Positions 1 to 34,488 of a stretch of DNA of 34,488 nt are shown here, in pieces. Position 1 is the stretch's first letter. Each line of letters starts with the position of its first letter. The notes under the pieces are model-generated. The model was not told the DNA's origin, searched no databases, and worked only from the letters and a program-made list of their open reading frames with translations. Origin of the DNA: Thermoproteota archaeon (GTDB lineage Archaea > Thermoproteota > Bathyarchaeia > Bathyarchaeales > Bathycorpusculaceae); NCBI GenBank assembly GCA_012513715.1, contig JAAZBP010000132.1, forward strand, positions 1 through 34,488, given 5' to 3'. Position numbers and translations under genes: made by a program.

Positions 1-769
1 CGATTATGCCGCTAAATAAGGCAAACAAACCAATCTCTGTCCATGGTATGCCTGAATGAGTTACAGCAGATTGAGCACCGAATTGGTTTTGGGTCGAGCT
101 CTGGGCTGGGTCGACTGGAGATTGCTCGGGAACCTCAACACTGCCCTCATCTACGGTTATGGTTTGTGTGTTACTCCATTCGCTTTCTTCACCGGTGAAG
201 ATCCATCCAAGGGCTAGTGGGTCTCGATGGACATATCCTATCATTGCCTTTACTTGAAAATCCACTTGTCCACTGGGAGGAAATGTTGCTATCAGGCCAG
301 GGTAGTGCAGTTTCAACCCCTCTGTGGCAGAGTATTCTCCTTCAAATGAAATCACAGTATATTCGGATTCTAGATGCGCTCCGGCAAATCCATTTGTAGG
401 AATGTAAATCTCATGCCAGTCTTGTTCAAAACTGCCCTTCCATCGAATGTTATATTGAAGATTAGCAGTCCAGTTCGCGGTCGCTTCTTCAACCAAAAAG
501 GGTGTGAAGGGCTGGTTTTTGATTGAAAGTTTGATGGTTCTTGATTCTATATGGCGCTCAACCTGAGTCGCGGTCAGCCCTGTGTAAGGGTCTACCGAAG
601 AAGTAGGAGGAATGTTATAGGAAGAATCGATAAGCTGAACAGTAAACTCTGGGCTGGATGGTTTGGTTATTTCGATTTCAGCACCTACCATGCCAAAATG
701 TGTCATGTTGACAGATACCAAGCCGCCAATTAGCATAGCTATCAAGAATACGTTTAATCTTTTTCTCAT
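1..769 (-). CDS. Secreted/surface protein, C-terminus cut by window edge
   Basis: The minus strand is open from an ATG at 769 to the window edge, 256 complete codons with no stop. An AGGGAT ribosome site lies 6 nt before the ATG. The protein begins with a signal peptide (MRKRLNVFLIAM, then a hydrophobic stretch), followed by beta-rich extracellular sequence. It ends at the edge in the start of a membrane segment (WTEIGLFALF). It is a clear paralogue of the protein at 9356-10225: both have SPEFTV or VPEFTV, P-P-T-rich turns, a VDPYTG motif, KNQP and a QSAVTxSG segment before the membrane anchor. By that comparison about 30 residues are missing. It is divergent from the fibre gene at 1167 across a palindromic site at 890. 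Function is unknown; a surface or envelope role is inferred from the signal peptide and anchor. Confidence 0.85.
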   Translation of the reverse strand, partial: MRKRLNVFLIAMLIGGLVSVNMTHFGMVGAEIEITKPSSPEFTVQLIDSSYNIPPTSSVDPYTGLTATQVERHIESRTIKLSIKNQPFTPFLVEEATANWTANLQYNIRWKGSFEQDWHEIYIPTNGFAGAHLESEYTVISFEGEYSATEGLKLHYPGLIATFPPSGQVDFQVKAMIGYVHRDPLALGWIFTGEESEWSNTQTITVDEGSVEVPEQSPVDPAQSSTQNQFGAQSAVTHSGIPWTEIGLFALFSGII

Positions 770-889
770 AGCTATCCCTCTGATAATATAACTAATGCTT
801 GGCAAAAATTAAACATTTCTGTATATTACACCTTTGTAAACTCAATTTTTAATCAGCTTATTTTCCATGATGCATGCCTTATTTAGGAT

Positions 890-916
890 AATGGTATGTT
901 ACTGAAACATCCCGTC
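890..916. promoter_or_regulatory. 27-bp palindromic operator, copy 1 of 4 (weakest)
   Basis: This imperfect inverted repeat has arms ATGTT and AACAT and flanking GG/CC. It aligns over 27 positions with the sites at 9207, 10754 and 34008 (shared core GTT-n-C-A/T-G-n-AAC). It lies between the divergent surface-protein gene (start 769) and fibre gene (start 1167), the same position as copy 2 in the mirrored module. It is probably a binding site for one of the winged-helix regulators (10394 or 34113), which is inference from their own upstream copies. Confidence 0.6.
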
Positions 917-951
917 CTTCCTTAATACTTGCTCGTATAATGATTTAGTAG

Positions 952-1098
952 ATGATTGAAATGATTAGGCAATGCTCAAACGGAAAACAACTGGAACGCA
1001 TCACCTGCGAGCTTCTATGGGGCAATGTGAAGACCAACCCGATATTTCTCAAATACTTGCAAAATGATGTAGCCCTCGGGCAAATGAGGGTTATCTAA
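952..1098 (+). CDS. Small hypothetical protein, 48 aa
   Basis: ATG at 952 opens a 48-codon frame in the leader between the operator at 890 and the fibre gene. The product is mixed polar (begins MIEMIRQCSNGKQ, contains CELLWGN) with no recognised motif. No ribosome site is visible, so translation is uncertain. It could be a leader peptide, a gene remnant or chance. The mirrored fibre module at 7.3-10.2 kb has no equivalent, because its spacing between operator and fibre start is only about 130 nt. Confidence 0.3.
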   Translation: MIEMIRQCSNGKQLERITCELLWGNVKTNPIFLKYLQNDVALGQMRVI

Positions 1099-1166
1099 AA
1101 TTACGCCAAAAATTGAAACAGCAAAAATAATGGGATCATCAGTCATGGAGTAAAGGAGGTGAAAAA

Positions 1167-2555
1167 TTGGTTGAGAATTTAACTATTAGTGACTATTTAG
1201 AAATGCAGGCAACAGACCAACAGAATTACGTTAGACTTAAGTCTCACATAGTAACAATCCCTACATCAGCTCCTATTCTCAGAATTGATCAAGGCCTATG
1301 GGTATACAAAGATCTCTTTTCACTAGGCTATCTCGCTTCTGCGAGCAAAACTGATATTCCAATTCAATCAGGCGGGTATACCCCTTGTGTACCATCTGAC
1401 ATCGGCAAACAAGTTAGAGACGACGGAGTCATCATTCCAGATGTAGTCTTAGCTAGCTATGATAATAGCGACCCCCCAAATAGAAAATGGTTCCTCACAG
1501 GACCAACCTCGGTAGCAAGTGGTTCTGCAATGACAGTGGTGAATGGGACAGGAGCAGGTACATCAAGCGGTGCCTCTTCCGTCTATGGTGGCGGTGCCAT
1601 AATGATAGGACATGGTTTAACTGGTAGTACCGATCCAGCCAAAATAATCTTGATGGACTCCGCTCAAGGGTATGACACGTTGTTCCTTAAGAAGAGAGAC
1701 GGAACGGCCGCGAAACTAAATGTCGGGAAATTGGAAATACAATCCACGAATAACGTGTTTGCGATAACTGCTGGTGATAACGGAGTAAACCAAGATACGT
1801 ATATCGTTCCGCAGAACCCAAGCCAAGGTGGACTCGGATTGGGAACTTCAACGTATCCATTCAAATGGGTCGACGCAACCTATGTGTTCACAAACGCGAT
1901 AACTAGTCTTAGCGGCGGCGCAATCAGCATATCTGTGTCTTTAGACTGCAACACTGTCATCCATGGCGGCGGAAGCAGCGGAGACGCATTCAAAGTGGGC
2001 GACGACATCTTCCTAGTTGACGTCAACAACGCTAACAGGCTAGCATTACAAGGCGCACAAGACAGAACTCAAGCAGGCATACAATTTGGCTCTGGGGGCA
2101 TGTGGCTATACCGCGATAGTGCTTACTTAAGATGCTCATCTGGTTCTGGTTTTGTAGTAGACGGCTATATCGTTGCTGCATCATGGGCTAACACTACACA
2201 ATACGGACCGCTCTACAGAAACTCTAGCGGGCAAATAGGGTATAACATCTCTTCTGAAAGATTCAAAGACAACATCAACACAGTCGACGACTGCTCATGG
2301 ATCTACAACCTTAGGCCAGTAACCTTTGACTGGAAAGAAAAAGAACGCGCAAAAGCTGAAGGCACACAACTAGGCTTGATTGCAGAAGAAGTCCACAAAC
2401 AATACCCACAATTAACCTGGCTTGACAGTGAAGGCAAACCAGAAGGCGTACACTACGAATGGCTCGGCGTTCCCTTGATCGTCGAAATTAAAAAACTACA
2501 CAAACGAATTGAGACACTAGAAGACCAGTTCAAGAAAAAACAAGCTGCAACTTAA
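1167..2555 (+). CDS. Tail-fibre-like protein with C-terminal S74 chaperone domain
   Basis: The start is TTG at 1167, placed 5 nt after a GGAGGTGA ribosome site. The 462-residue product has a variable Gly/Ser/Thr-rich N-terminal two thirds, consistent with fibrous repeats. A stretch near residue 265 (IHGGG, DAFKVGDD) starts the part conserved with the second fibre gene. The last 101 residues are an S74 intramolecular chaperone domain: the SSERFK motif gives a Ser362/Lys367 pair at the expected i/i+5 spacing, followed by LRPVTFDW, LGLIAEEV and a terminal heptad coiled coil. In phages such domains trimerise the fibre and then cleave themselves off. The gene is followed after 25 nt by a coiled-coil gene. 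A virion or surface adhesin role is likely; which of the two cannot be told. Confidence 0.88.
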   Translation: MVENLTISDYLEMQATDQQNYVRLKSHIVTIPTSAPILRIDQGLWVYKDLFSLGYLASASKTDIPIQSGGYTPCVPSDIGKQVRDDGVIIPDVVLASYDNSDPPNRKWFLTGPTSVASGSAMTVVNGTGAGTSSGASSVYGGGAIMIGHGLTGSTDPAKIILMDSAQGYDTLFLKKRDGTAAKLNVGKLEIQSTNNVFAITAGDNGVNQDTYIVPQNPSQGGLGLGTSTYPFKWVDATYVFTNAITSLSGGAISISVSLDCNTVIHGGGSSGDAFKVGDDIFLVDVNNANRLALQGAQDRTQAGIQFGSGGMWLYRDSAYLRCSSGSGFVVDGYIVAASWANTTQYGPLYRNSSGQIGYNISSERFKDNINTVDDCSWIYNLRPVTFDWKEKERAKAEGTQLGLIAEEVHKQYPQLTWLDSEGKPEGVHYEWLGVPLIVEIKKLHKRIETLEDQFKKKQAAT

Positions 2556-2775
2556 CAGCCAAGAAACGAGGTGGATGAGGTTGTCTGAATCTGCAATGCA
2601 ACCAGTTTCTGAAGCATCGCCTGTTATACAACAAATAGGTATGCTGAACCTGCGAATCAATGACATGATGATACAGCTTAACACAGTCATTAAAACTATA
2701 ATGGATGAGAACGCCGCTTTAAAGAAGGAAAACGCTGATTTGAAGGCAAAACAAGAAAAAACAAATAAACATTAG
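1955..2775. repeat. Inverted repeat arm 1: conserved fibre C-terminus plus coiled-coil gene
   Basis: From about 1955 to the end of the coiled-coil gene the DNA is closely similar to the reverse complement of 7328-8150. The proteins encoded by the two arms are nearly the same, whereas the upstream fibre halves are unrelated. The two arms enclose about 4.5 kb. Shared codon-level similarity, not just protein similarity, suggests recent duplication or ongoing recombination between the arms. Confidence 0.8.
2581..2775 (+). CDS. Small coiled-coil protein downstream of fibre, 64 aa
   Basis: The preferred start is TTG at 2581, seven nt after a GAGGTG site; the in-frame ATG at 2575 is too close to that site. 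With this start the protein is exactly as long (64 aa) as its paralogue at 7328-7522 and aligns from residue 1. The central part (LNLRINDMMIQLNTV) and the Lys/Glu-rich C-terminus (ALKKENADLKAKQEK) form a continuous amphipathic coiled coil. It follows the fibre gene in both modules, so it may be a fibre-assembly chaperone or a fibre-tip or base trimer. That role is inference; no family is recognised. Confidence 0.8.
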   Translation: MSESAMQPVSEASPVIQQIGMLNLRINDMMIQLNTVIKTIMDENAALKKENADLKAKQEKTNKH

Positions 2776-2850
2776 ACGCGACCGCAGGCTTACTTATCTA
2801 ATCCCCATTTTTATGATTTTACGATTTATCTAATCACCATCTTCTGTCTT

Positions 2851-2892
2851 TTCCCGCCTTTTTAAGGCTACCTTAGTAACCATTTCAGGTGA
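2851..2892 (+). promoter_or_regulatory. Candidate archaeal promoter of the TBP-like gene
   Basis: A TTTTTAAGG TATA-like box at about 2859-2867 is preceded by the C/G-rich cccgcc, as expected for a BRE. It lies about 35-40 nt before the TTG start at 2900, with AGGTGA just before the start. The spacing would give a short leader. The call rests only on consensus and position. Confidence 0.35.
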
Positions 2893-2899
2893 AACTAAA

Positions 2900-3406
2900 T
2901 TGTTTGAAGTAGAGATTACCATCCAAAACGTCGTATTGATTGGTTCCTTTAATGAGCCTGTCGACCTTATGGATGCTAATGTAAATTTGGACGGCTCAAA
3001 GTGTAAATGGCGAAGATTTCCCGGTTTGTCCTATAAACTAAAAGTGCCCCCTGCTACCTTTCTACTGTTTAGGAATGGAAAATTTGTCTGTACAGGAATA
3101 AAATCAGAAGCCAAAGGCAAAGAAGCACTTGTTACTTTCCTAAGTATGCTGAAAACGAAGGGTTTAGTTTCAAACGACTGCACATTCGAATGCTGTGTGA
3201 AGAATCTTGTCGCCTCCGTGAACATAAACGGGGCCTCAGCCTCCTTAGAAGAGTTCACTAAACAGTTCGAAAGAGCAATCTATGAGCAACTGAAGAATTA
3301 CCTGAAGCATCAACCTACAGAAAAAGAATTCCTAAATTACGTTGAAACCTTAGAAACAGACTTGCCTTCATGGCTACAAACCAAAACATTAGACATACAA
3401 ACATAG
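2900..3406 (+). CDS. TBP-like protein with truncated second repeat and novel C-terminal domain
   Basis: The start is TTG at 2900 after AGGTGA. Residues 2-88 are a recognisable TATA-binding-protein repeat: FEVEITIQNVV, then FPGLSYKLKVP, ATFLLFRNGK and FVCTGIKS, matching the conserved FPGL-Y, AT-LIF-GK and CTGAKS blocks. A second repeat begins at about 96 (VKNLVASVNI) and runs through one helix (114-126). It then stops and is replaced by a 40-residue domain (128-166; EQLKNYLKHQP, EFLNYVETLE, LPSWLQ). The same domain ends the zinc-ribbon protein at 16356. Normal archaeal TBP has two full repeats in about 180-190 residues, so this 168-residue protein cannot form the usual saddle alone and may dimerise. 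A structured RNA lies just downstream. DNA binding is inferred. Confidence 0.8.
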   Translation: MFEVEITIQNVVLIGSFNEPVDLMDANVNLDGSKCKWRRFPGLSYKLKVPPATFLLFRNGKFVCTGIKSEAKGKEALVTFLSMLKTKGLVSNDCTFECCVKNLVASVNINGASASLEEFTKQFERAIYEQLKNYLKHQPTEKEFLNYVETLETDLPSWLQTKTLDIQT

Positions 3407-3717
3407 ACGCCCTAAATTTAGAAAAAAGAAGAGGATTTTTCAGAAACAGAGATCCGTATCTATTCCGAGTGAACACTGGCGCCCTCTTTTCTCAAAGGGC
3501 AGTTCATTCGATGTATTCCGGAAGAAGCTTTGGCTTCCTCCGATGAGCTGGTAAACTCTCCTGAAGATGTCAACGGCAAACGCCTGCTGACTGCTCCTCA
3601 GTTATTGTGCTGGGGGGTGGCTTGTCGCGCCAGCCACTGGAACATATCCAGTGTATGCGGCAAAGCCGAAACATGGACAGCCAACAAGGCCTCCATGTTG
3701 AGAGCACATAACCAACC
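3281..3717 (+). repeat. 436-bp duplicated module, copy A (C-terminal domain plus structured RNA)
   Basis: The segment from the shared C-terminal domain codons to the end of the structured RNA matches 16602-17036 in order and almost exactly in length. The two copies sit behind different N-terminal coding parts, a TBP repeat here and a zinc ribbon there. The duplicated unit therefore starts inside a coding region and carries the RNA with it. Confidence 0.8.
3463..3717 (+). ncRNA. Candidate structured RNA, copy A
   Basis: This 255-nt stretch is highly similar to 16780-17036, but the differences fall in loops or change both sides of a stem. Stems seen: GCCCT/AGGGC, GAAGC/GCTTC, GGC/GCC around AAAC, CCTCAG/CTGGGG, CACTGG/CCAGTG, CGGC/GCCG with loop AAA, and AACATGGA/TCCATGTT. 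In copy B the last stem reads AATATGG/CCATATT, a compensatory C-G to T-A change, and GAAGC/GCTTC becomes GGAGC/GCTCT, partly compensated. No reading frame is conserved between copies. It starts 57 nt after the TBP-like gene. I do not recognise it as SRP RNA, RNase P RNA or a known riboswitch. Confidence 0.7.
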
Positions 3718-3944
3718 AAAGTTTAGATATGTGATTTCAAAATTTGACAGAGGCAATTCTTGAAAGCCCTGCCTGATATGTATAGTTGCTTTTAGCACGC
3801 GTCAGGTGATAAATTTGAGGGAAGCCGAATTCACGCTTGAAAAACCTTATTCAGAAAAGGCCCAGAAATGAAGAAACCATTGCGAGAAAAAGCACTAATA
3901 CATTATTAGCCCAAACATGATAGTACCCTAAAGGGGACACGTAT
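3718..3944. other. Intergenic region with SD-led 18-codon remnant
   Basis: No complete gene is seen. At 3815-3871 a TTG follows a good AGGTGA site and opens only 18 codons (MREAEFTLEKPY and on) before TGA. That looks like the preserved start of a lost gene. A GGGGA just before 3945 may serve the next frame. Confidence 0.3.
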
Positions 3945-4157
3945 ATGACTAAGTATGTGATAGAGGGCTGGGTAAGGGCCCGATTAATCTATCTTACAAA
4001 TGACAACATTGGGATAGACCAGTTCACATATTTTTCCTCAAAATGCACTGACTTGGTGACACTACAGAGCGTAAGAAAGCGAGAATCAAATTCTTCGATT
4101 TCAAAGATGAAAACACAAAAACAACTTTCAGAGCAACCTTTGCTTATAGCGAATTAG
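3945..4157 (+). pseudogene. 5' part of a frameshifted gene continuing at 4052-5239
   Basis: ATG at 3945 opens a frame (MTKYVIEGWVRARLIYL, then IDQFTYFSSKCTD) that looks coding until about 4050, then turns into unlikely sequence and stops at 4157. The neighbouring frame is open from 4052, in the middle of this one, and reads LGDTTERKKARIKFFDF followed by TTFRATFAYSEL, which looks coding but has no start codon until 4199. The simplest reading is one gene with a one-base deletion near 4045-4055. Programmed -1 frameshifting or a sequencing error are alternatives. The original N-terminus was probably beta-rich. Confidence 0.55.
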
Positions 4158-4198
4158 GGATAAAGTTTTGTGTCTCAACAGAAGACATTCCCGACAAA

Positions 4199-5239
4199 AT
4201 GAAAGCATTCCAAGCGCTAGTCGATAGAGGTGTTAAAGGCTATAAGTCGTTTAAAGAGTACTTTTTAAAGAAAATTTGTCCCTCCAATATCAAGGTAACA
4301 TTTGTTTGGGAAGGCCTTTTGCTCTCGATATATAATTTTAATCGAGATGGCGGGTCAATAACTCAGCAAAAAGCAAATCTCAACTGCTTCATTGACTTTC
4401 TAAAAAAGTATACCGCTAACCCCAAAAAGGCTTTTTTCACCAAAGGATTAACTGACCCGATACCGCCTCCTTCTATTGAGCAAATAAAAATTCAAAGCAT
4501 GGCTGATATACAAGAGGCTCAAAAAAGCGACTTTGACAATGTAATACTTACTATAGGTGAAGAAAATGAATTTGATGTCAAGCACCACATGTTTGCTTCT
4601 TCCTTTTTCTTGCATGATATGGCAAGTAGCCTTAGTAGAGTGGCGGAGTGGGGCTTCAAGTCGTCATTAATTTTAACCGATTTTCATTTTGAGAACGAGG
4701 AGTTCCACGACAAAATAGAGCAACTTGAAAAGTCAGTAAAGGAAGTTAAAGAAAAACGATTTTCGTTTGGCTCAGACGTACTACAGGAGAAATTTATAAA
4801 CCTCGAGAAAAAAAGCCGATTTCTAGACGAAGAACTTGAAGAATTTGAGAACTTAGCCAATCAAATTTATTCTGCGCTAAGGGAGAACAAAAATTCGGGT
4901 AAAATATTTGATGTACTAGAAGATATTAAATCACTCCCTCACTCGCTTGACTTAGCCTATGGTGTTTTGAAACTGCGTCGGCTTGGAGTTTTTAAAGGGT
5001 ACAAGAGCAGACTTGAGGATATTAGGTCCGATTTTAATATTGTAGATATTAAGCTTCGACATTTTGAGCTGTACACTGTTATTTTATTACTGGTTTTGTC
5101 GTTAGTTATAGTATTCAGTGGCTATGCTTGGAACAAAGGTGTAACTGAAGGTCTTCTTAATCCAATAGCGAATATACTGCAAGTTTTAACATTCGTTGTA
5201 GCTGTCATGCTTTTGGCTCTCCGACAGAGAAAAAGATGA
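4199..5239 (+). CDS. Coiled-coil membrane protein, probably missing its N-terminus by frameshift
   Basis: The open frame really extends back to 4052 without a start codon; ATG 4199 is the first available start and has no ribosome site. The 346-residue product has an alpha/beta N-terminal half and a charged coiled coil (about 175-235, KIEQLEKSVKEVKEK). Two C-terminal membrane helices follow (about 292-315 and 322-340), ending in RQRKR. The topology suggests a cytoplasmic domain tethered to the membrane, as seen in some host-defence or superinfection-exclusion proteins, but no family is recognised. The gene is visibly AT-rich compared with the flanking operons, hinting at separate acquisition. 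It is followed by the palindromic promoter-like element at 5396. Confidence 0.6.
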   Translation: MKAFQALVDRGVKGYKSFKEYFLKKICPSNIKVTFVWEGLLLSIYNFNRDGGSITQQKANLNCFIDFLKKYTANPKKAFFTKGLTDPIPPPSIEQIKIQSMADIQEAQKSDFDNVILTIGEENEFDVKHHMFASSFFLHDMASSLSRVAEWGFKSSLILTDFHFENEEFHDKIEQLEKSVKEVKEKRFSFGSDVLQEKFINLEKKSRFLDEELEEFENLANQIYSALRENKNSGKIFDVLEDIKSLPHSLDLAYGVLKLRRLGVFKGYKSRLEDIRSDFNIVDIKLRHFELYTVILLLVLSLVIVFSGYAWNKGVTEGLLNPIANILQVLTFVVAVMLLALRQRKR

Positions 5240-5395
5240 GTGCCAACTCGTCCTTTAGTACAAGCAAGTTTTTTCCATGCCTAACTAAAGGTCTTCACCA
5301 CTAAGCATGGGATAGCACCTTGCGCCAACAACCCTCAAGTGTTAAAGAATATAACTGCAAAGGCACGCCTGACATGGCATGGAAAAGGTCCAAGA

Positions 5396-5479
5396 GTAAG
5401 TGAACTTATCTGCCCGCCCTTCATTATATATATTTATATATTTTTTGTTGGCTGGCGTTTTTTCAAGTGTACTTACTTG
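5396..5479 (+). promoter_or_regulatory. Two-palindrome promoter-like element, copy 1
   Basis: GTAAGTGAACTTAT (5396-5409) is followed by tGCCCGCCC, TTCATTATATATA and a T-run, then a second palindromic site ending AAGTGTACTTACTTG at 5479. Copy 2 at 21024-21107 has the same order, and the two palindromes are 67 nt apart in both. A C-rich BRE-like block followed by a strong TATA-like stretch between two operator-like sites looks like a tightly regulated promoter firing rightward into the GT-rich tract. Confidence 0.6.
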
Positions 5480-5760
5480 CTGGTGCTTCGTTGCCCGGTT
5501 GGTGGGTTGGCTGGTCTTGGTGCTTCGGATGGTTTGGCTTTGTGGGGTGGTGGGCATGTGTGGTGTTGTGGTTTGGTGGCTTTGAGGCGTTTTTGTGGCT
5601 GGGCTTGCGGCTGGTTTGTGGGTTGGGTTTGCCTTCAGTGTTTTTTGGGCATTCTCTTTTAGGGCTGCTGGTTTAGAAGTGTTTGGTTGCATTGTGTTTG
5701 GGGTTGTGGTTGCTGGCTCTGTGCTTGTGTGCCGGTTTTGGGTTGTGAGGTTCCGGGGTT
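5480..5760 (+). other. GT-rich low-complexity tract, copy 1
   Basis: About 280 nt are strongly strand-asymmetric, with G and T dominating (repeated ttggt, ggttgg, gtggtt). Open frames across it in several phases exist only because stops are rare in such sequence; none is conserved with the equivalent tract at 21105-21290. A transcript from the element at 5396 would be a G/U-rich RNA. It could pair in part with the A/C-rich tract downstream. Confidence 0.6.
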
Positions 5761-6052
5761 GGTGAAAGTTGCCTGTTTACAAAAATAGTTGAGGTTCATC
5801 GCTCATATCCACCAGTCAATCAGTCAGGTATAGTATTCGTCCCTTGAGTCAGCAGTTTCCTGGCAAACAGACTCTTCCAGCGCCCGCATCAGCACAGAGT
5901 CCTCACTGACCAGATCTCACCAGCAGACCACCACCAGAGCAACCAGAAACCCGGACCACCCAGCCGCAACAGCCATAGACCACCAAGGAAACCGGCACAG
6001 AGCCGTCCAACGCCTGCCTCAACAACTAGAAGCCGCGCCAAGCCGAATCTGC
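5761..6052 (+). other. AC-rich tract, copy 1 of 3
   Basis: After a short mixed stretch the + strand becomes rich in A and C (accaccagagcaacc, acccagccgcaac). It resembles the regions before 22415 and 27203. It is roughly the strand mirror of the GT-rich tract. No gene is seen in it. Confidence 0.5.
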
Positions 6053-6080
6053 TTTTTTGGGGAGGGGCGTGAGTGGGGGC
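6053..6080 (+). repeat. T6-N12-GAGTGGGGGC motif, copy 1
   Basis: A T-run, a 12-nt G-rich spacer beginning GGGGAGG, then GAGTGGGGGC. The same arrangement with the same spacing occurs at about 22397-22424 and 27186-27212, each at the right end of an AC-rich tract. Function is unknown. Confidence 0.65.
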
Positions 6081-6145
6081 ACTTAGGTATCCTTTTAGAA
6101 TCTTATGCAGGCATGCGGTTCAAGTATTAGGTTAGAGATAAAACT

Positions 6146-6157
6146 ACGCATATGCGT
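6146..6157. promoter_or_regulatory. ACGCATATGCGT palindrome, copy 1 of 4
   Basis: This perfect 12-bp palindrome recurs as ACGCAnnTGCGT at 22526, 27382 and 30896. Three copies lie 65-170 nt after a GAGTGGGGGC motif; the fourth is directly before the VirB4 operon. It is a likely site for a dimeric DNA-binding protein. The 180 nt between here and 6335 hold no visible gene. Confidence 0.5.
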
Positions 6158-6334
6158 CTAATCTTAGAACATGTATATTGACGCTTGCCCCGGCGAAATC
6201 ATGCCTCATGTAAATAGACCCTGATAAGTGAGGGGAAAAAATAATTTATCCAGTAAAAAACGGTATGGCCTGAGGGCAGTTAGGGGATTCAAAATGATAT
6301 TAAACGGTGATAAATGCGTGAAATGTCAACACTA

Positions 6335-6532
6335 TTAAGATAATTCTGTATAAAGGAAGATGTAGTAGGTTTGGTTGTTTTGTATGTTTTTGATGAAACC
6401 GGAGAAGCCAGCTCTGTTCATGCATGCAATGAATATTGAGCGTCGTCTACTTTGGGTCATGTAGGTTACGTCTATGCATTCTCTTATTTTGCTGGCTTGC
6501 TTTTCTTTTATTTCACTGACTATTTTACTCAC
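6335..6532 (-). CDS. Small basic hypothetical protein, 65 aa
   Basis: GTG at 6532 opens a 65-residue frame with a basic, partly helical product (begins MSKIVSEIKEKQASKIREC, contains TQSRRRS). A weak GGCGG lies directly before the start. It is divergent from the winged-helix gene at 6612, and the palindromes at 6551-6580 lie between them. No family is recognised; it might be an antagonist or partner of the regulator, or not a gene. Confidence 0.4.
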   Translation of the reverse strand: MSKIVSEIKEKQASKIRECIDVTYMTQSRRRSIFIACMNRAGFSGFIKNIQNNQTYYIFLYTELS

Positions 6533-6550
6533 CGCCTGAATATTTTTTGT

Positions 6551-6580
6551 AGTACATTGTACTATTTATAATGTATTATA
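6551..6580. promoter_or_regulatory. Promoter/operator of the winged-helix gene
   Basis: Two adjacent inverted repeats, AGTAC-ATT-GTACT (6551-6563) and TATAAT-GT-ATTATA (6567-6580), overlap a TATA-like box about 35-45 nt before the GTG at 6612. The layout suggests autoregulation by the product of 6612 and a short or leaderless mRNA. Confidence 0.5.
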
Positions 6581-6611
6581 CTTTTGATAATGAGCACCTT
6601 TTCTCTTCTCT

Positions 6612-6893
6612 GTGATCGATTTGTCAAGCAAGTTACGGTTCCTATTTGGAAAAGGAGTTATCGAAACAATATTTTATATCGCAGAATTTAAAAAAGCAGG
6701 ATACTACGAATTGTACAGACAAGGGTTTGTTGTAAGCAGACAAGCTTTCTCAGGGATACTGAAAGTTCTTGAAGAAAACGGAATAGCAGAAAGAAAACTG
6801 ATCGAGAACCGGCCACCTAGAGTTGAATACAGCCTCACAGGTAAGGGTAAAGAAATTGCGGCATCACTAAAACATCTAAACGGAATCGTTTGA
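6612..6893 (+). CDS. Winged-helix transcriptional regulator
   Basis: The start is GTG at 6612; no ribosome site is seen, which fits a leaderless transcript from the TATA-like box at 6567. The 93-residue protein is one winged helix-turn-helix domain: helices in residues 8-35, a YYELYRQGFVVSRQAFS recognition region, the helix ILKVLEENGI, and the wing strands RPPRVEYSLTGKGKEIA. The wing ending in YSLTGKGKE is typical of MarR/HxlR-like archaeal regulators. It has no ligand domain. Palindromes in its own promoter point to autoregulation. Confidence 0.75.
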   Translation: MIDLSSKLRFLFGKGVIETIFYIAEFKKAGYYELYRQGFVVSRQAFSGILKVLEENGIAERKLIENRPPRVEYSLTGKGKEIAASLKHLNGIV

Positions 6894-7327
6894 TGAAGAG
6901 TAAAGGTTCTAGACGATATACTAACAAGTGCTTTTTAGGTATTGCTTGAGTGATTTAACTGTCATTAGCTGATACCGATTTTTGAGTTTTTTGGACAAAA
7001 TATGAAATCTGCTTTTTCGAGAGCTGTATCCCAAATGGCAATTTATGAGTAAACTTCTATTGCAAGCTAAGCCCTTGTTTGTTTGGGAGACGCCTGAGAC
7101 TGGTAGCCTTTTAGGGCATAGATGAGTTGTTTTTCTGTTAGGTTATGCGTTCTAGCGCCTTGATAAGCTGGAGATGTATCATTTGACTTAGGCAAGTACT
7201 AGAGTATGGGACAGAGGAGCGATTGAATGGCAATATGTATTCTCTTAGATTAGTTAAGTTGATGTTTAGGTTTAGGTTTTAATCAAAAAAGGAAGGGGAT
7301 ATCTAACGAAGTTAGCCCGTGTTTGTC
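6894..7327. other. Intergenic region with one possible small minus-strand frame
   Basis: This stretch has no strong gene. One minus-strand frame at 7067-7195 (TTG start, 42 aa) is described separately. Nothing resembling a repeat or a stable hairpin stands out. Confidence 0.4.
7067..7195 (-). CDS. Possible small protein or gene remnant, 42 aa
   Basis: TTG at 7195 opens a 42-codon frame whose middle reads like real protein (ARTHNLTEKQLIYALKGYQ). There is no ribosome site and no homologue elsewhere in the window. It may be the C-terminus of a lost gene. Confidence 0.25.
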   Translation of the reverse strand: MPKSNDTSPAYQGARTHNLTEKQLIYALKGYQSQASPKQTRA

Positions 7328-7522
7328 TTAGGGTTTATTTGGTTTTTCTTGTTTAGCTTTCAACTCAGCGTTTTCTTTCTTTAAAGCGGCGTTCTCATCC
7401 ATCATGGTCTTCATTACAGTGTTGAGTTGTATCATCATATCGTTGATGCGCAGGTTCAACAGACCTATTTGATGCATAACAGGCGGTGTTTCAGGAACAG
7501 TTTGAGCTGTAGTTTCCGTCAC
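7328..7522 (-). CDS. Small coiled-coil protein downstream of fibre, 64 aa (paralogue)
   Basis: GTG at 7522 lies 8 nt after GAGGTGA and is preferred over the GTG at 7534, which overlaps that site. The product is 64 aa, the same length as the protein at 2581-2775. The two share the core LNLRINDMMIQLNTV and a Lys/Glu-rich coiled-coil tail (DENAALKKENAELKAKQEK); only the first 20 residues differ much. It follows the fibre gene at 7557 by 34 nt. A fibre-assembly or fibre-tip role is inferred from the conserved pairing. Confidence 0.8.
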   Translation of the reverse strand: MTETTAQTVPETPPVMHQIGLLNLRINDMMIQLNTVMKTMMDENAALKKENAELKAKQEKPNKP

Positions 7523-8150
7523 GCTCCAAGTCACCTCATTACATTTGAATTTTATGTTAAGCTGCTGTAGGATTTTGTTTAAGCTGATTTTCTAACGCTT
7601 CAACGCGATTACGTAGTTTTTTCATTTCCACGATTAACGGTACGCCAAGCCACTCATAGTGAACACCTTCAGGTTTACCTTCACTATCGTAGTATACAAG
7701 CCCCGGGTATAGTTCGTTGACTTCTTCAGCAATCAAGCCTAACTGTCTGCCTTCTTCTTGTTTGCGTTGTTCATCTTTCCAGTCAAAGGTTATGGGTCGA
7801 AGGTTATAGAGCCATGAGCAATCTTCTACGTTACTGATGTTGTCCTTGAATCTTAGCGCTGAAATGTTGTATCCTATCTGTCCGCTTGCATTTCTGTAGA
7901 GTGGTCCGTACTGTGTGGTGTTAGCCCATGATGCGGCAACGATGTAGCCATCGACTACAAAGCCAGATGAGCATCGTAAGTAAGCGCTATCACGGTATAG
8001 CCACATGCCTCCAGATCCAAATTGTATGCCTGCCTGGGTTCTACTCTGTGCACCTTGCAACGATAATCTGTTGGCGTTATTAACGTCAACTATGTAGATA
8101 TCGTCGCCGACTTGGAATGCGTCACCGCTGCCTCCACCACCATGAATTAC
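7328..8150. repeat. Inverted repeat arm 2: conserved fibre C-terminus plus coiled-coil gene
   Basis: This is the reverse-complement counterpart of 1955-2775. Similarity begins at the VIHGGG codons of the fibre and runs through the coiled-coil gene. It ends before the intergenic region. Confidence 0.8.
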
Positions 8151-9077
8151 GCCTGAAGAGCTTATTGAGCTAGCAGAGAGAGCACCTGTAATTCCTGCAT
8201 TGTTGTTTACGGCTAAAGCATTGCACCATAAATTTTGTGATACGATCAAGCTATCGTCAGTCATCAGAACATTTGCTGACTCCCTGAATAGATTCGTATC
8301 TGCGCCGAATTGTATCTTTAACGCATTAACGATATTACAAGCTAAATGCCCCAAGTCAGAATAATTAATCGGAATGCCGGGTGTGGTCGGCGGAATCTGC
8401 AACGTGTATCCAGCACGGCGAATATAGAAGGTATCAAACATATAGTTATAGCTGCTTGTATGTCCTTTGTCAACCCATTCAGAACCGACCCTTTGGTATA
8501 GACGACTATTGCCACTGTTAATGTAGTACTGCTTATTTTTTGGGTTGCCGGGGGGCGAAGCCAAAGTTGCAATATCATGCAATGCATGCATTTCGCTATG
8601 GTGTAGCCAGGCACCTGGAGGTTCAAACTGCTCCCACATACCACTGCCCAGTGCTATTAGGCCTTGATTGGCTGAAACGAATCCACCTACTGACAAGTCC
8701 TTCTTTATGACCATGCCTTGGCTCCAAGTTAGAATAGGATTATAGCCAACTTGAGCCTGCACTGCTACAAGCGCCAAGTCCCCATAGTTTTCTGTCGCTG
8801 TATCTTTAAATCTAACATAGTTATCTCCGGTAGGAATCGTAAGATCAACTGGCTTCCAAAGTCCATTCTCCCAGCCCCATATATAATTGATTAGCGTCTG
8901 TGGAGTCATAGATGTTGCAACAGAGGGAAGTCTAAGACTTTTGCTTATTTGCAGAGTTAGTTTTTGAGAAGTATCGGGGTCAAAGATCGTTTGAAGATCA
9001 ATGTAATCTAGGTCATTGGATTCTTTAATGGTTAGTTTTGGTTTACATGTTAGATTGTCAAAAATTCCATCTGCCAA
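7557..9077 (-). CDS. Second tail-fibre-like protein with S74 chaperone domain
   Basis: The start is TTG at 9077, preceded by AGGAGGTGA at a 6-nt gap. The 506-residue protein has an N-terminal part unlike that of the first fibre (MADGIFDNLTCKPKLTI; internal LHHSEMHALHDIATLA). From about residue 310 the two are nearly the same (VIHGGGGSGDAFQVGDD, GIQFGSGGMWLYRDSAYL). The final 101 residues are the S74 chaperone with SALRFK giving Ser406/Lys411, then LRPITFDW and a terminal coiled coil. Different heads on a shared tail are typical of alternative receptor-binding fibres. The operator at 9207 lies 130 nt upstream, shared with the divergent surface-protein gene. Confidence 0.88.
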   Translation of the reverse strand: MADGIFDNLTCKPKLTIKESNDLDYIDLQTIFDPDTSQKLTLQISKSLRLPSVATSMTPQTLINYIWGWENGLWKPVDLTIPTGDNYVRFKDTATENYGDLALVAVQAQVGYNPILTWSQGMVIKKDLSVGGFVSANQGLIALGSGMWEQFEPPGAWLHHSEMHALHDIATLASPPGNPKNKQYYINSGNSRLYQRVGSEWVDKGHTSSYNYMFDTFYIRRAGYTLQIPPTTPGIPINYSDLGHLACNIVNALKIQFGADTNLFRESANVLMTDDSLIVSQNLWCNALAVNNNAGITGALSASSISSSGVIHGGGGSGDAFQVGDDIYIVDVNNANRLSLQGAQSRTQAGIQFGSGGMWLYRDSAYLRCSSGFVVDGYIVAASWANTTQYGPLYRNASGQIGYNISALRFKDNISNVEDCSWLYNLRPITFDWKDEQRKQEEGRQLGLIAEEVNELYPGLVYYDSEGKPEGVHYEWLGVPLIVEMKKLRNRVEALENQLKQNPTAA

Positions 9078-9206
9078 TTATTTTCACCTCCTATTAATTG
9101 TTTTTCCATTATATTCCCGATTTTTAGGTGTAATTTCAAACAAATTGTAGCTTGTTTGATTTTTTTCACCAAGAGTACTATCTAGCGAAAAAAAACTATT
9201 AAGAGA

Positions 9207-9233
9207 GACGGGTTGTTCCAGAAACAACCCATT
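9207..9233. promoter_or_regulatory. 27-bp palindromic operator, copy 2 of 4
   Basis: The inverted repeat has perfect 8-bp arms GGGTTGTT and AACAACCC around a five-base centre. It lies between the divergent fibre (start 9077) and surface-protein (start 9356) genes. It aligns over 27 positions with the copies at 890, 10754 and 34008. Confidence 0.75.
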
Positions 9234-9355
9234 TGCTTTAAAAATGGTTTAATTTAAATAAGCGAGCTCTCTAATGAGATAAAATCGGTAAAAGGCATGA
9301 CTGTTAGCAACTTTTAATTTCTAGTATGCACTAATATGTTAACTAGGGATTGGCA

Positions 9356-10225
9356 ATGAGGGTGAGATTAAATGCATTTCTAATTTCTATAATGATTACT
9401 GTATTGATTTTTACAAGCATTGCAGGTATAGGCACTGCACAATCCTCTATACCTAAACCGTCTGTTCCAGAGTTTACTGTTAAACTCGTTTCTTACCCTT
9501 ATGATGTGCCGCCGACCACTACCACAACCGTTGATCCGTATACAGGAAAAGAAACTGTAACCACTCAGCCGGGATACCATGTAGAAAACAAGTCCATAGA
9601 ACTCATAATTAAGAACCAGCCGGTTACTCCTCACACTGATGCAGAGGGTCATATGATTAATTTGTACTATAATGTCCGTGTTAAAGGTCATTTTGAAGAT
9701 CCTTGGAGAGAACTTTACTCTATCGATGAACTGATGAGAGAGGAAAGAGGCGCACATAAACAGGGTCCTGTCCAATCAAGTTTTGAATATACAGTAATAT
9801 CTTGTTCCGCAGACTACCCAGATGATGGAGAAGTGGACTTTCAAGTTCAGGCACTGGCGGGGTATTATACTGAATGGTGGCCCGCCCTAGGCGGACCGGT
9901 CAAATGGTACTTTACTGGCCAGACCAGCGATTGGAGTAACACACAAACAATACGCATGTCTGATGGCACGGTTTCAGTTTCCACTTCACCAAACCCTACG
10001 GAATCACCAACTGCAACACCCTCACAGGAACCAGCTGTAATAAAGGATCAAACGGGCGCTCAATCTGCTGTAACGCAATCAGGCATAGATTGGACAGAGA
10101 TTAGCTTGTTTGCCGCATTAGGCGTAATAGTTGCATTGCTCGCTGTTATTGCACTTGTTCATAGGAATAGGAAACGTGGTTCAAGGTCGGATTTACTAAG
10201 CGCTAAATATACAAACCGGCGATAA
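9356..10225 (+). CDS. Secreted, C-terminally anchored surface protein
   Basis: ATG at 9356 lies 6 nt after AGGGAT, the same arrangement as its paralogue at 769; the TTG at 9350 is less likely. The product (289 aa) has a signal peptide (MRVRLNAFLISIM, then hydrophobic to about 27) and beta-rich extracellular sequence with a TTTTTVDPYTGKE loop. A Ser/Thr/Pro-rich linker (about 215-228) and a C-terminal membrane helix (about 245-265, LFAALGVIVALLAV) follow, with a basic tail (HRNRKRGSR) that keeps it inward. It is divergent from the fibre gene, as in the mirrored module at the left edge. The constant pairing suggests that it anchors or assists the fibre, which is inference. Confidence 0.85.
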   Translation: MRVRLNAFLISIMITVLIFTSIAGIGTAQSSIPKPSVPEFTVKLVSYPYDVPPTTTTTVDPYTGKETVTTQPGYHVENKSIELIIKNQPVTPHTDAEGHMINLYYNVRVKGHFEDPWRELYSIDELMREERGAHKQGPVQSSFEYTVISCSADYPDDGEVDFQVQALAGYYTEWWPALGGPVKWYFTGQTSDWSNTQTIRMSDGTVSVSTSPNPTESPTATPSQEPAVIKDQTGAQSAVTQSGIDWTEISLFAALGVIVALLAVIALVHRNRKRGSRSDLLSAKYTNRR

Positions 10226-10393
10226 TCGATAATCCTTATTTTTTAGTAACCTATTTTTCTGATTCCCTGTAAGTTTTGCTATTTGGTGTGACAGCTATTG
10301 TTTTGCCTTTGTTGGTTTGAATGTCACACTAGCCCTCTCTACTTGTGGTAGACATTTAACGTATTACAGGTTTAGGGGAACATTGCTGGTCCG

Positions 10394-10669
10394 CTATTCT
10401 TCTAGCATTTTTAACGCTTTTAGCAGTTTTTCTGCTCGGGGGTTTTCTCTGTTTAACTTGATTATTCTGACCCTTGCACGCTTGACTTGCTTTCTATACT
10501 CGCTTGTTATGATGCCCTCTGACTCCAAGATTTTGAGGTTTCTGTTCACTTCACTGTATTTGCCACCAGTCTTGCGGACAAGTTGCATCACGTTCATTTC
10601 TCGGTATTGCACTATTATTTCTAGGATCCTCTGCCTGCCTTTGGAAGCAAGCAACTCTTTAAGATCCAA
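10394..10669 (-). CDS. Winged-helix regulator (ArsR/TrmB-like)
   Basis: The start is set at TTG 10669 because similarity to the regulator at 34113 begins there (LDLKELLASKGRQRIL against LNTLEKLIASTARIKIL); upstream codons to 10735 are unrelated. The 91-residue protein is one winged helix: helix 1 ELLASKGRQRILEII, helix 2 MNVMQLVRKTG, recognition helix YSEVNRNLKILESEG, wing IITSEYRKQVKRARVRII, and a C-terminal amphipathic helix likely used for dimerisation. The 27-bp palindrome at 10754 lies between it and the divergent two-TM gene, so it probably controls both. No ligand-binding domain is present. Confidence 0.75.
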   Translation of the reverse strand: MDLKELLASKGRQRILEIIVQYREMNVMQLVRKTGGKYSEVNRNLKILESEGIITSEYRKQVKRARVRIIKLNRENPRAEKLLKALKMLEE

Positions 10670-10753
10670 AACAAATACACATCTTTCAAAACCGAAACTG
10701 TGCCTCTTATTATGACACAATAGATATGGAAGCAAGAAACCACTCTTAAGTCA

Positions 10754-10780
10754 AACGGGTAGTTTCAGGAACAACCCGTC
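10754..10780. promoter_or_regulatory. 27-bp palindromic operator, copy 3 of 4
   Basis: The outer arms ACGGGT and ACCCGT are perfect, and the inner GTT/AAC pair matches the other copies. It is centred between the divergent winged-helix gene (10669) and two-TM gene (10868). Confidence 0.75.
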
Positions 10781-10867
10781 TGGTTAATAACCAAAAAATG
10801 TTTGTTAAATCTTGGTGATTTCTGTAAATTCAATTCAAAGGTTTATTCTGACAGGAGGCATGGTCTT

Positions 10868-11200
10868 ATGGCAAAACCAACCTTAACTATAAAGGGTAGA
10901 TTTCAAAACTGCATAAGCAAAATTGCTCACCACAAAAGTCTAACTCTGACAGTTAGGGGATTTGTAGTCTGCTGTGCAAACGAAAAAACTAAAGTTATAG
11001 AGCAAAAGTTCGATTGGGGCAACGCCCTCATAGACGCCATTATTACAAGCGCTATTACCTTTTTCACCGCTTTAGCCGGAGGGGCAGTATCGGGAATCAA
11101 CACCATCAACATGATAGAATCAGCCACAGTAGCAGCGCTCTCCCAATTCTTCATCTTCCTAGCACTAAAAAGAGGATTAATACAGCACAAAGAAGCTTAA
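10868..11200 (+). CDS. Small two-transmembrane protein (holin-like topology)
   Basis: ATG at 10868 lies 9 nt after GGAGG. Upstream in-frame codons to 10802 lack a ribosome site, and similarity to the paralogue at 33575-33904 begins at MAK. The 110-residue protein has a basic beta-like N-terminus (LTIKGRFQN, LTLTVRGFVVCCANEK) and two membrane helices (about 52-75, ALIDAIITSAITFFTAL; about 83-103, ATVAALSQFFIFLAL), then RGLIQHKEA. Size and topology resemble holins or small pore proteins, but no holin family is identified. In both copies it is divergent from a winged-helix gene with the 27-bp operator between them. Confidence 0.75.
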   Translation: MAKPTLTIKGRFQNCISKIAHHKSLTLTVRGFVVCCANEKTKVIEQKFDWGNALIDAIITSAITFFTALAGGAVSGINTINMIESATVAALSQFFIFLALKRGLIQHKEA

Positions 11201-11449
11201 AGTTATAGAGAACAAAGGTAAAACAACCATGATGCAGATAGGTCATTTGCCTACATATCGTATTTTGATATTAACCTATTTAGGCTCTCTATCTATTATG
11301 CTTAGTTTTAGAATCCAAATACATATGGCATTGCTGGAAAATAACATCATTTTTTCTATAGAAAGGGTTTAAGCTCTGATTCTTAGGTTCTTGTGTGTTC
11401 TAAGAGGGTTTTTTCTGAGATAACCAAATGATTTCACTGTGGAATTCTT

Positions 11450-11647
11450 TTATGTTCCATAGGTATCCTTCTTTAGAAACGTTCCAACCACAAGGATAAT
11501 CATACCAACGAACACCACACCCAGCAACCAGAATGCCATAACGCCGGCACCCATATAGAGTGCAAGAGCTGCAGCGCCTAAGCCGCTAAAAAGAACAACC
11601 GCGCCTATCATTGAAACTATAAAGTAATTAGGACCGGAGATATGCAC
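11450..11647 (-). CDS. Small two-TM membrane protein, 65 aa
   Basis: GTG at 11647 follows GAGGAG at a 4-nt gap. The protein is almost entirely hydrophobic, with helices at about 8-31 (FIVSMIGAVVLFSGLG) and 36-57 (VMAFWLLGVVFVGMI), then a short KKDTYGT tail. It lies 25 nt after the membrane gene at 11673, so they may be cotranscribed. No family is recognised. The 249 nt between 11200 and this gene hold nothing clear. Confidence 0.6.
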   Translation of the reverse strand: MHISGPNYFIVSMIGAVVLFSGLGAAALALYMGAGVMAFWLLGVVFVGMIILVVGTFLKKDTYGT

Positions 11648-11672
11648 TTCGCTCCTCGCCCTCTAACACCCT

Positions 11673-11954
11673 TCATTTAAGCCTTTCTTTGTACCTAATG
11701 CCAGACATTAAAAGGACCATACCGCCAATAAAAACGGTTGAAGAAATGATAAACTCCACAGCTAATAGATGGAGATAAATGTCTAAAGGTATTAAGAATA
11801 AACCGACGATTATAAAGCAAAGTTGGTAGCTTCTGTTTTTATCCACAGCTACCTTATACCCTCTTAGGATATAATATTTTGTTAACGTATTTATTGATTT
11901 GAACAAAAAAGTGGTAGTTCCCGAGCTCAAATTTAGGGCAATTCTGCGTTTCAT
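11673..11954 (-). CDS. Small membrane protein, 93 aa
   Basis: ATG at 11954 opens a 93-residue frame. A basic N-terminal half (KRRIALNLSS, DKNRSYQ) is followed by two membrane helices (about 44-62, LCFIIVGLFLIPLDI; about 66-86, AVEFIISSTVFIGGMVLL) and RYKERLK. There is no clear ribosome site, so the true start may be internal. It precedes the other small membrane protein on the same strand. Confidence 0.5.
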   Translation of the reverse strand: MKRRIALNLSSGTTTFLFKSINTLTKYYILRGYKVAVDKNRSYQLCFIIVGLFLIPLDIYLHLLAVEFIISSTVFIGGMVLLMSGIRYKERLK

Positions 11955-12352
11955 AGATTATCGTCTCTTGAGAGAATAGCGAATTAAGGTTGTTAGTTTT
12001 TTCTAATCATTTAAGGTGAAACCGAACTTGCACAAATTAAATTTGCGGAAAGTCGTTAGCGCTGCTGAAGCCGCTAAGAATCCTGAAGAACGTTGGCGTC
12101 TCATAAGCTGGGCATAACGTTTGAGGGTTCAATAATGCTAAGAGTTCTTTTGCAGCCTGAAATAAATTAACCAATACCGAGATGGATGTCTTAGTAAGCT
12201 GGCAAGCCGTCTGTTCCGATGCCTTCAGCGACGAATTATACCGTTAAACTCATAAGCATTATACAAAGTTTGGCAACATATGAAATGTGCAGATACACCT
12301 GGCTCTAAGCCAAAGTGGGCTTTGAAAGTTACAAGTCTAAACGAGTGTAACT
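11955..12352 (+). other. Intergenic region with an SD-led 29-codon frame
   Basis: At 12028-12117 a TTG eight nt after AGGTGA opens 29 codons with protein-like composition (LRKVVSAAEAAKNPEERW), then stops. It is either a very small gene or the preserved start of a lost one. The remainder up to the VWA gene has short broken frames and may be the decayed 5' part of that gene or its neighbour. Confidence 0.35.
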
Positions 12353-13258
12353 GTGCTCAGTTGTTGCCATTTATCGCTGACTCCGGAAAGTAGGATTTCA
12401 ATCGTTTTTTGGCGAATAAGGCGGGCTGAGATCGGTACAAACGCAGGTCTAAACAATCAGCAACTCGCTGAGCTCATGGGTGTAGCAGAAGATGGGCTTG
12501 CTGAGGCATTGAAAAGGGCATCTGAAGACAAAGTTAGAGCGGCATTATGGACAACATTGTTGGGTTTCAAAGGTCTTTTCTCGAGCAAATCCGCACTAGA
12601 CATACAAGAACCAGCTTACAAGAGATGGAAGCCGTATTCAAAGCGACTGGATCCTTCAAGCACTATCAAATCACCAGACGACCCTCGAAAATGGCGTGAG
12701 CAAAATCTTGCGACGACGTTGACAATCGAATCGGAAGGAGAATCGGGGGGCTTCACAAAGCTTATTATACTGATCGACTGCTCAGGAAGCACCATAAAAC
12801 CTTATGGTAGCAAAACGGTTTTGGGCTATATCAAAGATGCAGCCTATAGCCTCATAGCTTACGCCAAAAAGCTCAACCTTTCGGTGGCTTTAATCGGGTT
12901 TAGCAGTAACGCTTGGATCATAGCTAACGAATCAAAAGACTACCTCAAACACGCTCGACAGGTTTTCATTCTAAAACCACTTGGAACAACAAACCTTGGA
13001 AACGCAGTACAACTAACGGCTAGGCTTAGACCTGACAGAGCCCTTATCGCTCTGCTAACGGATGGATATGTAGCCCCTGAAGATCTTTTGCAGCTTTCTG
13101 AACAAACACAGGCAAACAAGGTCATAGCAGCCATTGTCAGCGTAGAAGCGCGAGGTGTAGAAAACATGAAAGCGGTCTCAAAAAGAGCAGATCTCTTTGA
13201 AGTCAGGCCGGATAAAACCGGCAAAACAATAATTTCAATGCTGCCAAAGTCCACTTAA
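12353..13258 (+). CDS. VWA-domain protein with intact MIDAS
   Basis: GTG at 12353 is the most upstream start, but no ribosome site precedes it and the first 30 residues look unlike protein; the real start may be further in, or the 5' end may be eroded. A helical region (about 32-80) leads to KRWKPYSKRL and DDPRKWREQN, the usual lead into archaeal VWA domains. The domain begins near residue 135 (LIILIDCSGST), giving the DxSxS metal site at about 142, with the threonine in LGTTNLGN and the aspartate in LLTDGYV completing it. VWA proteins of this type bind partners through a metal ion and often work with MoxR ATPases; none is seen here. The genes downstream run on the same strand. Confidence 0.75.
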   Translation: MLSCCHLSLTPESRISIVFWRIRRAEIGTNAGLNNQQLAELMGVAEDGLAEALKRASEDKVRAALWTTLLGFKGLFSSKSALDIQEPAYKRWKPYSKRLDPSSTIKSPDDPRKWREQNLATTLTIESEGESGGFTKLIILIDCSGSTIKPYGSKTVLGYIKDAAYSLIAYAKKLNLSVALIGFSSNAWIIANESKDYLKHARQVFILKPLGTTNLGNAVQLTARLRPDRALIALLTDGYVAPEDLLQLSEQTQANKVIAAIVSVEARGVENMKAVSKRADLFEVRPDKTGKTIISMLPKST

Positions 13259-13339
13259 AACAAAGCAACGCAACTTGCTTTCCTTAAGTCCTAACCATTG
13301 TGTTTAGGGCTCCTTCAAACGTGTGAGAGGTGAATTTCT

Positions 13340-13711
13340 ATGGCTAAAGTATCATTTAGATTTAATGATCGATTTGTTGCGTATTTAAAGAGCATTGCTG
13401 GGAGATGGGACCCACAAGCTAAGGTTTGGGTTGTGCCGGAAACGAAGATATTAGAGGTTGAAGCTAAAGCCAAAGAGCTTGACGTTCAAAAACTCAAAAT
13501 CGAAACTGGTCAGAGAGCAACCAGTTCTTCTTCAAAGCCTGTTGAAGGCGTTATAAAGATGAGAAAAAGCAGAGACTGCCGATTTGTCCTAATCTCGGTC
13601 GATCTAATAGCATTCACTGATGACGTAAAAGAAATGCTCTACGGCGAAAGAGAGACAGTGCGCTTCAAAGTTTTGCAACCTAAACCTCTGCTTCAACCGC
13701 AACCGTCTTAG
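13340..13711 (+). CDS. Small protein with HARP-like N-terminal domain
   Basis: ATG at 13340 follows GAGGTGA. In the first 45 residues the pattern SFRFNDRFVAYLKSIAGR, WDPQAKVWVVP and an alternating helix (EVEAKAKEL) matches the strand-helix-strand layout of HARP-type domains, which bind forked DNA in SMARCAL1 and occur in phage and archaeal helicase-associated proteins. A Ser-rich linker (about 60-65) and a beta-rich C-terminal region (KSRDCRFVLISVDLIAF) follow. There is no helicase part. A DNA or nucleic-acid binding role is inferred with moderate support. Confidence 0.6.
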   Translation: MAKVSFRFNDRFVAYLKSIAGRWDPQAKVWVVPETKILEVEAKAKELDVQKLKIETGQRATSSSSKPVEGVIKMRKSRDCRFVLISVDLIAFTDDVKEMLYGERETVRFKVLQPKPLLQPQPS

Positions 13712-13804
13712 GCATTTGCTTGGAAACTTGGCTTGGTTTACTAATTTCCCCTTTTGTTTGGTTTGTAGTTAAATTAGCGTAGTTTTCAATTTGGAGGTGT
13801 TTTG

Positions 13805-13921
13805 ATGAATTATTTAGAGGATAGAGTAAATGTTAGAAAACCCTTAGTTAGGGAAATCTTCGGAATTTGCCTGTTTAATTCTCAAACGAGTAATAGAGGT
13901 GAGTTATATGTCGTTAGATAG
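13805..13921 (+). CDS. Small protein, 38 aa, overlapping the next gene
   Basis: ATG at 13805 has one of the best ribosome sites in the window (GGAGGTG, 5 nt gap). The product (MNYLEDRVNVRKPLVREIF and on) is short and basic with no motif. Its last codons overlap the start of the next gene by 14 nt, which suggests translational coupling. It may be a real small protein or a leader. Confidence 0.5.
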   Translation: MNYLEDRVNVRKPLVREIFGICLFNSQTSNRGELYVVR

Positions 13922-14660
13922 GGATTTTTGGGAATCGAACCCATGCTGCAAAGGCTGTACTAAATGGAGTCCTAGAGACAAAGTAGTTGTTGAGGGTGAT
14001 GAAGTCAGGTATCTTTTATGGGGAAGCCAAGTCGCAACTTGGAACAAAACGAAAGAAACCTTGATGGTTGACGATTGCGGTTGGAAGACAAAGCTTACTT
14101 TCAACAGACTGAATGCCATTCTATCAGAACTACGCATCTCTATCTATAGTATACGAGGTAAAACCTACATATGGAACCCTAAACGGCAAGTAGAATACCT
14201 CTGGGAAGGAACCCACACAATAAAATTAAACCCACTTAAAATTACGCCCTGCACGCCACGCAAGACTAACAAAAAAGTTTCGGCTGCGTTAAGAAACTAC
14301 TACGCAATGGCGTCAGAGCGTATTGAAGAACGTAAGCAGCTGGTCACAAAGACATTAGATGGCTTTGTTTGTCTGTTCCCAAGACGATACTATAGTAGAG
14401 AATTTTCGATGTTAGTTCTTGGCCTGTATGCAAGTGGTGATACCATCAAAGCCTACATGGGTAGAGTAGCTAGCTCAAAGGTTTACTCGGCCTTTATGAG
14501 AAACGATGCAACATCCTTGACAGGTTACCTTGTTCAAACCGGAGAGGAACTCAACGACCGCGAAATGTTGTCGGAGTTAAATTATTTTAGGGTTGACACT
14601 CCCTTTTTGCCTCAACCGATTTTGCAGCACCTTGCTTTGATGAAAATATTGGAGGCATAA
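13908..14660 (+). CDS. Hypothetical protein with CC-x2-C N-terminus, 250 aa
   Basis: ATG 13908 lies 5 nt after GAGGTGA and is preferred over GTG 13899, which overlaps the site. The N-terminal 75 residues (SNPCCKGCTKW, YLLWGSQVATW, LMVDDCGWKTKLTFNRLNAIL) resemble a small domain common in archaeal viral and plasmid proteins: beta strands ending in a GW-x-T-x3-RLN turn. The Cys cluster could bind a metal. The C-terminal part is helical and basic (ASERIEERKQLV, RRYYSREFSMLVLGLY). It is tightly spaced with the next gene (3 nt). Function is not known. Confidence 0.7.
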   Translation: MSLDRDFWESNPCCKGCTKWSPRDKVVVEGDEVRYLLWGSQVATWNKTKETLMVDDCGWKTKLTFNRLNAILSELRISIYSIRGKTYIWNPKRQVEYLWEGTHTIKLNPLKITPCTPRKTNKKVSAALRNYYAMASERIEERKQLVTKTLDGFVCLFPRRYYSREFSMLVLGLYASGDTIKAYMGRVASSKVYSAFMRNDATSLTGYLVQTGEELNDREMLSELNYFRVDTPFLPQPILQHLALMKILEA

Positions 14661-14663
14661 CAA

Positions 14664-15623
14664 GTGACAGCCCAAGAAATAATCACAGTGTCCTTTGACT
14701 TTAATGGCGAAACAATTTCAAGCGGCAATGTGAAGTTCAGCGTTGATAGTTGTGGCTTTCAAGGCATCAGCTTCTATATCCCATCGCAGTATGCCCTACT
14801 GCTCCTGAAAGAAGAAACAAGAGCAGAGGCTGAAAGATTAATTCAAGAAATCTCTAAAGCCTCGCTAGTTAGTTATACTCAAAAGAGGCTATTTAAGCAA
14901 GCATGCGAAAAAGGATTCAAACCTGTCTGGTCAGAGTTGCAGGAGTTAAAACGTAGGTATCCAACAAGTGAACCAAAATTCTATGCTTATGTCTCCTACG
15001 ATAGTACTATAGACAAAGGTCGAATAGTTCTTCTAACATCGGAAAAAGCGATGATCTTTTACGCTCGAGATAACCTTGACGTTGTAAGCTTGAACTTGCC
15101 GTTAAACATCTATACTTGCCCCCAAACCTATACAGGCTTTGACTTGGATCCAGAGAAATACCGCCTCCTTAAGGGTCATGAAAAAGAGCTGATGGACTTA
15201 ATAGAGGAGCTAAATCAATATAGCAACTACCTTCGCGGTAATCAAATAGATGTCTGCTTCGAAAAATTCTTCGTTAACAGAGAAGAAGCCTTGGAATTGT
15301 TAAAGGATATAAAAGCAAAAGTAGGCAACAAGGAAAGTAGAGACCATCTGTTTAATACTCTTACAAGTAAAAAGTTTTTGGAGTTCTCTGAGGGGCTGTT
15401 TGTTCATGACTATTGGTCGACCTATTATGTTTCAAAGAACGGTGAAGTGCACAAGCTTTGTTACAGTAAGAAAGTGGATATGCGAGAAGCAGTCTTGAGG
15501 GCATATGAAAAGGGGACGATACCAACAAAACTAGAAGAAGTAAAAGAAGAGCGCTTACTAAGAGAGATAGCTGAAATCGTCGGAAAAGCCAGACCGGACA
15601 TAGCCTTTGTAATTCTCCCATAG
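14664..15623 (+). CDS. Hypothetical protein, 319 aa
   Basis: GTG at 14664 follows GGAGG in the end of the previous gene, so the two are probably cotranslated. The product has a beta-rich N-terminal domain (ITVSFDFNGETISSG, GFQGISFYIPSQYA), a helical charged middle (EETRAEAERLIQEI) and a second beta-rich part (KFYAYVSYDSTIDKGRIVLLT). No catalytic motif, membrane segment or signal peptide is seen. Its position in the 13.3-16.3 kb run points to a cytoplasmic function shared with its neighbours. Confidence 0.75.
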   Translation: MTAQEIITVSFDFNGETISSGNVKFSVDSCGFQGISFYIPSQYALLLLKEETRAEAERLIQEISKASLVSYTQKRLFKQACEKGFKPVWSELQELKRRYPTSEPKFYAYVSYDSTIDKGRIVLLTSEKAMIFYARDNLDVVSLNLPLNIYTCPQTYTGFDLDPEKYRLLKGHEKELMDLIEELNQYSNYLRGNQIDVCFEKFFVNREEALELLKDIKAKVGNKESRDHLFNTLTSKKFLEFSEGLFVHDYWSTYYVSKNGEVHKLCYSKKVDMREAVLRAYEKGTIPTKLEEVKEERLLREIAEIVGKARPDIAFVILP

Positions 15624-15639
15624 CTAGGAGGCATTGATT

Positions 15640-16011
15640 TTGAGTTTGAAAAGCGAAACCATCTATAGAATCCTTACCCCATACATAGACAAACTCTGTC
15701 AATTTCTACTTAGCGAAGACATAGACTTTGAAGAAGCTTCGATTGAAAGTTTTGCGGACCTTATCTGTCTAAAGACTGAATTAACCATCAGAGAAATGAC
15801 CCATGAACTTAACACCAGAATGCAGAACGGCGAACTAAGTTCTTTACGACAACTTATTTTAGAAAATCCAAAAAACGCCAAGAAAGCTGCACGGTATGCA
15901 TCTAAAATACTCAAACATCGCATACGAAGAATTCTCGAGGAAGAACTCATCCGATCAACAACTTGCTTAGAGAAGAACCCGGGAGGTGAAAAATATGAAC
16001 ACAATAAATGA
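15640..16011 (+). CDS. Hypothetical helical protein, 123 aa
   Basis: TTG at 15640 is 7 nt after AGGAGG and preferred over TTG 15634, which is only 1-2 nt from it. The product is almost all helical and charged (CQFLLSEDIDFEEASIES, EMTHELNTRMQNG) with a basic C-terminus (KKAARYASKILKHRIRRI). This layout is typical of small DNA-binding or dimerisation proteins, but no motif decides it. The final codons overlap the next gene's start. Confidence 0.65.
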   Translation: MSLKSETIYRILTPYIDKLCQFLLSEDIDFEEASIESFADLICLKTELTIREMTHELNTRMQNGELSSLRQLILENPKNAKKAARYASKILKHRIRRILEEELIRSTTCLEKNPGGEKYEHNK

Positions 16012-16306
16012 ATACCCAAGGCCTGGCGACTTAGTTTTTGTAAATGCCACTGATGATGTCCTGATCGCTGTCGGTTCATACGGTATAATCATAGGTGAAG
16101 TTAACGACAAGGAGCAGCAGCAAACAGTGAGCGTTGTCTTCAATTTTACGGTTCCATGGTGGCTGAAAGCAAACGGTGATTCTGAGGTTATAAATGCTTC
16201 CGGAGGACCACAGAGAGGAATTAGAACAGCACTTCTAAAGAGCAGCCAAAAGCTAAGGCGCCAAGAATTTCGTTGCTCTGAAAACTCCACTCAAGTAAAG
16301 CAGTAA
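15995..16306 (+). CDS. Hypothetical beta-barrel-like protein, 103 aa
   Basis: ATG at 15995 lies 5 nt after GGAGGTGA and within the end of the previous gene. The sequence reads as short beta strands (RPGDLVFVNA, VLIAVGSYGIIIGEV, TVSVVFNFTVPWWL), as in SH3-like barrels, followed by a basic tail (SSQKLRRQEFR). The overlap with 15640-16011 indicates one operon. Function is unknown. Confidence 0.65.
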   Translation: MNTINEYPRPGDLVFVNATDDVLIAVGSYGIIIGEVNDKEQQQTVSVVFNFTVPWWLKANGDSEVINASGGPQRGIRTALLKSSQKLRRQEFRCSENSTQVKQ

Positions 16307-16355
16307 GAGTTTGGAAGATTGATCTCAATAAGCGTTAATTTTTGGAGGTGTTGAC

Positions 16356-16748
16356 TTGAATAAACGAGAAGTTTTACAATTGATTGCTAGGTTCAAAATT
16401 GATCGCTGTCCTGACTGCGGCGGTGAAGAAATCCAAGTGCATACTGACAGGTTTTTCATCGTTAATACTACGAAAAAGGAAGCCTATGAGCCCGTAAAAG
16501 AAGCAAATTCAGAAGATGCAGACGTGACGGAAATTGTGTGCAGGAAATGCGGTAGTAGAATTACGGCACTCCAGGATATCATTATCTTCAAAACGGCAAT
16601 TATGGAGCAATTGAAAAATCATCTAAAGCGGCAACCAATAAACAAAGAATTCCTAAACTACGTTGAAATCTTGGAAACAAACCTTCCCTCATGGTTGCAA
16701 TCCAGAACCTTAGACATATCAACCGAGTCGACGCAGCAATTTTCGTAA
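16356..16748 (+). CDS. Zinc-ribbon protein sharing its C-terminal domain with the TBP-like protein
   Basis: TTG at 16356 follows GGAGGTG at 5 nt. Cysteines 18, 21, 62 and 65 form a CPDCGG and CRKCGS zinc ribbon with a long 40-residue insert; classical TFB ribbons have about 15. Residues 83-121 (IMEQLKNHLKRQP, EFLNYVEILE, LPSWLQSRTLD) match residues 128-166 of the TBP-like protein at 2900 almost residue for residue. A structured RNA follows in both cases. A TBP-like and a ribbon protein joined to a common domain suggest two subunits of one transcription or RNA-binding complex. The family of the ribbon itself is not certain. Confidence 0.75.
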   Translation: MNKREVLQLIARFKIDRCPDCGGEEIQVHTDRFFIVNTTKKEAYEPVKEANSEDADVTEIVCRKCGSRITALQDIIIFKTAIMEQLKNHLKRQPINKEFLNYVEILETNLPSWLQSRTLDISTESTQQFS

Positions 16749-17036
16749 GAAATCATAACATGCAACAGAGTATCGTTAATTCCGAGTGGACACTGGCGCC
16801 CTTTTTCTTCAAGGGCAGTTCACTTGATGTTTTCCGGATGGAGCTTTTGGCTCTGTTCGATGAGCTGGTAAACTCTCCTGAAGATGTCAGCGGCTAACGC
16901 CTGCTGACTGCTCCTCAGCTAAGAACTGAGGGGTTGGCTTTCCGCGCCAGCCACTGGAAACATATCCAGTGTATGCGGCAAAGCCGAAATATGGAAAACT
17001 AACTAAGCTTTCCATATTGAGAGGCGTTGATCAACC
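16602..17036 (+). repeat. 436-bp duplicated module, copy B
   Basis: This is the counterpart of 3281-3717: the same C-terminal-domain codons, a spacer of similar length and the structured RNA. The coding part here reads about ten codons further than in copy A before its stop. Confidence 0.8.
16780..17036 (+). ncRNA. Candidate structured RNA, copy B
   Basis: The segment has stems GCCCTT/AAGGGC, GGAGC/GCTCT, GGC/GCC around TAAC inside CAGC/GCTG, CCTCAG/CTGAGG, CACTGG/CCAGTG, CGGC/GCCG with loop AAA, and a long AATATGGAAA/TTTCCATATT. The most conserved stretch is GATGAGCTGGTAAACTCTCC and the bases after it. Compared with copy A, both sides of stems change together at several points while loops drift. 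It begins 31 nt after the zinc-ribbon gene, so it may be released from that mRNA or act as its 3' structure. Confidence 0.7.
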
Positions 17037-17118
17037 AAGATAGTTGAAAACAGCCATCCTCACGAAGCCTTCGTACAAATAATAATCAACTTCTCATTTT
17101 CTCTACCGAGTCATCAAC

Positions 17119-17347
17119 ATGTAAGCATAGCACATACAAGTCATTGTATATGGCGAGGCATATATTAATGGGATAAACAAAAAAATTATCGTGGTCTAGT
17201 AGCCCAATTGTAACTTCACCGATGATGGCTTACTCTTTAATGATTGACTTCACCGTTGATAATTCAACAATCCATCTTCTGAATAAACCGGAATACCTAG
17301 ATGGCTTAATCGGCATCTTAAGCGGTGAATCGGTCAGCTCTCAATAG
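17119..17347 (+). pseudogene. Remnant of a paralogue of the surface protein at 20262
   Basis: The nucleotides match the 3' third of 20262-20969: GCATAGCA, GTCATTGTATATGGCGAGG, CCCAATTGTAACTTCACCG, and the region coding TSPVIANSS and NFTLDSST. Stop codons, small gaps and lost frame show it is dead. It lies between structured RNA copy B and the convergent caspase-like gene. The 82 nt before it hold nothing clear. Confidence 0.75.
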
Positions 17348-17450
17348 TGTTAGCCACTATAAGTAGCCGGATTAAAGTGATATTACATTCAGCTTTGAAG
17401 GAACAGCTTCAACAAAAAAAGAGAGAGGTTTTGCTGTATTTTTGTTTTGC

Positions 17451-20078
17451 TTATGGGTTAGGTAGCGGAGGAAGCACTAGAACTGTATCTAAGTATATGT
17501 CATTGCTATAGTCACCTGAGCTTTGACGGTATACTGCAAAAGAGATATACCTAAAGTTGGTCGCATAGCTCCCGCAGTCAATCCAGTGTGCCCCGCCGGG
17601 ACCCACATAAACGTCGCGAATTGGTTGCCAGCCAGAGTCACTGTAGTAGGAAGCGTACATTCGAAGACGACTTGTATATCCAGAAGAATAGCCATAGATC
17701 CATATGTGCCCGTTTGCAAGATTAGCCCCGCTGTAGCCCATACTGCCTATGATGCCTGCTTGATCGTTTACGTTTACTGCACGCAAGCGTGTGTAACTAC
17801 CATCGGGCTGTGCGCCTGTGAAGCCATTTTGGTTGCTGACTGACCCTGAACCGTATGAGCTAGAGCTGACGTAGGGGGAATGAACAAAGTACTCGTACAA
17901 ACGTATATTGCCATTTCCATATACCGCCATAGTACTATCGGGAAATCCATCGTCATCCCACTGTTGAGTCTCCGTGTTCCACATGGGCCATATTGCGTCA
18001 AAGTTTGTGTAAAGATCGGTTTCTCCGAAACTTCTGCTGTAGCGATTCTGTGAGGCGTAATCCAAAGCTTGGTTGATAGTTATCTCAAAGGAGAGGGCAC
18101 GATAGAGGAAGTCTTGAACCCATAACCAGTATTTTACAGCACTGCCTTCTTGTACGGTCTGGTCAAGAGCCGCCGAACCGTATGGAAAGCCAATGTAACA
18201 GAAGGCACCGTTGTCAGCACCATTAGCACCGCCTGCATAACCAAACAAGCTTATATGATTGTTAGTGTTGAAGTCTTGATAACCCTTCCAATAGACAGTT
18301 CTATGGGTCCATGCATACGGCATTCCTCGTGCACGGTCTGTAGGTTGTCCTTGAGCATCATTAACCATGCCCTGAGGGGGGTCCAATTGATAAGTCCCCA
18401 CAGTAGCGTTTATTCCTGCAGATAAGCAAGTGTTGATAAATACAAAGAATGCTTTTCCGTTGGCTGTTCTAGGGAAAATCTCATTGTCGTAAACGCCATT
18501 TTGGACATTCCACTGCGTCCCATCCCAAGTACCAATGTTATCCTCGAACATGTAATGGAACTCGTTTAGTGTGCCTCCACTGAAGTTAAAGGTATTGCCT
18601 ACGCCATGGTTGAAATCAATAACTGCTGTTTTACTGTAATATTGCTGGCTATTTGTTATATTGTTCAGGATTTGCGCCTTAATCGATCCGGTGCCCTGAT
18701 AGTTACTAGCTGTGTAGCCATCATTTCTGAAATAGTCGCTAATATACTGGGAAAGCTGTCGCTGCAGATTAACCTCGCCCTGAGTTTTACGCGTACTGGA
18801 ACCCAAGCCGGCATCGTATGCCCCTGTGCTTTCAGACCCCCAGACTAGTGCACGCCTAGTTGGTTCAGCACTGACCGCTGAGATAGAAAAGAACATTGTT
18901 GCCGTTAGCAGCAGACATAGAAGCGCTCCACTAATTTTGAAGTGCCGCCTTTTTGCAAAGTTTTTCTTCTTTATCAAGAGCATAGGCACAGTTCCTAGCA
19001 TGATAATAGCGGTAGCAGGTAGCAGCATCTGCATGATTGGTGAGTTTGCTTGTGAGCCTGTTGCTGCCTGATAAGTTAAAGACTTATCGCGTTCGTCATT
19101 AAAACTAGCGACTAATTGAGGATCAATTGTAGATACTCTTTCTTGTATATGGCAGACTTCTTGAGTATCAGCCCATATGTAAACCTCTATACCGTAAACG
19201 TTGCCAGGATAAAACTTGTCCAAACTAACCCAGACATGCCGAATAGGATATAGCGTTAGAGGGTCTTGATCACGCGCAGTTTCTGTGTATATTGGACTTA
19301 TGAAGACTGTTTGTCGAACCATTGCTTGAGTAACATTAAAGTCCTTTACTTCGAACGCATTTTCGCCTGTTCCTATTTTCCATGAAAACTTGGCAGCGGC
19401 TTTCATTGCTATCTCTATTGCTTGGTCTTCAGAAAGGCTGAGGTCTGTGCTTCCAATGTTGTAGATGCTCCAGTTGTCAATGAAATATCCAAGAAAACCA
19501 TCCTGGTAATGTAAAACGACGCATTTGTCGGGAGCTTCAACGCCATTCGCTATGTAAGTCCATCTAAAAGTTGAGGTATTGTCTATTGTAGTTATCTCAA
19601 GTTTTGTGTTTTCGGATATGATGGTTGAATTTTCGTTGGATTTAGTATCTTCTATCATTGAGAGTAGTTCTGTATAGTATTGGCTTTTAGAATAACCCTC
19701 GTATTTATTGAGGATGCTCTTAGTCATTTCAAGTACATCAGAGGTTGTTTTTGCCAAATAGGGGGTTCCTTTGTTTTCAAGAACTTGTATCATTCGTGGT
19801 CGTCCATCAGCGAAAGTATACAGAACATCCATTGTATTCGATGGGGCCTCAAGGCGGTAACGAATAATCTCCTGAGGAATTACTCCTAAGTAGGAATCTG
19901 TTGGATAGATCTGCACAGTAGTATTGTAATCTGCAAGGGTAAGACCGAGAACATCACTTAGAACCGTTAATCCCTTTTGTTGATTCGATACTTCAGCTGC
20001 ATTTACACTAGGCATTAGCGCATAGCTACTCGAACTGATAAGTACTATCAAAGCAAATATCGTTAAAATTTTTCTCAT
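17451..20078 (-). CDS. Large secreted protein: two signal-peptide units with caspase-like peptidase domain
   Basis: ATG at 20078 (MRKILTIFALIV) lies 9 nt after GGAG and begins a clean signal peptide; the upstream start at 20108 would spoil it. In the 875-residue product, residues 1-28 are the signal and about 29-345 a beta-rich extracellular domain. One membrane helix (PIMQMLLPATAIIMLG) and KKKNF follow. A second signal-like helix (about 380-402, ISGALLCLLLTATMFF, ending VSAEP) comes next. It leads into a clan-CD-like peptidase: AVIDFNHGVGN supplies the histidine and FFVFINTCLSAG the cysteine, each after a hydrophobic strand. A beta-sandwich C-terminal region follows. It looks like two separate secreted proteins fused in frame. 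Substrate is unknown; residues 29-345 may act as a propeptide. Confidence 0.75.
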   Translation of the reverse strand: MRKILTIFALIVLISSSSYALMPSVNAAEVSNQQKGLTVLSDVLGLTLADYNTTVQIYPTDSYLGVIPQEIIRYRLEAPSNTMDVLYTFADGRPRMIQVLENKGTPYLAKTTSDVLEMTKSILNKYEGYSKSQYYTELLSMIEDTKSNENSTIISENTKLEITTIDNTSTFRWTYIANGVEAPDKCVVLHYQDGFLGYFIDNWSIYNIGSTDLSLSEDQAIEIAMKAAAKFSWKIGTGENAFEVKDFNVTQAMVRQTVFISPIYTETARDQDPLTLYPIRHVWVSLDKFYPGNVYGIEVYIWADTQEVCHIQERVSTIDPQLVASFNDERDKSLTYQAATGSQANSPIMQMLLPATAIIMLGTVPMLLIKKKNFAKRRHFKISGALLCLLLTATMFFSISAVSAEPTRRALVWGSESTGAYDAGLGSSTRKTQGEVNLQRQLSQYISDYFRNDGYTASNYQGTGSIKAQILNNITNSQQYYSKTAVIDFNHGVGNTFNFSGGTLNEFHYMFEDNIGTWDGTQWNVQNGVYDNEIFPRTANGKAFFVFINTCLSAGINATVGTYQLDPPQGMVNDAQGQPTDRARGMPYAWTHRTVYWKGYQDFNTNNHISLFGYAGGANGADNGAFCYIGFPYGSAALDQTVQEGSAVKYWLWVQDFLYRALSFEITINQALDYASQNRYSRSFGETDLYTNFDAIWPMWNTETQQWDDDGFPDSTMAVYGNGNIRLYEYFVHSPYVSSSSYGSGSVSNQNGFTGAQPDGSYTRLRAVNVNDQAGIIGSMGYSGANLANGHIWIYGYSSGYTSRLRMYASYYSDSGWQPIRDVYVGPGGAHWIDCGSYATNFRYISFAVYRQSSGDYSNDIYLDTVLVLPPLPNP

Positions 20079-20261
20079 TTTCTTTACTCCATATTTTTTG
20101 GAGAGCAATTGCCTGGTCTCTCCAAGTGATTGTTTTCAATCCTTATTGTTTTTAAGCTTTTTAGCAAAGACAGGTTGGCTGCTTTAGTGAAGAGACCTTA
20201 GCAAGTTGTGAAGCCAGTTTGACAAAATTCTTAAGGAGCAAAACACATATATTTAATTAGC

Positions 20262-20969
20262 ATGTCATTTACAAAGACAAAAACCGTTTGTTTAACATTA
20301 ATCGGTCTATTAGCTTTGGGAATACCGCTTGCTAATTTAACAACTGTGACAGGTACAGTTTCAGCCGTTCCCATTGTGAGTGTTGATTCGCCCATCCAAA
20401 ATCACATGTATGAGGAGAGAGAAGTTTGGCTAAATTTTACGATAATCAGACCTGACAGCTGGACTGAACCAACCATAGGAAACCCAATATTACTAAGGAA
20501 TTTAGGAAAAATTACTCATTTAACATACATTGTGGATGGAATAAGAAGTGAGAACGTCACAGTCGATGACAATGACGTCCACACCATCCCCCTAAGCATT
20601 AAAAAAACCTTCAATTTCTCATCTCCGCTGACCGATTTATCAACAGGTGGGCATAGCATACAGGTCATCGTCTATGGCGAGGTATACGTTAGCGGAGGAA
20701 CGCACAAAAACTATGACGACCCAGCTAGCCCAGTTGTAACCTCACCGGTGATAGCTAACTCTTCAATAATTAACTTCACCCTTGACAGTTCAACAAAGCC
20801 ATCTTCCGAACAAAACCACGCAACATCAGCAGACAACTTAATCAGCATTATAAGTGGTGCAGTGATTAGCATCTCAATCCTAACGGCCCTGACCATTTAC
20901 CTAAAAAAACACAAACAGACAAAAGATACACACCTCATTCGAAGCCCACCTGCCGATAATACAATATAG
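20262..20969 (+). CDS. Secreted, membrane-anchored surface protein, 235 aa
   Basis: ATG at 20262 opens a signal peptide (LTLIGLLALGIPLANL, to about residue 36), a beta-rich Ig-like extracellular domain with several N-x-T/S glycosylation sites (NFT, NVT, NFS), a Ser/Thr-rich linker and a C-terminal membrane helix (about 193-213, ISIISGAVISISILTAL) with KKHKQTK. A decayed paralogue lies at 17119-17347. It is divergent from the caspase-like gene and may be its substrate or partner; this is inference from position only. Confidence 0.75.
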   Translation: MSFTKTKTVCLTLIGLLALGIPLANLTTVTGTVSAVPIVSVDSPIQNHMYEEREVWLNFTIIRPDSWTEPTIGNPILLRNLGKITHLTYIVDGIRSENVTVDDNDVHTIPLSIKKTFNFSSPLTDLSTGGHSIQVIVYGEVYVSGGTHKNYDDPASPVVTSPVIANSSIINFTLDSSTKPSSEQNHATSADNLISIISGAVISISILTALTIYLKKHKQTKDTHLIRSPPADNTI

Positions 20970-21023
20970 CACTTCAAAAAGCAAATACGAAACCCCACGC
21001 CAACCTGATGGCCCACCGTCCAT

Positions 21024-21107
21024 GTAAGTGCACTTACCTGCCCCCCTTCCATTATATAATTATTATATTTTTTTGTCCGTTGTTGTTTTTGTAAGTGTAC
21101 TTACTTG
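21024..21107 (+). promoter_or_regulatory. Two-palindrome promoter-like element, copy 2
   Basis: GTAAGTGCACTTAC (21024-21037) is a perfect palindrome. It is followed by CTGCCCCCCTTCC, ATTATATAATTATTATA and a T-run, then GTAAGTGTACTTAC at 21091-21104. The 67-nt spacing between palindromes is the same as at 5396-5479. Both copies follow a membrane-protein gene and precede a GT-rich tract. Confidence 0.65.
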
Positions 21108-21290
21108 TTTGCTTGTTGGTGTTTGGTTGTGTGGTTGTTGGTTGGTTTTCTGCTGCCCAGTTGGTTTGTGCCTCGTTGGTTGTGTGCTGCCTTTGTTTTG
21201 GGGTTGATGTGTTGTAACGGGGTTGTGGCTTTGTCAGGCTGGTTGTTGGTGATGAAGGATGGGTGAATGTGCCCTGTGGTCGGTATGGCG
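21105..21290 (+). other. GT-rich low-complexity tract, copy 2
   Basis: The strand is rich in G and T (repeated ttggt, tggttgtgtggttg). No conserved frame with copy 1 is seen. The following 110 nt up to the tandem operators hold nothing clear. Confidence 0.55.
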
Positions 21291-21401
21291 TCTAAAAGGT
21301 TTTTTGCGTTGAACGCTATTTACAAAGAGCAGCTATAGAATAATACAGGCAACACGGTATACCAAACAATTGCTGGCTTAGATGCCCTGTCCTATTGCTT
21401 C

Positions 21402-21444
21402 ATACACTTCGTTCTAGTGTATCATACACTTTGTTCTAGTGTAT
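21402..21444. promoter_or_regulatory. Tandem palindromic operators before the 21493 gene
   Basis: Two 21-bp units, 22 nt apart, each have arms ATACACT and AGTGTAT around TCGTTCT or TTGTTCT. They differ by one base. Placing one unit per two helical turns suits cooperative binding of dimers on one face of the DNA. The PadR-like product of 21810-22109 is the nearest candidate regulator. Confidence 0.7.
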
Positions 21445-21492
21445 AGCATTAATTACTTCTTTTAGATAATGAGTAGTTTGGTGACTGGTTGA

Positions 21493-21798
21493 ATGACGAA
21501 GAAGCTTTTTATCGTCTATACCCCCCATGGCATCCAATTTGAGGTTAACCCCTTCATAGTCTTAGCGGACAATGAGCAAGAAGCTAAACAGTTAGTCGAG
21601 GATAACGAGGAATACCAAGAAACAGATAATTGGTGCAGAAGACAAAACCAAACGCCACCTTTACCCAAAAAATCTTGGGGACTAATACGGAAGCATACTT
21701 TGAAACCAAAAAAACCCTATCCTGTGGGGATAAGCGAAGTTAAAGAAATCCCCATCAACGACAGCAAAATAGTGTGGAAGGTCCTAAACGTGGAATAA
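21493..21798 (+). CDS. Hypothetical protein, 101 aa, under tandem operators
   Basis: ATG at 21493 lies 8 nt after GGTGA. The product begins with beta strands (KLFIVYTPHGIQFEV, FIVLADNEQEAKQLV) and continues with a charged Trp/Cys segment and a Lys/Pro-rich region (TLKPKKPYP). There are no membrane segments or known motifs. It converges on the PadR-like gene with 11 nt between their ends. The strong operator pair upstream suggests that its expression must be kept low. Confidence 0.6.
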   Translation: MTKKLFIVYTPHGIQFEVNPFIVLADNEQEAKQLVEDNEEYQETDNWCRRQNQTPPLPKKSWGLIRKHTLKPKKPYPVGISEVKEIPINDSKIVWKVLNVE

Positions 21799-21809
21799 CC
21801 CACAAGCCG

Positions 21810-22109
21810 CTAACGCTTTAAGAATTCGATCATTTCCTCAAGGTGGACCGTTCCTGCTTCGGTTATTGAAAATTCTTTAATTACCTGCCCGTCTTTTCGT
21901 GCTTTAGAGCTTTGCGCATGCCCATCTCGTTCCAGAGCCCACAGACAGTAGTAAACCGCACTGTACTTAACTTCCAAGTTGAAAGTCTTCTTTAACTGCT
22001 CCCTCAGTTTAGACGCATACGAAGGTTGAGCAGAGAGGAAATAAAGCACATATGCAGATAGAAATCTCCTATCAACACAGCCTAAAACAGTTGGAAACTT
22101 TTTCCTCAT
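21810..22109 (-). CDS. PadR-like winged-helix regulator
   Basis: ATG at 22109 opens 99 codons. The pattern FLSAYVLYFLSAQPSYASKLREQL, then YSAVYYCLWALERDG, then a wing ending FSITEAGTVHLEEM matches PadR family regulators (hydrophobic helix 1, recognition helix with paired aromatic residues, TEAG after the wing). The C-terminal dimer helix is short. It may control 21493 through the tandem sites at 21402, although it is convergent with that gene. Confidence 0.7.
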   Translation of the reverse strand: MRKKFPTVLGCVDRRFLSAYVLYFLSAQPSYASKLREQLKKTFNLEVKYSAVYYCLWALERDGHAQSSKARKDGQVIKEFSITEAGTVHLEEMIEFLKR

Positions 22110-22199
22110 GCATCCCTGTATGGTTACTGGTGATTAATTAGCTTTTTTATCATTAGTCGGAACATTACAAATTTGAAATTTTATGACCTCTATCGTTGG

Positions 22200-22396
22200 A
22201 CAGTAGAAAGGTCATCAAACATAGAATAAACCAGCAACCCCTCTCTATCAATCAGGCTATACCACCATAATACCAACAAACAAACAGAAAGCAAACAACT
22301 AGACCCAGCAACCCTCACTCCTCAGTAATCAGTAGTAGCATCCAATTCTGCCCCATCACGCTTGCCACTGGAAAAAACACAGAAGAACATACACCA
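22200..22396 (+). other. AC-rich tract, copy 2 of 3
   Basis: A/C-rich sequence similar in places to 27030-27185 (both contain CTCTATC, CAG.CTATACCA and AATACC followed by CAAACA). It carries no convincing gene. The region just before, from 22135, shares ATTAGCTTTTTT and GTCGGAAC with 26920 onward, so the similarity extends over about 300 nt. Confidence 0.55.
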
Positions 22397-22424
22397 TTTT
22401 TTGGGAGGAGAAGCGAGTGGGGGC
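22397..22424 (+). repeat. T6-N12-GAGTGGGGGC motif, copy 2
   Basis: A T-run, GGGAGGAGAAGC, then GAGTGGGGGC, with the same 12-nt spacing as at 6053 and 27186. The frames that cross it on either strand are not conserved with the other copies. Confidence 0.65.
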
Positions 22425-22525
22425 GAATTTTCGCCTTCAGAAGAAGTTGTTTTTCTTCGGTCAGTCCAGTTGACTCATTTGCGTAATCTATTCGTTAAGC
22501 CATTGAATTCAAAAGAACCCTGTTT

Positions 22526-22537
22526 ACGCATCTGCGT
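22526..22537. promoter_or_regulatory. ACGCATCTGCGT palindrome, copy 2 of 4
   Basis: Near-perfect 12-bp palindrome of the ACGCAnnTGCGT class, about 100 nt after the GAGTGGGGGC motif and 200 nt before the gene at 22740. Confidence 0.5.
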
Positions 22538-22739
22538 ACTTACCATTGACTTTTTTGCTTTAAAACATAGAAACCAATCTCTTCGATAGCAATGTAAAGT
22601 TCGCAAGAGCAGGGGACGTTTATAAAATATAAAAAATGATCCTGTTCTGTTACTGCTTTGTTGTTTTTTTAATAAGACCATCTGTAGTGCAAAGTCTAAA
22701 ATACTCAAACGAGTAAGCTATCCTATCGGCGACTAATTG

Positions 22740-23825
22740 ATGGCTATAAACCAAGAACTAAAAACCGAGCCGAGAAATTACAAAATAGCATTTATAACAA
22801 CGCCCTTATATAGAGAAAATCGTACAGTAGACTTAATAGAATTTATTTGCAGCCACATGTTTTCTATTTGCAAAAATTTTGACGTAATATCAACTGGGCA
22901 AACGCGCGCATTTATAGCTGATCTAGTCAGCTCTGGGTCATATAGTGATTTCCAAAACAATATTATGGTGAACCCTAAATTTCTGCAGAAAGTTAATCTG
23001 ACTCCAAAAGATGAAACTAGGGTCAGGTTACTTATTAAAAGGATAATGGCTGATACACATCAACCCAGTGCTGATTTAGCATATGAGGAATGGAGTCAAA
23101 CAATTCGTAACAGCATAACCGAAGGCGAAAAAATCGATGCGGGCCTGTTAGGAATGGTCGATATTATTTGTGAAGTAATAGGTGAACGATTGAATGCAGT
23201 AATCCATCTTACAGATTGGCAGGATAAAGCAAGCAAGATGGACAGTGCCGTATTGTCGAGAGAAGCGAACGTCCATAACGTACCAATAGCGACAAATATC
23301 GAGACTGCCTCAAATCTTTTGAAGTTATGGTGCAGGGATATAACATCTGGTCGAGACCCTTTCGAAAATTCAGAGAGAGCCCCTAAAGCAATTGACGTTG
23401 CTGACCCATTGAATGGGATAACTACAAACGATCGTGTTCTCGCGATAATTTCTCACGACGGAAAAAAACTTGAAATGTCTAAATTCGTGGTTAAACACGC
23501 CAGAGATATTCTAAAATATCATTTTATTCTTGCTACTGGCACGACTGGTTCATACATCAAGAAATTTTTAGAAGCGAAGGGCTTCGGCGAACAAGCTAAA
23601 AATCAAGTCCGGTGCTGTAACTCAGGTCCAGAAGGAGGAGATTTACAGATTGCATATGCAGTTGTGCATGGAAAGTGTCAAGATATAATATTTTTTCAAG
23701 ATCCCAAGGTAAGCCACCCGCATGACGCTGATATTCGGTTGCTTGAGCAAGCTGTCTTAACTTCTGGTGTACATGCGAGAATAGCCACAAATCAAGCTAC
23801 TGCTGCAATGCTAATCAGAAGATAA
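22740..23825 (+). CDS. Tandem methylglyoxal-synthase-like protein
   Basis: The 361-residue protein has two MGS-fold domains. Domain 2 (about 235-360) keeps every signature: IISHDGKKLEMSKFV (His, Asp, Lys), ATGTTG for phosphate binding, NSGPEGGDLQI, IIFFQDP with the catalytic Asp, and HPHDADI, then a final ATNQATA. MGS converts dihydroxyacetone phosphate to methylglyoxal. Domain 1 (about 14-205) has the fold pattern (KIAFITTP, STGQTRAFI, VIHLTD, NVPIATNIETA) but lacks the HD pair and the GTTG loop, so it is probably inactive and may be regulatory. ATG at 22740 has no ribosome site; a TATA-like TCTAAAATA near 22696 would give a short leader. Usual MGS is about 150 aa, so the double form is unusual. 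Confidence 0.8.
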   Translation: MAINQELKTEPRNYKIAFITTPLYRENRTVDLIEFICSHMFSICKNFDVISTGQTRAFIADLVSSGSYSDFQNNIMVNPKFLQKVNLTPKDETRVRLLIKRIMADTHQPSADLAYEEWSQTIRNSITEGEKIDAGLLGMVDIICEVIGERLNAVIHLTDWQDKASKMDSAVLSREANVHNVPIATNIETASNLLKLWCRDITSGRDPFENSERAPKAIDVADPLNGITTNDRVLAIISHDGKKLEMSKFVVKHARDILKYHFILATGTTGSYIKKFLEAKGFGEQAKNQVRCCNSGPEGGDLQIAYAVVHGKCQDIIFFQDPKVSHPHDADIRLLEQAVLTSGVHARIATNQATAAMLIRR

Positions 23826-23973
23826 AACCACTATAAAAAAAGTTAAAGAAATCAAGTATTGCTAAACCCGAAAAGCAATAAATACATGGGTTGCGAAGAA
23901 GACTAAAATTATAGACCCATTTGTCACTACCTCTTAAGCCGAGTGTATTCAGAAACGTCTGATAAGCAGTTTA

Positions 23974-24073
23974 TGGGTGAGCCTGTTCCTACTCGACGGT
24001 TTCATGACTTATTTCTACCGACAAATTGAGTGTGTGGGTAGAAAAAACCGTTTTCACAGGCGCTCCTCACCCA
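23974..24073. ncRNA. 100-nt rod-like hairpin
   Basis: Four nested complementary blocks occur in order: TGGGTGAG/CTCACCCA, GCCTGT/ACAGGC, ACGGTTT/AAACCGT and TTCTACC/GGGTAGAA, closing on a 16-nt loop. The result is a bulged rod over exactly 100 nt in a gene-free stretch (23826-24366). It could be a small RNA, a MITE-like inverted repeat or a replication/recombination site. Strand is not decided. The rest of the stretch has no visible gene. Confidence 0.6.
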
Positions 24074-24366
24074 CGGTAACTATGGTCTAAGAAGCTATTA
24101 ACTTTTTAGAATCTTTCTTTTGAGCAAATTTACGCCCTCGAAGTACATATCTAAATATTAAACCACGCCTGAGAGTGATGAGGTGAAGCTTAAGCTCCAA
24201 ATCTACGGCCGGCTACTCGGGAGTTCGTCTTGTCTGGTAAGACAAATGTTTATCATAAACTCAAACTATCTTCCTTTTTTTGTTTAAGGTCAAGATTCCA
24301 GTTTTAGCGAGCCTTAGTCAAGAAAGTTTGACGAATAGACTTATCAAATGGGTGAGGTGGGTATTT

Positions 24367-25608
24367 TTGAGTGTGCTTGACATGAACAAAAGCAGGACGG
24401 CAACTACCTTTTTTTCGGTTGTTCTTCTAGTATGCATCATCTTTGCATATACCTTGCCTGAACCAGTTGCAGGTAACCCTCTCTGGGAGGATGCTCCGCC
24501 TAAACCTGAGCAAATCTATATCCAAAGCGATGGAGCAATTGAACCTTCAACGGTACCCATTCAGCGATCAGGAAGCACATATACGTTTACAAGCAGTATT
24601 TTTAACGCGTCTTTAATTATTAAAGCAAATGACATAGTGATCGATGGAGCAGGCTTTGTACTTCAGGGGACGGGACAGAATAACGGGTTTCAAAATATTT
24701 TCTTTGAAGGTATCTCTATAGCCAATGTCCAAAATGTAACTGTAAAGCAATTGGAGATCAGAGACTTTGACTTTGGACTGATGATAACTGAAAGTTCAAA
24801 AATAAGTCTTGTTGAGAGTGAGGTTTTTGAAACCATACGTATTGGCAGTTCCTCTGCTGAATGCAAGATAACTGGAAACAGTCTCTCAAGAGTTGAAGTT
24901 CAAGGTACACAAAACACCATTTCCAATAACGATTTTACTCTTCCAAATAGCCACCTTCACGTTGAGAATGATGGTAACACAATCGATGGAAACCTCATTT
25001 ATGGCTCTATTCGACTGGCCTTATCACGCAACAACGTTGTGTCCAACAATAACTTATCACTTGGTCTTATGGGTATAGAGATCAGCGCAAGCTCTTCTCA
25101 CAACGAAATCTTTGGAAACCAGATCGCTCACACAGACGGCTATGGCTTGTTAATTAGTAATTCATTCGAAAATACCATATATAACAACAAAATCAGCAAC
25201 ACACCTATCGGCATTTACTTAACCGAAATGTCGTCAAATTATGGGTATTCAAACACAACTAACAACCTATTTTACAGGAATACTTTAACGGAAAATGCTC
25301 AAAATATCCGAATAAACGGTGAGTTTGGTAATCTTTGGGATAATGGGGAAGAAGGCAACCATTGGAGTGATTACAACGGCACTGATCTAAATAATGACGG
25401 GATAGGCGACACGCCATACGTCATAGGAACACATAACACAGGTAATTATCCACTCATGCAACCCCTTATCAATCAGGAATTGCCTAATAATAACAGCGCG
25501 CAGGACACCGGACTTTTTTCATTAGGGCCAATACTGGCTGCTTTGGGGATTGCGTTTACTGTGGTGATCGTTGGTTTGCTAGTTTACTTCAAGAGACGTC
25601 TTCCCTAA
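24367..25608 (+). CDS. NosD-like right-handed beta-helix surface protein
   Basis: TTG at 24367 lies 6 nt after GAGGTGG; the frame is open further up but lacks a ribosome site. The 413-residue product has a signal peptide (about 12-37, TTFFSVVLLVCIIFAYTL). A lead-in follows (IYIQSDGAIEPSTVPI, FTSSIF, IVIDGAGFVLQG), the standard opening of archaeal NosD/PbH1 proteins. About ten beta-helix turns come next (ITGNSLS, NTISNNDF, NVVSNNNLS, NEIFGNQI, NTIYNNKI), then the GNLWDNGEEGNHWSDYNGTD and GDTPYVI ending, and a C-terminal membrane helix with KRRLP. The fold is used for polysaccharide binding or cleavage; enzyme residues cannot be assigned. It is outside the cell, anchored at the C-terminus. Confidence 0.85.
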   Translation: MSVLDMNKSRTATTFFSVVLLVCIIFAYTLPEPVAGNPLWEDAPPKPEQIYIQSDGAIEPSTVPIQRSGSTYTFTSSIFNASLIIKANDIVIDGAGFVLQGTGQNNGFQNIFFEGISIANVQNVTVKQLEIRDFDFGLMITESSKISLVESEVFETIRIGSSSAECKITGNSLSRVEVQGTQNTISNNDFTLPNSHLHVENDGNTIDGNLIYGSIRLALSRNNVVSNNNLSLGLMGIEISASSSHNEIFGNQIAHTDGYGLLISNSFENTIYNNKISNTPIGIYLTEMSSNYGYSNTTNNLFYRNTLTENAQNIRINGEFGNLWDNGEEGNHWSDYNGTDLNNDGIGDTPYVIGTHNTGNYPLMQPLINQELPNNNSAQDTGLFSLGPILAALGIAFTVVIVGLLVYFKRRLP

Positions 25609-25795
25609 ACCTAAGAATTATACTCCTAACATACCTATTCATTTTTAATAGCTATCGGCTAGTTAAGTATCTTTAAGAAGGTAGCGTCAACCTACTATAA
25701 TCAACTGTTATGTCTTTTAACTAATTACTTACGCAACCGCGTATTTCCTCTTATTTTTGCTTTTTAAAATTAGAAGACAAACCATTTTGATAGCT

Positions 25796-26866
25796 ATGTA
25801 TCAGCACTTTAGAAGAAGCATATTTGGCATAAGCCACTTGTACTCAGTTCTAATAACTATCGTAATCGTTCTTGTCGCCAGTATTCTTACTGCGTTTGTA
25901 CTCATAGATAGCAATAAAGTACTCGGTGCCAGCGAGCAGTTCAATATTCAATCCGCAAACTTAATTAAAGATACAAACGGCAATGCCGTTTTCTCAATAA
26001 CCATAAAAAACATAGGTAGCAACTCAATCAACAGCTTAACGGTTCAACTCTCAAAAGAACAGCCAATAGCAATATCTGTTCCAATCAATGGATTAGAACC
26101 AGGCAAATCCATATCCGCCAATTTCTCGCCTGAAAACACCTTCATATCTGGGCAATCATACCTAATCAGGATTACAGCCGCTTTTAACGGAGGCGGTTCT
26201 GCAGTTCAATCTACATCTGTTGTATGTCAAGGTAGCGGGGCAATATCCCCAATTCCTACGATAAGCCCGTCAGCATCTCCAAGTCCTGACCCCGCACCTA
26301 CGCCTTCGCCTGCAACTCCTCAAAGTCAAACCTTATACTTTAGCAGCACCCAAACCACAATAAACACCAAAACAGCAAAGACACTGCTTACGGATCAGCC
26401 CAACCAGCAAGGCTCAGCCAACTACGATCACTCCAATGGCTGGGCTTACTACTGGGGCATAAGAGTGTTCAAGCTAACTGCTGATGGCTCAGAAACAGAG
26501 CTCACCGCTGGATCGCCAGTTGCTATAGCGACCATTGGAACCGATTCCAAAGGAGACCTCATCGGCGGAAACTATTTAAAAACCGCAACATGGACCCCAC
26601 CTCAAACACCTTTGGAACCAACCGATGCTATATTAATTAGAGTATACTATCAATGCTCAGGAATCACTTGGCGACAGGCAGACCAATGGGGTACTTCACA
26701 ATTAGGAGCAACTAGCCTTGAGGGCCAAACTTGGACAGTAAGTTATTATCTTTCACAAAACTGGTACTACGGCTACGACTATACCTACCATTATACAGGC
26801 AGATTCTACTGGGGAACACAAACTTATGACAGCCATATCTCGAACTTCACCTATGTCCCTGCCTGA
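25796..26866 (+). CDS. Archaeal pilin-like secreted protein
   Basis: ATG at 25796 puts the N-terminus MYQHFRRSIFGISHLYS directly before a hydrophobic helix (VLITIVIVLVASILTAFVL). This is the archaeal type IV pilin arrangement, with cleavage expected at or near FG/IS by a PibD-type peptidase. A CARDB-like beta domain follows (about 40-140; ITIKNIGSNSINSLTVQL), then a Ser/Pro linker (SPSASPSPDPAPTPSP) and a Tyr/Trp-rich C-terminal domain of about 170 residues. The latter is unusual for a plain pilin and suggests a tip adhesin or minor pilin. It lies 187 nt after the beta-helix gene on the same strand. No ribosome site is clear. Confidence 0.7.
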   Translation: MYQHFRRSIFGISHLYSVLITIVIVLVASILTAFVLIDSNKVLGASEQFNIQSANLIKDTNGNAVFSITIKNIGSNSINSLTVQLSKEQPIAISVPINGLEPGKSISANFSPENTFISGQSYLIRITAAFNGGGSAVQSTSVVCQGSGAISPIPTISPSASPSPDPAPTPSPATPQSQTLYFSSTQTTINTKTAKTLLTDQPNQQGSANYDHSNGWAYYWGIRVFKLTADGSETELTAGSPVAIATIGTDSKGDLIGGNYLKTATWTPPQTPLEPTDAILIRVYYQCSGITWRQADQWGTSQLGATSLEGQTWTVSYYLSQNWYYGYDYTYHYTGRFYWGTQTYDSHISNFTYVPA

Positions 26867-27029
26867 GGACAACCTGCGGTCTCTTTAAACGAATTCACAG
26901 AACTGAACCATCCATTCTTATTAGCTTTTTTCATATTACAGGTCGGAACGCTGTAAACCTGATATTTATACCTGCCATCTTTTTCGATAATTGCAGTAGT
27001 TGCAGCCACGATCCATCACTAGAATTAAT

Positions 27030-27185
27030 CCGTACAGCTTCTCTATCGGTCAGCTATACCATCGCAATACCGCCAAACAATCAGAAGCAAACCACACAAC
27101 CCACCAACCACAAACCATCAGCAATCAGCAGGTGACATCTAATTCATTACAACTGACCCCATAAAATACCGAAAACCCGATTAAT
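27030..27185 (+). other. AC-rich tract, copy 3 of 3
   Basis: A/C-rich sequence similar to 22240-22390. The upstream part (26920-27000) shares ATTAGCTTTTTT and GTCGGAAC with copy 2. No GT-rich tract or two-palindrome element precedes this copy, and no gene is seen between 26866 and 27594. Confidence 0.5.
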
Positions 27186-27212
27186 TTTTCGAGGGACGAC
27201 ATGAGTGGGGGC
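27186..27212 (+). repeat. T5-N12-GAGTGGGGGC motif, copy 3
   Basis: A T-run, a spacer containing GAGGGACGACAT, then GAGTGGGGGC. The T-run is one base shorter than in the other copies, but the spacing is held. Confidence 0.65.
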
Positions 27213-27381
27213 AGTTTTTTTACGGTTCGCTATGCTTAATCCTGTGTGGTTCAGAAGCTGCCTTTGATTGGTAATTGAGCTAAAAGGCCATTATTTAAAG
27301 TCATTCCAAGCTGAAGCTTCACTAACGCTTCATACATTTCAAAGAACAAATATAAACCCATAAACCGGCAACATTTTTCTT

Positions 27382-27393
27382 ACGCAAATGCGT
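27382..27393. promoter_or_regulatory. ACGCAAATGCGT palindrome, copy 3 of 4
   Basis: 12-bp palindrome of the ACGCAnnTGCGT class, 170 nt after the third GAGTGGGGGC and 200 nt before the gene at 27594. Confidence 0.5.
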
Positions 27394-27593
27394 GTGCAAA
27401 CCGCTTTCATCTTTCCAGCAATATTTAAAATTTATTTCGAACACTTTTTTGCAGGCAGCTTGTTTGGATGGTTTGGCTGCTGTCTTAACGGTAAAAGAGA
27501 ACGAAAGCTCAGATTGGCCGTGTAGCCTGTAGCGACGCCTGCAATGACTTTCGACCCCAAGACAAACGTATACATAGCTATAGAGGTTCGCCG

Positions 27594-27878
27594 TTGAGAA
27601 AATATCCAACTTGGGCATGCTTGAATGCTCAAGGCAAAGCAGTCATAGTCGATACAACTCATGGCGATTTACTGGAGGACCTTACGCGAAGAGTGCTTGT
27701 GCATAAACGGTTTGGCGAAGAAATCAAATCCACCACTGCCCAAGCGAGGCAACGCCTGAATGTAGTCTTATCCTGGAGATGGAAATTAAAGAAGGAAACA
27801 AGCAAGGCTGGCAAAAGCTTTGTCCTTTCCAATATCGAGGGCATAAGGTTGCTGTTCATCGAAAAATCTATTGACTAA
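27594..27878 (+). CDS. Small basic hypothetical protein, 94 aa
   Basis: TTG at 27594 follows GAGGTT at 6 nt. The product is basic, helical and cytoplasmic (IVDTTHGDLLEDLTRRVLV, ARQRLNVVLSWRWKLKKE). No motif is recognised. Its position about 200 nt after an ACGCAnnTGCGT palindrome parallels the MGS gene at 22740. It might bind nucleic acid because of its charge. Confidence 0.5.
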   Translation: MRKYPTWACLNAQGKAVIVDTTHGDLLEDLTRRVLVHKRFGEEIKSTTAQARQRLNVVLSWRWKLKKETSKAGKSFVLSNIEGIRLLFIEKSID

Positions 27879-27894
27879 TAAGAGGTGAAGAACT

Positions 27895-27954
27895 TTGGAG
27901 TTATCGTTTACAGTTACCCGCCGCCAGCATATACTACTAGCCAAGCTTTACTAG
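27895..27954 (+). pseudogene. SD-led 19-codon remnant
   Basis: TTG at 27895 follows AGAGGTGA at a good gap and reads MELSFTVTRRQHILLAKLY before TAG. This looks like the preserved start of a gene whose body was lost. Its end overlaps the end of the convergent gene at 27937. Confidence 0.3.
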
Positions 27955-28191
27955 CGGTTTATAGAGAATCACTAGCTGGCCTTCTTTTACCATAGCCAAT
28001 TCATTGCCAATAGCAACCTTTTCTAGACAATCCATTAAAATGTCATCGTCTTTTGCATCTATGTGTATTTGGCAACCTTTCGATAGAACGTCGTCTGCGT
28101 TTGGCGGCATCAACTTTATGTTTTTGCCCTCGATAAACCTGCAACACTCAAATATCTCTTTAACGACACTAACCGCTTGTTGCCGTTCCAT
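27937..28191 (-). CDS. Small alpha/beta protein, 84 aa (paralogue of 28531 product)
   Basis: ATG at 28191 opens 84 codons. The sequence reads helix (QQAVSVVKEIFECCRFI), strand (NIKLMPPN), strand (GCQIHIDAK), helix (DILMDCLEKVAIG) and strand (EGQLVILYKPL). The protein at 28531-28743 follows the same layout and also begins MER and ends near VxxYxP. No catalytic residue pattern is seen. Both are small cytoplasmic proteins in a cluster with a C2H2 protein, so a regulatory or nucleic-acid role is possible. Confidence 0.6.
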   Translation of the reverse strand: MERQQAVSVVKEIFECCRFIEGKNIKLMPPNADDVLSKGCQIHIDAKDDDILMDCLEKVAIGNELAMVKEGQLVILYKPLVKLG

Positions 28192-28278
28192 TATGACTCA
28201 TACTACAAGGAAAGAAGCTACTTAATTAGTGTTTAATAATTCTAAACGTGTGAGGGCAATAACGCGCTCATCTTGCTT

Positions 28279-28398
28279 TTAACAGGCCGGTTTCTTTCTT
28301 GATTGCCCTTTGTGTTCTTTCATTCGGTGCTCCCTTAGCATGTTTGGGTCTTGGAATTCAATTTTGCATATGGGGCAAATAAAACGTTCATACATCAT
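28279..28398 (-). CDS. C2H2 zinc-finger mini-protein, 39 aa
   Basis: ATG at 28398 (or the adjacent ATG at 28395) opens 39 codons ending TAA. The product contains FICPICKIEFQDPN, then LREHRMKEHKG: Cys8-x2-Cys11-x12-His24-x4-His29, a textbook C2H2 finger with the hydrophobic Phe and Leu in place, and a basic tail (SRKKPAC). Single-finger proteins of this size are frequent in archaeal viruses and plasmids and are thought to bind DNA. The ribosome site (AGGGAC) is weak. It is divergent from the gene at 28531. Confidence 0.75.
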   Translation of the reverse strand: MMYERFICPICKIEFQDPNMLREHRMKEHKGQSRKKPAC

Positions 28399-28530
28399 GT
28401 GTCCCTGTGATATTATAATATAGCTAATATCTATTCTGTTCAAGGCTGCCTTTTACCTATTCTTCTTTTTAAGGGAAATTGTCAATGCAATTCTTATATT
28501 GACAGGCAAGAAACAGTTTATAGGGATAAG

Positions 28531-28743
28531 ATGGAAAGAAATGGCGCAATGAGTTATCTTAAAGAACTTTTGGGAACAGATATCGGTATTTCGCCTGATT
28601 CGGTTTCTATTGAGCCACAACAGGATAGAGTTGTTAAAATTCGCATAAAAACTCAGGACAGGGTGTCCATAAGAGATATTGCTAAAAAGCGCGGCTTAAA
28701 GGTTTCAGAGGAAGGGGAAAGCGTAGTTATCTACGAACCATAG
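28531..28743 (+). CDS. Small alpha/beta protein, 70 aa (paralogue of 27937 product)
   Basis: ATG at 28531 opens a frame with helix (GAMSYLKELLG), strand (DSVSIEPQ), strand (VVKIRIKTQ), helix (SIRDIAKKRGLKV) and strand (ESVVIYEP). It matches the layout of the 84-residue protein at 27937-28191 at low identity. A TATA-like TTCTTATATT at about 28489-28498 could drive a short-leader transcript. Function is unknown. Confidence 0.65.
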   Translation: MERNGAMSYLKELLGTDIGISPDSVSIEPQQDRVVKIRIKTQDRVSIRDIAKKRGLKVSEEGESVVIYEP

Positions 28744-28804
28744 CTAACCGGCAGACTCTTTTTTTATACTATTCTCGAATCCAAACACATCTTTCGATTT
28801 AAGA

Positions 28805-29062
28805 CTATAAAGATTGACTAACCTGGTTTTGCTGTCTTAGCATGAAATAAAAGACCAAAATGAAAAGCGGTATATCAGCGGCCACTGTTAGTCCAATTAA
28901 CGTTGAATGGATAGTTATGAAATAGTTCACGAAATAATATGCATCTGGGCCATAATTTGTTGCGAGAACAGCTATCAACCAAAGAATTAGGAACTCAGCA
29001 AGGACTATAACTATGCAAATAGCCAAAGCTTTTACTGTTTTTCTCTTTCTTTTTTCGTTCAT
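28805..29062 (-). CDS. Small two-TM membrane protein, 85 aa
   Basis: ATG at 29062 follows GTGAAGAG. A basic start (MNEKRKRKTV) precedes two membrane helices (about 11-34, ALAICIVIVLAEFLILWL; about 49-75, IGLTVAADIPLFILVFYF) separated by an aromatic loop. It lies 60 nt after the secreted caspase-like gene at 29122 on the same strand and may be cotranscribed with it. No family is recognised. Confidence 0.6.
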   Translation of the reverse strand: MNEKRKRKTVKALAICIVIVLAEFLILWLIAVLATNYGPDAYYFVNYFITIHSTLIGLTVAADIPLFILVFYFMLRQQNQVSQSL

Positions 29063-29121
29063 ATCTCTTCACTTATTGAGGCACTATTACTTATTAAAAT
29101 AAAGAAAAAGGAAGGGAGGTA

Positions 29122-30192
29122 TTATGCGTAGACGTTTCCGTTGTGATCAGTGTAGAGAAGTGGGTTTGTATCCTGATGAGGTTGCGCCCAGATTGAATCT
29201 GAGTATGCTGACCAAGAGTCCCAACCCCAGTAAAGCCAGCGATCGCCCCATTCTCGGACGAAATCTGGAGAGTAATAAACGACGTCTTGAGGTCCTATGA
29301 ATCCGCTACTATGTGTCTTTGGTGGATAGTCGTAGGTGCAGAAGGGCATTTCAAACCCTAAATTGTATGTGTCACCCCAGCTGTAGCAGAAGTGGAAAAC
29401 ACCCATTCTAAGCGAGCTATAGTCATAGTTACTGCTATAACCGTACATTATTGTGTCTGGCGTAAAGAAGTTAAAGTAATTGATTATTCCGGGGATGCCT
29501 GTTTGGACATCCCAACTAGCGTAAGCTGAGCAGTAAATAGTAATTGAGGAGAATATTCTTGCTCCGTGTCCTTCCATGAAGACATCGACACTCTCATACT
29601 CAGAGCATGCCCAAGTAATCCAAGCCCAGATGTAGTAGCGGGTTGCCTCTTCATTTGTTAATGTATGCCAATAGTCATATTTACCTGAGTTTACGACGTG
29701 GTTGTAGAACTGGTCGTATTCACCGCTTCCAAAAGCGGGCAACTCCTGTTGGTAATAGTTCCAGATTGCTATTATTATGGCCGCTTTACCAGAACCCGTG
29801 CCTGACACGGTATATTGCTGGCTTATTGAGCCATCACTGTTAGTTTTTTGAGAAATGCTAGTCAAGTTGAATACCGGTTCAGTAAAATTAGCTTTGTTCT
29901 CAATTGTAGGTACAACATGATAACTGCCATCAGGTCCCAGTTCTGCCTGCGTTGGGTACTCTCTCATAAGCTGGAGTTGTGTTTTCAAATCAATACTTTT
30001 AATTTGTTCGTCGCTATAACCCAGTTGCCTTCCTAAGGTAGTTAAGTCGACGTAGACATCCGGAATCTTTAAGGCTTGTCCTGTCTGGTTTGCTGGCGTT
30101 TGGGCGCTGACCGATTGTGCAACCAACGAAGTGCATAAGGCTGCAATTATGACAAGCACCAGAAATCTCGAAGTGAACTGCTTCCCATTCAA
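29122..30192 (-). CDS. Secreted caspase-like (clan CD) protein, 356 aa
   Basis: TTG at 30192 lies 5 nt after AGGAGGTGA; the GTG at 30201 overlaps that site. A signal peptide (about 9-30, RFLVLVIIAALCTSLVAQSVSA) is followed by a helical propeptide-like region and then an aromatic-rich domain. There VDVFMEGHGARI gives a histidine after a strand and LRMGVFHFCYSWG a cysteine after a strand, the order and setting of clan CD peptidases. The larger protein at 17451 has the same arrangement (FNHGVG, FINTCLSAG). Overall similarity is low, so peptidase activity is a hypothesis. No membrane anchor is present, so it may be released. Confidence 0.65.
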   Translation of the reverse strand: MNGKQFTSRFLVLVIIAALCTSLVAQSVSAQTPANQTGQALKIPDVYVDLTTLGRQLGYSDEQIKSIDLKTQLQLMREYPTQAELGPDGSYHVVPTIENKANFTEPVFNLTSISQKTNSDGSISQQYTVSGTGSGKAAIIIAIWNYYQQELPAFGSGEYDQFYNHVVNSGKYDYWHTLTNEEATRYYIWAWITWACSEYESVDVFMEGHGARIFSSITIYCSAYASWDVQTGIPGIINYFNFFTPDTIMYGYSSNYDYSSLRMGVFHFCYSWGDTYNLGFEMPFCTYDYPPKTHSSGFIGPQDVVYYSPDFVREWGDRWLYWGWDSWSAYSDSIWAQPHQDTNPLLYTDHNGNVYA

Positions 30193-30429
30193 TATTTTCA
30201 CCTCCTAACCATGTTATCTCTATTGAAACAAGAAATACTTAATACTACACTTTAGGACAGTCTTAGACGAGTTTGTTGTCAAAAGCCCTTAAATAACTGC
30301 AAACGATAATAAAACTAGTAAGTCTGCCCTAAAATAGCAAAAGAAGAATTGCATACCTACTTTGTTTAGTTCTTTGTCTTGGGCCAATAGCATACTTTTA
30401 TTCACTAAGCGCTTTATACGAGTCGTAAT

Positions 30430-30762
30430 TCAACCGTAAATCAGGGATTTTGTTATCTTTTGGGGATTGTATCTATACACCATTGAATATCCAGTTTCCT
30501 GCGAGCGATAATTAATGATAGGTAGTGCTTGACCTCTAGACAGATAGTGGATATGGCTAAAGAAAACTGGAACACCTGTTATCATAAACTCAATTCCTTT
30601 ATCTTGCAGTATCTTTTTCACTGGCATTGGTGACCCTGGAATCAGTTTAACGGTCAAGTGGTCAGAAATTGTCAACCTGCCGCTGAATTCTTTGTTTGTA
30701 ACTCGATTAATCTTCACTTTTCCTTGCCTAAAATTTCTAAATTTTTTCCCCTGCCAAATCAT
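30430..30762 (-). CDS. Hypothetical beta-rich protein, about 110 aa
   Basis: ATG at 30762 is chosen because a TATTTAAAA box lies about 40-45 nt upstream; the frame is open to a GTG at 30897, but that extension overlaps the palindrome at 30896 and looks unlike protein. The product reads as beta strands (GRLTISDHLTVKLIPG, IEFMITGVPVFFSHIHYL) with a basic N-terminus. No motif is recognised. It is divergent from the VirB4 operon. The 237 nt between here and 30192 hold only promoter-like AT-rich sequence. Confidence 0.45.
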   Translation of the reverse strand: MIWQGKKFRNFRQGKVKINRVTNKEFSGRLTISDHLTVKLIPGSPMPVKKILQDKGIEFMITGVPVFFSHIHYLSRGQALPIINYRSQETGYSMVYRYNPQKITKSLIYG

Positions 30763-30895
30763 GAAATACAAACTAAATTGCAAACAAGCTGGCTTTAGTT
30801 TTAAATAGACGCTGTTTCTGGTTTTAAAATTTTGGTGATTAAGGGTGTTAGTCCAATGTTGTGTGGAGTAGAAAAATAGGTATGTCATGGGTAAC

Positions 30896-30907
30896 ACGCA
30901 TATGCGT
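30896..30907. promoter_or_regulatory. ACGCATATGCGT palindrome, copy 4 of 4
   Basis: Perfect palindrome identical to that at 6146, only 26 nt before the start of the VirB4 operon. In that position a bound protein would block transcription or translation initiation. Confidence 0.55.
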
Positions 30908-30933
30908 TCTCTTCAATTTTTTGGGTGATTGAT

Positions 30934-31569
30934 TTGTCAGAGCCAACGCAAACTTTGTGGTTTGAGGACGTAGGTTTTCTTAATGAGCAAATGCTTGATA
31001 CTCCCGTTGGACGGTTTTCTATACGCCAAACTGGAATCTTTCTAGTCTTCGGGCTTCTAGCGTGGGCTGTTTCTTTCATCTCTGAAGATCTAATAATCAA
31101 AATCGTAGCTGCAGGCGCAGTATTCTTTACTGGTGCGGCAATTTTTACTCGGAAGATAAGGACGGTATCCCCAGAAGCACACATACTTTACATGATATTG
31201 GGAAGTCCGCTCAAAACAAAGCAAAAAAACCACGACAAAGTTAACATTCAGAGCTCGGTTGAGATACCTGTTCCTTTGAAATCGATGACGCTTTCGGCAA
31301 CATTAGGTATACCCGTTAAAGTTGTCGGGTTTCTTAAAGACCCTGCAGTGGGAAAAACGCTTTCTGGTCGAAATTTTGAGGTAAATATTGATGGCGCACC
31401 CTACTCTAAGGGTTTCACTGATGAAGAGGGCTTTTTTTGCGCCTATTTCGTTCCAGAACATTATGGAACTTTCAAAATAGATGTGAAGCCTGAAGGCTTC
31501 GCTGAATCAGTTCAACAAATAATAGTAGAAGTTAAACCAAAGGAAGTGGCAGAGATTGCAAAGACTTAA
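30934..31569 (+). CDS. Two-TM membrane protein of the VirB4 operon (VirB3/PrgI-like)
   Basis: TTG at 30934 lies 5 nt after GGGTGA; the GTG at 30925 overlaps that site. The 211-residue protein has a cytoplasmic N-terminus and two closely spaced membrane helices (about 31-50, GIFLVFGLLAWAVSF; about 54-72, IIKIVAAGAVFFTGA), then basic residues. This is the layout of VirB3/PrgI partners of VirB4. An Ig-like, carboxypeptidase-regulatory-type beta domain (about 105-205; IPVKVVGFLKDP, SKGFTDEEGFFCAYFVP) completes it. The gene overlaps the ATPase gene by 14 nt, so the products are probably made together and interact. Confidence 0.75.
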   Translation: MSEPTQTLWFEDVGFLNEQMLDTPVGRFSIRQTGIFLVFGLLAWAVSFISEDLIIKIVAAGAVFFTGAAIFTRKIRTVSPEAHILYMILGSPLKTKQKNHDKVNIQSSVEIPVPLKSMTLSATLGIPVKVVGFLKDPAVGKTLSGRNFEVNIDGAPYSKGFTDEEGFFCAYFVPEHYGTFKIDVKPEGFAESVQQIIVEVKPKEVAEIAKT

Positions 31570-33451
31570 GCAAAAAACTGAAAAACAACCTGATTGCGTC
31601 TATGAGGTTTTTCCAGTAAACTTTGTCATGCTCCCTAAGCAGAAGCGGGATGAGACGCTGTGGCGGTTTCAGAGATTGCTCAACAGCCTCCCATGTGAGA
31701 TAAAGCTTTATGCGGTCAAGACTCAGAAGGCTCTCGAGATTGCAGAAAACCAACTTATAACAACATATTACCGCTTTTTTGTTGAAAGTTCAGGCGAACC
31801 AATAGACTGGTTGTTGGAGCAATGTGGTTTCAAGCAACAACCGCTTACTGAATTGCCTAAACCGATACCGGTCAAAACCTTCCCAAAGTATATGGCCTTA
31901 GAGAATGGAAAGCTCATGCGTTCCTTAACGGTGTATCAGCTTCCAGGAACGCTCCTGCCTGGTTTTGTTAGCGACCTGTATGGCTTGTGTGAAAGGGTGT
32001 TGATTTGCGTTAAGCCGCTTGCTCCCGAAGTGGCCACTTCGCGAATGGGAAAATACATGCGCTTCCTTAAGAGCCTCATTCTTGCAGACCAAACGAAGGG
32101 CCGCATAATCAAAGATGAGGTAAAGTTAAAACATGCAATGGCTGAGGCAACCTACCAGGGCTTGATAGCGGGCACCACGCGACTTTTTGAACTCAAAGTT
32201 ACCGTTTCCATTATGGGAGAAACCCTCGAGGAACTCAAAACGAACACCAAGAAGCTCAAGGATACGCTTCAGTCGAGGTTCATAAGACTTGATTACCCTG
32301 CCTATCTCCAGCAAGAATTAGCGCTCGGCGTAATAGGCAAAAAGCTTGTGGTCGATACAGGCACCGCAAGCACCTTCTTTCCCTTCGTATCTGCTGATTT
32401 AATTGAGTCCCTGGGGGGCGTTTTTCTAGGCGTAAATCGGCTTACCGGAGCGCCAGTGATGTTTGACCCGCATCTGCGTATGAACCAAAACATAGTCATC
32501 ATAGGGAAGAGCGGAAGCGGCAAAAGCTTTACCTCGAAGATCTTCCTTACTCGTCTCTTACAGAAACATACGGACTTAGCTTTCTTTGTCGTCGACCCAG
32601 AGAACGAATACGGCGAGGTTGGCCGCCTTTCAGGTGCTGATGTTTTAGATATAACGACGGAGAAAAAGCTGGGGCTGGACCCTGTCCAAATATTTGCTGA
32701 TAACAAGGATACCGCTGCTGGAATAATTGCTGACTTATCAGGAATAGAAGATAACCGAAGCTATCAGGAACTGCGGACCATCGTAGGTACAAGTCAGGAT
32801 CTATTGGATGTCTACCAAAACAGCCCTAGCGACTTGAAGGATCGTCTGGCATCTTTCGTTACAGGTCCCGATAGTTTTCTAACTATGGGTAAGCCGCAGA
32901 AATTCTCTACGCGTATGGTCTTCAACCTTAGTGCCCTGCACCGCCAACTTGCACCCACCCAGCGCAGAAGCCTCACTTTTCAAGCCGCAAACGTACTAGT
33001 TTTTAGCAAAATCTGGCAAATGCTCGACAACACCCATTTCCTACCTCTAAATGTACCCAAACTCGTGGTGGTCGATGAACTTTGGCTCTACACTTCGATG
33101 CCTGCCTCAGCCAGCTTCTTAGAAGGGGTCTCGCGGAGAGGAAGAAAAAGAAATGTAATCCTGCTACTCAATTCCCAGCGGTTAGCCGATGTCATAGAAA
33201 ATCGCTCGGGAAAGGCTGTGATTGAAAACTGTGCCACTAAGGCTCTGCTTCGGCAAGATGAATCAGCAATCCGTCTTGCAAGCGAAACAATCGGCTTATC
33301 CACCGCAGAGATGGATGCACTCCTTGAATTAAATGCTGGACAGGGGCTAATCGTAACAGATGACATACATGTTCCAGTAGATTTCATCTCAACAAAAGAC
33401 GAGTACTCTGTATTTACAACTAAACCAACTGAAAGATTAGATAAGATTTGA
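31556..33451 (+). CDS. VirB4/TraC-family conjugation ATPase
   Basis: TTG at 31556 follows GGAAGTGG within the end of the upstream gene. The 631-residue protein has the VirB4 N-terminal domain (1-295), then a HerA/FtsK-type ATPase: NIVIIGKSGSGKSFTSK (Walker A, about 312-328), FFVVDPENEYG as expected in this family, and KLVVVDELWLY (Walker B with catalytic Glu, about 501-511). SRRGRKRNVILLLNSQR and ENCATKALLRQ follow. Such ATPases energise pilus assembly or DNA/protein transfer at the membrane. About 600-800 residues is normal, so it looks complete. With only its membrane partner nearby, the rest of a transfer system must be outside the window or replaced by unknown genes here. Confidence 0.92.
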   Translation: MQRLKQKTEKQPDCVYEVFPVNFVMLPKQKRDETLWRFQRLLNSLPCEIKLYAVKTQKALEIAENQLITTYYRFFVESSGEPIDWLLEQCGFKQQPLTELPKPIPVKTFPKYMALENGKLMRSLTVYQLPGTLLPGFVSDLYGLCERVLICVKPLAPEVATSRMGKYMRFLKSLILADQTKGRIIKDEVKLKHAMAEATYQGLIAGTTRLFELKVTVSIMGETLEELKTNTKKLKDTLQSRFIRLDYPAYLQQELALGVIGKKLVVDTGTASTFFPFVSADLIESLGGVFLGVNRLTGAPVMFDPHLRMNQNIVIIGKSGSGKSFTSKIFLTRLLQKHTDLAFFVVDPENEYGEVGRLSGADVLDITTEKKLGLDPVQIFADNKDTAAGIIADLSGIEDNRSYQELRTIVGTSQDLLDVYQNSPSDLKDRLASFVTGPDSFLTMGKPQKFSTRMVFNLSALHRQLAPTQRRSLTFQAANVLVFSKIWQMLDNTHFLPLNVPKLVVVDELWLYTSMPASASFLEGVSRRGRKRNVILLLNSQRLADVIENRSGKAVIENCATKALLRQDESAIRLASETIGLSTAEMDALLELNAGQGLIVTDDIHVPVDFISTKDEYSVFTTKPTERLDKI

Positions 33452-33472
33452 TCGTTCTCAGGTTCCATTATT

Positions 33473-33571
33473 TTACGGTTTTTTCCTAAAGTATAGTGTA
33501 ATCGCCAATAATGATACTGCTATGACGGCTGTGATTATGAACGTTATGAGGTTTGGGGGGTCAGATATTAC
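33473..33571 (-). pseudogene. C-terminal membrane-anchor remnant after the 33575 gene
   Basis: Directly after the TAA of the two-TM gene, the same frame continues open for about 32 codons: SDPPNLITFIITAVIAV, then SLLAITLYFRKKP and stop. Pro-rich lead, one membrane helix and a basic end are the typical C-terminal anchor of archaeal surface proteins. No start codon precedes it. It is either the tail of a lost surface-protein gene or a readthrough extension. Confidence 0.45.
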
Positions 33572-33574
33572 TCG

Positions 33575-33904
33575 TTAAGTTTCTTTGGGCTGTATTAATC
33601 CTCTTTTCAGTGCTAGGAAGATAAAAAATTGTGAAAGCGCTGCTATTGTGGCCGATTCTATCATGTTGATTATGTTTATTCCTGTTACTGCCGCTCCGCC
33701 TAAAGCACTGAAGAAGGTGATAGCGCTGGTTATGGTTGCGTCTATGAGGGCGTTGCCCCAATCGAATTTTCGTTCTATACTGTTTTTTTCGTTTGCACAG
33801 CAGACTATAAATCCCCTAACCGTTAGGGTTAGAATTTTGCGGTGAAAAATTCTGCTTAGGCAGTTTTGGAATCTGCCCTTGATGGTCAAAGTGGCTTTTG
33901 CCAA
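33575..33904 (-). CDS. Small two-TM protein (inverted copy of the 10868 gene)
   Basis: TTG at 33904 begins MAKATLTIKGRF, aligning from the first residue with the protein at 10868-11200. The 109 residues keep the basic N-terminus (LTLTVRGFIVCCANEK) and both membrane helices (ALIDATITSAITFFSAL; ATIAALSQFFIFLAL). Stretches of at least 20 nt are identical between the two genes. There is no clear ribosome site, unlike the 10868 copy. The gene is divergent from a winged-helix gene with a 27-bp operator between them. A holin-like or envelope role is a guess from topology. Confidence 0.75.
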   Translation of the reverse strand: MAKATLTIKGRFQNCLSRIFHRKILTLTVRGFIVCCANEKNSIERKFDWGNALIDATITSAITFFSALGGAAVTGINIINMIESATIAALSQFFIFLALKRGLIQPKET

Positions 33905-34007
33905 CGACTAAGCCTTCTTCTGTATGGATCAGGTATAACTGTTGTCGTACTAGTTACCCAACAAGAGTCGTCCCAAAGGAAAATAGGAATTTTTTGCTTA
34001 TTAGCCA

Positions 34008-34034
34008 GATGGGCTGTTTCTGAAACTACCCATC
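34008..34034. promoter_or_regulatory. 27-bp palindromic operator, copy 4 of 4
   Basis: Outer arms GATGGG and CCCATC and a central GTTTCTGAAAC palindrome are perfect. It lies between the divergent two-TM gene (33904) and winged-helix gene (34113), as copy 3 does at 10754. Confidence 0.75.
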
Positions 34035-34112
34035 GCCTTTAACGAGCGGTTACTTGTTTGTATTATTATGTATCTCCGTACTGGATACAAATTAAAGGCT
34101 GTTCTTTTATGG

Positions 34113-34436
34113 TTGAACACACTTGAAAAATTGATTGCTTCAACTGCGAGAATAAAAATCCTGAAAGTACTAGTGAAACAACCAGATATGCGAATGAAGG
34201 ATTTTCTGCGCAATGTCGGCGGTAAATCTGGCGAAGTCTACAGAAACCTCGCTTGCTTTGAGAAAACCGGCGTGATAACAACGGAATATGGATGGAAAGG
34301 AAACAGGAAAACTAGAACTTTGCACTTGATGGTAGAAAGACAGCAAACGCAAATACTGCTTAGAGTCATAAAGATACTTGCAGAAGCAGAGAACGGTGAG
34401 GAAACTTCGCTGAAGACAAAGATCTTCAGAAAATAA
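34113..34436 (+). CDS. Winged-helix regulator (ArsR/TrmB-like), paralogue of 10394
   Basis: TTG at 34113 is chosen because similarity to the regulator at 10394-10669 starts there (LNTLEKLIASTARIKIL); the frame is open back to ATG 34068, and no ribosome site separates the two. The 107-residue product has helix 1 TLEKLIASTARIKIL, helix 2 MRMKDFLRNVG, recognition helix SGEVYRNLACFEKTG, wing VITTEYGWKGNRKTRTL and a longer C-terminal helix than its paralogue. The recognition helices share the pattern S-E-V-x-R-N-L, so both probably bind the same 27-bp sites. The last 52 nt of the window hold nothing clear. Confidence 0.75.
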   Translation: MNTLEKLIASTARIKILKVLVKQPDMRMKDFLRNVGGKSGEVYRNLACFEKTGVITTEYGWKGNRKTRTLHLMVERQQTQILLRVIKILAEAENGEETSLKTKIFRK

Positions 34437-34488
34437 CAAGCGCGACCTGCACACAACCCTGATTGGATAGTCATTTCTACGTTTGGGC

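Follow-up and report, generated by a model that had tools for sequence, protein, structure and literature searches.

A duplicated gene 3′ end with a protein tail and a candidate structured RNA behind two different genes of a putative archaeal mobile element

How did two different archaeal genes come to end in the same protein tail and to be followed by the same putative structured RNA, and do the tail and the RNA belong together? The question is raised by a window of 34,488 nucleotides, one whole contig (G000:C91) of the 2.13 Mb assembly of a Thermoproteota archaeon. In this window positions 3281-3717 (copy A) and 16602-17036 (copy B) are about 80% identical and hold, in the same order, C-terminal codons, a spacer and the structured RNA, all on the plus strand. 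The first-pass annotation had described a duplicated module behind two different genes, with its boundary within the coding frame, and our searches bore out both points. A DNA search of the whole genome with 16587-17060 returned only the query itself and 3266-3704 (79% identity, E 5.6e-95), the self-comparison of the contig paired 3266-3704 with 16587-17023 (79.7% identity, E 1e-83), and the DNA alignment of both copies agreed with the self-comparison. In both copies the left boundary of the unit is located within the reading frame: in copy A it falls between the TBP codons ...IYE and QLKN, and in copy B the frame reads MEQLKN. The shared tail comprises 45 residues, of which 73% are identical between the copies (KTAIMEQLKNHLKRQPINKEFLNYVEILETNLPSWLQSRTLDIST and ERAIYEQLKNYLKHQPTEKEFLNYVETLETDLPSWLQTKTLDIQT).

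The gene in front of copy A is a truncated TBP-like gene. Its N-terminal part (2900-3289, plus strand; PF00352, E 2.8e-19) resembles the archaeal TATA-binding protein (TBP), with a repeat 2 that lacks its second half; of the two repeats that PF00352 calls for, the copy-A protein has the first in full and the beginning of the other. In place of the lost half stand the tail codons (3281-3406), fused in frame. Residues 1-130 of the protein (P0002) are 57-71% identical to full two-repeat TBP-like proteins in genomes of the same genus, and around 20 relatives, from ten of these genomes, have two full TBP repeats. Past residue 130 the relatives run on as ...YEPDKFPAAIYKM...ATFLVFLTGKLICSGI, which in the window is replaced after the codons TAT GAG. 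No remnant of the missing half was found downstream of copy A, the other matches being the protein's own first repeat or chance. The host TBP of the source genome is a separate gene (G000:C63:887-1252). The two-repeat relatives of 2900-3289 (L037-L056) represent a diverged second TBP-like protein of ten same-genus genomes, encoded in seven of these close to a HerA/VirB4-like ATPase gene, and this protein is apparently element-encoded. The contig studied here also encodes a HerA/VirB4-like ATPase. In seven same-genus genomes one contig piece carries the TBP-like gene together with the ATPase gene and the neighbour of the latter (30925-31569), and this linkage suggests a family of integrated elements.

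In copy B the tail codons (16602-16748), which start at an in-frame ATG (16602), follow the N-terminal part of a zinc-ribbon protein (16356-16601, plus strand). This part carries two CxxC motifs and weakly resembles a TFB-type zinc ribbon, with profile matches that score below the curated cut-offs. No convincing homologue of the zinc-ribbon gene was found in 45 relatives or in 257 genomes of the class, and its operon neighbours (13899-15623) are present in G012:C10 and G010:C132 without it. Just after copy B, 17086-17287 is 76% identical to 20611-20814, a piece of the 20262-20969 ORF, and is probably a decayed gene piece.

The RNA starts 30-55 bases past each stop codon, on the same strand as the gene; it is preceded by diverged spacers at 3407-3461 (copy A) and 16749-16778 (copy B), and occupies 3462-3717 and 16779-17036, respectively. 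The earlier reading of both copies as structured RNA was supported by folding. As expected of a structured non-coding RNA, the sequence folds better than its shuffled versions and the fold is retained across the divergent copies: copy B reaches -107.1 kcal/mol where its shuffles average -79.0 (z -5.6), and copy A -101.1 kcal/mol where they average -79.5 (z -4.4). Two 5′ hairpins are followed by a multibranched core (3542-3704 in copy A, 16859-17023 in copy B), and both copies have the same core architecture, with four arms and a CUCUC/GAGAG closure. When the copy A fold was taken as reference, in an alignment hand-adjusted at one loop, 2 of the 52 core pairs were mismatched in copy B where 8.3 were expected, and none of 5000 redistributions gave a count as low; one further core pair falls on a gap. 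The 5′ hairpins had no mismatch in 23 pairs (2.5 expected, P 0.03). With the copy B fold as reference the pair test was weaker (P 0.13 and 0.17). A change on both sides was seen in 1 of 43 core pairs, a count that is uninformative with two sequences. One-sided changes are mostly to G-U on the plus strand, and together the pair changes and the G-U wobbles would fit an RNA made from this strand.

The three parts of the unit have diverged to very different degrees. The 45 tail codons gave pS 0.55, pN 0.16 and omega 0.19 (bootstrap 0.05-0.52). Past the stop codon, the spacer shows an identity of about 50% between the copies and the RNA core one of about 86%, as counted from the alignment (the tool's "mean column identity", which scores a two-row mismatch as one half, is higher). 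Judged from these two sequences, which are the whole of the constraint evidence, the tail appears constrained as protein, by purifying selection, and the RNA as nucleic acid, with an unconstrained spacer between them. Since pS is about 0.55, the duplication is old, and since the synonymous sites of the tail have diverged to this extent, the RNA does not appear to extend into the codons. A stretch of 31 bases in the RNA, largely unpaired, is invariant (GAUGAGCUGGUAAACUCUCCUGAAGAUGUCA). A similar appearance of strong conservation could arise from gene conversion confined to the RNA. Single-base indels between the copies leave no conserved ORF in the RNA region, which was on this ground ruled out as coding sequence. 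Positions 3717 and 17036 appear to be where constraint stops, and are unproven as the physical right end of the unit or of the original event, because unconstrained sequence has decayed, as the spacer has.

The RNA matched no known family, and neither it nor the tail turned up in a second genome. At the curated gathering score none of the 4227 Rfam families matched the window, and a relaxed Rfam search of 16587-17100 gave chance-level matches only. The covariance model R1, run unfiltered on the window, found the two copies and nothing else; run with stricter filters on 100 relatives, 257 genomes of the class and 398 of the phylum, it found the RNA in none, and retrieved viral and genome loci gave none either. 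Borderline R1 matches elsewhere were chance, the one at L068 lying antisense in a coding gene. Patterns made of the conserved stretches of the RNA retrieved no homologue from viral and genome collections, and the viral, phage and plasmid sets contained neither RNA nor tail. No other genome searched held a convincing match to the tail. Weak matches of the tail profile to small archaeal proteins, by way of a P-T-x-x-E-F helix motif, were rejected as too generic for homology. Small proteins of one other archaeal family (L059, L061 and L062) share the motif GRLYNSFYYQCRRILKRDPT..EF.EFLEIL, which bears a weak similarity to the tail. We also examined the 3′ flanks of the approximately 20 intact TBP-like genes of the ten same-genus genomes, which gave no R1 match; the tail is absent from the proteins of these genes. 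A fold scan of the same flanks in fixed 250-base windows revealed none like copy B (z -6.5); the relative L039 scored -3.0 versus -3.1 for copy A, and the scan alone fails to separate copy A from background. A box C/D-like reading of GAUGA...CUGA was discarded, as the C box is a misfit and the second half lies within a stable hairpin, and a group I or II intron had no Rfam support. By sequence and fold, then, this is a candidate for a structured RNA outside the known families, present in two old and constrained copies.

Known RNA systems invite comparison. Two of the large ornate RNAs, GOLLD and ROOL, come from phage settings, and a third, OLE, has protein partners. Like these large ornate RNAs (PMC12286853), the candidate RNA is an orphan, highly structured and strongly conserved, but it is smaller, differs in sequence and has no Rfam match at the gathering or the relaxed threshold. 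It also recalls TnpB and its omega RNA (reRNA) in IS200/IS605 and IS607 elements, where a structured RNA likewise lies directly downstream of linked C-terminal codons in a mobile element, a comparison drawn partly from PMC11061315. Unlike in those elements, no RuvC nuclease, transposase or transposon ends were found in the window; a Pfam scan of 20 window ORFs, both fusion proteins included and the smallest ORFs left out, detected no RuvC-like nuclease. Moreover, the omega RNA of TnpB and IscB overlaps the 3′ coding sequence, whereas the window RNA, to judge by pS in the tail, does not.

Neither spacer contains a TATA-like box, and the RNA is therefore probably co-transcribed with the gene in front; it is probably also functional. 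It had been suggested, as one of two readings, that the domain and the RNA work together. In favor of this, the two were never found apart: the genomes searched yielded neither the RNA without the domain nor the domain without the RNA, and the approximately 20 TBP-like relatives that have no domain have no RNA either. Against it, both loci descend from one event, so that the co-occurrence of tail and RNA counts for little, and binding is a proposal. A partnership is possible, considering that neither locus has lost the tail or the RNA over a long period of divergence. We tentatively propose, with no more than a slight preference over the rival readings, that the domain would tether its protein to the RNA, yielding a small element-encoded ribonucleoprotein (RNP) that would act with transcription-factor-like proteins. 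Linked protein-RNA pairs of mobile elements elsewhere proved to be RNP systems. That the RNA of about 250 nt, through a binding domain grafted onto half a TBP and a zinc ribbon, might be brought to the transcription machinery or titrate it is a further step that we hold to be unlikely. The structure of the tail was predicted with low confidence (P0001; mean pLDDT 43), and its charge is near neutral.

Just as likely as binding by the tail is that the RNA acts in cis only, as a 3′ UTR structure serving stability, termination or translational control, the domain being merely the end of the gene. The strand of the RNA, its distance of 30-55 bases from the stop codons and the lack of a TATA-like box in the spacers all agree with this, as do the free synonymous sites of the tail, by which the RNA stays out of the codons. 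However, some 250 nt with a 31-base invariant and largely unpaired stretch represent more conservation than a stability hairpin needs, and downstream of copy B there is no T-run terminator. Should the RNA be real, an archaeal mobile element would possess a structured RNA that belongs to no family, and the same protein tail in front of it twice makes the locus a natural test of whether the two are partners; binding between domain and RNA, if it occurs, would make this an unusual instance of an RNA linked by a mobile element to proteins that resemble basal transcription factors.

As to the origin of the unit, the duplication, its age class, the truncation of the TBP-like gene and the apparent constraint on domain and RNA, with none on the spacer, probably reflect an ancient event within a mobile element, a 3′-end duplication combined with a gene fusion, which carried a linked domain and structured RNA that selection kept. 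Both copies would go back to a single segment that comprised the 3′-terminal part of a gene, coding for a short, probably helical C-terminal domain, and a structured non-coding RNA linked to it. Recombination long ago within an archaeal mobile-element lineage would have set this segment behind a second, unrelated gene, and in copy A the element's TBP-like gene would have lost its 3′ half to the incoming segment. Selection would then have kept both parts at both loci, the tail as protein and the RNA as a structured RNA of the plus strand. A different history, which we consider rather unlikely, is that two related mobile elements were joined in one contig and that the module copies are their corresponding parts. 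Several more duplicated blocks in the same contig, 76-87% identical and some of them inverted, speak for such a joining; however, the ATPase gene and its neighbour, common to the related elements, are single in the contig, and each copy has a different gene in front of it.

Two other readings fare worse. The conserved structure might be a DNA feature, such as a replication origin, a single-strand initiation site or a packaging signal, as the mobile-element setting with its HerA/VirB4-like ATPase would allow; this is quite improbable, considering that the one-sided changes, mostly G-U on the plus strand, would be tolerated by RNA but leave the other DNA strand mismatched. That the module is, as the first-pass annotation had also offered, itself a small mobile element that joins onto genes, supplying them with a new C-terminus, might be read from two copies behind unrelated genes and from the in-frame ATG at which the shared part of copy B starts, but it is very improbable, as there is no further copy in the source genome, in 257 genomes of the class or in about 400 of the phylum, inspection of the boundaries revealed neither terminal inverted repeats nor a target-site duplication (the true right end is uncertain, neutral sequence having diverged), the 3′ half of the TBP-like gene is missing rather than displaced, and a pS of about 0.55 means no recent movement.

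For the 3′-end duplication that we favor, self-mobility need not be invoked, because such duplication occurred at least twice in this contig with ordinary genes or modules. By analogy, an ordinary precedent may be seen in the S74 (endosialidase-chaperone) tail-fibre-like proteins encoded at 1962-2770 and 7333-8144: their C-terminal ~189 residues are common (79% identity) and their N-termini unrelated, and the duplication includes the downstream coiled-coil-like ORF and is in inverted orientation. Elsewhere in the contig, 10856-11200 and 33575-33915 form an inverted duplication (84%) with a membrane-protein-like ORF in both copies (omega ~0.16), and a block of about 100 bases is duplicated at 5396-5493 and 21024-21118 (81%) and is found also in a same-genus genome (L126:8994-9086).
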